Shown here: piece by piece, positions 1 to 64,000 of the stretch
Layout of the letters: every line of letters begins with the position of its first letter
Numbering within the stretch: the stretch's first letter is position 1
Assembly (NCBI RefSeq): GCF_000226095.1
Contig: NC_016473.1
Coordinates: 248,001-312,000, forward strand
Direction of reading: 5' to 3'
DNA from: Thermothelomyces thermophilus ATCC 42464
Lineage: Eukaryota; Ascomycota; Sordariomycetes; Sordariales; Chaetomiaceae
DNA length: 64,000 nucleotides
Program-made: the position numbers and the translations under genes
The notes under the pieces: model-generated
Told to the model about the DNA's origin: nothing
The model's input: the letters and a program-made list of their open reading frames with translations, nothing else
Databases searched by the model: none

Positions 1-3000
1 AACACGGAACTGTATAAATAGAATGGACGCTTGATTCGACTTGCCTAGTAGAGCGATAAGATAAGGGACAAGATAAGGGAACTCCGACGTATCGTAGAAA
101 CTATTAAAGAGGAATAGCCTATAATATACGATAGGCCTAATAGCTATACCAAGTATTTTGACGATTAGTAACTTAGCTACGATGTATAGAACCTAGAGTA
201 CTAGTTTATACGTATAAACTGTGGAAAAGATAAACATATATAGGAAAACTACTAGAAGAAACACTCCTACCTTAGCATTAGAGTACCTATAGTCTATATA
301 TAGTGGGAAGGATTTGGAAAAGAATTCTAATACCTTCTAGGTAACGCTACGCGACTATACCTACGATACGAGGCATATATACAAGTGCCCTAGTTCTAGT
401 ATATATTATACGAATGCCGATACTACTTTCGCGACAAATTCGAAAACAATTACTAGCCGACCTAACAAGGAAATAAGGACAGAAGCCTCTACCCTATAGA
501 ATAGGTCTATAATATAGGAAATGGAGCAGCTGAATTGCTCTAGAAGATCGAAGCCTACGATCTAGAAGGCATTATAGTAGTACTAAAACGAGCCTGGCCT
601 AGGTACTGCGGAATAAGACAAGATATATAGGACTTGTGCCGGAGTAATGACTGCCTCTACCACGTAGATAAAAAGAAATCGCGGATCTAGGAGCTTTAGC
701 TAAAGCTATAGTATATACAACGGAAAGTAGAATAGACCTAACAGTAGGAAGCTACTAGTACTTAATAGCTTATAGAAATAAGTACGATTAACGAAGCTGC
801 TATTAGCCAAATAACCGAAGAGGTTAGTACTGACCTAGGAAACAGGTTAAGGCCTTCCGAGGGGCCCGAAAACCATTAACGCCTATATAGCGGCAAGTAG
901 TAGCGTAGTATAGGAGGAACTAGCGTAAAAGACCATTATATCGAGACCTCCCGGCAGAAATATAGGAAATCGCTATAATCTTTAGGCGACAGTAGTAAGA
1001 TAAGTGATTATAGATAATAGCATAATAGAAATAGCACGAAATGCTCGTACTAGTAGATAGTAAAGTAGAGATAAACCTGATTTTACCGACACTTGTAAAT
1101 TAGCTATAGATACCCTAGAAAATGAAGCAGAAGTATAGTATAGTCAAAGGGCTATTTCTAATATAATAGGTATATAAGGAGACTAAACTAATTAACATTA
1201 CTATAATAGGGAAGACTATAGTAGTTATATTTAGTATTATAGATATAGGCAACGATAAAGATATAATATTAGGGTTACTATAGTATGAAGATTACGACCT
1301 AGATATTAGCTAGAAGAATAGTAGCCACCTACGACCCTAAACGGAGTTATATTTAACTAGCAAGATAGGGAGCGTATAAGGATCGCGAGCAGACGATACT
1401 TAGGGGAAGGCATATCCTATAGATCTATTACAAGAGACGGACAATGGTAGACAGACCACTATAGACTCTAGAAGAAGCGGTATAACGATACCGACATTAC
1501 GATAGGAGGAACGAGCTAAACTACCGATAGCTATTCTCTCCGTTAACGAATGTAGAGCACTATAACTAGAGTAGTAGGTTAAGACAGGAGAAATCGCTAG
1601 CATTACTATAGATAGAACCAAGTTTGTATACTATTAGAAAGCTAAGAGACAAGATAAGACTAGGGAAGTATTAAAGGAATATAAAGGATACCTAGCATTT
1701 AAACTAAAGTATCTAGAAGGATTACTAGAATATGGCCTATAGGATTATAAGATCAAGCTTAAGGAAGGAGTATGACTAAAGTTCTTTAAGATTTACTATA
1801 TAAGCTAGATATAAAACGAAGAACTTAAGCGATATTTAGAGGAGAATCTTTAAAGAGGATATATCTACCTATTGATATTGCTAGTAGGCTACCTAATCCT
1901 ATTTATACCTAAGAAAGATAGAAAGCTATAGTTATATATCGACTATTGGTAACTTAATAAATAGACCGTGAAGAACTAATACCTATTACTGCTAATCTCA
2001 CGGCTCCGAGATTAGTTAATAGGAGCCTAATATTTTACGTGTCTTGACTTGCCATCGGCCTATAACTATATATAGATCAAAGAAGGCAACGAGTAGAAAA
2101 CGGCCTTTAGAATACCCTATAGCTACTATAAGTACCTCGTTATGCTATTTAGACTTATAAACGCGCTAGTAACGTTCTAAGCCCTGATTAATCAAGCTAT
2201 CCGACCCTTTCTCGACAAATTTATAGTATATTATCTTGACGATATACTTATCTTCTCCAAAACGATAAACAAACACTAGAAGTATATAAGAGTAGTACTA
2301 GATGTATTATATACGTATAAGCTATTAGTTAACAAGGAAAAGAGCAAATTCCATGTTAGGAAGACAGTGTTTTTGAGATACGAGATATCCCTAGGACAAA
2401 TTCGGATAGAACCTTTAAAGGTTAAAGCTATTACAGATTAGTTATAACTGACGTTAGTCACGGAAGTACGAAGTTTTATCGGATTTACAAACTTCTACTA
2501 GATGTTTATTAGGAACTTCGGAGCGATCGTACGACCTTTATATAAACTTACCAAGAAGAACGCTAAATTCTAATAGGAAGAGTAATATAAGCAAGTATTT
2601 ATATAGATCTATAACGCTATTACTAAAGATCTAGTACTAGTATTACTAGACCCTAAGAAGCTATTTAAGGTAGAAACGGACGCTTTAGACTACGCTATCG
2701 GAGGATAGTTAGGATAACGAAACGAACAAGGAAAGCTACATCCTATAGCCTTCTTTTTAAAGAAGCTCGATAGACTACATCTTAATTATCCGATCTATAA
2801 CAAGGAACTACTTACGATTATCGAAGCTTTTAAAGAATAATAACTATACCTTAGTAGTATAATCGAACCAATATAAGTATATATAGATTATAAGAATTTA
2901 TAATACTTTATAATGATAAAAGAGCTTAACAGACGATAAATACAATAGGTAGAATTCCTTATAGAATTCAATTTTGAGATCTGCTATAAGAAGGGTAAAG

Positions 3001-4870
3001 AGAACGTACAAGTAGATGCCTTAAGGCGACAAACGGATTATATAGAAGGACGAACAGAAATAACACTATCGTTATTTAAGGAACGAATAGATAGAACGCT
3101 ATATCACGAAATGTAGACACCCGTAGAAGATGATCTACTTGACTTGTTCCTAGAATGTTATATAATCTTTCGAGAAGAAAGGATTAACAAGACATAGTAT
3201 TAAGTAATACCTGGACTAGTAGTACCTAACGGAGTAGAAAAAAAGATAGGAAACTCTGGTACCGAGGCAAAGTATATATCCATGATAGGGATCAATAGCT
3301 ACGAATGATTTGAGAACTTTATAAATCGAAACTTAGAGGATATAAAGGAGTTATAAAGACTATTATATAAGTTAAGAAATACTACGACTTTCTATAGTTA
3401 ATGGTACGAGTTAAGGAAGTTATATAGAACTACGATATCTGCAATCGAAGTAAAACGGCATAATATAAGCTATATAGGCTACTTTAGCCACTGCTAATAG
3501 CTAATAAACTATAGAGTTTAGTTATAATAGACTTTATTATAAAACTGCCAGAATTTAAGGACACGGCTATAGGGGTAATCTACGATAGTATTCTTATTAT
3601 AGTAGACTGCCTGACTAAATAGGTATACTTCTTTCCCTATAAGGAGTCCTAGATAGTAGAACAGTTAATAGACGTAATCTATTGGTAAGTCGCATTAATA
3701 TACGCTTAGCTATAGGAATAGATTACTAATAGAGACACTAAGTTTGTATTAAAGTTCTGGTAAGCGTTAATATAACAATTAGGCGTTAATAGCAAGCTAT
3801 TAACGGCATATTACCTATAGACTAATAGACAAACGGAGCGACTAAACTAAGTTATTAAGCAATACCTCCGTTCTTACGTTAACTACTAGTAAGATAACTA
3901 GGTTATACTATTACTAATAGTATAACTCGCTTATAATATAACGCTAATAGAAACGACTAAAGTTATACCGTTCTTCGTAAACTACAGATATAAAGCAGAC
4001 CTTAGGTAAGGACTAGAGGTCATAGTACCAAGAGCAGTAGTCAAAGTAGAACAAATATATATACTATATAAGAAGCTTAAAAAGGAACTCGAGTTTGTCA
4101 GAACCAGAATGAAGAACTACTACGACAAACACAGGCTCAAGGGACCTTGCCTAGAGAGGGGAGACAAAGTCTATCTAATTATATAAAACCTATAAACTAA
4201 ACGACTAAGTATAAAGCTAGACTTTAAGAAGATCTTTATTATCAAAGAACAAATCTCGATATCTAACTACTAACTATTATTACTATTATCTATATAACTA
4301 TAGATAGATGTTTTTTATATTTTACTTCTTAAACTAGTGCCAAAGAACGCTAAAATCGCTATAAATATCAAAGTAAAGGATAAAGAAGAAGAATACGACA
4401 TCAAAGAAATTCTAGATTTATATATCATTAATAGAGAACTATAGTACCTAGTTAAATAGCTTAATTTTAGACTAGAAGATAACTTATAGGAACTAATTAA
4501 GAACCTAAGTTACCTTAAGAAACTAGAGTAGTTCTACTAGTAAAATCCTAACCAGCTATAAGAACTAGCTCTAAAGCCTATTCCCTAATAGAAAAAGAGG
4601 GGAACCTGCCAGAATTAGGACTAAGATCTAACCCGATCGACTTCTAATCGAGCACGTCAAAAGTACCTAACGCCTAAGCCTAACCTGCGAGGATCTATAT
4701 CTCCGACATCGGTAGAGAAATATCTAGTTCTTCCTCCTCCTCTAGACGAGCTACGCTACGATAAAAAACTTTGGTACTATAATTATATAGGGATTACTAT
4801 AAACGACGTAATCAACTTAAACGGCTTAGTATCTAAGTAAGAAGCGCCTTAGTCTTAGTAATCTCTTTTA
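1..4870 (+). pseudogene. gag-pol polyprotein of family 1 copy A, RIP-inactivated
   Basis: The order seen is late gag (1 to ~1000), retropepsin near 1045-1310 (LVDSK at ~1051, from the DSG catalytic motif), and RT ~1860-2520 with the intact catalytic box YYLDDILIF at ~2228-2250. RNase H runs ~2640-3040 (ETDA at ~2673). Integrase runs ~3400-4190, with the first Asp in IDFI (~3530), the second in NRDTKF (~3730) and Glu in the TERL segment (~3836). A chromodomain lies at ~4390-4515 (YDIKEILD ... YLVK). A Gln/Trp-rich tail follows to ~4870. Stops are TAG or TAA where the family has Gln or Trp, for example TGG to TAG in the RT. The protein would reverse transcribe and integrate the element; this copy is dead. 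Copy B shows the missing gag start. Confidence 0.9.
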
Positions 4871-5277
4871 AAACCTTCTCTTACTCTAATAAATTCGAAA
4901 AGACTAAGATAGTTAGTAACCTAGGACTATAAAGGAAAATAACAAAGAACCTATAGATATCTATAATGTTCAGGCTATTATACTTCTTACCTATATAAAT
5001 ATAGTTCTAATACTTATTTAAACCCTCTATTATTATATAATACTTTTGTAGCTTTATATTCTAATAATGCTTATAAGGTATAGTAACCTTATAACCCTCT
5101 TGCTTAATCTTAATTATAATAGTATATTATTTATACTTAAGATTATAATAGTTCCTAAGAATATAATCAGCTATAGTAAAAGGAAGCTAGTAGAAGAAGG
5201 ATATTACCTATAGGGGAAAAAAGGGGTATTAGTAGTATTTAAAACAAGTTATAAGAAGCTTTCGGGTCAAAAGCCCT

Positions 5278-5292
5278 AAAGAGGGGGCATTA
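5278..5292 (+). promoter_or_regulatory. polypurine tract before the family 1 LTR (copy A)
   Basis: The run AAAGAGGGGGCATTA directly precedes the LTR start. A purine run at this place primes plus-strand synthesis in LTR retrotransposons. Copies B and C show the matching pyrimidine run just inside their left LTRs (near 51485 and 61220). Confidence 0.7.
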
Positions 5293-5744
5293 TATTACAA
5301 GCTAACTATATACCGCGACCTAGTAAGGCGTAGCAGGCTAAACGAGCCACCAATTAGGAAGGGCACGGAGCAAGGCTAACATGGGATCGCTAGGGAGCGT
5401 AGGCTACTACAGGCAAATAATTGCCAAAAGGGAAAGATAGCAAAGGATAGCTAACTACTAAAGGCGATCCTAGGGCAGGCTAGAAGGGGACTATAAGCGA
5501 CCGATAAAAGTATATATATATATAAATAATCACTTGTTATAGTAGACTCTAGGAGTTTACTAGTGATAGTAACCTATAATTATAGTACTTATACCAAGTA
5601 TCGCTAACTACTGTAAGAGATAACTCTAGTGTTGTTATAAACCCTTTGGCTTTACCGAATCCCTTAGACGACCTATACGCTTGTCCTGCTTAATTTACCT
5701 CTGTCTGAACCCTTTTAGAAGAAGTCTGAGTTGGGTTTGTCACA
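5293..5744 (+). repeat. 3' LTR of family 1 copy A
   Basis: 452 bp, the same length as the LTRs at 51028-51479, 58186-58637 and 60761-61212, which read in reverse. It begins TATTACAAGC (TGTCACAAGCC in the better copy at 58637) and ends TTTGTCACA. It holds a short TA microsatellite near 5512-5525. The 5 bases after it, GATAG, belong to the host LINE. Confidence 0.92.
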
Positions 5745-7418
5745 GATAGCTAGGAAATAGAGGATATAATAGTAAAGGCTAGGGTCCTATAGGGGTTACC
5801 TCTCTCCCCTATACTATTTATCTTCTATATAGCCTCCTTCTATTAGGTAATTTACTAGGCTAGCCCTATAATTAGTTTAATAGGCTTTACTAATAATATT
5901 AACCTTCTAGCCTTTAGGAGGGCTAAATAGGCTTATAACGGTTAGCTATAAAAGGCTTAGAAAGCCTATCTATAATAGGTAAAGACCTAGGGTATAGCTT
6001 TTGCCCTAGAAAAGTACAAACTTATCTACTTTAATAGGGGCTAGAAATAGTAATTATAATTACTAGAGCTTTTACAGCCTAGAGAGGGTACTATAACTAT
6101 AGCCCCTTTAACGTTAGCTAGATTCCTTAGGGTCTAGCTAGACTAAAGGCTATAGTAAGGCCCCTACTATATAAAGGTAGCTAAGAAGCTAGAAACCAAG
6201 GAGTATACCCTAACTAAGCTTACTATAAACACCTAGGGCCTCAGCCTCCTATAGGTATTTAAGGTCTATACCAAATATATCTATAGTACCCTAGCTTATA
6301 GGGCCTCGAACTTCTATAAGCCTACTAAGCTAGGGGGTAAGCTAGAAGGCCCTACTAGGGAACTATCGAAGGCCTAATACAAGGCCCTTCAAGTAATTAC
6401 TAGGGCCTATAAGGCTACCCCTATCTAGTGCCTCGAAACGGAAGCCTAGGTATTACCCTTTAACCTTTATCTTAATAAGAGGCTAGCCGACTTTAAAGCT
6501 AAACTCGACTAGCCACTCCTATACACTAGGGTAGGCCTAGGGGCCTCCTAGGTCCCTATAAGAGCTCTTATCTAGTAGGCCTATAATAGGCTAAGTTAGA
6601 GGTTCTAGAAGAGAAGGGCTAGGGCAAGGGGCTAGGAGCTAAAGCCTATAGCCCTAGAGGTAGTAAGGTTAATAGTCTGGTAATAGGTTTAGGAGGGTTA
6701 TAGAGGGGGTTAACCCCCCCTATAGACCTTATAAAAAAGGCTATAGGCTATAGAACTAGCTATAGTAGCTAGCTAGAGCAACCACTAGAGGGCTAACTAA
6801 GCTAGTAAGAGGATATAGTATAGGTTAGATAAGGACCCCTTATACCTAGGTTTTATAGGAGAAGGCCTATAAAGGCACTAGGGCCTAATAAAGGCCTAGA
6901 GCTCCCTACTAGTATAGGCCTATATAGGTATTATTAGCCTCTATAACTTCCTTTTTAAGGTTTAAGTCCTAGGGGTTAGTACCCCCTACTATACCTATAG
7001 CCAAGGGAGGGAAACTATAGAGTACCTAATCATATAGTACCTAAACCTACCAAGAAGCTAAACATAGGAATCCTAGGAAATATTGTTGTAAAGGGACCTA
7101 GACCTTGTTCTATAGGGTATAGGGGCCTATAACCATCGTTTGGCAAGGAAGGTTCTATAGTGGCTAATAGACCTAGGGAGGCTCCTAGAATACTACCTTA
7201 TAAGGAGGCTAGACTAGGAGGGAAGGCCTCTATAGGGCTACTCTAGCCACTTCTCCTTTTCTTTATAGTATATTAGTACTCTTAATTAGGCGTTAGAGGT
7301 AGGATAGAGGTTTTTATCCGGCCTATTAGGTACGGTTTCCTTTATATATAACTAGAGAGGTTCTAGCATGCTTATTAGTATAATAGCATAGGACTAATAA
7401 TAATAATGATAATAATAT
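5745..7418 (+). pseudogene. Tad1-like LINE, 3' half of ORF2 with (TAA)n end
   Basis: This is the 3' part of a non-LTR retrotransposon. It starts in the RT domain just before the segment equivalent to the GFADD catalytic loop (GFTNN-like here, ~5880-5900, Asp lost by G-to-A). It continues through the thumb and the long C-terminal region typical of fungal Tad1-type ORF2, including a GRETIEYLI-like Cys/His motif near 7010-7035. The 3' end is a (TAA)n microsatellite at ~7394-7418, the same kind of end as the inverted copy at 30727. The 5' half must lie beyond copy A, left of the window. Stops are RIP-type. Matching copies lie at 23512-26546 (+) and in three - strand pieces from 30727 to 59497. 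Confidence 0.88.
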
Positions 7419-7543
7419 AAACCTCTATAACCTAGGAGCTATTTCTTCCCTATTATCATCAGACTATAGTCCCTTCATATATATATTATCTATGTAAACG
7501 TAGTAGGTATCTAGAATCAAGTTCTAGAAGATCTAGGTCATTA
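7419..7543 (-). repeat. fragment of family 3 gypsy (RT region)
   Basis: This stretch closely matches 38733-38853 in the long family-3 element, including the segment that encodes the YLDD-type RT box on the - strand (YLDN here). It is cut on the left by the LINE 3' tail and on the right by the TIR of the pogo-like element. Only about 125 bp remain. Confidence 0.75.
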
Positions 7544-7699
7544 ATATTAATTATATATATATTAGTTATATACCAAATTTAGCTACTAAATCTCTACTAA
7601 TTTAAACCCCTAAATATATACTACTAAGATATTAATATTATAAGCTAGTTTACTGCAAATTCCTCTTTTCTTATAATATACAAAGTCTACTCTACCTTT

Positions 7700-9160
7700 T
7701 TAACGATAGCTAACTTAAATCTTGATTAAGAACGCCGTATCTAAGCTATAATCCGAGTACTCGAATAGAAAGATATCCCTAGTATTTAACAAGCTACTAT
7801 CCTCTTTAGAGTCCCCTAATCAACGCTTATAGACCGTCTTTCTAGTCAGTATAAGAGTATTCGAGCTTCTAGAGAGCCATAATAACGCCTATTAAATATA
7901 GAAGAAGCTTGCCTTATTCGAGCTATCTACTAACTTAATACCTAGGGCTAGCTAATGTCTATCTTGGCTATAAAAAATCTAGCTAGCTAACTCCTCTTTA
8001 TAAAGAAGGATATAAAACCTCTTAGAAAGTGCTAGTATTCTAACTTTCTTATATACCATCTAGAGGTTTAAACGTAATACTCTTATATATTAGATTAGTC
8101 CTAGAAAGATGCCCTTGATTACTGAACTTTAGAGTGATAGTTTAAACTCTTCTAGATTACCTAGCTTATATATAATATTATTAATAATAATATTGATAAT
8201 ATAGATAAGAAGGGCTATATAAAGGGTATTAGGGATATTTTAATAGTTATTATACCTTATAATATAAGGTATAAAAGCTAAACTCTATTTAGCCTACTAA
8301 TTATAAATAGGTATTAATTATTAAGTATATTAATATTAATAATTATATTTTACCCCTAGTTATAATCTTTAAAGGTATTTAAATTAAAGAATTATAAATT
8401 CCTTAAGACCTTAACCTATGTATTATTATTTAAGTTAGTCTAAATAGTTAGATTAATTATAGTATTATAATAGAATAGATTAGGTACTTTAAATAATATA
8501 TAGTACCTTAAATAGTTAGTTAGAATTATCTTCTTCTTCTAGATAGCTATATAAGTTATATATTACTATAGTTTATTAAATTATATACCTCCTATAATAT
8601 TATCTCCCTCTACTTCTTACTATACTTAACCTATATACTATAACCCCTAGATATTAATATCTTTAGCCCTCTAATATAGTAATATTACTAACTTATTATA
8701 GAAATTACTCTCGTTAATATAATATAATTTAATAACTACTAGTTCCTTAACTTTTACTCCAAGGTATATAAAATAATATAGACGAACATTACTAGTATAT
8801 AGAAAGAGGCTAGGCTAATTCCATTTCACCTAATAAAGGTTCTTAACCTCTAAAAGTCTAATATAGATATACTAGAAAAGGAGGTATCTTTCTATTCTAA
8901 TAGTAGAGAGACACTCTTTTCGTTTAATAGCCTTATAGAGGAACTATCTAGAGTTTATAATAGCCTATTAAAGAAGGCAATTACCTATCTAAAATAAGAC
9001 TTTCTAACCTTATAAGTAAATAATCTTATACTAAATATTCTAAACTAGGGGCTTATTAAGAAAAGGACTAATAGTTAGAAAAAGACTGCCAAAAAGCACT
9101 TTTACAAGGTATATATACTTATAATTATAGCCATCTAAGAAAGGATAGATAAGAGAGCTA
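7700..9160 (+). pseudogene. pogo/Fot1-type transposase of P1, RIP-inactivated
   Basis: A DDE_1-superfamily transposase that would bind the TIRs and move the element into TA sites. The frame shows an N-terminal Psq-type helix-turn-helix (~7725-7850; ERRIQA then IPSI ... STLIDRL), a CENP-B/Tc5-type DNA-binding domain (~7890-8090), and the second catalytic Asp in LLLLDSY (~8535-8555). The hallmark LQPLDINIFSPL follows (~8635-8670, QPL-D being conserved in the family), then GLIPFHLIKVLNL (~8810-8850). The Lys/Arg/Gln-rich C-terminal tail continues into 19578-19650 beyond the nested element. Stops are at Gln/Trp positions. The opposite strand also shows a fairly open frame here, but the domain match fixes the + strand. 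Confidence 0.85.
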
Positions 9161-9255
9161 CCTAGTGGTTAGTGCTAACTAATTAGTTCAGGACTACCTA
9201 CCTGTCTCCCGACAGGTAGGGCCAAAACCCCCGGACATGCCAATATAGCCGGACA
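9161..9255 (+). repeat. left TIR of P2
   Basis: Pairs in reverse with 19482-19575. It contains an inner perfect hairpin, CCTGTC-TCCC-GACAGG, at ~9201-9216. The outer end is next to the target TA at 9159-9160. Confidence 0.88.
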
Positions 9256-9439
9256 CATCGCTATCAAATTTCCCATATAATTACATCTTTACAAAAGGTG
9301 CCATCAAGTTCAATTACCATTGCAATAACAGCCTCAAATAGCGGTAAATAGTTCAATTGTAAACTAGGCTCTGAAAAGCTTAAAAACGTAGTAAAATTCA
9401 ATTCTACCCGGTTATAACTAGTCAAACAACAGGTCATAT

Positions 9440-9990
9440 GACTTACCTTCGTCTCTCTCTCCCTCTATATTATACCCCCTATCCCTATCACACTTAACGC
9501 TCTTAATTATAGTAGTACCTTCTCTTATACCTTCTCTTTTAGCCTCCTAGTAATGGTTATTATCTTCTATCTCTAGTATTGCTACTATAGACTTATAGGC
9601 TTATTACTTCTTAAACCTCCTAATATCCTTGATAATAGCTATATATAGAGACTCCTTCTTAACCTTAGATAGAGATAGTGACTCGATATACTCTTCCTAC
9701 CTATCTTTACTATCTATAAAGTTAAATCTGTTATTATCACTATCGTCAATTGACATTGTAGTCGTACCGCTAATCTATATCCTAGGACGTTTAGAGGATA
9801 AGAGTTTGACTTCTAATAATGGTTTCTTAGCTAACTAGGGGATTAGGACTTCTTTTCTATCTCTAAAGTCGAAAAATGCCAGTGGCTAACGCTCCTTTAG
9901 TAGAACCTAGAGAGGGTCGTTATCGTCAAGAGGAAGATAGTTATTCTTATTAGTCTTTTCTAGGAATTTGGTAAAGGTTACTATATAAAG
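9440..9990 (-). pseudogene. C-terminal tail of P2 transposase
   Basis: Read on the - strand, this is the continuation of the P2 transposase after the gypsy 2a insertion. It is a long, charged, low-complexity tail with few stops, for example KERQPLAFFDF-like and then Asp/Asn/Arg-rich stretches, ending near 9440. The open frame on the + strand at 9629-9838 is its shadow. No catalytic motif is expected in this part. It is less mutated than the DDE core. Confidence 0.6.
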
Positions 9991-9995
9991 GCAAC

Positions 9996-10323
9996 TATTA
10001 TAGGCCTAGGCTACACCTAGGCTAGACAATGCCTAGGCTTTACCTAGGTATGGAATAGACCTACTCTACCCTACCTACCCTGCCTTACAAGTCCGTAGAG
10101 CGTTTGTTACTCGTTCGTAACTCGTCCGGTAGATATACGGCCAAGGCCCGGTTAGGGCCTGACCTAGAGCCTAACCAGGCCCTACCTAGGTTATATATAT
10201 ATATATATTAGTTAAAAGGTACTCCTCTATATAACTCTTATATTCTTCTTCTTTTTACTCTCTATAGTAGTTAAATAGAATATTAATACTTATCTATAGA
10301 TGCTATAAGGCTAGTATATTATA
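9996..10323 (+). repeat. 5' LTR of family 2 copy 2a
   Basis: 328 bp, starting TATTATAGGCC (TGTTATAGG in the best copy) and ending TATATTATA (CATATTACA in the best copy). It includes the GC-rich inverted repeat GCCCGGTTAGG ... CCTAACC near 10156-10185 and several CCTAGG sites. A TA microsatellite sits near 10193-10209. Confidence 0.92.
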
Positions 10324-10347
10324 TTTTAACTATCTTCTTAGTAGTAA

Positions 10348-10366
10348 TAACTCTCTAAGAGAGTTA
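10348..10366 (+). promoter_or_regulatory. conserved palindrome just downstream of the 5' LTR (2a)
   Basis: TAACTCTC-TAA-GAGAGTTA, 25 bp inside the LTR. In copy 2c the same place reads TAACTCCC-TAA-GGGAGTTA on the element's sense strand (47199-47217). Lying in the leader between primer-binding site and gag, it could form a hairpin in the genomic RNA; that role is inference. Confidence 0.55.
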
Positions 10367-10392
10367 TTAATAATATAGTTATAGTAGATTTA

Positions 10393-13300
10393 AGAATATA
10401 TAGGCCCTTAGGCCTAGTAGAATTATAGGAGCTTGTCTACTCCCTTTAAGTAATGGTAAAATAGTAGAATACTACGATCGATACCCTCTAGGTATCTTAA
10501 ACCTAACCTATCCTAACCCCTAAGTTAGCTAGGGTACCTTTTAAAGCTTAGTAGCCGTAATAGAAGTACATCCTAACTAGATAACCTTTTAATAGTAAAA
10601 AGGAACTCTTTATAGTATAGAAGAATATAATAAAATATATCCTTATAGCTAATAGAGATTATATTAGCTCTAATTATAACTAATAGGTCTTTATCTAGGG
10701 AAACCTTATATACTAGGTATAGACCTAAGTTATAGCCTATTACGAATCTATAGGCCTAAAAGTTAGATATAACCTAACCTAGTTCCTCTAATATCTCGAG
10801 AGTATCTTTTCTAACCCCTATAAGAAGATAGTAACCTTATTAAAACTAGAATTCTTATAATAAAGAGATAATAAACCGTTTACTACCTTTACTATTTAAT
10901 TTGAGGCTAAGCTATTAAAGGTAGGTAGCCTCCTTTAGAGTAATAAATTATACCTAATTAAATTATAATAATACCTTTCTCTAAAACTTAAATATATAGT
11001 AGTCAGATAAGGAAATCCTTAGGATAATTATATAATAGTAGTTAAGAAATATTATAAGATTACTATAGATCTTAAGACTCTTTAGTTTAATAATAAATAT
11101 TAGTAAATATAAAGGTAGTAGGTAATACCTAAACTATAGAGAGAGAAGGATATAGATAGAGATATACTAATGATTAGAATTAACTTATTATATATTAACC
11201 TATAGAAGAAGGGACCTAATAAAGATAGGATAAGAAAGTATAAAGGTAATACCTTATAGGTAAAATAGGTTAATTTAAAAGTATATATAGCTTAATAGGT
11301 AGTTAGAATATATATCTAATATAGGTAGAAGGATTACTTTATTATTAAATATAACTTTACCCTTACTTTAAGGCTAATATAGTAAAACTAATTAAAAACT
11401 GATATTAATATTTTAGAGGCTAAAGATTAGAAGGAAGATAATAATCCATCTAATAAAGAAGATAGGGAGTAGGGAAAAGAGTAGCCCTTAAGTAAAGTCT
11501 TATAAGGGGGCTAGAAGATTATAACTATTTAGAAGACAAGTTTATAGAGATTAGTAAAAGAATAGATAGACTTCTTTTTCTTATTCTAATCTTCCTTAAC
11601 TTTACTAGCTTTATAAATACCTAAGTAGATAGTAGATATTCTAATTATAATACTATTAGTAAGAGAATATATTAGAAGCTTAGAATTAAATAGATTAATT
11701 TACCTATTATATATATCCTTAGGACTATAACTAGGTTATAACTAAATTAGAAGATTACTTAGATAGCCTATATTATGATAGATATTAAGAGCTAGGAGAG
11801 CTAGGCTATATTTTATATAGTCCTAGGACTTATATATAATATTATATTAGGCCTCTTATAGATAGAATATTAGGAAGTTATACTATATATATATATAGGT
11901 ATTCTTAAGATTAGAATATAATTAGGATTACTTATTTATAAGATCTCTTTATAGCTAAGATAGATAGGAATCTCCTAAATAATAGGTATAATCTTTCTAG
12001 ATATAATATAGAGGGTATAGAAAAAGAAGACTTTTAATACCTTCCTAGTTACTAGTATCTAGGAGATGATAACTATCCTAGAATTAAGATACTAATTTGA
12101 TAGAGATAGCTTAGGAAATAGGGGTACCTAATCTAAACCTAATATAGAGTTAAAGGTTACTTTATTAGATAAACTTTATAACTTTACTAACCTTTTTAAT
12201 AAAGAGAAAGCTAATAGACTTCCCTTATATCATGGTATAGCTAACTATTATATTAAATTAAAGGAAGGCCTAGATAAAAAGATTCTTAAACTCTTTTAAG
12301 GGCCTATCTATAATATATTATAAGATTATTTATTAGAAGTCTAAAAGTAAGTTATTAATTCACTAGATAAGGGATAGATCTAAGCTAGCTCTTCCTTAGA
12401 TATTACCTTTATCCTCTTAATAAGGAAAGTAAATAGGGGATAAAGGTTCTATATTAACTATTAAATATTAAATAATATTATAAAATAAAATTAGTACCTC
12501 TTTTTACTTATTAAGGAGATACTTTACTCCCTAGCTAGAGCTAAATAATTTATAAAGTTTAATATCTGGGTAGCCTTTTACTATATTAGATTATAGAGGG
12601 CTATAAGTATTTAATGATATTTTAGACCTACTTTAGCCTCTTTAAATAGCTTATCTACCTATTTAGATTTATAGGTATATTTATAACTTTCTAATAATAT
12701 ATTAATAATATTTTTAGCCTAATATTTAGAGACTTTATAATAATATATCTTAATAATATCTTAATCTATACTTTAAATAGTAAAAAAGATTATATAAGGT
12801 AGGTAAAGGATATACTCTAAAGGCTATAGAAAGTAGGACTTATATTAGATCTTAGGAAGTATATATTTACTATAAAAGAAGTTAAATATCTTAGCTATAT
12901 CATAGAGATAAAGGCTTAGGTTTGCCTAGACCTTGAAAAGCTAGTTACTATCTATAAGTAGAAGGTACTATATAAGGTTTAGAAAGTATAGAGTTCCCTA
13001 GGGTTTATAAACTTCTATTAAGACTTTATTCCTAACTTCTCTAAGTTAACTATACCTTTAATATAGTTAATTTATAAGAATACCCTATTTTGATAGGAGA
13101 CTAAGGAATAAAAGGCCTTTAAAGCTCTTAAGATAGCTTTTATATTAAAACCTATCTTAGTATAATAGGATCTTAAATAGGAGATAGTACTTAAGGTAGA
13201 TTACTCTAAGATAGTATTAGGAAGGTATTTATCTTAATAAGGAGAAGATAGGGTCCTATATCTTATAATCTACTATTCTATGAAATTATCCCTAGCTAAA

Positions 13301-15240
13301 TAGAACTATATAATCTATAATAAGGAACTACTTATAATTATCTTATATCTAAAGGCCTAGTTAGTTAAACTTCATAGTATTATTACCCTATTTTAGATTC
13401 TAACTAATTATAAAAACCTTAAATACTTTTCCTAGCCTTATTTAATTAATAAATAATAAATTTAATAGGTTAAAGTACTTTCCCTTTTTAACTTTAAACT
13501 TTATTATTAATTAGAATCATAAGCTTCCTATCTAGACGCCTTATCCTACTATAATAAGTAAGATTATCCTAAGGATATATAATATATAATATAACTCTTC
13601 CTTACTATCTAAATAGATATAATAGGTACCTTAATATTATCTAAGGTATCTTATCTACTAAAGGGGAGTACTATTTTTATGGATAGATAGCTTATAACCT
13701 TATAAGATAAGGGAGTTATTAAGGATAAATATTATATATATTAGCTCTAAGCTATCTAAGATAGAGCCTAGAAATTTCTAAAGGAGGTAAACATAGTATA
13801 GACTTAGATTATGGATTACTCCCTTAATATATAGGGTACCCTCTAGTTCTAAGGTAGACTCTAGCTTCCTATATAGGAACAACTTATAATTATTATTCTT
13901 TAGTATATCTATGACTCCCCTATATTAGGTTACCTAGGGAGGAATAGATCATTTAAAATACTTTAATAGGATAACTATTAGGACTTTATATCCCTAGATA
14001 TAAAGAGATTTATAAGGAACTATTATATATATCAAAGGGCTAAGGTTTTATATTAATTATAATAAGGGCTCCTCTAGCCCCTACCTATCGCCGACCGCTT
14101 CTAGAAATAGATTTCTATTAATTTTATAGTTAATCTCCCTATATAAGACAAGAATTTACCCTAGTATCTTATGGTAATTACTAACTAGTTATTAAAGTAT
14201 ATCTAACTCGAAGCTATATCCTTAATAGGAGCTAAGATATATATACTCTAGTTCTAGGACGTATAGTGGTGGTTTTATGGATTTCTAATATAAATTATTA
14301 CTAATTATAGTTCTAATTAGTTTAGCTAGTTTTAGATTACTCTTTATAAGACTATTAGAATCAAATAACTACTATTAATAACCTATTATCTATAGATAGA
14401 TAGAGGTATAAAATATATAAATTAGGAGGTATAGATTATCCTATAGATTATAGTTTCCTTTACCTAGTATAACTAGCTTAAATATCTATCTATATATTAG
14501 CTTATAATTAATAATTATAACTTAATAGTAACTAGGATAAGTATAAGCTACCTCTTTATAATTATAATATAAGCCTAATATAGTTTACTAACCTACTAGA
14601 TACTCCTACCTTAACCTTATAATAAAGAGTTACTAATTTCTTACATTACCTAAGAGAAGGTATAGAATAGACCTAGGCTATTATTATATATATATAATAG
14701 GGCTAGTAAGAAAACGCTAATCGTTCTTAATATCTAGCTAAGAGATTTAAAGTAAGGGATAAAATATAACTATCCTTATATAATATTAAGACTAACTACC
14801 CTAGCTATAAACTTGACTAGGTTAATACTAAGTATAAAGTAATTATAGTATTAATATTACTAATAGTAACTCTAAATATTCCCTATAGCCTCTACCTTAC
14901 CTTCTATATTAATCTTATTAAGTATATTATATCTAATCTACTACCTTTATAATATATATTAGATTTCTAACTAGACCTAGTATTAGAACTCTCCTAGTAG
15001 GGATTACTATAGGAAGAATATAAAGTAAAAGCGATCCTTATAGCTAGGAATGTAAGGAGAAGAGGAAATTAATATAATATACTAGTAAAATAGAAGAGAT
15101 ATAATACCCTAACTTAGGAACTATTAGAAAATCTAGAAAATACTAAGGCATTTAACGTATTTAAGTAAGAGTAGGGAGATATATATTATAATAATAGACT
15201 GGTTATAAATAGGAGGTAGGGGAGAGTATAAAAGCAAATA
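10393..15240 (+). pseudogene. gag-pol polyprotein of family 2 copy 2a, RIP-inactivated
   Basis: Gag occupies ~10393-11400 (start codon destroyed; compare ATG at 47172 in copy 2c). A degraded CCHC knuckle follows near 11320-11360 (KDYFII-like), then retropepsin ~11630-11930. RT runs ~12340-13060, with the YLDD box degraded to YLNN (~12744). RNase H runs ~13130-13560 and integrase ~13900-14900, with INFIVNLP for the first Asp region (~14117) and ITNYSSNQF for the second (Asp to Asn, ~14298). A C-terminal chromodomain sits at ~15015-15180 (YKVKAILIARNV ... YNILVK, then ENLENTKAFNVF). This domain order is that of chromoviruses. Stops are at Gln and Trp codons. Confidence 0.9.
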
Positions 15241-15398
15241 ATATAAAATTTTTGTATAGGTAGGCAAACCTAGGGTAAACGAGGAGTAGGTATATTATAA
15301 TTATATTATCGATACGTTATAACTATATTATAGATATATCTATAGAGATAGTCTAATTATAAAAATAAAATAAATATATTAATTAGTATATAATATAC

Positions 15399-16215
15399 TT
15401 ACTTTATAACCTCCTCCCCCTTATCTTCCCTTTCTAAAATAATAGTTATAGTATTAAGAGTAAGGTTATTATAGTTATAGACTAGGTATACTATATACTT
15501 GGTAGGTAAGGAAGAGTAGTAGGTATAGGAATGGCTAAAGTTAATTAGTATAGGTATAGGGCGTATAGAGGTATAAGAGCAGGTATAGGAAGTAGGTAAT
15601 AGAGTACCTAGGATATAGGTGACAAGGGTAGCATTAGTATTAACTAAAGTCAATATATTCTTATTTATATATTATATCTAGTATAGTATATTATTATTCT
15701 ATATTATAATATAGTATATATACTGCCTAGTAGCTTATAGAGTAAGGTCAGGGGTAGTAGTAGGCTAGATAATATTACTATAATAGGTAGGGGTATTAGG
15801 GATAGGGGCGGTAGTAACTAGGGTAAAGTTATTATTAGAGTAATAAGAACTTACAGCTTAGGTAGGGGTAAAGGTAGCCTATCTAGGTAAACGGTTAGAC
15901 TAGGTAGCCTTAAAGAGTATAGAGAACAAATATACTAGTATGGAGAACTTAGGCATTAGGATAGTATAATAAGCGCCCTAGTTAGTAGTCTTATAGTAGG
16001 TAGGGGAGGTAAAGGTAGTACTAGTATTATAATAACCTATAATTTTCTTAATATCTATATATAAGTAGGGGTTATTAGCCTAGAGCTATAGATCCTAAAT
16101 ATAGCTCCTATAATATATATAATATATTATATAAGAAGTGCCTTAACCTTAGATATATTTTACCTTATTACTTCTTAGAAGTTAGTTAATATATAATAGA
16201 TAATATTACTACTTC
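15399..16215 (-). pseudogene. antisense frame in the 3' region of 2a
   Basis: On the strand opposite to gag-pol, a frame matches those at 41260-42178 (2c) and 27520-28397 (2b). The last 84 codons (15653 to 15399) are still open: they include TNATLVTYILGTL and end in an acidic tail rich in Glu and Lys. Upstream codons carry TAG/TAA at places that are Gln in a better copy. I do not recognise the family. It lies between the pol chromodomain and the 3' LTR and would need its own promoter, possibly in the LTR antisense direction. Confidence 0.55.
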
Positions 16216-16892
16216 TTAGGCTATAGTTTAAACTCCTTATTAAAGGAATTACCCTTAATAATATATCTATTAAAGGAAAGGTTAGCATTTTTATATTATA
16301 AAATAAGGAGTTAATCTATACCTTATATATATATATAATAATTAAAAAATTAATATAGGTAAAGGAAAACTTATATAATAATCTTTATTCTTATTATTAC
16401 TAAGATAGTAACTATTATTATTACTATTAAGTAAACTAATAGCTATTAATATACTAGATAGATACTAATTAAAAAAAAACTTAAAGGTATAATAAGGGTA
16501 TAGGGAGTAAGTATAATTATAAGAGGCAGGGGTAGTTAGAGAGTATAGAAGAAGAAGAGAGTTAATTATAAGAGAGAGAATTAGGAGAGGGAGGGAAGTA
16601 GAAAAGGTATTTATAGGCGTTAGGAAGAGGGTAATAAGGGAGTATATAGGACCTAGGCAAATTGCTTATTATATATATAACTTACTACTATATATATAGG
16701 TTATATTATTCTAATAATAAAGGGAAGGAGGTATAGGTTTCATCTGAACTTAAATAGCTACCTATTTATATATAATATATTATTATATATATAGGTTATA
16801 TTATTATAGTATTAAAGAGAAGAAGGTATAGAACCTGCTTATATACCTAATATATATAGCACGTTATAAGGCAGGTCGGCCTAGTAACTATA

Positions 16893-16909
16893 AAAAAAGA
16901 AGGGAGGTA
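16893..16909 (+). promoter_or_regulatory. polypurine tract before the 3' LTR of 2a
   Basis: AAAAAAAGAAGGGAGGTA runs up to the LTR start; 2c shows the equivalent AAAAAAGAGGGGGG on its sense strand at ~40668-40683. Confidence 0.65.
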
Positions 16910-17456
16910 TATTATAGGCCTAGGCTATACCTAGGCTAGATAATACCTAGGCTTTACCTAGGTACGGAACAGACCTACCTTGCCTTACCTACCTTGCCTT
17001 ATAGGTCTATAGAGCGTTTATTACTCGTTTATAACTCGTCCGGTAGATACGTGGCCAAGGCCTGGTTAGGGCCTGACCTAGAGCCTAACCGGGCCTTACC
17101 TAGGTTATATATATAGATGTCGCTACCAAAAGAACCGGCTCACCGCTAAATTTGACCAGCAGAATGAATACGCTAAAAGCAATATAAAGTACAGTGGGGC
17201 AAAGCACTATAGCCACTAAAGCCTAGGCACTATAGCCGATTGTTAGTGAAGATACCTTCTAAAACTTTAGCGACCTTAAATGGTCCGTATATAAAGGCAG
17301 TGAGCTAGTTCTTTTAGTAGCGACATCTATATATATATATTGGTTAAAAGGTACTCCTTTATATAACTCTTGTATTCTTTCTCTTTTTACTCCCTAAGGT
17401 AGTCGAATAGAACATTATATGCTTATCTATAGATGCTATAAGGCCAGTATATTATA
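16910..17456 (+). repeat. 3' LTR of family 2 copy 2a, split by a MITE
   Basis: Same sequence as the 5' LTR, with 212 bp inserted at 17116-17327. Without the insert it is about 333 bp. It ends in TATATTATA at 17456 and is followed by the duplication GTAAT. Confidence 0.92.
17116..17327. mobile_element. 212-bp MITE with ~30-bp TIRs
   Basis: The ends are inverted repeats: GATGTCGCTACCAAAAGAAC at the left, and the reverse of the right end GATGTCGCTACTAAAAGAAC. The match runs on through GGCTCACYG for about 30 bp in total. TA flanks both sides (17114-17115, 17328-17329), suggesting a Tc1/mariner/pogo-type partner. It has no coding capacity and is less AT-rich than the LTR around it, so it is a late arrival. 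No autonomous partner with these ends is in the window. Confidence 0.85.
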
Positions 17457-17461
17457 GTAAT

Positions 17462-19330
17462 GCCTATTAGTACTAGGAATCTTATTCTCTAGGCGCCTTT
17501 TCTAGACTTTATATTCCTCCCTATACTCTTATTTAATCTGCTTGATGGCAATATAGGTAGCTTTTTGGCTAGTATCTTGAATTGCCTTAGCGCTCTTTTA
17601 AGCTTAGATCTCCTAAACCTGTCGAATCTACCGGATAATTATACTTCTTATAACCTCTCCTATTAGCTTGATAAGTTAGCCTTATATTTTCTTAATAGAT
17701 AGTATAGTGAGATAGGCTCTCTTTTCCTTAGCAAAGTTATTTAGATATTTATATATTAGCTAATCCTTATTAACTATTAATATAATATCTTGAAAGTATT
17801 CTTATATTAGTAAACTAAAAAGCTTAAGATACTACTTTTAAATATAATTAATACCTTTTTTTACATATATCTATTACTTATTATTAAGAATTATTATAAG
17901 ATATTTAATACTTATACTAAATAATACTTTCTCCCTAATCTAGTCTATTATAATATATTAGTTTAGTAGAAAAAGACTAGTCTTTTCGAATCCTACTATA
18001 ATATTTTGGCGTTTAAAACTAGCATCCTAGATTTCTTAGAATCCTTTAACAAAGTCTGCCTAGGTAAATATAAGATTGCCGTTTCGAACTACCTACTAGA
18101 GACGTCGTTAATGTACTTCCTTAAGATAGTAAAAGACTCCTATATCTATTGGCTAGATAAAGTATATTAAATAGGGAGGGAGGAAGATAATAATAATATT
18201 AAACAAGAGGTAATATTTATAAAGTTTAAGGTTATAATGTCCTATAAAGTTATCTAGGATAAGTAGTTAATATATACGTTCTTCTAATGGTATAGATATA
18301 TAGACCGAATCTTTAGGGGTAACATTATCTAGGTTAACAAAGTATATACTAAGAGTAAGACTATAATTATAATAGTTATAACTAAACTATATCTCGAAGC
18401 TTATATTATATTACTAGAACTTAGTATAGATAGTAAAGGAGTATTTATTGAAATATCATATCTAATCTATTATAATCTTAGCATTATTAAATACTATCTC
18501 TAACTTATAGAATTATATCTCCTTATTAAGACCTTTAATATCTTAATCTTCTAATAGCTACTATTTAAAGATATAGAATACTAGGATAATATTACTAATA
18601 GTATTTCTAGTACTAATTATATTTATTAACTCTTAATTATAAAGGTCTAGAATCTCTAGCTAATAAAATACTATAGTTAGTATTCTAAATTAACACTTAT
18701 TCTAAACTAATACTTGGAAAAGAAGAAGATATTAACCTTCTTCTTCTTATTCGTTTTAACTATTAAGATCTCAAACTACCTATTTAATATTATAAATATA
18801 TATCTAGTCTTATCTACGTTCTAATAGCTAGATATAGTAATCTTAAAGCTTTTAATAATATCCTCGAGCTTATTAAAGAACATCTTTAGTTCTTCTACCT
18901 ATTACTTGGCCAAGAGTCGGTTTGCTTTAACTAGTTTGAAGAATGTCAGCTAAAACTATAGATAATCCTATTTCTAACACGACCACTAGTACTTATTGAT
19001 AGGAGGGCATAGAGGATCGTGACGTGCCTATAAATGGTTAGTAGCATCCTAGAGAAGATCTTTGGTAGCAAGAGAACCAGATTCGATAAGCTAGTACATA
19101 TATCCTTCGAGGGCGGAATCTTTATCGTTTCGAAGTAACCGAGGTCTTCTAACTACATTGCTACTAGTAGCTAGAAGTCTACTATCCTTCAAAGACTTCA
19201 AGTGCCGGCCAACCTAGGTCTTTCTAGTCTTGAATAGCTAAGCCGTGTACCGAATACTAGGTTGCTTTCTATAGGGTAAACGGCTAGTTCGGTAGTGAGC
19301 TTGAGCGGTAAGGAGCCATTTGGCGGCCTG
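17462..19330 (-). pseudogene. pogo/Fot1-type transposase of P2 (N-terminal and catalytic part)
   Basis: On the - strand, a CENP-B/Tc5-like DNA-binding domain (~19070-18890: YMYQLIESGSLATKDLL, Gln restored from TAG, then PPINKY) is followed by the catalytic region. LILDNFIGHYN (~18270-18240) holds the second Asp. PPYLIYFI then PIDIGVFYYLKEV (~18180-18110) corresponds to the PPH..H.LQPLDVGVF..LK hallmark. The GF(R)..GL(V)PFN segment appears as GFEKTSLFLLN (~17990). Coding continues beyond the gypsy insertion at 9440-9990. Stops are RIP-type. The upstream 19100-19480 is only lightly mutated and probably holds the 5' UTR and N terminus; I could not fix the start codon. Confidence 0.82.
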
Positions 19331-19481
19331 TATACTAGCCGGTTCCTGGATTTGATTAATCAGAGGTATCGTATATAGGAAAGTAGGTTAAACTGGGCTT
19401 AAACTGGGCTTGTGGCAGTGGTTGTGTCTTCGAGTATAGGGAGTTGGCTGGTTAAATTGGACACAGATTTGGACGCCTACC

Positions 19482-19575
19482 TGTCCGGCTATATTGGCAT
19501 GTCCAGGGGTTTTGGCCCTACCTGTCGGGAGACAGGTGGTAGTCCTGAACTAATTAGTCAGCACTAACCACCGGG
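19482..19575 (-). repeat. right TIR of P2
   Basis: 94 bp, the inverted partner of 9161-9255, including the same inner GACAGG hairpin. The outer end CCGGG adjoins TA at 19576-19577. It retains more CpG and CpA than the left TIR. Confidence 0.88.
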
Positions 19576-19829
19576 TATAAAGGAGGAGGAAGAACAGTAG
19601 AAAAAGGTATAGTATATGGTATTATTAGGGAAGGTAGGCTTTATAAAGCTAATATAGAAGGAGATACCTATAGACTACTCTATATTTGACTAACTCCAGG
19701 AGTATTAGCTTGTAAATAGCTTTAATTAATTTTATCCTTGTTAGTATTATAAGCTATATATTACCCCTGAATTTGGTAGAGATTTGGTAGCCGAATTTGG
19801 TATATAACCGATATAGGTATAATTAACAT

Positions 19830-19862
19830 TACTTAAAACTAAGCTAATAGATAAGCCTATTA
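19830..19862 (-). repeat. family 3 gypsy fragment (gag region), left scrap
   Basis: ACTTAAAACTAAGCTAATAG matches ACTTAAAACTAAATTAATAG at 48962 in the long family-3 element. It is the left target flank of the TIR element at 19863. Confidence 0.65.
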
Positions 19863-20165
19863 TAGAGGTTAGCCCTAAAAGTCTATCCCTTAACGTATAC
19901 TAAGCCTAGGCTGCTAATAATATACAAAGTATATATATAATCTTATTTATACTATATTATCTATTATAAATTAATCTCTACCTATATATCTAGGTTTTTC
20001 CCTACCTAACCTTGATACAAGAGCCTATAAATCTCCTAAATATAGTAGTTATAATAATTCTAGCGTATTTTAGTAAGCTATCTTTCTAAGGTTAATAGAC
20101 CTACTCTAATTAGCTAAGTACCGACAGAGCCTACTATGCCTAGAGAGTCTAAAGTGCCTATAGTA

Positions 20166-21143
20166 TAGTAGGATCAGAAAGGTATTTGCCTATTTTAACC
20201 CTGGTAATCTACTTCTAAATCAGGTTAACTAACTACCCCTCTTTAACTTTAACGATGGCTACGCCGACTTTTCTATCTTTAACGTCCTCTTTAATACTAT
20301 AAGATGGCTTCTAGACTAAAGACTATTTACTAGGAACTTATAGAAGCTTAGATATCTCTAGTTTATCGCCTCTATTTGGCTAGATTAAAAGGACGTACAA
20401 TTATACCCTGTACCGGCTTATCGAAACAGACCATCAACTATACTATGTCGAAAGTTAAACGTAACCGTACTAATAGAGCCGAGAAGCTGTTCTAATCAGA
20501 GCCTAGATCTGGAAGACCTTTTAAGTTAGATAACCAAGCTGTCTAGTACCTTCTATAGTATATAAGAACTAATTAAATAGATACCCTTAAATTACTTATA
20601 TTACCCTACCCTAGGGTACTGACTTAAATATACTAACTAGATCTTTATACTATACTTCCTTTCCTTCTATAATAAGATAAGGTCAATATATAACTCTAGG
20701 GTATAATTATAGGAGGATAAGGTAATATATTACTATAGGATGTTTTTTTAACTATTAAAGAGGGCTACCGAGGTTTACCAAGTTTCGGCTACTCTAGTGG
20801 CTATTATAGAGCCTAGACCTTAGTCTAATTGAAAATATCTAGCACTAGATGAAGATAAAAATCTCTAAAAGGCGGTATTAGATTAAGATAGTAGCTTAGA
20901 TAGCTATAATACTATAGGAAGTCTAGAGCGAAATACCTGTTATATTCCTAGTCAATTTGACTATAGGTATAGAGAAAAGGGTAGATCTTTTAGCTTAATC
21001 AAAGGTAGCCTAATCAAGTACTGAAATAGCTATAGTTATAATATTACTTTGGTAGTAGTTTGGCCCTATTTTGCGTGTTCTATATATCTTTAAAATTAGA
21101 GGGTAGAAAAAGTAGGTAGGCAAACACTTTTCTAACCTTACTA
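20166..21143 (+). mobile_element. Tc1-like transposon copy 1, internally deleted
   Basis: 978 bp, ends TAGTAGGATCAG / CTTACTA (CAGTAGGGTCAG in copy 2) with TA on both sides (20164-20165, 21144-21145). It is colinear with the inverted copy at 21985-23307 but lacks about 340 bp in the middle: the text jumps from AAATTACTTATA to CCTACCCTAGGGTAC near 20595-20605. Confidence 0.88.
20304..20998 (+). pseudogene. Tc1-like transposase, deleted copy 1
   Basis: It starts at ATGGCTTCTAGA (20304), like copy 2. The paired-type DNA-binding part with its SGRP motif (~20504-20520) is kept. The deletion removed the region with the first catalytic Asp, then the frame continues to SPIEN-type residues near 20830 (the catalytic Glu block, here from AGTCTAATTGAAAAT). 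The length, not a multiple of three, shows the deletion also shifted the frame. It can only act as a substrate for an intact transposase. Confidence 0.8.
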
Positions 21144-21526
21144 TATCTATAGTACCCCCTAGGTATAGCAAATATACTACTATTTTCTAATAAATATAGG
21201 TATTAACCCGAGAAAGATAGGCTTTATTAGGGAGAGCTAGAGTATCTAATATATAGAAGATGCTAGTAATAGACTTAGAAGTATTTAGGCTAAAGGAAAG
21301 CAATATAATTACTAGTAAATTGACCTCCGTTAATTATAGGTAAAATAGCGAATTAAATGCTATTTTAAATATTTAAAATAAGCCTAGGTTTAAATTATTA
21401 GATAAGTCTAGAAGTTAGGTTAGTAAAAAAGTATACAAGTGTTTATTATAGTATTAGCTAACTATATACTATATACTAAGACATTAGTATCCTAGGATAG
21501 GGATAGACGGTTAGGGCTAACCTCTA

Positions 21527-21860
21527 TATAGATATCCTCTATAAAGATTAGATATCTATAGGCAAAGTATATCTAGTTATAGTAGTAGTAATAGCTATAA
21601 GGGGTAGCTAAGGTTAAGCTTAGCTAAAATCTATCGTTTTTCCTCTTCTACTGAGACTTTTAACTAATAGGTAGGTTCTAGATCTCCTTAATCCTTATTA
21701 TTACTTAGGTCCTTTATCTAGTTATAAGAATACCTACCTCTATCTAAAGATTTATAGCTAACTTTACCCCTATTAATCTAAAGCTTATATAAGGTATTTA
21801 TAAGTCTATTAAGAATCTTATTAAAGATAATATCCCTCTAGGCAGATAAACCTAAAGGAC
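21527..21860 (-). repeat. family 3 gypsy fragment (gag region), right part
   Basis: Closely matches 49000-49325 (GGCAAAGTATATCTAGTTA and onward). It stops abruptly at the family-2 LTR at 21861. In the complete element this is - strand gag sequence. Confidence 0.78.
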
Positions 21861-21984
21861 TATAATATATTAGCCTTATAGCATCTATAGATAAGTATAT
21901 AATATTCTATTTAACTACCTTAGGGAGGAAAAAGAGAAAGAATATAAGAGTTATATAGAGGAGCGCCTTTTAAGTATACATATA

Positions 21985-23307
21985 CAGTAGGGTCAGAAAG
22001 GTGTTTACCTACCCACTTTTTCCACCCTCTAACTTTAAAAACATACAGAACACGCAAAACAGGGCCAAACTGCTACCAAATTGATATTACAACTATAGCT
22101 ATTTTAATACTTGATTAGGCTACCTTATAATTAAGCCAAAAGATCCATCCTTTTCCCTATACCCATAGTCAAATTGACCAGGAATTTAACAGGTATTTGG
22201 CTCTAGACTTCCTATAGTGCTGTAGCTATCTGAGCCACCGTCTTAATCCGATGCCGCCTTTCAGAGATTTTTACCTTTATCTAGTGCTAGATATTTTCAA
22301 TTGGACTGAGGTCTAGGCTCTATAGTGGCCACTAGAGTAGCCGAACTTTGGTAGCCCTCTTTAATAGTTAAACAAACCCCCTATAGTAATATATTACCCT
22401 ATCCTCTTATAATTATACCTTAGAGCCGTATATTAACCTTATCTTATTATAAAAAGGAAGGAAGTATAATATAAAGATCTAGTTGGTATATTTGAGTCGG
22501 TTTAACCTGGTACCCTAGGGTAGGATGACAAGAGGTCCCTTATATAGCCTATAAAAATAGCCCTAAATGCTAACTTTGGTTTGGCTACTCTTAAAGGTAG
22601 GGAGTAGATAATTAGGATAGTATTCCTCTTATAGGCTTTATATAATATAAACTATACGGCTCTCTTGGCCAATTTCAAAGTAGGCCTCATCTGACTAGCA
22701 AACCAGGGCCTAGGGAGTCTATTTATTCTGTTTAGCAAAGAGGAGCCGTTTTTTTATATTGATAGCTAAAATGTATAGCTTTTTCTATACCTTGTGACGA
22801 CCTTTTCTAGACTTCTTAAGGATAACTCGAATAGTAAAGTTACTAATCTACTAGCCGGATTTAGAAGGTATTATAAGTGATTTAAAGGTATCTATTTAGT
22901 AGATTATTATATACTATAGAAAATGCTAGATAGCTCGATTATCTAACTTAGATAGTCTTCTAGATCTAGGCTTTGATTAGAATGGCTTGTCGGCTCTATT
23001 AGTAAGGTTATATTTAACTTTCGAGATGGTATAGTTAATAGTCCGTTTTGACAAGCTGGTACGGGCTATAATGGTACCTCCTTTCAATCCGGCCAAGTGG
23101 AGGCCGTAAATTAGGGATCTCTAGGCTTCTGTAAGTTCCCTATAAGTAGTCTTTGGTCTAGGAGCCATCTTATAGTATTGAAGAGGAGGTTAAAGATAGA
23201 AAAGTCAGTGTAACTGTCGTTAAAGTTAAAGAGGGGGTAGTTGGTTAACCCGATTTGGAAGTCGCTTACTAGGGTTAAAGTAGGTAAACACTTTTCTGAC
23301 CCTACTG
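21985..23307 (-). mobile_element. Tc1-like transposon copy 2, full length
   Basis: 1323 bp with ends CAGTAGGGTCAGAAAGGTGT and (reverse of the right end) CAGTAGGGTCAGAAAAGTGT, each flanked by TA (21983-21984, 23308-23309). The CAGT ... ACTG ends in TA are standard for Tc1/mariner elements. It inserted in the family-2 LTR and is distinctly less mutated than that LTR. Confidence 0.93.
22131..23168 (-). pseudogene. Tc1-like transposase, copy 2, with RIP-type stops only
   Basis: From ATG at 23168 to TAA at 22131 the frame is unbroken by indels: 346 codons, the usual Tc1 length. It begins MAPRPKT. The DNA-binding region holds an RSRR-type remnant of the SGRP motif (~22955). The catalytic triad is still encoded: Asp in SDEAYFEIG (codon at 22689-22691), Asp in EDRVIY (22401-22403), Glu in LSPIENI (22296-22298). 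The spacing of the last two is 34 residues (DD34E). About 20 in-frame TAG/TAA are all explainable from CAG/CAA/TGG. The natural role is cut-and-paste transposition into TA; this copy cannot make the protein. Confidence 0.88.
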
Positions 23308-23511
23308 TATATAACCTAGGCAGGGCCTAGTTAGGCTCCAGGTCGGGCCTTAACTAGGCCTTAGTCGTATATCTATAGGATGAGTTATAAATAAGTAATA
23401 AACGCTCTATAGACCTATAAGGCATAGGTAAGTAAGGTAGGGTAGGTCTGTTCCTATGCCTAGGTAACGCCTAGGCATTATCTAGCCTAGGTATAGCCTA
23501 GGCCTATAATA

Positions 23512-26500
23512 GCCTAATACCTTACTTACTCTAACTAGCTCCCTTATAGGTATATAGCTTGTAATAGCCCCTATATAACCTAGTATAAGGGCTACCTAAA
23601 GAAAGTTAAGGCCTAGGAAAGGGCTAGGGAGGCCTATTAATATAGACCTTGAAACTTCTAACTACTAAAATAACTATACTAGAAGGTAGCCTTTAAATTT
23701 AATAGCTAGTTAGAAGATAATAACTACTACTAAACTAGGGCTAAATACCCCCTATAGGAGGCCTACCCTAGCCTAATAGGTAGCTAAGAGCGCCTTATAT
23801 AATATCTAATAGACCTATATCTCCTTTCTATAGTCTAGAACCCCCTCCCTTTTGTAACTAGCTAAGGGGGTAATAGCTATAGAGCCTACTAGTATACTCT
23901 TAGCCTCTACTCTAGCTACCTTAAATATAAATTAAGATCCTTTAATAGAATATCTAAGGTAATAAATAGGCTCTTAAGGTCTTATTAGAGGAGGCTAAAT
24001 ATAACCTACTAGCTATTTAGAAACTATAGATTAACTAATTTATAGAGTTAATATACTACCCCTAGGCTTTAAACTACTACCTAGTTTATAAGCCTAAGGG
24101 TAAGACAGTTATTCTAGTAGCTAAGTAATTCCTAATTAGCTAGTAGGACTATTCGGCAGAGGATAACTAGTATAAGGTAACCTTTCTAGCCCTAGGAGAG
24201 AGGGGGTTCGAACTCTAGTTAGTCTATAATAATAAGGGGGAGCAGGCCTTCCTATAGAACCTATTAGCCCTACCCCAGCTATCCTACCCCCTAGTTCTTA
24301 TAGGTGACTTTAACCTCTACTATATAGTCTAAGACCTATTTAATAGGCTTAGCCTAGAGGCTAGGAACCTCCTTAGACTTATAGACTAATAAGACCTTAA
24401 CCTATATATACCTTATAGCTAGGTCACTAGGGCCCCCTAAGGGGACTAATATAGCCGGCCTTCTATAATAGACCTATTCTAGGCCTTTGCTAGGCTAGAA
24501 GTAACCTATAGAGATATTATAGAATAGGGGAAGTCTAACTATTACCTATAGGCCCTATATATCTCCCTCTAAGGGACTAATAGACCTATATTAGCTAGTA
24601 AAGGGTAAGACTAGAAGAGCCTAGATAGGGAGGTTATATAGGCCAAGGCGGCCTATTTCCTACTCTAGCTTAGTAGGTAGGTATTAGCCCTGGCTAGGCC
24701 TATCTTCTAGGGCCTAGAGGAGCTTCTATAGGCCTTTAACAGGCTTATAAAGGCCCTTAACGAGATAGCTATACTCTTAGCGATAGTAAAAAAGGCTAGT
24801 ATAGGTAGTAAACGAGCTTAATAGTAGATAAAGGAGGTTAGAGAGGCCTAGAAGAGGGCTAAGGAGGTAGCAAGGGCCTATAAGGGCACCCTAAACCCCT
24901 ATATATAGGAGGTACTTTAGTAGGCCCTATAAGATTAGGCTAAGATTATTATAGCTATAAAGACTAAGAGCTAGAGAGCTATATTATAGGAAGTAACTAA
25001 CCGGCTAGACCTATTATAAAGGCTAGAGCGGTAGGTAAGGCTATAAAGCTACCTACTAGTTAACCTTCTAAAGCTCCTAGCCTTTAAAGGTAGGCTTATA
25101 ACCTACTAATAAAAAGCTAGGGCACTAGCTAATAAGTTCTTTCCAAACCTAGAAGTAGACCTATCAGATATTAATTACCTAGATCTAAATAAGTATTAAA
25201 AGCCAAAGTTTAAAATAAGCTAGGAGGTTATAGTAGGCAAAGTTAAGGTAATACTAGTAAGCTAATACCAACCCTCTAGGGCACCACTTAGTACCTCTAG
25301 AACTAAACCTCCGTCTGGTCAGATAGGGAAGAGCTTTAGCTCAAAATGTCTAGGGCGTCCGAGTATTTATAGCTATAGTAGGCAAGTCCGACTATCCGGA
25401 CGGTAATAAGGATAGAGGTAAAGGTAGCGATAGTAATGTCCCTCTAGATAGACGTAGAAGAGTGTACTTACGTAGAAAAAGATATCTCTAACTTATAAAA
25501 GAAAGAAGAACTATATCCTATTACTCTAATCTATTAGAGTAAATAAGTGTTAAAAGCTATCTATTGTCCTTGTCTCCTTGTCTAGTGCCCCTAGATAGGT
25601 AACCTCTATTTATACCTATTGTATATAATAAAACTCCATAGAACTGGAAAAACAAAACTATATCCTATGTCCTTCTGGTTATATTAAGAACTTCTAGCCC
25701 TAGTTTACTAGCTAGAGTAGCCCTATAGAAGGCTATAGGAGAGGACCTCCTCCTTATAGGTCTACTAAAGGCCTATAGGTAGCTGCTCTTCTAGATACTA
25801 GTTATATTAGCCTTAGAGAGCCTATAGCTTAGTTACTTTCTGGCCTAGTTTAAAAGGGCTAAGACAATAGTCCTCTATAAACCTAGCAAACCCCTATAGG
25901 CTTACTTTACCCTAGGGGGCTATAGGCTTATAGTACTCCTACTAATAGTAGGTAAGGTATTAAAAGCTATAGTTACCTAGAAGGTAATGGCTATCATAGA
26001 AGCCTATAGGCTTCTCCTAGCTAAATAGATAGGTAATTATAAGTATAGGTCTATAGAGCTAGCTATCTAGCTTATTATAGTATAGGTCTAGGAGGCTTAG
26101 AAGTATAAGGTAGCTACCTCCTTCCTATAGCTCGATATCTTAGGGGCCTTTAATATTATTGACTATACCTAGCTACTAGCCACTTTATAGGGCTAGGGCT
26201 TCCTAAAGTAGGTAGTAGTCTAGGTTAAGGAGTAGCTATAGGATAGGGTAACTATTCTTTACTTTGATAGCTAGGAAACAGAGGATATAATAGTAAAGGC
26301 TAGGGTCTTATAGAGGTTACCCCTCTCCCCTACACTATTTATTTTCTATATAGCCTCCCTCTACTGGGCTATTTACTAGGCCTACCCTATAGTTACTTTG
26401 ATAGGATTTACTAATAATACTAACCTTTTAGCCTTTAAGAAGGCTAAAGTAGCCTATAATAGTTAGCTATAAAGGGCCTAGAAGGCCTATCTATAGTAAG

Positions 26501-26546
26501 TAAAGACCTAGAGTATAGCTTTTACCCTAGAAAAGTATAAACTTAC
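23512..26546 (+). pseudogene. Tad1-like LINE: ORF1 end, endonuclease and RT
   Basis: A + strand LINE. 23512 to ~23900 is probably late ORF1. From ~23940 an ORF2 begins with an AP-type endonuclease: LLAIQKPQINQF (Gln from TAG), then the diagnostic LIGDFNLYY near 24298-24325 and SIIDLF near 24455. After a linker the RT follows the solo LTR: GKVLKAIV (~25950), LQLDILGAFN (~26130-26155), LPLSPTLFIFYIASLY (~26320-26365) and GFTNNTNLLAF (~26405-26435, Asp pair lost). The LINE would nick DNA and prime reverse transcription at its target. It is cut by a family-3 solo LTR (25258-25707) and ends where family-2 copy 2b inserted. Stops are RIP-type. Confidence 0.88.
25258..25707 (-). repeat. solo LTR of family 3 inside the LINE
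   Basis: 450 bp, matching 32202-32650 end to end. It starts TAAGCTAATACC (TAAGCTAGTGCT in the other copy) and ends CCCTAGTTTA. It is flanked on both sides by CTAG (ACTAG if the terminal A is shared). The LINE frame resumes after it. A solo LTR forms by recombination between the two LTRs of a former full element. Confidence 0.88.
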
Positions 26547-26877
26547 TGTAATATACTAGCCTTATAGCACCTATAGATAAGTATATAATATTTTATTTTA
26601 CTACCTTAAGGAGAAAAAAAGAGGAAGAATATAAGAGTTATATAGATAAATGCCTTTTAACTAATATATATATATATAACCTAGGTAAGGCCCGGTTAGG
26701 CTCTAGGTCAGGCCCTAACTGGGCCTTAGCTATATATCCACTAGACAAGTTATAAACAAGTAACAAACGCTCTATTAGACCTGTAAGGTATACGTAAGTA
26801 GGGCAGGGTAGGTCTATTCCGGTGCCTAGGTAAAGCCTAGGCATTATCTAGCCTAGGTATAGCCTAGGCCTATAATA
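26547..26877 (-). repeat. 3' LTR of family 2 copy 2b
   Basis: 331 bp. It starts TGTAATATACTAGCC and ends GCCTATAATA, followed by TA and a C-rich run that is the complement of the polypurine tract. The left flank, CTTAC, is LINE sequence. Confidence 0.9.
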
Positions 26878-27519
26878 TACCCCCCCCCCCTTCTCTTTTT
26901 CGTAGTTACTAGGCCGACCTACCTTACGTTATGCCCCTATATTAGTCCTATAAGCAGGTCCTATACCTTCCTTTCTTTATCATTATAATAATGTAACCTA
27001 TATATATAATGGCGTATTATATATAAATAGGTAGCTATTCGAGTTTAGATAAAGCCTATACCTCCTTCCCTTTATTATTAGAATAACGTAACCTATATAT
27101 ATAGTAATAAGTTATATACGTAATAAATAGTTTGCCTAGGTCCTATATACTCCCTTATTACCTTCCTCCTAATGTCTATAAATACCCCTTCTTCTTCCCT
27201 CCTCCTCCTAATTCTCTCTCTTATAACTAACTCTCCTCTTCCTTTATACCATTTAAGCGCCCCTGCTTCCTATAACTATACTTATTACCTATACCTTTAT
27301 TATATCCTTAGGGTTTTTTCTTAATTAGTATCTATCTAGTATATTAATAGCTATTAGTTTATTTAGTAATAGTAGTAATAGTTATTACCTTAGTAGTAAT
27401 AAGAATAAAGATTACTATATAAGTTTTCCTTTACCTATATTAATTTTTAGCTATTATATATATCTATATAAGGTATAGACTAATTCTTTATTTTATAGTA
27501 TAAGAATATTAACCTCTCC

Positions 27520-28397
27520 CTTAGTAAGTATATTATTAAGGGTAACTCTTCTAATAAGGAGTTTAAACTATAGCTTAAGAAGTAATAATACTACTTATTA
27601 TATATTAATTAACTTCTAACAGATAATAAGGTCAAGTATATCTAAGGCTAAGGCACTTCTTATATAAGTTACTATACTAGTTAGAGAAGCTATATTTAAG
27701 ATCTATAGCTCTAGGCTAATAACCCTTACCTATATATAGGTATTAAGAAACCTATAAATTATTATAATACTAGTATTACCCTTACCTCCCCTACCTACTA
27801 TAAGATCGCTAACTAAGGCACCTATTATACTATCCTAATAGCTAAGTTCTCTATATTAGTATATTTATTCTCTATACTCTTCAAGGCTACCTAGTCTAAC
27901 CACTTACCTAAATAGGCTACCTTTGCCCCTACCTAGGCTATAAGTTCTTATTACTCTAATAATAACTTTACCCTAGTTATTACCGCCCCTACCCCTAATA
28001 TCCCTACCTATTATAGTAATATTATCTAGCCTATTATTACCCCTAACCTTACTTTATAAGCTACTAGGTAGCTTATATACTATATTACAATATAGAATAA
28101 TAATATACTATACTAGATATAGTATATAAATAAAAATATATTAACTTTAGTTAATACTAATGCTACCCTTGTTACCTACATCCTAGGCACCCTATCGCCT
28201 ACTTCCTACGCCTACTCCTATACCTCTATATATATACCCTATACCTATACCAATCGACTTCGGCCGTTCCTATACCTATCGCTCTTCCTTACCTGCCAAG
28301 TGTATAGCATGCCTAGTCCACGATTATAAGGACCCTACCCTTGATACTATAACTATCGTTTTAAAGGGGGAGGATAAGGAGGAGGAGGTTATAGAGT
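27520..28397 (+). pseudogene. antisense frame in the 3' region of 2b
   Basis: Homologous to 41260-42178. Conserved blocks include ANQGTYYTIL, TNATLVTYILGTL (fully legible near 28155-28190) and the acidic end EDKEEEVIE. TAG/TAA replaces Gln at the same positions as in 2c. A 4-bp net insertion near 28230 (ATATATATA) shifts the frame in this copy. The sense strand does not show a comparable frame here. Product unknown. Confidence 0.6.
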
Positions 28398-28449
28398 AAG
28401 CGTATTATATACTAGTTAGTATATTTATTTTTATTTTTATAATTAGACT

Positions 28450-30726
28450 ATCTCTATAGGTATATTTATAAGGTAGCTATAATATATCTATAATATAACT
28501 ATAACGTGTCTATTGCTTATTTACCCTAGGTTTACCTACCTACATGCAAATTTTAAATTATCTACTTTTATACTCTTCCCTACCTCTTATTTATAACTAG
28601 TCTATTATTATTATATATATCTCCCTATTCCTACTTAAATGTATTAAGCGCCTTAGTATTTTCTAGATTTTCTAATGGTTCCTAAGTTAGGGTATTATAT
28701 CCCTTCTATTTTACTAGTATATTATATCGATTTCCCTTTCCCCTTATATTCCTAGTTATAAGGATTGCTTTTACTTTATATTCTTCCTATAATAGTCCTT
28801 CCTAGGAGAATTCTAATACTAGGTCTAGTTAGAAATCTAATATACGTTATAAAGGTTACTAGTAGGTTAGATATAATGTATTTAATAAGGTTAATATAGA
28901 AGGTAAGGTAGAGGCTATAGGGAATATTTAGAGTTATTAATATTATAATTACTCTATATTTAGTATTAACCTGATCGAGTTTATAGCTAGGGTAATTAGT
29001 CTTAATATTATATAAGGATAGTTATACTTTATCCTTTACCTTAAATCTCTTAGCTAGGTGTTAAGAATGATTAGTATTTTATTACTAGTACTACTATATA
29101 TATAATAGCGGCCTAGGTTTATTTTATACCTTCTCTTAAATAATATAAGAAATTAGTAGCTCTTCCTTATAAGGTTAAGGTGGGAGTGTCTAATAGGTTA
29201 ATAAACTATATTAGGCTTATATTATAACTATAGAGGAGGTAGCTTATATTTATCCTAGTTATTATTAAGTTATAGTTATTAATTATAAGCTAGTATATAG
29301 GTAGATATTTAGGCTAGTTATACTAAGTAAAGGAAACTATAATCTATAGGATAGTCTATATCTCTTAATTTATATATTCTATATCTCTATCCATCCATAG
29401 GTAATAGGCTATTAATAGTAGCTATTTAATTCTAATAGTCTTATAGAGAGTAATCTAAAACTAGCTAAGCTAGTCTAAACTATAATTAGTAATGATTTAT
29501 ATTAGGAATCTATAAAACCGTTATTATATATCCTAGAACTAGAGTATATATACCTTAGCTCTTATTAAGGATATAGCTTTAAGTTAGATATACTTTAACA
29601 GCCAGTTAATAATTACTGTAAGGTATTAAGGTAAATTCTTATCTTATATAGAGAGATCAACTATAAAATTGATAGAAATCTGTTTCTAGAAGCGGTTAGC
29701 AATAGGTAAGGGCTAGAGGAGCCTTTATTATAGTTAATATAAAACCTTAGCCCTTTAATATATATAATAGTTCCTTATAAACCTCTTCGTATCTAGAGAT
29801 ATAAAGTCCTAATAGTAGTCCTATTAGAGTATTTTAAATAACCTATTCTTCCCTAGGTAGCCTAATATAAGGGAGTTATAGATATATTATAGAATAGTAG
29901 TTATAAGCAGCTCCTATATAGGAAGCTAGAGTCTACCTTAGAACTAAAGGGTACCTTATATATTAAGGGAGTAATCTATAATCTAGGTCTATACTACGTT
30001 TACCTCCTTTAGAAATTTCTAGGCCCTATCTTAGATAGCCTAGAGATAATATATATAATGTTTATCCTTAATAACTCCCTTATCTTATAAGGTTATAAGC
30101 TATCTATCCATAAAAATGGTACTTCCCTTTAATAAATAAGGTACTTTAGGTAATATTAAGATACTTATTATATCTATCTAGATAGTAAGGAGGAGTTATA
30201 TTATCTATTATATATCCTTAGGGTGGTAATCTTATTTATAATAGGATAAGGTATCTAGATAGGAAGCTTATAATTCTAATTAGTAATAAAGTTTAAAGTT
30301 AAAGAGGGAAGGTATTTTAGCCTATTAGGCTTACTATTTACTAATTAAATAAGGCTAGGAGAAATATTTAAGGTTTTTATAATTAGTTAGGATCTAAAAG
30401 AAGGTAATAATATTATAAAGCTTAGCTAACTAGGCCTTTAGGTATAAGATAATTATAAGTAGTTCCTTATTATAAATTATTTAGTTCTATTTAGCTAGGG
30501 ATAGTTTTATAGAATCATAGGCTATAAGGTATAGGACCTTATCTTCTCCTTATTAGGATAAGTACCCTCTTAATATTATCCTAAAATAGTCTACCTTAAG
30601 TACTATCTCCTATTTAAGATCCTATTATACTAAGATAGGTACTAATATAAAAGCTATCTTAAGAGCTTTAAAGGCCTCTTATTCCCTAGTCCCTTACTAG
30701 AATAAGATATTCTTATAAACTAACTA
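28450..30726 (-). pseudogene. pol of 2b (RNase H, integrase, chromodomain), RIP-inactivated
   Basis: Colinear with the - strand pol of 2c (42340-44510) and of 2a in reverse. The chromodomain lies at ~28610-28790, integrase ~28900-29880 (PLPIANRF-like at ~29690, core motifs near 29500 and 29380), and RNase H ~30180-30680. Gag, protease and RT are missing because the LINE interrupts the copy. Stops are at Gln and Trp. Confidence 0.8.
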
Positions 30727-32201
30727 TTATTATTATTATTATTAGTCCTATACCACTATACTAATAAGTATACCAGAGCCTCTCTAGTTATATACAAAGG
30801 AAACCGTACCTAATAGGCCAGATAAAACCCTCTATCTTGCCTTTAACGCCTAATCTAAAGTACTAATATACTATAAAGAAAAGGAGAAGTAGCTAGAATA
30901 GCCCTATAGAGGCCTTACCTCCTGGTCTAGCCTCCTTACAAGGCGGTATTCCGGGAGCCTCCCAAGGTCCATTAGCCACTATAGAACCCTCCTTACCAAA
31001 AGATAGTTATAGGCCCCTATACCCTATAAAACAAGGTCTAGGTCCCTTTATAACCGTATTTCCTAGGATTCCTATGTTCGGCTTCTTAATAGGTTCAGGT
31101 ACCAAATAACTAGGTGCTTAACAGTCTCCCTCCCCTGGCTATAAGTATAGTAGGGAGTACTAACCCCTAAGACTTAAACCCTAAAAAGGAAGTTATAGAG
31201 GCTAATAGCCCCTATATAAGCCTATACTAGTAGGGAGCTCTAGGCCTTTATTAGGCCCTAGTACCTTTATAGGCCTTCCCTTATAAAAGCTAGGTATAGG
31301 GGGTCTTTATCTAATATATACTATATCCTCCTACCGGCTTAGTTAGCCTTCTAGTAGTTACTCTAGCTAGCTACTATAGCTAGTTCTATAGCCTATAGCC
31401 TCCTCTATAAGGTATATAAGGGGGGTAGACCCTTTCTATAGCCCTCCTAAACCTATTACTAGACTATCGACCTTATTACCTCTAGGGCTATAGGCTTTAG
31501 CTCCTAGCCCCTTATACTAGCCTTTCTCTTCTAGAACCTCTAGCTTAGCCTATTATAGACCTATTAGATAAGAGCCTTTATAGGGACCTAGGAGGCCCTT
31601 AGGCCTACTCTGGTTTATAGGAGTAACTAGTCGAGTTTAGCTTTAAAGTTAGCTAGCCTTATATTAAGATAAAGGTTAAAGGGTAGTACCTAGGCTTCCG
31701 TTTCAAGGTATTAGATAGGAGTAGCCTTATAGGCCTTAGTAATTACTTAAAGGGTCTTATATTAGGCCTTTAATAGCTCCGTAGCAGGGCCTTCTAGCTT
31801 ACCTCCTAGCTTAGTAAGCTTATAGAAGTTTAAGGCCTTATAAGTTAAGGCGCTATAGATATACTTAATATAGACCTTATAGGCCTATAGGAGGCTAGGG
31901 CCCTAGGTCTTTATAATAAGCCTAGTTAAGGTAAACTCTTAAGTTTCTAACTTCCTAGCTACCTTTATATAATAAGGGCCTTACTATAGCTTCTAGTCTA
32001 GCTAGACCCTTAGGAATCTAGCTAACTTCAAAGGGGCTATAGTAATAGTATCCCCTCTAGGCTATAGGAGCTTTAGCAGTCACGACCACTATTTCTAGCC
32101 CCTATTAAAGTAAATAAGTTTATACTTTTCTAGGGTAAAAGCTATACCTTAGGTCCTTACCTACTAGAGGTAGGCCTTCTAGGCCCTCTATAGCTAACTA
32201 T
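30727..32201 (-). pseudogene. Tad1-like LINE on the - strand, 3' segment
   Basis: The reverse complement matches 5960-7418: RT end, C-terminal region and the (TAA)n tail (as ATT repeats at 30724-30745). The LINE inserted in family-2 copy 2b. It is cut at 32201 by the family-3 element and resumes at 50926. This piece lacks the catalytic RT core, which lies in the far piece (58638-59497). Confidence 0.88.
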
Positions 32202-32650
32202 TAAGCTAGTGCTAACCCTCTAGGGCACTACTTAGCACCTCTAGAACTAAACCTCCGTCTAGTCAGATAGGGAGGAGCTTCGGCTCAAAATGTCTAGGGC
32301 ATCTGAGTATTCGCGATTACAGTAGACAAGTCCGACTATCTAGATAGTAACAAGGATAGAGGCAAAGGTAGCGATAGCGATGTCCCTCTAGATAGACGTA
32401 GAAGAGTCTACTTATATAGAAAAAGATATCCCTAACTTATAAAAGAAAGAAGAACTATATCCTATTATTTAGATCTATTAGAGTAAACGAGTATTAAAAG
32501 CCCCCTATTGTCCTTATCTATCTATCTAATGCCCTTAGATAGGTAATCCCTATTTATATCTATTATATATAATAAGCTTTATAGAACTAGAAAAATAAAA
32601 CTATACCTTATATCCCTTTAGTTATATTAAGAACTTCTAGCCCTAGTCTA
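32202..32650 (-). repeat. 3' LTR of family 3
   Basis: 449 bp, colinear with the solo LTR at 25258-25707. Just to the right, ACTTCCCCTTC is the complement of a polypurine tract (GAAGGGGAAG on the sense strand), confirming that the element reads on the - strand. Confidence 0.88.
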
Positions 32651-35450
32651 TACTTCCCCTTCGAATTTGCCTTAAGGCTTCTATTAATAAATTTATACCT
32701 AAAACCTTACTTATATTCCTTATAATACCTTGCTTATTTAGCTCTATTATTACCTTTAGATAAGGGCTATTTCTTAGATACCTAATACCTTTATTAGGCT
32801 TTTACTTTAATATCTAGTATATCCTAGCCTATAAACCATAGTAAGTACTTAGGAACTAGCTCTAGATCTTTAGGCCTTAAATGCTTAAATAGTAGGGGTT
32901 AAGTCTATTTAGTTAGATTATTATTAGGATGATACTAATAAGCCTATCCTTTCTTAGTAACTTAGGTTAAGTATATCTCCTATATCTAAACTAGCTTACT
33001 TAGCTTTATCTTAATCCAGCTAGATAGCTATTATATTACTAAAGGTACCTACTTTACTAATTACTATTACTATAACCTTAAAGGTTTTCTTTATCCTTTT
33101 AAAGCTATAAGTTACTCCTTTACCTATTCTATTATATATTAGTAGATAGCTATCCTTAGTTTATAGGGGTACTTAAGTATCTATTAGAGTAGCTAAGGCG
33201 GCTTAAGTCCCTTAGGTACCTTATTAAGGAACTGCTAGATAGTATTATCTATAGGAACCTAGCGATCTTTCTTTATAACTAGTTACTCCTTTATTAGTAG
33301 TAGGTTATCTTTTCCTTCCTCTATCTAGATAGAGATAACCGATTTTACCTATCCTAGCTATAGCTATAGCTATAGAACTAGTAGCCTATAAAGTAGCTTA
33401 TCTATAGGCTACCTAGGTAGTTAATAGGGATAGATATCGCCCTAAGGGTTCTTTAGCTTTTCTAGCTAAAGGGAGCTATTAGGTAGATAGCCTAGAGCTA
33501 TCTAGATTATTCTAAGCTAGAGTATTAATATCTTATTCTTAGCCTTTATTACTTTTAGCCCTATATATAGATAGCCCTTCTAGTAAGGGAGCTTAAGCTA
33601 TACCTTATCTCTCTATTATATCTCTTAGAAGTAGAAGTAATAGAACTTAGCTACCTAGATACTATATTTTTACTAGCCTTTTTATTTTAATATTACCTAT
33701 ACTATTAGCTAATATATATAATCTCTAGGTAATAGAAAAAGAAAGTTAGGAAGAATGACCTTATCCTATAGAGTCTTAAATAGATCTTTTTAACTCTATT
33801 TATTAGAAGGATAGAAGTCTATATAATAGAGATAGGACTCTATCTAGTTATATATAACTATAGCCTAATATAATTATTAAAAGTAGTAAAGGATTACCTA
33901 GAATCGTTTTCTAGCTATATCCTTCTATTTTTATAAGGGTAGTACTAACTACTTAGGCTTTAAGTTACTAATAGCCTTTAGAAAGATATAAATATATAAC
34001 TTATAAGCTATTAATATATATTAAAGTAGGTTTAAGAGGTTATAGCTATTTAGGTATTCCTTCCTTAATATAAGCCCTTTAATATTATATAGGCTTATAA
34101 TAATATTATACTAATATAGGCTAAAGTATATCTTCCCTTAGCTATATAGCCTAATATATAAGGGAAATAGGTAATTAATAATCCATTTATTAGTTTTAAG
34201 ACTAGGACTTATAAGCTACTCTAGCTTTTTAGCTATTACTTCCCTAGGATAGGGAATAGGCCTAGTATATAGCTTATTAAAGAGCTTCTAGGTATTACTA
34301 CTCCTAGGGTAGTTAGTAATTTCTTCCCCTAGAATCTAAGTTATAAGGAGATACCAAAGAAAGAGCCTTAGAGTTTTAAGATCTTCTCCTAGAAGGAGTA
34401 AAGGTAGTCCTATACTTAGTTAGCTTAGCCCTCTAGTCAGAGGGAGAAGGACCGATCCTTCTTTCCTTCTTTAATCTAACTCTCTAATATTATCCCTATA
34501 TATATTTACTATTAGGAGACTTATATAGAGTTACTTAAAACCTAGATTACTAATATTTCGAAAAGAATTGCTTAGTAGAATACTTACCTAATAGTACCTA
34601 GCTATCTAATTAGGTAGAGAAGATATTTTATTTATCATTTTTATAAGTTAGCGATTTATAGTTTATAGTTATTAGTCATAAAAAAGAGAGTAGAGAAGAA
34701 GGTTAAGTTAGAGGTATTTATAGACCTTCTAATTCTTCTTAGATACCTTCCTTATCTAGCTATTCTAGGCTATATTTACTAATTCTAGTATTATCTAATA
34801 GATAACTATATTAGCCTCTATATAATTAGATTATTCTTTATTATAACTCTAAAGAATAACCTTAATTTATATTTTATTTAATAGTAATAAAGGAATATAA
34901 CCTATTATATAATAGGTCATTTTAGCCTAGGTATACTTTCTTTAAATAGAAGTCTAGTAATTTTAATACCCTAATTATTAAATTATTTAAAAAATAAGTA
35001 TCTCCTATTTCTCTTTAAACTTCTTCTTACTTTTCTACCCTTTTAATTAACTCTTGCTTATAATTATCTCCCTTTACTTAAATAGCTAGTATTACTTCTT
35101 CCTATATTACTTCCCCTTTAAACTTGCTATAAGCTCTTATAGGCAAGTTTAACTACTATATCTACTAAAAGAGTTAAACGCTAGAGATATAAATCCTCTA
35201 TCTAGGAAGATATAGAAATCGATAAGGATACTAAGCCTATACTTCCTTCGATAATTAACTAACCAGTAGATTTAATGACTACCTAGGATAATTGGTTCTT
35301 TATACCTCCTAAGTTTATATAGGTAGTGAGAGTAGCTTACCTAGAAGATCCCCTAATACCTTTAGATTATCTAGAGGTAGCCTTAATATAGTATTAGTAT
35401 AAATTATTCCTTTTATACTATAGATTCTTCTTTATTAAGTATCTTAAGAT
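32651..35450. other. unassigned 3' region of family 3
   Basis: About 2.8 kb of strongly RIP-mutated sequence between the 3' LTR and the candidate antisense frame. Both strands give frames with only TAG/TAA-type stops, so coding cannot be decided by eye. I recognise no domain, TIR or LTR inside it. It may be a long 3' UTR, extra genes, or an older insertion too degraded to see. Confidence 0.5.
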
Positions 35451-36280
35451 ATAAGTAGTCTTATATATTTACTAGGAGCTAAACCTTAATCCTAATACCT
35501 TAGAGTAGATATTTAGAATCCTAAGACTTATTCCTACCTATATAGAATTCTTCTATACCTATAAAGGAGCCCTAGTAAAGTGATTATACCTAGTATTTAT
35601 AGAAATTAATAATAGTAGTCTATTTAGCTAGTAGATTTATTCTATAATTACCTACTAGGCCCGAGTTCTTAGTTTATTTATCTAGATATTTAGAGATATA
35701 TAAGAATAACTTCCTCTCGCTAATTAGAGGAAGAGCTAATTAGGGATATAGGAATCTCATACTATATTAGGCTTATAAATAGTCCTACTAAAGGTTAATA
35801 ACTAAGGTTATCCCTCTAAAGAATAAGAAGCCTATTACTATCTACACTATATAGTCATTTTATAATTATATTTTAATAGGTCCTATTCTAGATAGATAGT
35901 ATAGAAACTACTATTAAAGTGATAAGAAGTGCTTATAGGAAGATATAGTTAACGATAGCTCCTAAGATCCTAACCCTTGGCTTATAGGTCAGGCTAAATT
36001 TGACTTTAATAGCTAGCTAAAGAATATTTAGCTAGTAATATAGAAAAAGAGCTCTCTAATTTTAACGGATTTAGATGGTATAATTAGGGATTAATAGGTA
36101 GCTTATAAATAGGGTAAATAGCAATTATAGGTAGGAAACTAGGGATTTAGGGAAAAGGGGCAAAGGTAGTATAGAAAAGGGGGAATTAGAGGTTTAGGTA
36201 GTAAAGAATAAATAGAAGTAAAATCGAATAGGGTTAACTTATATTTCTATTAATAGTTTGAAAGTTAAAATCCAGGTAGT
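35450..36280 (+). pseudogene. candidate antisense frame in the 3' region of family 3
   Basis: On the + strand, opposite to pol, one frame of ~270 codons reads without indels. Its stops are nearly all TAG/TAA. Legible pieces include RPEFLVYLSRYLEIYKNNF (~35660-35715), KVIPLKNKKPI (~35810-35840) and NPWLIGQAKFDF (~35970-36005). The end is basic and Gln/Gly-rich, with RKGGIRGLG near 36180. I do not recognise it. Another + frame is also partly open upstream, and only one copy exists in the window, so this call is weak compared with the family-2 antisense frame. Confidence 0.35.
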
Positions 36281-36299
36281 TTCCCTCTAGTTAGTTTAA

Positions 36300-39200
36300 C
36301 TATAAGCTCCTACTATTACTATTATTACTCTTAGGCTTTAGATCTAGTAAGTCGGTCGCTTGGTTATAGTTACCTAGTTCGTCTAGGAGCTTCCTCTTCT
36401 ACTATTACTTCTTTAAGTGCTTCTAATAGTAAAGAACCTACTTCCTAGTTCTAGGGGTTCTACTTACCTAGAAAACTATTAGATCTATTAGCTTTAAGCC
36501 AAACTCTATCTTAAAAACCTTCTTAATATAGTTTATAAAATATAGTATCTATATAGTTATACTATTAAGAGTCTCTAGGTAATAGGTATTCCTATTCCTA
36601 ACTTCCTAGACCTAGCATAGGCTATACTACCAATATTAAAGCTTTTAAAACGAACTTATATCGATCTATTAAATATTATTATATACTAGAATAAGATTGC
36701 CTACCTTGACTTAGGTATTCTTAGCTCTAAACTTATAGTAATAGGCTTCGTTTTGGCGTTTAGCTATTTTTTATCTAGCTTTGGTAACTTTTTTAGTAGT
36801 AACTTCTAGATTAAATTCCGTATCGAGTAATACCTTAATATAGAGCTCTAATAATCATAGATAGGCTTCTACTTGATTTTCCCTATCTAGTTAAATAACT
36901 ATAGAGTCCTAATAAAGAATATACTAGATAGGGACATCGTTTTCGATTAGGCTAATAGGATTATAGTTATAGATAAGGTTAAAGGGTAAGCAATTATAGC
37001 TATTTTAAATAATGGTATAGTTAGTATATAGGATATAGAGAAGAAGCTATCGCTAGTTCTTTCTAGTCCTTATAGTCATCTTTACCAAGGTAGCTATAAT
37101 AGGTATATACCTAGCCTTACTAATATTATTAGCCTTAGAGTTATAAGGAGAGATAATGATATATTTTACCCCTAGTTCTTCTAAGATAGCTTTTACTTCC
37201 CCTTTAAATTTAGATCCCTTATTAATAACTATGACTATTAGGAGTCCCTAATAAAGGAGAATATTACGGTTAATAAAGTTCTTTACTACTCTAGTTAACT
37301 TATTAGGTAGGGCTTTAGCTTCTATAAATCCTAAGAGATTGTTATATACCTTAAGGAGGAAATAGGGCTTCTCCTTCTAGTTAGAGGGTATAAATTAGAT
37401 ATCTAAGTACTATTTTGTAAATAGGATTAGAGAAGGTTCTAAATATAAATATACCTCCTTAAACCTTTTAATATCCTACGCTTAATACTCTAGGTAGGTA
37501 TAAATCTACTCTACTATATTAGTATATATTCCCTTTTAGTAATAGTAATTAGTGACCCTTTAGTAAGTAGCTTCTCTACCTTTATAGCCTATCTTATTAT
37601 AGTAGGCTTAGAAAATTTATTACCTTTCTTCTAGGGTATCTACTATATAGTAAGGATTCTAGGTATCGTTTACTAGCTAAAGGAATAGATACCCCTTATC
37701 TACTAAATATTTAAGCGCTTCTTTCTTAAATAGATACTACTATTAGTATAGTTAGATAGCTATAGGTTCTTCTAGAGTGGCTAAATACTATACGATAGCC
37801 CTAGAGTATTTAAAGTATCCTTCCTTAAGGTTTAGGTCTATAGGTTTAGGAAGATCGTTAACACGATTAATATAGATTTATATATTAACCTAATTATTAA
37901 TATCTTCCTTGTTTACTTTCTCTATCTAGTTATATAGACTAGGAGGCTTCTATAAAAGCCTATTAGTAATAGTATTTTTAGAACCTGGAATATACTTAAC
38001 CTCGAAGTCGAATAGCCAAATCTATATAATCTATTATATTATTAAGGCTCTAGGTATATTACTAGCTATATCGTTTAACTAGTAAATTAGGATAAGAGTA
38101 TCCGTTTCTACGATAAAGTAAACGCTAAAGAGGTACTATTAGGAATATTTTAATAGGAAAAGTAGTTTATAGAGCTCCTATTTAGTAAGGTCGTACTATT
38201 TCTCTCTACTTTAGACTATATCTTACTCTTAAACTAATATAGGTACCTCTTCTTATTAGGGCCGACTTATTTAATAACTCCTCCCTAACTAAAAAGACTT
38301 ATATTAGTCATTAGATATATTTAACTATACCTAGGGTTATTGAAAACAAGTAGTATAAGGACTAGGGTAATAGTTATCTAGGTTTAGAGTTCCTTTATAG
38401 CCTATTATTAAATAAGACCTTATTCCTAATAGGTATTCTTCTTTATTAGGTTATATAATAGCTAAGTAATAGTAGTAAAGTGCTCTATCTAGATCTAGTA
38501 ATAGCTAACGATCCCTAAAAAGGTATAAATATCCTTTAAATCTAAATAGGAAGTCTACTTAAGGATTTTTATAACTTTAATATTATTAGGTAGTTACCCT
38601 TTAGATATATAGAGGTAGCTAAGTAATACTACTTATAGCTAACATTACTAGGATTTCCTAATTATAATAGTAGCTCTAGCAAGTTTAGTATTTAGGAGAA
38701 CTATATTAATATTTTAGAGGTATTTGATTATAAACTTCTATAACCTAGGGGTAACTTCTTCCTTATTATAGTCAGACTATAGCCCCTTTATATAGATATT
38801 ATCTAGGTAAACGTGGTAGATATCTAGAATTAGGTTCTAGAAGATCTAGGTTATCGCTTGTTAAAATTAGGCAATAGAGTTCGTTCTATCTATAGGGAGG
38901 GTGTATATCTAGAAGAGGCTAATAGGTATTTAAAAGGTAGTAAGATCTTGGCTCTATTTGTCAAGGCTAACTTAGTCGTACCTAGAAAAGAGATCTAAAA
39001 GAGAGATAACTTTATAACCCCTAAAGTCCTTACTAAATTCCTCTATAGCTGGTAGTATAAATACGTCCAGTATAAATACGTCCTATATAGTTATAACGTT
39101 AGCTTTCTAGGTATTATTAATTAGCTAGAGATTACTATCCTTCTTAAGGACTAGGAACTAGTTATTATAGTAGCTCTTATAGCTAGGCTTAATAATCTTA

Positions 39201-40342
39201 TACTAGATCTATTACTTTAAGAGATTAATAACCTTTAGTATTAATAACTTTAGGATAGGGATACTCTTTAATTACTATATTATATGAGGAATGATCTAAA
39301 TAACCTAAAAGGGAATAATATTAGGGTAAATCTATCTATATTTAGTAAAATCCTATACTAAGGTAACCTCCTAGTTCTATAGGACCTATATAAAGAGTTC
39401 CTTCTCCTAGTTAGATAGAAAGCTTCCTATAGATATAAATAATATATTAAGCTATTTAGCTATAAGTTATATCCTAGGTTCTAGGTCCGAAAACTATAGT
39501 ATAATAAGGCTATCCTACTTTAACCTAAACTTTATCTTCTTAATAGCTTCCCCTAGGTACCGTTCCTACTAGTTAGGGTTACCGTTAGGTACCGAACTAT
39601 CGCTAATAGCTATATCTATAGGGTAAACTTTTCTAGTTATAGACTTTCGTATAGTAAATATCTATACCTCTTATAACTCTTTTCTAACCTCTAATATAAG
39701 TTTCCTAAGCATTTTTTATCCATTTAGATAGCCAGACTCCTCTATTTTGCCCTCCGTTTCCTAGTATCTCTATTTTAAAGTGTCCTATCTAGTAAGACAA
39801 AATATCGAAACTTTAGTAAGTATATTAATAAGAGGTAAATAAGAAATCCTTAGTATTATATTAAAAATGGCTTTATTAGCCTAATTATTAATAAATCTAA
39901 GTAGAATTTCGCTATCCTAAATATTAGTAAATGTAGGGGTAATAGTAGTTATTATAACTAGATATTAAAGTTCGTCCCTTATAAGTTAATATCTTCTTTC
40001 GAACGTTATTTTAGCTATAATATCTAAGATAACTAACGTTTTAATTAATCTATTCCTAGTAATAATATTTACTATAACTAGATAGCTAGCTTTATAGTTA
40101 AATATTAGGCTTATATTATAGATAAATAGTATACCTAGTAAGATCTAGTAGCTACTAGTATCTCTATCTAAAACGAAGAAATGCTTATAGATTAAGACTA
40201 CCCTTAAGATAATTATATTAACCGTTTCCTTAGTAAATGGCCTATTATTATAAAGACCCTAGGAAATTACTATTATTATCTATATAAGGAGATAGTATTT
40301 CTATACTAGGCTAAAGGTAATTATATTATATTTAGATCTAAT
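36300..40342 (-). pseudogene. pol of family 3: RT, RNase H, integrase (downstream part)
   Basis: On the - strand, RT runs ~39500-38700 with YHVYLDNIYIKG (~38820-38785; YLDD/KGP type seen in fungal gypsy elements). RNase H runs ~38640-38000. Integrase runs ~37900-36500: zinc-binding and KGREATYQRVTNYYY region (~37570-37530), first Asp in KYLDI (~37400), NKGSKFKGEV (~37220-37190; Asp to Asn), and SPYNSKANNISKA (~37140-37105; catalytic Glu to Lys by G-to-A). The C terminus with VKVGNLILVYN (~36690) and YYLETLNSITI (~36580) matches the integrase SH3-like end. Copy 2c splits it at 40342/47565. Gag lies at 47570-50560. Confidence 0.85.
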
Positions 40343-40666
40343 TATAATATGCTAGCCTTATAGCAACTGCAGATAAGCGTACAATATTCTATTCGACTAC
40401 CTTAGGGAGGAAAAAGAGAAAGAACACAAGAGTTATACGGAGGGGCGCCTTTTAAGTGTGTACGTTATAACCTAGGTAGGGCCCGGTTAGGCTCCGGGTC
40501 GGGCCCTAACCGGGCCTTGGCCGTGTGTCTACCAGACGAGTTACGAACGAGTAACGAACGCTCTACGGACCCGTGGGGCGTAGGTGAGTAGGGTAGGGTA
40601 GGTCCGTTCCGTGCCTAGGTAAAGCCCGGGCATTATCCAGCCTGGGTGTAGCCCGGGCCTATAATA
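40343..40666 (-). repeat. 3' LTR of 2c
   Basis: 324 bp. It holds a strong inverted repeat, GGCCCGGTTAGG (40480-40491) with CCTAACCGGGCC (40505-40516), and a GTTAC ... GTAAC pair near 40540-40555. It differs from the other LTR mainly by C/T and G/A changes. The C-run after it (40668 onward) is the complement of the polypurine tract. Confidence 0.93.
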
Positions 40667-41259
40667 TACCCCCCCTCTTTTTTCGCGGTCGCCGGGCCGA
40701 CCTGCCCTATATCGCACCTTATATATCGGTCCTACAAGCGGGCCCCGTGCCTTCCTTCCTTTGTTACTATGATAATATGACTTGTATATATAATGGCGTG
40801 TTATACGTGAATAGGTAGCTGTTCGAGTTCGGATGAAACCTGTACCTCCTTCCCTTTATTGTTAGAATAACGCGACCTGTGTATGTAGTAGTGAGTTATA
40901 CGTGTAATAAGTAGTCTGCCTAGGCCTGGCATATTCCCTTACTACCTTCTTCCTATACTTATAAATATGCCTTCCTCTTCCTTCTTCCTTTTAATTTTTT
41001 CTTACCTATAACTAACTCTCTTCCTTTATACCCTTTAACTGCCTCTGCCTCTTATAATTACGCTTACTACCTATACCCTTGTTATACCTTTAAGTTTTTT
41101 TTTTTTTAATTAGTATCTATCTAATATATTAATAGCTATTAGTTTACTTAGTAGTAGTAATAGTAGTTACTACCTTAGTAATAATAAGAATAAAGATTAC
41201 TATATAAGTTTTTCCCCTATCTATATTAATTTTAGCTATTATATATATATATAGGGTGT

Positions 41260-42178
41260 AGATTAACTTCTTATTTTATAGTATAAGAATGCTAACCTCT
41301 CCCTTAGTAAGTATATTATCAAAGGTAACTCCTTTAATAAGGAGTTAGAACTATAACCTAAGAAGTAATAATACTACCTGCTATACGTTAACTAACTTCT
41401 AAAAGGTAATAAGGTCGAGTATATCTAGGGTTAGGGTACCTCCTATATAACATGCTATAAAAACTATAGGAGCTACATTTAGGATCTATAGCTCTAGGCT
41501 AATAACCCCTACCTATATATAGGCATTAAGAAAATCGTAGGTTGTTACGATGCTAGTACCGCCCTTACCTCCCCTACCTACTACAAGACTGCTAACCAAG
41601 GCACCTATTACGCCATCTTGACGCCTAAGTTCTCCGCGCTAGTACGTTTGTTCTCTACGCTCTTCGAGGCCGCCTAGTCTAACCGTTCGCCCGGATAGGC
41701 TGCCTTCGCCCCTGCCCCGGCTGTAAGTTCTCGTCGTTCTAGTAACGACTTTGCCCTAGTCGCTGCCACCGCCGCCCCTAACACCCCTACCTGTCGCGGC
41801 AACATCGTCTAGCCTGCCACCAGCCCTAACCCTACCCTATAAGCTACTAGGCAGCTTATACGCCACGCTATAGCGTAGAACGATAGCATACTACGCCAGA
41901 TGTAGTATACGAACGAGAATATATCGACTTTGGTCGATACCAATGCTACCCTCGTTACCTATATCCTAGGCACCCTATCGCCTGCCTCCTACGCCCGTAC
42001 GAGCGCCTCTATATGCCCCGTACCTGTGCTAATTAACTTCGGCCGTTCCCACGCCTGCCGCTCTTCCTTGCCTACTAAGTACGTGGTGCGCCCGGTCTAT
42101 GACTATGACGACCCTACCCTTACTGCTATAACTATTGTTTTAGAGGAGGAGGATAAGGAGGAGGATGTTACAGAGTAA
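41260..42178 (+). pseudogene. antisense gene of family 2 (best copy), product unknown
   Basis: About 300 codons on the strand opposite to gag-pol, between the pol end and the 3' LTR. The last 83 codons (41930-42178) are open; upstream codons hold ~15 stops, all TAG/TAA that fit CAG/CAA (for example GCCTAGTCT, GGATAGGCT, CGTCTAGCC). Codon use in 41540-42178 is GC-rich at third positions, unlike the AT-rich surroundings. Visible features are a Cys-containing N-terminal part (TCYKNYRSYI near 41450, Tyr perhaps from Cys), an Ala/Pro/Ser-rich middle, TNATLVTYILGTL, and an acidic C terminus EEEDKEEDVTE. No signal peptide, transmembrane helix or known domain is evident. Homologous frames occur in 2a and 2b. 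Function unknown. Confidence 0.65.
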
Positions 42179-42339
42179 GCGCGTTATACTCTAGTTAGTA
42201 TATTTGTTTTTATTTTTATAATTAGATTATCTCTATAACGCGTCTATAATGTATTTATAACGTGTTTATAACGCGTCTGTTGCTTATTTGCCTTAGGTTT
42301 GCCTACCTATATGTAAATTCTAAATTATTTATTTTTATA

Positions 42340-45300
42340 CCCTTTCCTACCTCCTATTTATAACTAGTCTATTATTATAATATATGTCTTTCTATTCCTA
42401 TTTAAATGTATTAAGTGTCTTAGTATTTTTTAGATTTTTTAATAGTTCCTAAGTTAGGGTGTTATATCCCTTCTATTTTATTAATATATTACGTTAGTTT
42501 CCTCTTTCCTTTATATTCCTAGCTATAAAGATCGCTTTTACTTTATATTCTTCTTATAGTAGTCCCTCCTAGGAGATTTCTAATACTAGGTCTAGTTAGA
42601 AATCTGATATATATTATAAAGGTAGTAGGTCGGATATAATATACTTAATAAGATTAATATAGAAGGTAGGGTAGAGGCCCTAGGGAACATTTAGAGTTAC
42701 CGTTAGTAGTATTGGTACTATGATTACCTTATACTTAGTGTTAACCTAATCGAGTTTACGGCTAGGGTAATTAGTTTTAATGTTATATAAGGATAGCTAT
42801 ACTTTATCCCCTACCTTAAATCTCTTAGCTAGGCATTAAGAACGATTAGCGTTTTCTTGCTAGCGCTACTACGTATATACAATAGCGGCCTAGGTCTATT
42901 CTATACCTTCTCTTAGGTAGCGTAAGAAATTAGTAGCTCTTCCTTACGAGGTCAAGGCAGGAGTGTCTAGTAGGTTGGCAAACTATATTAGGCTTATATT
43001 ATAACTATAGAGGAGGTAGCTTACGCTTGTCCTAGTTACTATTAAGTTACGGTTATTAATTATAAGCTAGTATATAGGTAGATGTTTAGGCTAATCATAT
43101 TATATAAAGGAAACTATAATCTATAGAATAGTCTATACCTCCTAATTTATATATTCTATACCTCTATTTATCTATAGATAATAGGCTATTAATAGTAGCT
43201 ACTCGATCCTAATAGTCTTATAGAGAGTGGTCTAAAACTAGCTAAGCTAGTCCGAACCACGATTAGTAATAATTTATATCGGAAATTTATAAAACCGCTA
43301 CTATATGTCCCGGAACCAGAGTATATACGCCTCGGCTCCTATCGAGGACATGGCTTTAAGTTAGATATACTTTGATAGCCGGTCGGTGATTACTATAAGG
43401 TACTAGGGAGAATTCTCGTCTCGTATAGGGAGATCGACTATGAAATCGATAGAAATCTATTTCTAGAAGCGGTCGGCGATAGGTAGGGGCTAGAGGAGTC
43501 CTTATCGTAATTGATATAAAACCTTAGCCCTCTAATACGTATAATAGTTCCTTATAAATCTCTTTACGTCCAGAGATATAAAGTCTTAGTAGTAGTCCTA
43601 TTAGAGCATTTTAAATAACCTATTCCTCCCTAGGTAGCCTAACATAGGGGAGTTATAAATATATTAAAGGATAACAATAGTAAGTAGTTCCTATATAGGG
43701 AGCTAAAGTTTACCCCGGAACTAGAGAGTACCCTATATATTAAGGGAGTAGTCTATAATCTAGGTCTATACTATATTCGCTTCCTTCGGAAATTTTCGGG
43801 CCCCGTCCTAGATAGCCTAGAGCTAATATATATAATATTTGTCCTTAATAACTCCCTTATCCTATAAGGCTGCTAGCTATTCGTCTATAAAAATGGTGCT
43901 CCCCTTCGGTAGGTAGGATGCTTTAGATAACGTCGAGGAATCTGTCGTATCTATCCGGATAGTAGGGAGAAGTTATACTATATATTGTACGTCTTTGGGA
44001 AAGTCTTGTTCGCGACAGGATAGGGCGTTAAGGCAGGACGCTTGTAACCTAGGTTAGTAACGGAGCTTAAAGTTAAAGAGGGAGAGTATCTTGGCCTATT
44101 AAGCTTATCGCTTACTAATTAAATAAGGCTAGGAAAAGTATTTAAGGTTTTTATAGTTAATTAAGATCTAAAAGGGAGCTACGATACTATAGAGCTTGGC
44201 TAATTAGGCCTTTAGGTACAAGATAATTATAAGTAACTCCTTGTTATAGATTATATAGTTCCATTTAGCTAGGGTTAGTTTCGTAGAGTAATAGGCTATA
44301 GGGTATAGAACCCTATCTTCTCCTTACTAGGATAGGCACCTTCCTAGCGCCGTCCTAGAGCAATCTACCTCGAGTATTATCTCCCGTTTAGGGTCCTATT
44401 ATATAAGGATAGGTTCTAATATAAAGGCCGTCTTAAGGGCATTAAAGGCCTTCTATTCCTTAGTCTCCTACTAGAACGGGGTATTCTTACAGGTTAACTA
44501 TATTAAGGGTTCTATTAGCCTAGAAAAGTTAGGGATAAAGTCTTAGTAGAAATTAGCAAATCCTAGGAAGCTTTATACTCCCTAAACCTTCTATAGTACC
44601 TCCTACTCGTAGATGGCGGCTAGCTTTTCAGAGTCTAGACAGACCTAGGCCCCTACCTCTATAATATAGCTAAGGTACTTAACTTCTTTTATAGCAAACG
44701 TATACTTCTTAAGGTCTAGTATAAGTCTTACTTTCTATAACCTTTAGAGCATATCCCTTACTTACCTTATATAATCTTTCTTACTACCTAAAGTATAAAT
44801 TAAGATATTATCAAGATATACTATTATAAAGTCTCTAAGCATTAGACTAAGAGCATTATTAATATATTATTAGAAGGTTATAGGTATACCTATAAGTCTA
44901 AAGGGACAGATAAGCCACTTAAAGAGGCCGAACCGGGTCTAGAATGCTATTAAATGTTTGTAGCCCTCTACAATCCGGATACGGTAGAAGGCTGCCTAGA
45001 CATCTAACTTTATAAACTACTTAGCTCTAGCTAGGGAGCGAAGCGTTTCCTTAATAAGTAAGAGGGGGTATCGGTCTTGCCTTATAATCTTATTTAGCGC
45101 TCGATAGTCGATATAGAACCTCTAACCTCTGTCTACTTTCCTTACTAAGAGGATAGGGGCAGCGGCCGAAGAGGAGCTAGCTCGGATCTATCCCTTATCT
45201 AGCAAGTTAACGACTTGCTTTTAGACTTCTAATAAATGATCCTATGGCATATTATAGAGAGGTCCCTAAGGGAGTTCGGGGATCTTTCTGTCTGGGCCCT

Positions 45301-47172
45301 CCTTTAATTTGATGTAATGATTAGCTATGCTGTAATATAGGGGAAGTCTGCTAGCTTTCTCCTTATTAAAGAGGTTAGCAAAGTCGTAAAGTTTGTCTAG
45401 TAAGGTAACCTCTAACTCTATACTAGGCCCTAGTTAGGTACCTTTATTCCCTATATTTTCTCTATTAAATTGGTATCTTAATTCTAGGATAGTTATTATT
45501 TCCTAGATACTAATAACTAAGAAGGTATTAGAAGTCTTCTTCTTCTATACCTTCTAAACTATACCTATAAAGACTATACCTATAATTTAGGAGATTCCTA
45601 TCTGTCTTGTTTACGAAGAGATCTTATAGATAAATAATCCTAGTTATATCCCGATTTTAAGAATGCCTATATATATATCTAGTCTAACCTCCTGGTGTTC
45701 TATCTATAGAAGACCTAGTATAATGTTATATACAAGTCCTAGGACTATATAAAATGTAGCCTAACTCTCCTAGCCATCGATATCTATCGTAACATAGGCT
45801 ATCTAAGTAATCTTCCGGTCCCGTTATAGCCTAGTTATAGTCTTAAGGGTATATATAGTAGGCAAACTTATCTACTCGATTCCAAGCTTCTAGTATATTC
45901 TCTCGCTAATAACGCTATAACTAGAACATCTACTATCTATTTGAGCGTTTATAAAGCTAGTAGAGTTAAAGAAGATTAGAATGAAAAAAGGAGGTCTATC
46001 TATTTTTTTACTAATCTCTATAAACTTATCTTCTAGGTAGTTGTAATCTTCTAGCCCCCTTACAAGACTTTGCTCGGAGGCTACTCTTTTCTCTGCTTAC
46101 CGTCTTCTTCGTTAGACAGGTTATTATCTTCCTTCTAATCCTTAGCCTCTAAGGTATTAATGTCGATTCTTAGCTAGTTCTACTATACTAGCCTTAAAGT
46201 AGGGGCAAAGTAATACTTAGTAATAAAGTAACCCTTCTACCTATACTAAATATACGCTCTAGCTGCCTATCAGGCTATATATACTTCTAGACTAACCTAT
46301 TTTACCTATAGGGCGTTACCCCTACGTTTTCTTGCCCTATCCTTATTAGGTCCCTTTTTCTATAGGTTAGTATATAATAAGTTAATTCTAGTTATTAGTA
46401 TATCTCCTTTTACATCCTTTTCTCTCTATAGTTCAGGTGCTACCTACTACCCCTATATCTACTAATACTTGTCATTAAGCCAAAGAGCCTCGAGATCTAT
46501 AGTAATCTTATAGTATTTCTTAACCACCATTACGTAATTATCCCGGGGAATCCCTTATCTAATTGCTATATATTTGAGTTTCAGAGAGAGGCATTGTTAT
46601 AATTTGATTAGGTATAGCTCGTCACTCTAAAGGAGACTACCTACCTTCGATAGCTTAGCCTTAAACCGAACAATAAAGGTAGCAAACAGTTCGTCGTCTC
46701 TCTATTAAAGGAATTCTAGTTCCAACAGGGCTACTATCTTCTTATAGGGGTCGGAGAAGATGCTCTTAAGATATTAGAGGAACTTAGTTAGGTTATACCT
46801 AACTTTTAAGCCTATAGATTTATAGTAGGCTATAACCTAAGTCTATACCTAGTATATAAGGTTTCCCTAGATAAAGACCTATTAGTTGTAATTAGAGCCG
46901 ATAAAATCTCTGTTAGCTATAAGGACATGTTCTATTATACTCTTCTATACTATAAAGAGTTCCTTTTTGCCATCGAAAGGTTGACCGGTTAGGAGACGCT
47001 TCTACTACGGCCGCTAAGCTTTAAGGGGCACCTTAGCCGACTCAGGGGTCAGGATAGGTTAGGTTTAGGATGCTCGGAGAGTGTCGATTATTACGTTCTA
47101 CTGTTCCACTACTACTTAAAGGGAGCAGACAAGCTCCTATAATTCCGCTAAGCCCGAGGGCCCGTGTACCAT
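42340..47172 (-). pseudogene. gag-pol polyprotein of family 2 copy 2c
   Basis: The ATG at 47170-47172 (- strand) starts gag MVHGPSGLAEL. Gag runs to ~46200 and includes a basic RARKRRGN region (~46330) and a degraded zinc knuckle (KGYFITKYYF, ~46235). Retropepsin follows near 45940 (IDSRCSSY, from DSG) to ~45600. RT runs ~45240-44500, with LLVRKVDRG, FYIDYRALNKII (~45105-45065) and the YLDD box as YLDNILIY (~44820-44795). RNase H then runs to ~44000, integrase ~43900-42700, and a chromodomain ~42640-42430. It keeps more of its original codons than 2a: stops are at Gln and Trp, and there are few frameshifts. A host promoter in the right LTR would have driven it. Confidence 0.9.
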
Positions 47173-47198
47173 CGAATCCGTTATAACTACATTGTCAA

Positions 47199-47217
47199 TA
47201 ACTCCCTTAGGGAGTTA
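47199..47217 (-). promoter_or_regulatory. leader palindrome of 2c
   Basis: TAACTCCC-TTA-GGGAGTTA on the + strand, between the 5' LTR and the gag ATG. It corresponds to 10348-10366 in 2a, where both arms changed symmetrically. Confidence 0.55.
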
Positions 47218-47240
47218 CTACCGGTAGAAGGTAGTCAAAA

Positions 47241-47564
47241 TGTAATATGCTAGCCTTATAGTAACTATAGATAAGCGTATAATATTCTATTTGACTACCT
47301 TAGGGAGGAAAAAGAGAAAGAACATAAGAGTTATATAGAGGGGTGCCTTTTAAGTGTATACGTTATAACCTAGGTAGGGCCTGGTTAGGCTCCGGGTTAG
47401 GCCCTAACCGGGCCTTGGCCGCGTGTCTACCGGACGAGTTACGAACGAGCAACGAACGCTCTGCGGACCTGTGGGGCGTGGGTGAGTGGGGCAGGGTGGG
47501 TCCGTTCTGTGCCCGGGTAAAGCCTGGGCATTGTCTAGCCCGGGTGTAGCCTAGGCCTATAACA
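47241..47564 (-). repeat. 5' LTR of 2c
   Basis: 324 bp. It starts TGTAATATGCTAGCC and ends GCCTATAACA on the + strand, giving TGTTATAGG ... GCATATTACA on the sense strand, with the canonical TG/CA ends still intact. It is the best-preserved family-2 LTR of the window. Confidence 0.94.
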
Positions 47565-50560
47565 CTAATATTGATTAGAGTAAGTACCTTCTTACCCCTT
47601 AGATCTTTAAAGTTATAATAGAGTATTAATAATATATATATCTATATAAGTATACTTATCTAGATCTTCTAACTAGTAAAGAGTATATAGATTAGAGCCT
47701 AGAAGGATATTTTAATCTCTTATAAGTCTAGCTAGTCTTACTATCTAATAAGGTAGTTACTTTAGAACCTATCTATTATAATAGCCTACTAGCTATTATT
47801 AGTAACCCCTAGAAATACTAGGACTATAATTATAGACTCTTCTCCTTTAATATTACTCTATCTACCTAAATAGCTAAGATATATCTTGACCTCCTATAAT
47901 ACTCTCCCTCTTACTTATAAAGCCGGCTTATTAGGGAAGGGAATAGCCAAGCCCTTATACTCGATTATCTCCTAAGGACTTTTATAATTCTATTTAAGGA
48001 AAGTAATTAGTGTATTCTTAAATACTAAGGAGATCCCTAAGACCTTATTAATAGTAAGTATCTTTACTTAAAGGGCCTTACTAACTAGAGAAAGTATATT
48101 ATAGGCTATATTTTCTTTGATTAATTTCTCTAATTCCCTAAAGCAAATAATTTATTTCTATCTAGCTAGAGGGAGAGCTCCCTTACTAATATAATTAGTA
48201 GCCCTTTTAGTAATAGTTATAACCTTTTAGTTTATAGCTAAAGGGTAAGCTCCTCTTGCTTTTATATTCCTTTTTAATAATTAAATGGTCTTTACTTTAT
48301 TAGTCCCCTCTTACTAGATAGAATCCTATATTAGCTTATCTTTTATTTCTATAAAATAGTACTTTATAAGGGTAATACTTTATATTATAGTTATTATATT
48401 ATTATCCTTATTAGAAATATCTTTATTATTAGCCTCTAACCTAATAATATTAAAAGCTTATATCACTATCTAATTAGACTATAATATATCTATTAATAAG
48501 CCTTTATAGTTAGTAGCAAAAATAGGGTTATCTATCTAAGATACTATCTATTTTACCTATTAGATAAGAATATATTTACCATATTTATAGTCTATTAAGA
48601 AATTGATCTCCCTAGCCTTAATATAGTTATAGATTAACTCTAGGGAAACTTTTTCAATATTAGTAAGGCAATTAAGGGAGATTATAACTACTTTTAGTAG
48701 GTATAAACCTTTAATATATTAAAGGAAGGCCTTATTAATAACAAGGTTTAGATTTAGATAGTATTTCTAACTATATTCCTCTTAATAGCTCTTTATAAAC
48801 TATTAATATAGCTCTTAGCTAGGAAGATCTAGCTAAAGAGAGGTATAAGTATAAATAATATATTATTAGGTTCTTTAATTAGCTATAATAGCTATATTCT
48901 TATTAAGGATTTTAACTTACTAGCTTTCTAGAAGACTAGGATCTCTCTTACCTAAGATCTACTTAAAACTAAATTAATAGATAAGACTATTATAAATATC
49001 TTTTATTAGGATTAGATACCTATAGGCAAAGTATATCTAGTTACTATAATAATAGTAGCTATAAGGTATAGCTAAGGTTAAACTTAGCTAGAATCTACCA
49101 TTCTTCTTCTTCTATCAAGACTTTTAAGTAGCTAATAGGTAGGTCTAGATCTCTTTAATCTTATTATTACTTAGGTCGTCTATCTAGTTATAAGAATGCC
49201 TACCTTTATCTAAGGATTTATAGTTAACTTTGCCCTTATTAATCTAAAGTTTATATAAGGTATCTATAAGCCTATTAATAATCTTATTAAAGGTAATATC
49301 TCTCTAAGCAGATAAACCTAAAGGACCTTCCTATACCTAGGGAGCTAAAGGACGTTTCTTAATAGTCTAGCTTACCTATAGTTTAACCTCTTCTCCTTTT
49401 AGATCTAGCTTATAGTATATTAACCTAATATTAAGTCCCTTATATAGATACTCCTATATAAAGTTATAGAAGTCCTTTTACTTTATATTATTAACTTGTA
49501 AGTTACCCTTCTTATAAATCTAAAGATTAATCTAGAGAGTAGGAGGAAATCTATCTTATACCTTCTAGATAACTAATAACTAATAGATTACTTTCTTTTT
49601 CTTTAATACTTAGGTAAGTAAGATATTAATATACTCTAGGTAGTTATAGATAGACTTAGCTAAATCTATATATTAGGAATCTAGGAGATGCTCTAGCTCC
49701 TAAGTAGAAGTTTCTTAGCGAGAGTCGTTTTACTTTTAGCATTCCTTGATAATAGCTTTAAAAGTAGCCTAATCCTTTTTCTTTAACTTTAGCTACTAGT
49801 TAAGGATTTCTTAAAGGTTATCTATATACTATTACTTAAAGTAAGAGATCTTATTACTATTATTTCTATTTAAGATCTTACAAGCCTTTTTAAAATACTT
49901 AAGATATTTAGTAGTATTATAACTAGAGAAGAGACTAGGTAATCCTTTATCTATTAATAAAGAGAATATAACCTAAATAACTTTAATAAGTCTATTTATT
50001 ATAATATCTATTTAAATATAATATTTAACTTCTAAGTCTAAAGTAAGGTTTCTAAACTCTAATAATTAAGGTAATTTTAATAGTATCCTTTCTAATAAGG
50101 TTTTAATATACCTAGATATAAGAGATATTAAAAGTAATAATTCTAATTAAAGTATTTATTAAACTAATAAGAAAAGTAATACCTAAGGTTATTATCCTTA
50201 ATTATACCTTCCTATTTAGGTAACTTCTTTAAAGATAACTCTTCTATTTAAGTAGCTAATTTAAAAAGCCTTCCTTCTTTCCTTTAAGTCTTCCTATAAT
50301 TAGTAAGATTAAATATAAACTTAGTTTATCACTTTTACTCCTTTAAAATATACCTAGTAAAGCTATTCCTAAACCTTCCGATAGGGGATACCTTATAATA
50401 ATAATACCCTAACCCCTAAAGTCAAAATTCCTAAAATAATAAGACAAATCTATATTAGACCGCTAAAGAATAATAATATATAAATAGATATACCTTTACT
50501 AATAAGTACTAATACTAAGGTAACTAAGGCTAGGATAGCTATAAAACTCTCCTCTAGTAT
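47565..50560 (-). pseudogene. gag and protease region of family 3 (upstream part)
   Basis: The - strand continuation of family-3 gag-pol across copy 2c. It is very AT-rich, and stops are TAG/TAA. The frame is readable in places, for example NCLTNIEKVSLELI (~48690-48640), but I could not point to a protease or knuckle motif with confidence. The segment 49000-49325 recurs at 21527-21860. Confidence 0.6.
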
Positions 50561-50623
50561 CTATATAATTCTAAAATCTTATTTTGAAACCTTAAATAGT
50601 TCTAATATCGCTAATCTATATTT

Positions 50624-50925
50624 AACGAAGATAGAGGCAAAGGTAGCAATAGCAATATCCCTCTAGACAGATGTAGAAAAGTCTACTTATATGGAAAAAG
50701 ATATCCCTAACTTATAAAAGAAAGAAGAACTATATCCTATTACTTAGATCTATTAGAGTAAACGAGTGTTAAAAGCCCCCTATTGTCCTTGTCTATCTGT
50801 CTAGTGCCCTTAGATAGGTAACCCTTATTTATGCCTATTATATATAATAAGCTTTATAGAACCGGAAAAACAAAACTATACCCTATGTCCCTCTAGTTAT
50901 ATTAAGAACTTCTAGCCCTAGTTTA
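50624..50925 (-). repeat. 5' LTR of family 3, truncated
   Basis: Matches the right ~300 bp of the family-3 LTR (from 32349 onward in the 3' LTR). The ~147 bp on the internal side, plus whatever primer-binding site followed, are missing or unrecognisable. It ends CCCTAGTTTA like the other copies. Confidence 0.8.
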
Positions 50926-51027
50926 TTATTATAAGCTTCCTTAGCCTTTCTAAAGGCTAGAAGGTTAGTATTATTAGCAAAGCTTACTAAGCTAACTATA
51001 GGGCTGGCCTAGTAAATAGCCTAGTAG
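50926..51027 (-). pseudogene. Tad1-like LINE on the - strand, middle scrap
   Basis: 102 bp of the RT region (reverse of about 5850-5935), stranded between the family-3 element and family-1 copy B. It carries the segment for the GFADD-like loop; here GCAAAGCTTA suggests GFANN-type residues. Flanks fix both insertions. Confidence 0.85.
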
Positions 51028-51479
51028 TATGACAAACCTAACTCAGACTTCTTCTAAAAGGGTTCAGACAAAGGTAGGTTAAGCGGGACAAGCGTACAGG
51101 TCGTCTAAGGGATTCGGTGAAGCTAAAGGGTTTACAATAACACTAGAGTTGTCTCTTACAGTAGTCAACGATACTTGGTATAAGTACTGTAATTGTAAGT
51201 TACTATCACTAGTAAACTCCCAGAGTCCACTATAACGAGTGGCTATTTATATGTATATATACTTCTACCGATTGCTTATAGTCCCCTTCTATTCTGTCCT
51301 TAGATCGTCTTTAGTAGCTAGCTATCCTCTGCTATCTTTCCCTTTTGGCAATCGTTTGCCTGTAGTAGCCTATGCTCCCTAGTGATCTTGTGTTAGCCTT
51401 GCTTCGTGCCCTTCTTGATTAGTGGCTTATTTAGCCTCCTATGCCTTACTAGGTTATAGTATATAGTTGGCTTATAATA
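51028..51479 (-). repeat. 3' LTR of family 1 copy B
   Basis: 452 bp. Begins TATGACAAACC and ends GGCTTATAATA on the + strand. Many CpA remain in 51060-51240. The polypurine complement CGATGCCCCCTCTTT follows at 51480. Confidence 0.94.
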
Positions 51480-52069
51480 CGATGCCCCCTCTTTAAGGCT
51501 TTTGACCTAAAAGCTTCTTATAATTTATTTTAAATATTACTAATACCCCCTTTTTCTAGTAGGTAATATCTTTCTTTTGTTAACTTCCTTTTATTATAGC
51601 TAATTATATTCCTAGGAATTATTATAATCTTAAATATAAATAATATACTATTACGATTAAGATTAAGTAAGAGGGTTATAAGGTTACTATACCTTATAAG
51701 TGTTATTAGAATATAAAGCTATAAAAGTATTATATAATAATAGAGGGTCTAAACAAGTATTAAAACTATATTTATATAGGCAAGAAGTATAGTAGTCTAA
51801 ATATTATAGATACCTATAGGTTCCTTATTATTTTTCTTTATAATCTTAGGTTACTAACTATCTTAGTCCTTTCGAATTTGTCAAAGCAAGAGAAGGTTTT
51901 AAAAGAGATTACTAAGACTAAGGCGCTACTTGTTTAGATACTAAGCCATTTAAGTCGATTACGTTGTTTATAGCAATCCTTATACGATTGTGGTACCGAA
52001 GTTTTTCGTCATAGTATAGCTCGTCTAAAGGAAGAGGAAGAACTAGATACTCCTCTGCCGATGTCGGAG

Positions 52070-55000
52070 ACACAGACCCTTGTAGGTTAGGCTTAGGCGT
52101 TAGGTGCTTTTGACGTACTCGATTAGGAGTTGATCGGGTTAGATCCTAGTCCTAATTCTAGCAGGTTCCCCTCTTTTTCTATCGGGGAATAGGCTTTAGA
52201 GCTAGTTCTTATAGCTAGTTAAGATTCTATTGGTAGAACTACTCTAGTTTCTTAGGGTAATTTAGGTTCTTAATAGGTTCCTATAAGTTGTCTTCTAGTC
52301 TAAAATCAAGCTATTTAACTAAATACTATAGTTCTCTATTAATAATATATAAATCTAGAATTTCTTTAATGTCCTATTCTTCCTCTTTATCCTCTGCTTT
52401 GATATATATAGTAACCTTAGCATTCTTTAATACTAGTTTAAGAAGTGAAATATAAAAGACATTTATCTATAGTTATATAGATAATAATAACAATAGTTAG
52501 TAGTTAGATGTTAAAATTTGTTCTTTGATAATAAAGGGTCTAACCTTCTTAAAGTCTAGCTTTGTACTTAGTTATTTAGTTTGTAGGTTTTATATGATTA
52601 GGTAGACTTTGTCTCCCCTCTCTAGGCGAGGTCCCTCGAGCCTGTATTTGTTATAGTAGTTCTTTATTCTAATCCTAATAAACTCGAGTTCCTTTTTAAG
52701 CTTCTTATATAGTATATATATTTGTTTTGCTTTGACTACTACTCTTGGCACCGTGACCTCTAGTCCTTGCCTAAGGTCTGCTTTATATCTATAGTTTATA
52801 AAGAACGGTGTGACTTTGGTCGTTTTTGTTAGTATTATATTATAGGCAAGTTATATTATTAGTAATAGCATGACCTAGTCGTCTTGTTAGTAGTTAACGT
52901 AAGAACAGAGGTACTACTTAATAACTTGGTTTAGTTACTCCGTTTGTCTATTAGTCTATAGATGATATGCCGTTAATAGCTTGCTATTAACGCCTAATCG
53001 TTATATTAACGCTTGCTAGAACTTTAATACGAACTTAGTATCTCTATTAGTAATCTATTCTTATAGCTAAGCGTGTACTAATGCAACTTGCCGATAGATC
53101 ACGTCTACTAACTATTCTACTATCTAGGACTCCTTATAGGGAAAGAAGTATACCTATTTAGTCAGGTAGTCTACTATAGTAAGAATATTATCGTAGATTA
53201 CCCCTATAGCTATAACTTTAGATTCTAGTAGCTTTGTAATAAAGTCTATTATAACTAAACTCTATAGTTTGTTAGCTATTAGTAGTAGCTAGAGTAGTCT
53301 ATATAGCTTGTGCCGTACCGCTTTGCTTCGACTGTAGATATCGTAGTTCTATATAACTTCCTTAACTCGTGCCATTAACTATAGAAGGTCATAGTGTTTC
53401 TTGACTTGTACGACAGTCTTCGTGACTCCTTTATATCCTCCGAGTTTCGATTTGTAGAGTTCTCGAATCATTCGTAGCTGTTAATTCCCGTTATAGATAT
53501 ATACTTTGCCTCGGTACTAGAGTTTCTTATCTTTTTCTTCTACTCTATTAGGTATTACTAGTCCGGGTGTTACTTGATACTATGTCTCGTTAATCCTTTC
53601 TTCTTAAAAGATTATATAATATTCTAGGAACAAGTCGAGTAGATTGTCTTCTACGGGTATCTACGTTTCGTGATGTAGCGTTCCGTCTATTCGTTCCTTA
53701 AATAACGGTAACGTTATTTCCGTTCGTCCTTCTATATAATCCGTTTTTAGCTTAAGGCGTCCGCTTATATGTTCTCTTTGCCCTTCTTGTAGCGGATCTT
53801 AAAATTGAATTCTATAAGGAATTCTGCCTATTGTATTTATTATCTGTTAAGCTCCTTCATTATTATAAAGTATTATAAATTCTTATAATCTATATATACT
53901 TATATTAGTTCGATCGTGCTACTAAGGTATAGTTACTATTCCTTAAAAGCTTTAATAATCGTAAGTAGTTCCTTATTATAGATTAGATAATTAAGACATA
54001 GTCTATTAAGCTTCTTTAAAAAGAAGGCTATAGGATATAGCTTCCCTTGTTTGTCTTATTATCCTAATTATCCTCTGATGGTATAGTCTAAAGCGTCCGT
54101 TTCTACCTTAAATGGCTTCTTAGGGTCTAGTAGCACTAGTACTAGATCTTTAATAATAGCGTTACAGATCTTTGTAAATGCTTACTTGTATTGCTCTTCC
54201 TATTAGAATTTGGTGTTCTTTTTAGTAAGTTCGTATAAAGGTCGTACGATCGCTCCGAAGTTCCTAATAAACATCTGGTAGAAGTTTGTAAATCCGATAA
54301 AACTTCGTACTTCCGTGACTAATGTCGGTTATAGCTAATTCTTGATGGCTTTAACCTTTAAAGGTTCTATCTAAATTTGTCCTAGGGATATCTTATATCC
54401 TAAAAATACCGTCTTCCTAATATAGAATTCGCTCTTTTCCTTGTTAACTAATAGCTTATACACGTATAACGCGTCTAATATTACTTTTATATACTTCTAG
54501 TATTCGTCTATTGTCTTGGAAAAGATAAGTATATCGTTAAGATAATATATTATAAATTTGTTAAGAAAGGGTTAGATAGCTTGATTAATTAGGGCTTAGA
54601 ACGTTACTAGCGCATTTATAAGTCTAAATAGCATGATAAGGTACTTATAGTGGCTATAGGGTATCCTAAAGGCTGTTTTCTACTTATCGCCTTCTTTGAT
54701 CTATATATAGTTATAGGCCAATAGCAAGTCAAGACGTGTAAAATATTAGGCTCCTGTTAACTAATCTCGGAGCCGTAAGATCAGCGGTAACGGGTATCGG
54801 TTTTTCACGGTCTATTCGTTAAGTTACCAATAGTTAATATATAACTATAGCTTTCTATCTTTCTTAGGTATAAATAGGATTAGGTAGCCTACTAGTAATA
54901 TTAATAGGTAGATATATCCTCTTCAAAGGTTCTCCTCTAAATATCGCTTAAGTTCTTCGTTCTATATCTAACTCGTATAGTAAATCTTAAAGAACTTTAG

Positions 55001-58000
55001 TCGTGTTCCTTCTTTAAGCTTGATCTCGTGATCCTATAGGCCGTGCTCTGGTAATCCTTCTAGATACTTTGGTTTAAATGCTAGGTGTCCTTCGTATTCC
55101 TCTAATACTTTCCTAGTCTTGTCTCGTCTCTTGGTTTTCTAATAATATACAAACTTGGTTCTGTCTATAGCGATACTAGCGATTTCTCTTATCCTAACCT
55201 ATTACTCTAGTTATAGTGCTCTACATTCGTCAATAGAGAAAATAGCTATTAGCGGTTTAGCTCGTTCCTCCTATTATAACGTCAGTATCATTATACTACT
55301 TCTTCTAGAGTCTGTAATAGTCTGCTTGCTACTATTTGTCTCTTGTAGTAGATCTGTAGGATATGCCTTCCCCTGAGTATCGTCTGCTCGCAATCCTTAT
55401 ACGCTCCCTATCTTACTAGTCAAATATGACTCTATTTAGGGTTATAGGTAGCTACTATTCTTCTAGCTAATATCCGGGTTATAATCTTCATACTATAGTA
55501 ACTCTAATATTATATCTTTATCGTTGCCTATATCTATAATACTAAATATAACTACTATAGTCTTCCTTACTATAGTAATGTCGATTAGTTTAGTCTCCCT
55601 ATATACCTATTATATTAGAAATAGCCCTTTGACTATACTATACTTTCGCTTTATTCTTTAGGGTATCTATAGCTAATTTACAAGTATCGGCGAAATCAGG
55701 TTTATCTCTACTCTACTATTTACTAGTATAAGTATTTCGTGCTATTTCTATTATGCTATTATCTATAATTACTTGTCTTGCCGCCATCGTCCAAAGATTG
55801 CGGCGATTTCCTATATTTCTGCTAGGAGGTCTCGATATAGTAGTCTCTTACACTAGTTCCTCCTATACTATGCTACTACTCTCCGCTATACGGGCGTTAA
55901 TGATTTTCGGGCCCCTCGAAGGGCCCTGACCCATTTCCTAGGTTAGTGCTAACCTCTTTGGTTGTTTGGCTAATAGCAGCTTCGTCGATTATACCCATTT
56001 TTGCGAGCTATTAAGTGCTTATAGCTTCTTATTATTAGGTCCGTTCTACTCTCTATTATACGTGCTATAGCTTCATCTAAAGTTCCTAAACTTGTGATTT
56101 CTTTTTATCTATGTAGTAGAGGTAATTGTTACTCTAGCACAAGTCTTATATATCTTATCCTATTCTATAGTGCCTAGGCTAGGCTCGTTTTGGAACTACT
56201 ATAATGCCTTCTAGATTATAGGCTTTGATCTTCTAGAGCAATTCGGCCGCTCTATTTCCTATATTATAGACCTATTCTATAGGGCGGAGGCTTCTATCCT
56301 CATTTCCTTGTCGGGTTAGCTAGTGATTGTTTTCGAATTTATTATAAAAGTGGTATCGGCATTTGTATAATATATACTAGAACTAGGGCACTTATATATA
56401 TGCCTCGTATTATAGGTATAGTTGTATAGCGTTGCCTAGAAGGTATTAGAATTCTTTTTTAAATCCTTCCTACTATATATAGACTATAGGTACTCTAATG
56501 CTAAGGTAGGAGTGTTTCTTCTAGTAGTTTTCCTATATACGTTCGTCTTTTCCATAGTTCGTACGTATAAACTGGTACTCTAGGTTCTATACGTCATAGC
56601 TAAGTTACTAATTGTCAAAATACTCGGTATAGCTATCAGGCCTATTATATATCATAGGCTATTCCCTTTTAATGGTTTCTACGATACGTCAGAGTTCCCT
56701 TATCTCGTCCTTTATCTTATCGCTCTACTAGGCAAGTTAAATCAAGCGTCTATCCTATTCGCGCAGTTCCGTATTAAGCCGGAAAACTTTATTACAGTAC
56801 TATTTGATTCGTTCCTAGAGGAATAGAACATTAGGTCTAGGTCTTTTGATTCCTTAGGTATTGGTTATTTATAATCTATCCTGCCTCTAGGTAACTATAA
56901 AACCTTACTACCTTAAGGCTAAGAGAATCGAAATTGGTAGTATATATTCTCCTGCTATGTCTTATTTGGCAAGACCTGTCTCTAAGTCTATAGTGACTAG
57001 TTCGGAGTACGGTGCTTGTTTGTCTTTACTATCGCTATTATATCTGAGACTATCCGTATTACTATCTCTATTTTTATAGCTTGTAGCCGCTACTTTGATG
57101 ATATCCTTAGTGGTTTCGTTAATAGCCGTAATTTCCTTTTTAGGGACTAGTTTCTAGTCTTTCTTTAGGCTTTAATATTCTTATTTATAATATCCTTTCT
57201 TTTTGTAGTTATAGTAGGTAACGTTAGACTTGTCTTTAGCTATCTTCTTCTTATCTTGCTTCTATATTATATCTATATCTATAGCTCTAGGATATATCCT
57301 ATATAAGGTGCTAATGTATGCTCGTTTTTTCTTGTTATTAGCCTTAACTATGGTTCTATTTATCTGACCTCGTTTCTACTACTCTTATATATAGAGTTAA
57401 TCATTGATCCTAATAGCCTATATAATATATTTATCTAAGGTCTTAGGCCAGTTATACTTATATAGTTTATCTTTTACCTTTTCCTTTAGGCTATTATAGA
57501 ATAGTTATATTAATACCTTATTATTAAGCTAAGACTTAAGTATATCCTATCTAAACTATATAGTATAGGAGGCTATTAACTTAGTCTATTAGAGACTAGC
57601 AAGTCTTTCTTACATATAAATCTTCTTATCCTTGTCGCTAAAAACCTTCTAAAGCTCTTCTTTAAAATAGTCATAGGATCGAAAGACTACCTATATAAAC
57701 GCGTCTCGGTTGTCTTTGTCTTCTTTAGTAAGATAGTCATTCTACATAGGCTCGAACTATCTAAGTGCCTTGCCCTCTAGTCTTATAGCTATATAGAGGA
57801 CTTTAGCTTTATTATCTAGAAACTTGTCATCATTAAGCCAAAAGTAAGATTAGAGGTTTGTTAGGAATCCTACAAGATCTTCCTTGGTTCCTCTATATTT
57901 ACTAGGTAGTTCGATCTTGATACGGCTCGCTTTAGCACCTTCGAGTGCCTTGATTTTGGCGTAGGCCTCGTTGACTAGCTTCTGCGAGTGCTTTTTACTA

Positions 58001-58145
58001 TTCTTAAGTTCCTTGATCCGAGCTTAAGTAGCCTTGTCTCTCTAGTCTAACTCCTAGATCTGCTAATAGAGTTAACCAAGCTAGGCAAGCAACTATTCGG
58101 CTGTAATATTAATAGTTATATCGATATCGAGGTCGAAATTACCTT
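52070..58145 (-). pseudogene. gag-pol polyprotein of family 1 copy B
   Basis: Gag starts near 58145 and is clear from ~58010 to 57120: KHSQKLVNEAYAKIKALEG, then IELPSKYRGTKEDL and the ALRWFEP-like block (Trp from TAG). A knuckle YYNYKKKGYYK near 57235-57195 is CxxC...H..C with Cys to Tyr changes. A second long linker leads to retropepsin (~55740-55450; DSG changed to NSR). RT runs ~54900-54250 with the YLDD box as YLND-type near 54550-54530, RNase H ~54120-53720, integrase ~53400-52600 (TERL block near 52945), and a chromodomain ~52400-52240. The tail ends near 52070. This is the fullest view of the family-1 protein; stops are at Gln/Trp. Confidence 0.9.
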
Positions 58146-58185
58146 TATCCTAAACTATAATAGAACAAAGGGAGTGATAATAACG

Positions 58186-58637
58186 TATAACGAACCTAAT
58201 TTAGACTTCTTCTAAAAGGGTTTAGATAAAGGTAGGTTAAGCGGGACAAGTATATAGGTCGTCTAAGGGATTTGGTAAAGCTAAAGGGTTTATAATAATA
58301 CTAAAGTTATCTCTTATAGTAGTTAACGATACTTAGTATAAGTATTGTGATTATAAGTTACTATCACTAGTAAACTCCTAGAGTCTACTATAACGAGTGG
58401 CTATTTATATATATATATACTTTTGCTGATTGCTTATAGTCCTCTTCTATCTTGTCCTTAGATTGCCTTTAGTAGCTAGCTATCCTTTGCTATTTTTCCC
58501 TTTTGGCAATCGTTTGCCTATGGTAGCCTACGCTCCCTAGCGATCCCGTGTTAGCCTTGCTTCGTGCCCTTCTTGATTAGTGGCTCATTTAGCCTCCTGT
58601 GCCCTACTAGGTCGTGGTATATAGTTGGCTTGTGACA
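58186..58637 (-). repeat. 5' LTR of family 1 copy B
   Basis: 452 bp. Its outer end GGCTTGTGACA keeps the canonical sequence; the inner end TATAACGAACC is mutated. The leader from 58185 leftward (GTTATTATCACTCCC on the sense strand) should hold the primer-binding site, which I could not match to a tRNA by eye. Confidence 0.94.
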
Positions 58638-59497
58638 AGTAAAGAGAGGCTATATAGAAGATAAATAGTATAGGGGAGAAGGGTAACCTTTATAGGACCC
58701 TAGTCTTTATTACTATATCTTCTATTTCCTAGCTATTAAAGTAAAGGATAGCTACCTTATCCTATAGCTACTCCTTAACCTAGACTATTAATTACTTTAG
58801 GAAGCCCTAACTCTCTATAAAGTAGCTAGTAGCTAGGTATAGTTAATAGTATTGAAAGTCCCTAAGATGTTAAGCTATAGAAGGGAGGTAGCTACCTTAT
58901 ACCTCTAAGCCTCCTAAACCTAAGCTATAATAAGCTAAATGGCTAGTTCGGTAGACCTATATTTCTAGTTACCTATCTACTTAGCTAAGAGAAGCCTATA
59001 AGCCTTTATAGCAGCCGTTACCTTCTAGGTAACTATAGCCTCTAGTACCTTGCCTACTATTAGTAAGAGTGATATAGGCCTATAGCTACCTAGGGTAAAG
59101 TAGGCCTATAGGGGTTTACTAGGCTTATAGAGGACTATTGTCTTAGCCCTTTTAAACCAGGCTAGGAAATAGCTAAGCCGTAGGCTCTCTAAGGCTAGTA
59201 TAGCTAGTATCCGGTAGAGTAGCTGCCTATAGGCCTTTAGTAGACCTATAAGGAAGAGGTCCTCCCCTAGGGCTTTTTATAAGGCCGCTTTAGCTAGCAC
59301 TGCCCTAACTTTATCTACTATAACCTCCTAGCTTACTTCGAACTTCGGCTCCTAGTGGTTATTTAGTTCCAGGTCGTCGATATCTGACAGGTCTGCTTCT
59401 AGGTTTAGAAAGAACTTATTAGCCAGTGCCCTAGCCTTCTATTAGTAGGTTATAAGCCTTCCTTCGAAGGCTAAGAGCTTTAGAAGGTCGACATTAA
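58638..59497 (-). pseudogene. Tad1-like LINE on the - strand, 5' segment (RT and linker)
   Basis: The reverse complement matches 25080-25255 plus 25708-26350: the ARALANKFF linker, then RT N-terminal blocks with KTIVLYKPSKPP (~59150-59115) and an LDI.GAFN block near 58870-58840. The match to the LINE stops at about 59497 (after AGAAGGT), within the region just before the RT. No endonuclease part follows, so this copy is 5' truncated or rearranged there. Confidence 0.85.
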
Positions 59498-59774
59498 TAA
59501 GATATATTACTAATAGGAGGTTCTTCTTCCTCTATTCCCTTTTTTTATAAAGGAGCTTTAAAGGAAGTATAGTTAAAGTTATATTATTTAGGAAGATAAT
59601 ACTAGTATATATACTTTATAATAGAATTATTAGATCTAGGAAATAGAGAGGTTTAAAGTCCTTAAGTAGCTATTAAACTTACCTAACCTTAATATAATTA
59701 AGCTAGTATAGGTAAGGCTTAAACTATTATATAGGAAAATAAATTATTATAGTCTAAAACCTATTAGGCAAGGC
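59498..59774. other. unassigned RIP-mutated stretch
   Basis: 277 bp of AT-rich sequence between the LINE break and the unmutated block at 59775. I see no TIR, LTR or domain. It does not match the part of 2b expected to follow the LINE. Confidence 0.5.
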
Positions 59775-60760
59775 TTCTCTTGCATCTTTGCGAATACCTT
59801 ACTAAAACACACGAAACTACTATCGCTAGAAAGCTCTCGAAAAACGCTATCCAACGGTACCACTCTCAACTATACGCGAGCCGTTACGGGTGTGCAACAG
59901 GTATCGTAGGCGTAGAAACCGGACCTAACCGTAATCCGACCGTACCTCGTACGCCTGTCAAAATTTTCACCGTATAGACTACCTAGCGCCCCTAAACGTA
60001 ACGTCGATTTAAGGCCTAATGCTAAGCCACTAAGTAGGGAGGCCTATAGCTTTGAACTAATCAAAGGGGGGCCTATTATAGGCCTACCTTACTCTAGATA
60101 TTAAGGAATTAAAGGGTCTTATTACGTAACTAGTTAACCTTATACTAAGCCCTACATAGGGTAAGGTATAGGACCTTATTAATAGGCTCTTATAAGGCCT
60201 TATAACTACTATTATAGGTCTAGTTCTAAACCTATAGGAACTTATACCTAAGGAAGTTAAAAAGGGACTTAAAGAAGCCTTAAAAGCTACCTCCTGCCCT
60301 ACCTAGGTATAAGTGGCTATAAGGCTATAATAGGGGGTAATAGGCCCCTAAGGAGGCCTACTATCGGCTAAGATAGTGCTATTATAGGCCTTATAGGAGG
60401 TTATAATATAGAATATAAGCCTATAGGAAGACCTTAAAGCCTAAACCCTAGCTAAGATAGTCTAAGTAGTTAATAGGGCTTCTAGCTATTAGGGAGTTAT
60501 TATAGTTAGGAAGCTCCTAAGTAAGGATATAGTAATAGTCTTTAAAGATAAGATTATTAAGGATTAGTATTTGGCTAATAAGTAATAGGTGGCTATAGCC
60601 TTCGGAGAGGAGGCTAGGGAGGTTAGTAAGGCCCATATAGTCCTAGCTAAAGGGATCTAGAAAGAGAAACTATAAGGGGTTAGTAAATAAGACTTTAAGG
60701 GAGCTATAAGCCTATAGTTAATCGAAATAGTTAAGTTCTAATTACTAAAGAGCCTATAAA
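59775..60760 (+). pseudogene. Tad1-like LINE 5' part with ORF1, RIP boundary inside
   Basis: From ~60040 a + frame gives an ORF1-type nucleic-acid-binding protein of fungal LINEs. LSKDIVIVFKDKIIKDQ, with VAIAFGEEA about 6 residues later (~60510-60620), and IVLAKGIQKEK (~60640-60670) match the usual (S/K)GDI.L.F ... FG..A ... V..KGI pattern. The same frame extends back through 59775-60030, a segment with intact CA and CG and almost no RIP. The open frame at 59780-59977 is another reading of that segment and is not supported. Copy C interrupts the LINE at 60761. Whether the unmutated part is LINE or unique DNA is unsure. Confidence 0.65.
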
Positions 60761-61212
60761 TGTGATAAATCCAACTTAGACCTCTTCTAAAAGGGTTCAG
60801 ACAGAGGTAAACTAAGCGGGACAAGTATATAGGTCATCTAAGGGATTTGGTAAAGCTAAAGGGTTTATAATAACACTAGAGTTATCTCTTACAGTAGTTA
60901 GCGATGCTTGTTATAAGTACTGTAATTGTAGGTTACTATCACTGGTAAACTCCTAGAGTCTATTAAAACGAGTGATTATTTATATATATATATACTTCTG
61001 TCGGTCGCTTATAGTCTCCTTCTAGCCTGCCCTAGGATCGCCTTTAGTAGCTGGCTATCCTCTGTTATCCTTCCCTTTTGGCAATTGTTTGCCTATGGTA
61101 GCCCGTGCTCCCTAGCGATTTCGTATTAGCCTTGCTCCGTGCCCTTCTTAATTAGTGGCTTGTTTAGTCTGTTATACCCTACCGGGTTGTAGTATATGGT
61201 TAGCTTGTGATA
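60761..61212 (-). repeat. 3' LTR of family 1 copy C
   Basis: 452 bp, starting TGTGATAAATCC and ending GCTTGTGATA. The complement of the polypurine tract (TGATGCCCTTTCTTT) follows. Confidence 0.93.
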
Positions 61213-61789
61213 TGATGCCCTTTCTTTAGGGCTTTTGACCTAAAAGCTTCTTATAACTTGTTTTAAATACTATTAATACCCTTTCTTTTCTCTATAGGTA
61301 ATGTCTTTCTTTTGCTAGCTTCCTTCTATTATAGCTAATTATATCCCTAGGAACTATCGTAATCTTAAGTATAAACGACATACTATTACGATTAAAATTA
61401 AGTAAGAGGGTTATAAGGTTGTTATACCTTATAAGCGTTATTAGAATATAAAGCTATAAAAGTATTATATAATAATAGAAGGTTTAAATAAGTATTAGAA
61501 CTATATTTATATAGGTAAGAAGTATAATAGCCTAAATGTTATAGATACCTATAGGTTCCTTGTTATTTTCCTTCGTAGTCCTAGGTTACTAACTATCTTA
61601 GTCCTTTCGAATTTGTCAAAGTAAGAGAAGGTTTTAAAAGAGATTGCTAAGACCGAGGCGCTTCTTACTTAGACGCTAAGCCGTTTAAGTCGATTATGTT
61701 ATTTGTAATAATCCCTGCACGATCGTGGTACCAAAGTTTTTTATCGTAGTATAGCTTGTCTAGAGGAAGAGGAAGAACTAGATACTCCT

Positions 61790-64000
61790 CTGCCGATATC
61801 GGAGATACAGACCCTTATAGGTTAAGCTTAGGTATTAGGTGCTTTTGATGTACTCGATTAGGAGTCGATTAGTTTAGATCCTAGTCCTAATTCTAGCAGG
61901 TTCCCCTCTTTTTCTATTAGGGAATAGGCTTTAGAACTAGTTCTTATAGCTAGTTAGAATTCTACTAGTAGAACTACTTTAATTTCTTAGGGTAACTTAG
62001 GTTCTTAACTAGTTCTTATAAGTTATCTTCTAATCTAAAATTAAGCTATTTAATTAGGTATTGTTGTTCTTTATTAATAATATATAAATCTAGGATTTCT
62101 TTAATGTCCTATTCTTCCTCTTTATCCTTTGCTTCGATATATATAGTAACCTTAGCGTTCTTTGGCATTAGTTCGAGAAGTGAAATATAAAAAACGTCTG
62201 TCTATAGTTATATAGATAATAGTAATAATAGTCAGTAGTTAGATGTTAAGATTCGTTCTTTAATAATAAAGGGTCTGACCTTCTTAAAGTCTAGCTTTAT
62301 ACTTAGTCGTTTAGTTTATAGGTTTTGTACAATTAGATAGACTTTGTCTCCCCTCTCTAGGTAAGGTCCCTCGAGCCTATGTTTGTTATAGTAGTTCTTT
62401 ATTTTGGTTCTAATAAACTCGAGTTCCTCTTTAAGCTTCTTATATGGTATATACATTTGTTTTACTTTGACTACTGCTCTTAGCACTATAACCTCTAGTC
62501 CTTGCCTAAGGTCTACTTTATATCTATAGTTTATAAAGAATAGTATAACTTTAGTCGTTTCCATTAGCATTATATTATAAGCGAGTTATACTATTAGTAA
62601 TAGTATGACCTAGTCATCTTACTAGTAGTTAATGTAAGAACGGAGGTACTGTTTGATAACTTAGTTTAGTCGTTCTATTTGTCTGTTAGTCTATAGGTAA
62701 TATACTATTAATAGCTTGCTATTAATACCTAATCGTTATATTAACGCTTGCTAGAACTTCGATACAAACTTAGTGTCTCTATCAGTGATCTATTCCTATG
62801 GCTAAGCGTGTACTAATATAACTTGCCGATAGATTATATTTACTAACTATTCTACTATCTAGGACTCCTTATAAGGAAAGAAGTATACCTATTTAGTTAG
62901 GTAGTCTACTATAGTGAGAATACTATTATAGATTACTCTTATAGCCGTATCCTTAGATTCTAGCAGTTTTGTAATAAAGTCTATCGTAACTAAACTCTAT
63001 AGTTTATTAGCTATTAGCAGTAGCTAAAGTAGCCTATATAGCTTATATCGTGCCGTTTTGCTTCGATTGTAGATATCGTAGTTCTATACAACTTTCTTAA
63101 CTTATGCCGTTAACTATAGAAAGTCGTAATGTTTCTTGACTTGTGCGATAGTCTTCGTAACTCCTTTATATCCTCCGAGTTTCGACTTGTAGAGGTCTTG
63201 AATCATTCGCAGCTATTAATCTTTGTCGTAGATATACGCTTTGCCTTAGTACTAGAGTTTCCTATCTTTTTCTTCCACTCCGTTAGGTACCACTAGTCCG
63301 GGTGTTACTTGATACTATGTCTTGTTAATCCTTTCTTCTTGAAAGATTATATAATATTCTAGGAACAAGTCAAGTAGATTATCTTCTACGGGTATTTGCG
63401 TTTTATAATGTAGCGTTCTATCTATTTATTCCTTGAATAACGGTGGCGTTGTTTCCGTTTGTCCTTCTATATGATCTATTCGTTGGCTTAAGGCGTCTGC
63501 TTATACGTTCTCTTTGCCCTTCTTATAGTAGATCTCAAAATTAAATTCTATAAGGAATTCTGCCTATTATATTTATTATCTATTAAGCTCCTTTGTCGTT
63601 ATAAAGTATCGTAAATTCTTATAATCTATATATACTTATACTAGTTTAATCGTACTACTAAGGTATAGTTACTATTCCTTAAAAGCTTTGATAATCGTGA
63701 GTAGTTCCTTATTATAGATCGGATAATTAAGATATAGTCTATTAAGCTTCTTTAAAAAGAAGGCTATAAGATATAGCTTCCCTTGTTCGTTTCGTTATCC
63801 TAACTATCCCTTAATGGCGTAGTCTAAAGCGTCCGTTTCTACCTTAAATAGCTTCTTAGGGTCTAGTAGCACTAGTACTAGATCTTTAGTAATAGCGTCA
63901 TAGATCTATATAAATGCTTACTCGTATTGCTCTTCCTATTAGAATTTAGCGTTCTTCTTGGTAAGTTCGTACAAAGGTCGTATAATCGCTCCGAAGTTCC
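61790..64000 (-). pseudogene. pol of family 1 copy C (RNase H to chromodomain)
   Basis: On the - strand from the window end: RT/RNase H part (64000 to ~63440), integrase (~63200-62290) and chromodomain (~62160-61980). The integrase C-terminal stretch 62570-62316 is open for 84 codons (MLMETTKVILFF to YLIVQNL), covering the ETTK.IPFF segment through the DKVYL end, the longest sense fragment left in this family. Elsewhere, stops are RIP-type. The tail reaches ~61790. No gag is visible because the copy leaves the window. Confidence 0.88.

What the first reader, a model, noticed from the sequence alone, without database searches (positions are those of the whole stretch)
41260..42178. Antisense gene inside a chromovirus, kept in all three family-2 copies
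Between the chromodomain end of pol and the 3' LTR, the strand opposite to gag-pol carries a ~300-codon frame with GC-rich third positions, an Ala/Pro/Ser-rich middle and an acidic end. Homologous frames sit at 27520-28397 (2b) and 16215-15399 (2a). Interior stops fit CAG/CAA to TAG/TAA, as expected for a gene hit by RIP, and the sense strand shows no comparable frame. I know of no standard gypsy component encoded like this. It could be a captured host gene, an accessory regulator, or a silencing suppressor; function is unknown.
Basis: partly seen in the sequence, partly recalled or inferred. Interest (0 to 1): 0.78.

Follow-up and report, generated by a model that had tools for sequence, protein, structure and literature searches.

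The report
Decayed antisense gene in a retrotransposon
A family of decayed mobile elements in a heat-loving fungus carries an extra gene written backwards behind its main gene, and other, still intact elements in the same genome have open genes in the same place, so this looks like an accessory gene of these elements rather than chance.

Summary
The frame is real. In the Ty3/gypsy element at 40337-47562 (pol on the minus strand) the plus strand carries a frame of about 300 codons, 41276-42178, tail-to-tail with pol. Every copy examined is full of TAG/TAA, so stop counts alone prove nothing. Tests that ignore the C>T/G>A decay (RIP) do: 3 indel events in 41300-42199 over about 39 copies, against 77 in the next 100 bp; gaps between three subfamilies inside the frame only in multiples of three; best amino-acid conservation in exactly this one of six frames (0 of 300 shuffles reach it in each of three comparisons). 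The frame follows 92 of 95 pol 3'-end rows in the genome, none on the same strand. Two stop-free chromovirus families in the same genome carry open antisense genes at that site (18 of 18 and 15 of 15 rows), not detectably related to this one. Such genes are a known kind: plant aORF-3R genes, and brtn of Boty elements in Botrytis. This is a new member, with no relatives found outside this genome. Most likely it encoded an accessory regulator of the element; function is inferred. A captured host gene or silencing suppressor has no support here.

The parts
41276..42178 (+). antisense protein-coding frame (about 300 codons; 5' end unresolved between about 41258 and 41285; TAA at 42176-42178)
42179..42300 (.). 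indel-rich gap between the stop of the antisense frame and the C-terminal end of pol (tail-to-tail)
   Evidence: 77 indel events in 42200-42299 over about 36 copies; median distance 139 bp between the two matches
42302..46099 (-). pol region (protease-like motif by eye, RT, weak integrase, chromodomain-like end by eye), broken by stops
44660..45142 (-). reverse transcriptase, Pfam RVT_1
   Evidence: E 6.6e-20
46100..47234 (-). region expected to hold gag (no Pfam match in the decayed copy)
   Evidence: inferred from position
40337..40664 (-). 3' LTR (in the pol sense)
47235..47562 (-). 5' LTR (in the pol sense)
40665..41275 (.). leader between the 3' LTR and the antisense frame; indel-rich, no second indel-free block; where an antisense promoter would have to lie if not in the LTR (inferred)
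27478..28396 (+). same frame in copy 2b, with a 4-nt insertion near its end
15405..16316 (-). same frame in copy 2a

Best explanation
SHOWN (by comparison of copies): a protein-coding gene on the strand opposite to pol, lying between pol and the 3' LTR and tail-to-tail with pol, is a regular part of this retrotransposon family, and every copy examined is now broken by stops of the RIP type. INFERRED: in the active element it was transcribed from its own antisense promoter in the 3' LTR or the 0.6-kb leader, and made a roughly 300-residue accessory protein: a helical N-terminal part, an Ala/Pro/Ser-rich linker, a coiled-coil helix (oligomerisation) and an acidic tail. Its most likely job is to act in trans on the element's own life cycle in the nucleus (LTR transcription, or the chromatin and integration step), like the role proposed for the antisense genes of plant LTR elements. 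My odds: about 0.85 for an antisense protein-coding accessory gene, about 0.4 for a nuclear regulator specifically, about 0.1 for any one finer mechanism.
For: Indels: 4 events inside the frame over 41 other rows; 3 events in 41300-42199 over about 39 copies, against 77 in 42200-42299 and 2.9-17.3 per copy-kb in the seven bins 40600-41299; pol bins 0-1.1. Gaps inside the frame in the printed pairs between subfamilies A, B and C are 3, 9, 12 and 15 nt. Purine/pyrimidine differences, which RIP cannot make, by codon position: A/C 30, 24, 50 (p 0.005), B/C 18, 18, 37 (p 0.007). Amino-acid conservation above a neutral expectation is highest in this frame in all three comparisons: AB 100 (next 64), AC 137 (next 73), BC 151 (next 60); on subsets, 0 of 300 column shuffles reach it in each. 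It follows 92 of 95 pol C-terminal rows, with none on the same strand. 47 of 53 fetched copies keep the register to the stop, and one more to its last few codons. Two other chromovirus families have stop-free antisense frames at the same place: 18 of 18 rows (second exon) and 15 of 15 rows. Decay of such a gene is seen directly in one pair of copies: 69 of 93 changes are C>T or G>A, and the 4 stops lie at 3 CAG codons and 1 CGG codon. Heptad pattern in windows covering residues 195-236, overlapping a long helix (186-231) of a low-confidence model.
Against: No open copy of this subfamily was seen: the 42 rows have 14-23 stops from 41261 on, terminal stop included, and no start codon is resolved. 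A/B differences alone show no significant codon-position bias (17, 15, 22; p 0.49). Two simple strand tests did not favour this frame: the synonymous share of single transversions was 0.11 here against up to 0.20 in a minus-strand frame, which also had the same raw residue identity (0.590 against 0.588), and the four-fold-site test on A/B went against the plus strand and leaned to the minus strand (p 0.014), with A/C and B/C neutral. One LTR bin, 40500-40599, is also indel-poor (0.57 per copy-kb), so low indels alone are not unique to genes. The C subfamily is two copies only. No Pfam or outside protein relative and no confident fold (pLDDT 33.9 and 31.5). Weak matches to DUF4760 (E 0.011) and HU-CCDC81 (E 0.064), each in 1 of 18 rows, and to K88 fimbrial proteins (best E 0.005), are taken as chance. 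No expression data. The open antisense gene of L094 is not detectably homologous to this one.
Confidence: 0.8

Rival explanations
1. The region codes on the sense strand: an extension of pol or a separate env-like ORF, and the antisense frame is its mirror image.
For: The sense frame that shares third positions with it scores second or third in the conservation test (AB 64, AC 55, BC 51); the synonymous-transversion share and the A/B four-fold-site test (p 0.014) lean to the minus strand. Another sense frame has as few stops (17 per copy).
Against: The antisense frame scores highest in all three comparisons and beats all 300 shuffles each time. The third-position-sharing sense frame has 29 stops per copy. 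The two stop-free sister families have their extra gene on the antisense strand at this site.
Confidence: 0.07
2. The antisense transcript itself, not a protein, is the working part: it pairs with gag-pol RNA and controls the element through dsRNA and small RNAs.
For: Raised as a possibility for antisense ORF elements in PMC7264820 (passages read). In the two stop-free families the antisense frame overlaps the end of the pol frame by 125 and 194 nt (coordinates).
Against: Amino-acid-level conservation and multiples-of-three gaps are not needed for an RNA. It could act in addition to the protein.
Confidence: 0.08
3. A recently captured host gene riding in the element.
For: No relatives found outside this genome or in Pfam, as expected for an odd capture.
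Against: No stop-free full-length homologue in the genome: the only stop-free rows are 4 pieces of 27-56 query residues. The frame is shared by three subfamilies, the third 39-43% identical in residues, so it is not recent in the element.
Confidence: 0.04
4. Chance: a long frame left over from GC-rich, indel-poor DNA under RIP.
For: Stop counts are no better than in other frames; one LTR bin is also indel-poor.
Against: Sharp indel limits at both frame ends, codon-phase bias in two of three comparisons, frame-specific conservation.
Confidence: 0.01

Closest known systems
brtn, the additional antisense gene of Boty-like Ty3/gypsy elements of Botrytis cinerea (Zhao et al. 2011, Virology 417:248; not held, known here only through citations in PMC7264820, PMC8365987, PMC4227169 and a similarity mention in PMC5987419)
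   Same: Filamentous ascomycete gypsy element with a chromodomain in gag-pol (PMC4227169, passages), one extra gene on the opposite strand between pol and the 3' LTR (PMC7264820)
   Different: Sequence of BRTN not available here, so homology was not tested; the gag-pol beside one brtn is called potentially functional (PMC4227169), while this family is decayed
Plant antisense aORF-3R genes (maize Grande gene23, rice RIRE2, Silene Retand, PvRetro13)
   Same: Same place and orientation, in most copies of a family; some products nuclear (PMC7264820, sections 5 and 7; PMC11963269, abstract)
   Different: Other host kingdom; no TRP28 or other Pfam domain found here; said to be about as conserved as other element proteins, whereas this one separates subfamilies that RT does not
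Open antisense genes of two stop-free chromovirus families in the same genome (L093, L094; found here)
   Same: Same site, same strand relation, tail-to-tail with pol; their decayed copies fill with TAG and TAA like this frame
   Different: Cys-rich N-terminal part followed by a coiled-coil-like stretch; L094 shows no detectable homology to this frame (hhalign probability 0.1%; L093 not compared)
HTLV-1 HBZ (deltaretroviral antisense gene; recalled; PMC7264820 mentions only the antisense promoter in the HTLV 3' LTR)
   Same: Antisense gene at the 3' end of an LTR element
   Different: No bZIP match; no homology claimed

Membership tests
aORF-3R (antisense additional ORF between pol and 3' LTR) | Lies between pol and the 3' LTR | tested here: met
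aORF-3R (antisense additional ORF between pol and 3' LTR) | Antisense to pol | tested here: met
   RT on the - strand; best-conserved frame on the + strand, though two weaker strand tests disagree
aORF-3R (antisense additional ORF between pol and 3' LTR) | Present in most copies of the family | tested here: met
   92 of 95 pol C-terminal rows; starting from RT, 64 of 104 rows at the expected distance, 13 farther, 27 none, 2 same-strand neighbours
aORF-3R (antisense additional ORF between pol and 3' LTR) | Conserved as a protein | tested here: met
aORF-3R (antisense additional ORF between pol and 3' LTR) | Transcribed from an antisense promoter | not testable with these tools
   no RNA data
brtn of Boty-like elements | Sequence homology to BRTN | not tested
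   BRTN sequence and the 2011 paper not held; three protein searches with this frame returned no Botrytis protein
Chromovirus (chromodomain Ty3/gypsy) | Chromodomain at the end of pol | tested here: inconclusive
   No Pfam match in the decayed copy, a motif seen only by eye; the sister element L093 matches Pfam Chromo at E 5.2e-15
Envelope-like gene | Sense orientation after pol | tested here: not met
   best-conserved frame is on the opposite strand
bZIP antisense regulator (HBZ-like) | Basic region plus leucine zipper | tested here: not met
   no bZIP family among Pfam matches at E up to 1 in the 18 rows scanned; rows are decayed

The most novel reading that the evidence does not exclude
Antisense accessory genes at the pol-3' LTR junction are a standing, fast-changing component of chromoviruses in filamentous ascomycetes: at least two protein families without detectable relation (this one, and a Cys-rich coiled-coil one that is still open) occupy the same site in different element families of one genome, and this one separates subfamilies A and B (median identity 71.5 against 57%) that reverse transcriptase of the same copies does not separate at all (median 80 in both). 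That would fit trans-acting regulators or anti-silencing factors in an arms race with host genome defence, or gene exchange between elements at this site.
Probability: 0.3. Interest if true: 0.72.

Novelty: new member of a known kind. Interest (0 to 1): 0.52.

Why it matters
The function of antisense genes in LTR elements is called unknown in the review read here (PMC7264820). This genome of a cultivable fungus holds a decayed antisense gene family with 122 matching rows and, beside it, two element families with stop-free antisense frames in 18 of 18 and 15 of 15 paired rows. That makes the question whether such genes are expressed, and what they do, directly testable, and it shows how such genes can be recognised under heavy RIP-type decay without repairing any sequence.

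Tried and rejected
Stop counting as proof: rejected, since the six frames overlap and pol itself looks no better. Synonymous share of single transversions and four-fold-site enrichment: uninformative or leaning to the minus strand; I weigh them below the score test because RIP transitions change the codon context, but they stand against my reading. A/B transversion bias alone: not significant. Three protein searches: only MYCTH_93007, or nothing. Pfam and PDB sequence searches: weak hits only, except Chromo in L093. Two structure predictions: too poor to use, so no fold search was run. Bacterial promoter and terminator scan of the leader: nothing, and not suited to a fungus. Elements lacking the frame: of the 27 RT rows without it, 5 were fetched; one (L091) breaks off inside pol into another repeat, and 4 have no match to window 40300-43500 in the fetched stretch, so they look like broken or nested copies rather than elements without the gene. 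The 3 exceptions among 95 pol C-terminal rows were not followed up. dN/dS of the two open sister genes: NG86 worked, YN00 failed.

Rows dropped before counts: one search used 95 of the 109 rows (those reaching query residue 155 or more); rows are not copies, and some copies give two rows. One search used 104 of 150 scored RT rows (1051 candidates, so a capped list). One search left out two further RT rows free of stops but in short frames (353 and 253 codons); the first lies about 2.1 kb from a decayed antisense row. 3 of the 15 rows of the L094 family lie in pol frames shorter than 1287 codons. One search covered only the second exon of the L093 gene and is capped at 150. One search used only RT rows typed in that I had judged to pair, 36 A and 13 B after pairing. 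One search used 12 A or B rows against 6 B or 2 C rows. Alignments A1, A2, A3 hold 18, 38 and 18 rows. L087 was counted with B.

Full report
WHERE IT IS. The window lies in an unnamed 38.7-Mb genome of 7 contigs. The only database protein matching the frame is MYCTH_93007 of Thermothelomyces thermophilus ATCC 42464, whose longest contig is 5454242 bases, the length of contig C2 here, so I take the genome to be that fungus. The element spans 40337-47562, with LTRs of about 328 bp that are 90% identical. Its pol is on the minus strand: reverse transcriptase matches RVT_1 at E 6.6e-20, the integrase only weakly, and the gag, protease and chromodomain pieces not at all by Pfam. The frame in question is on the plus strand, 41276-42178, so it is antisense, behind pol and before the 3' LTR.

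WHY STOPS DO NOT DECIDE. The 42 rows aligned have 14-23 stops in the frame from 41261 on, terminal stop included, and 14 of 22 stop columns are shared by over 97% of rows. Other frames have similar numbers. But the control says the same of a known gene: the pol C-terminal frame has 31 stops per copy and 15 such columns. RIP-type decay simply saturates some sites. Differences between the window copy and the other 41 rows are 96.6% transitions.

WHAT DECIDES. (a) Indels. Over about 39 copies there are 3 indel events in 41300-42199, against 77 in 42200-42299 and 2.9-17.3 per copy-kb in the bins 40600-41299; pol has 0-1.1; one LTR bin, 40500-40599, is also low at 0.57. The frame is thus marked off at both ends. 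(b) Subfamilies. Genome-wide, 122 rows match the frame. I group the fetched ones into A (the window's), B (L071-L084, L087) and C (L085, L086), with C 39-43% identical in residues to the window copy. In the printed pairs all gaps inside 41276-42178 are multiples of three; outside they are mostly not, and a 1-nt gap sits at 41274. (c) Codon phase. Counting only purine/pyrimidine differences, which RIP cannot make, third positions differ most: A/C 30, 24, 50 and B/C 18, 18, 37 (p 0.005 and 0.007); A/B alone is not significant (17, 15, 22). (d) Frame. An RNAcode-like score of amino-acid conservation above a neutral expectation is highest in this one of six frames in all three comparisons (100, 137, 151, against next best 64, 73, 60), and on subsets 0 of 300 column shuffles reach it in each. 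Against this, two simpler strand tests did not favour the plus strand.

HOW REGULAR IT IS. Of 95 rows that match the C-terminal end of pol, 92 are followed within 900 bp by this frame, none on the same strand, at a median distance of 139 bp. Starting from reverse transcriptase, 64 of 104 rows have it at 1.5-4.5 kb on the opposite strand, 13 within 16 kb, and 27 have none; 2 same-strand neighbours turned up. The five of those 27 that I fetched look like broken or nested copies. 47 of 53 fetched copies keep the register to the stop, L078 to its last few codons; 2 fall out by indels and 3 break off early.

THE OPEN SISTERS. The same genome holds stop-free gypsy elements of other families, with RT about 35% identical to this one. 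In the two that I read, the end of pol (Pfam Chromo E 5.2e-15 in L093; the same motif by eye in L094) is met tail-to-tail by an open antisense gene: 212 codons in L094, and in L093 two exons around an apparent intron giving a continuous 196-residue reading (the intron is read from sequence, not from RNA). Both have a Cys-rich part followed by a charged, coiled-coil-like stretch (by eye); 63 of 175 aligned residues are identical, dN 0.73 and dS 1.26 by NG86. All 18 RT rows in a 1264-codon frame pair with a stop-free second exon, and all 15 RT rows of the other family that I listed (12 in a 1287-codon frame, 3 in shorter ones) pair with a stop-free antisense row, at 2075-2108 bp. Decayed copies of the same genes fill with TAG and TAA; in one pair 69 of 93 changes are C>T or G>A, and the 4 stops lie at 3 CAG codons and 1 CGG codon.

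WHAT THE PROTEIN MIGHT BE. No Pfam, PDB or outside protein relative was found, and the fold predictions are unusable (pLDDT 33.9 and 31.5). From the reading itself: a probably helical N-terminal part, an Ala/Pro/Ser-rich linker, a stretch with a clear heptad pattern around residues 195-236, and an acidic tail. That is the build of a self-associating regulator more than of an enzyme. I commit to an element-encoded accessory regulator that acts in trans on the element's own expression or integration, and mark this as inference. Among paired copies, RT identity to the window copy is the same in A and B (median 80% in 36 and 13 pairs; p 0.78), while the antisense frames differ (median 71.5 against 57%), so this gene changes fast or has been exchanged.

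WHAT IS KNOWN. Antisense ORFs between pol and the 3' LTR are a described kind in plants (Grande, RIRE2, Retand, PvRetro13), and in fungi in Boty of Botrytis and Sclerotinia (PMC7264820, passages and sections 5 and 7; PMC11963269, abstract; PMC8365987, PMC4227169, PMC5987419, passages). A survey of fungal LTR elements and a study of the Podospora element crapaud do not use the word antisense (PMC3248453, PMC10787394, term searches of the text). The paper on brtn itself is not held, so whether either family here is a BRTN relative is open. My paper searches listed no title or abstract that reports such a gene in Thermothelomyces or the Chaetomiaceae; the library lacks most subscription journals. 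Verdict: a real, decayed antisense accessory gene; a new member of a known kind; more interesting for its open neighbours than by itself.

Noticed in passing
L093:561-768 and 109-491 (-); L094:48-686 (-): Open antisense genes in two stop-free gypsy families of the same genome, Cys-rich plus coiled-coil-like, overlapping the end of pol tail-to-tail; stop-free in 18 of 18 (second exon) and 15 of 15 paired rows; L093 has an apparent intron.
   Followed up: partly
contig C2 of the genome (protein P0002): The annotated protein MYCTH_93007 (174 aa) reads like open pieces of one decayed copy of this frame joined around its stops; probably not a real gene. Its exact place was not looked up.
   Followed up: partly
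genome-wide, rows: The antisense frame separates subfamilies A and B (median 71.5 against 57% identity) that reverse transcriptase of the same copies does not (median 80% in both), so the antisense gene changes faster or has been exchanged.
   Followed up: partly
L091 (G000:C2:3144000-3146200) and L090 (G000:C3:2794000-2796200): Other high-copy repeats (46 and 40 rows in capped searches) where the 3' end of broken copies of this element would be.
   Followed up: no
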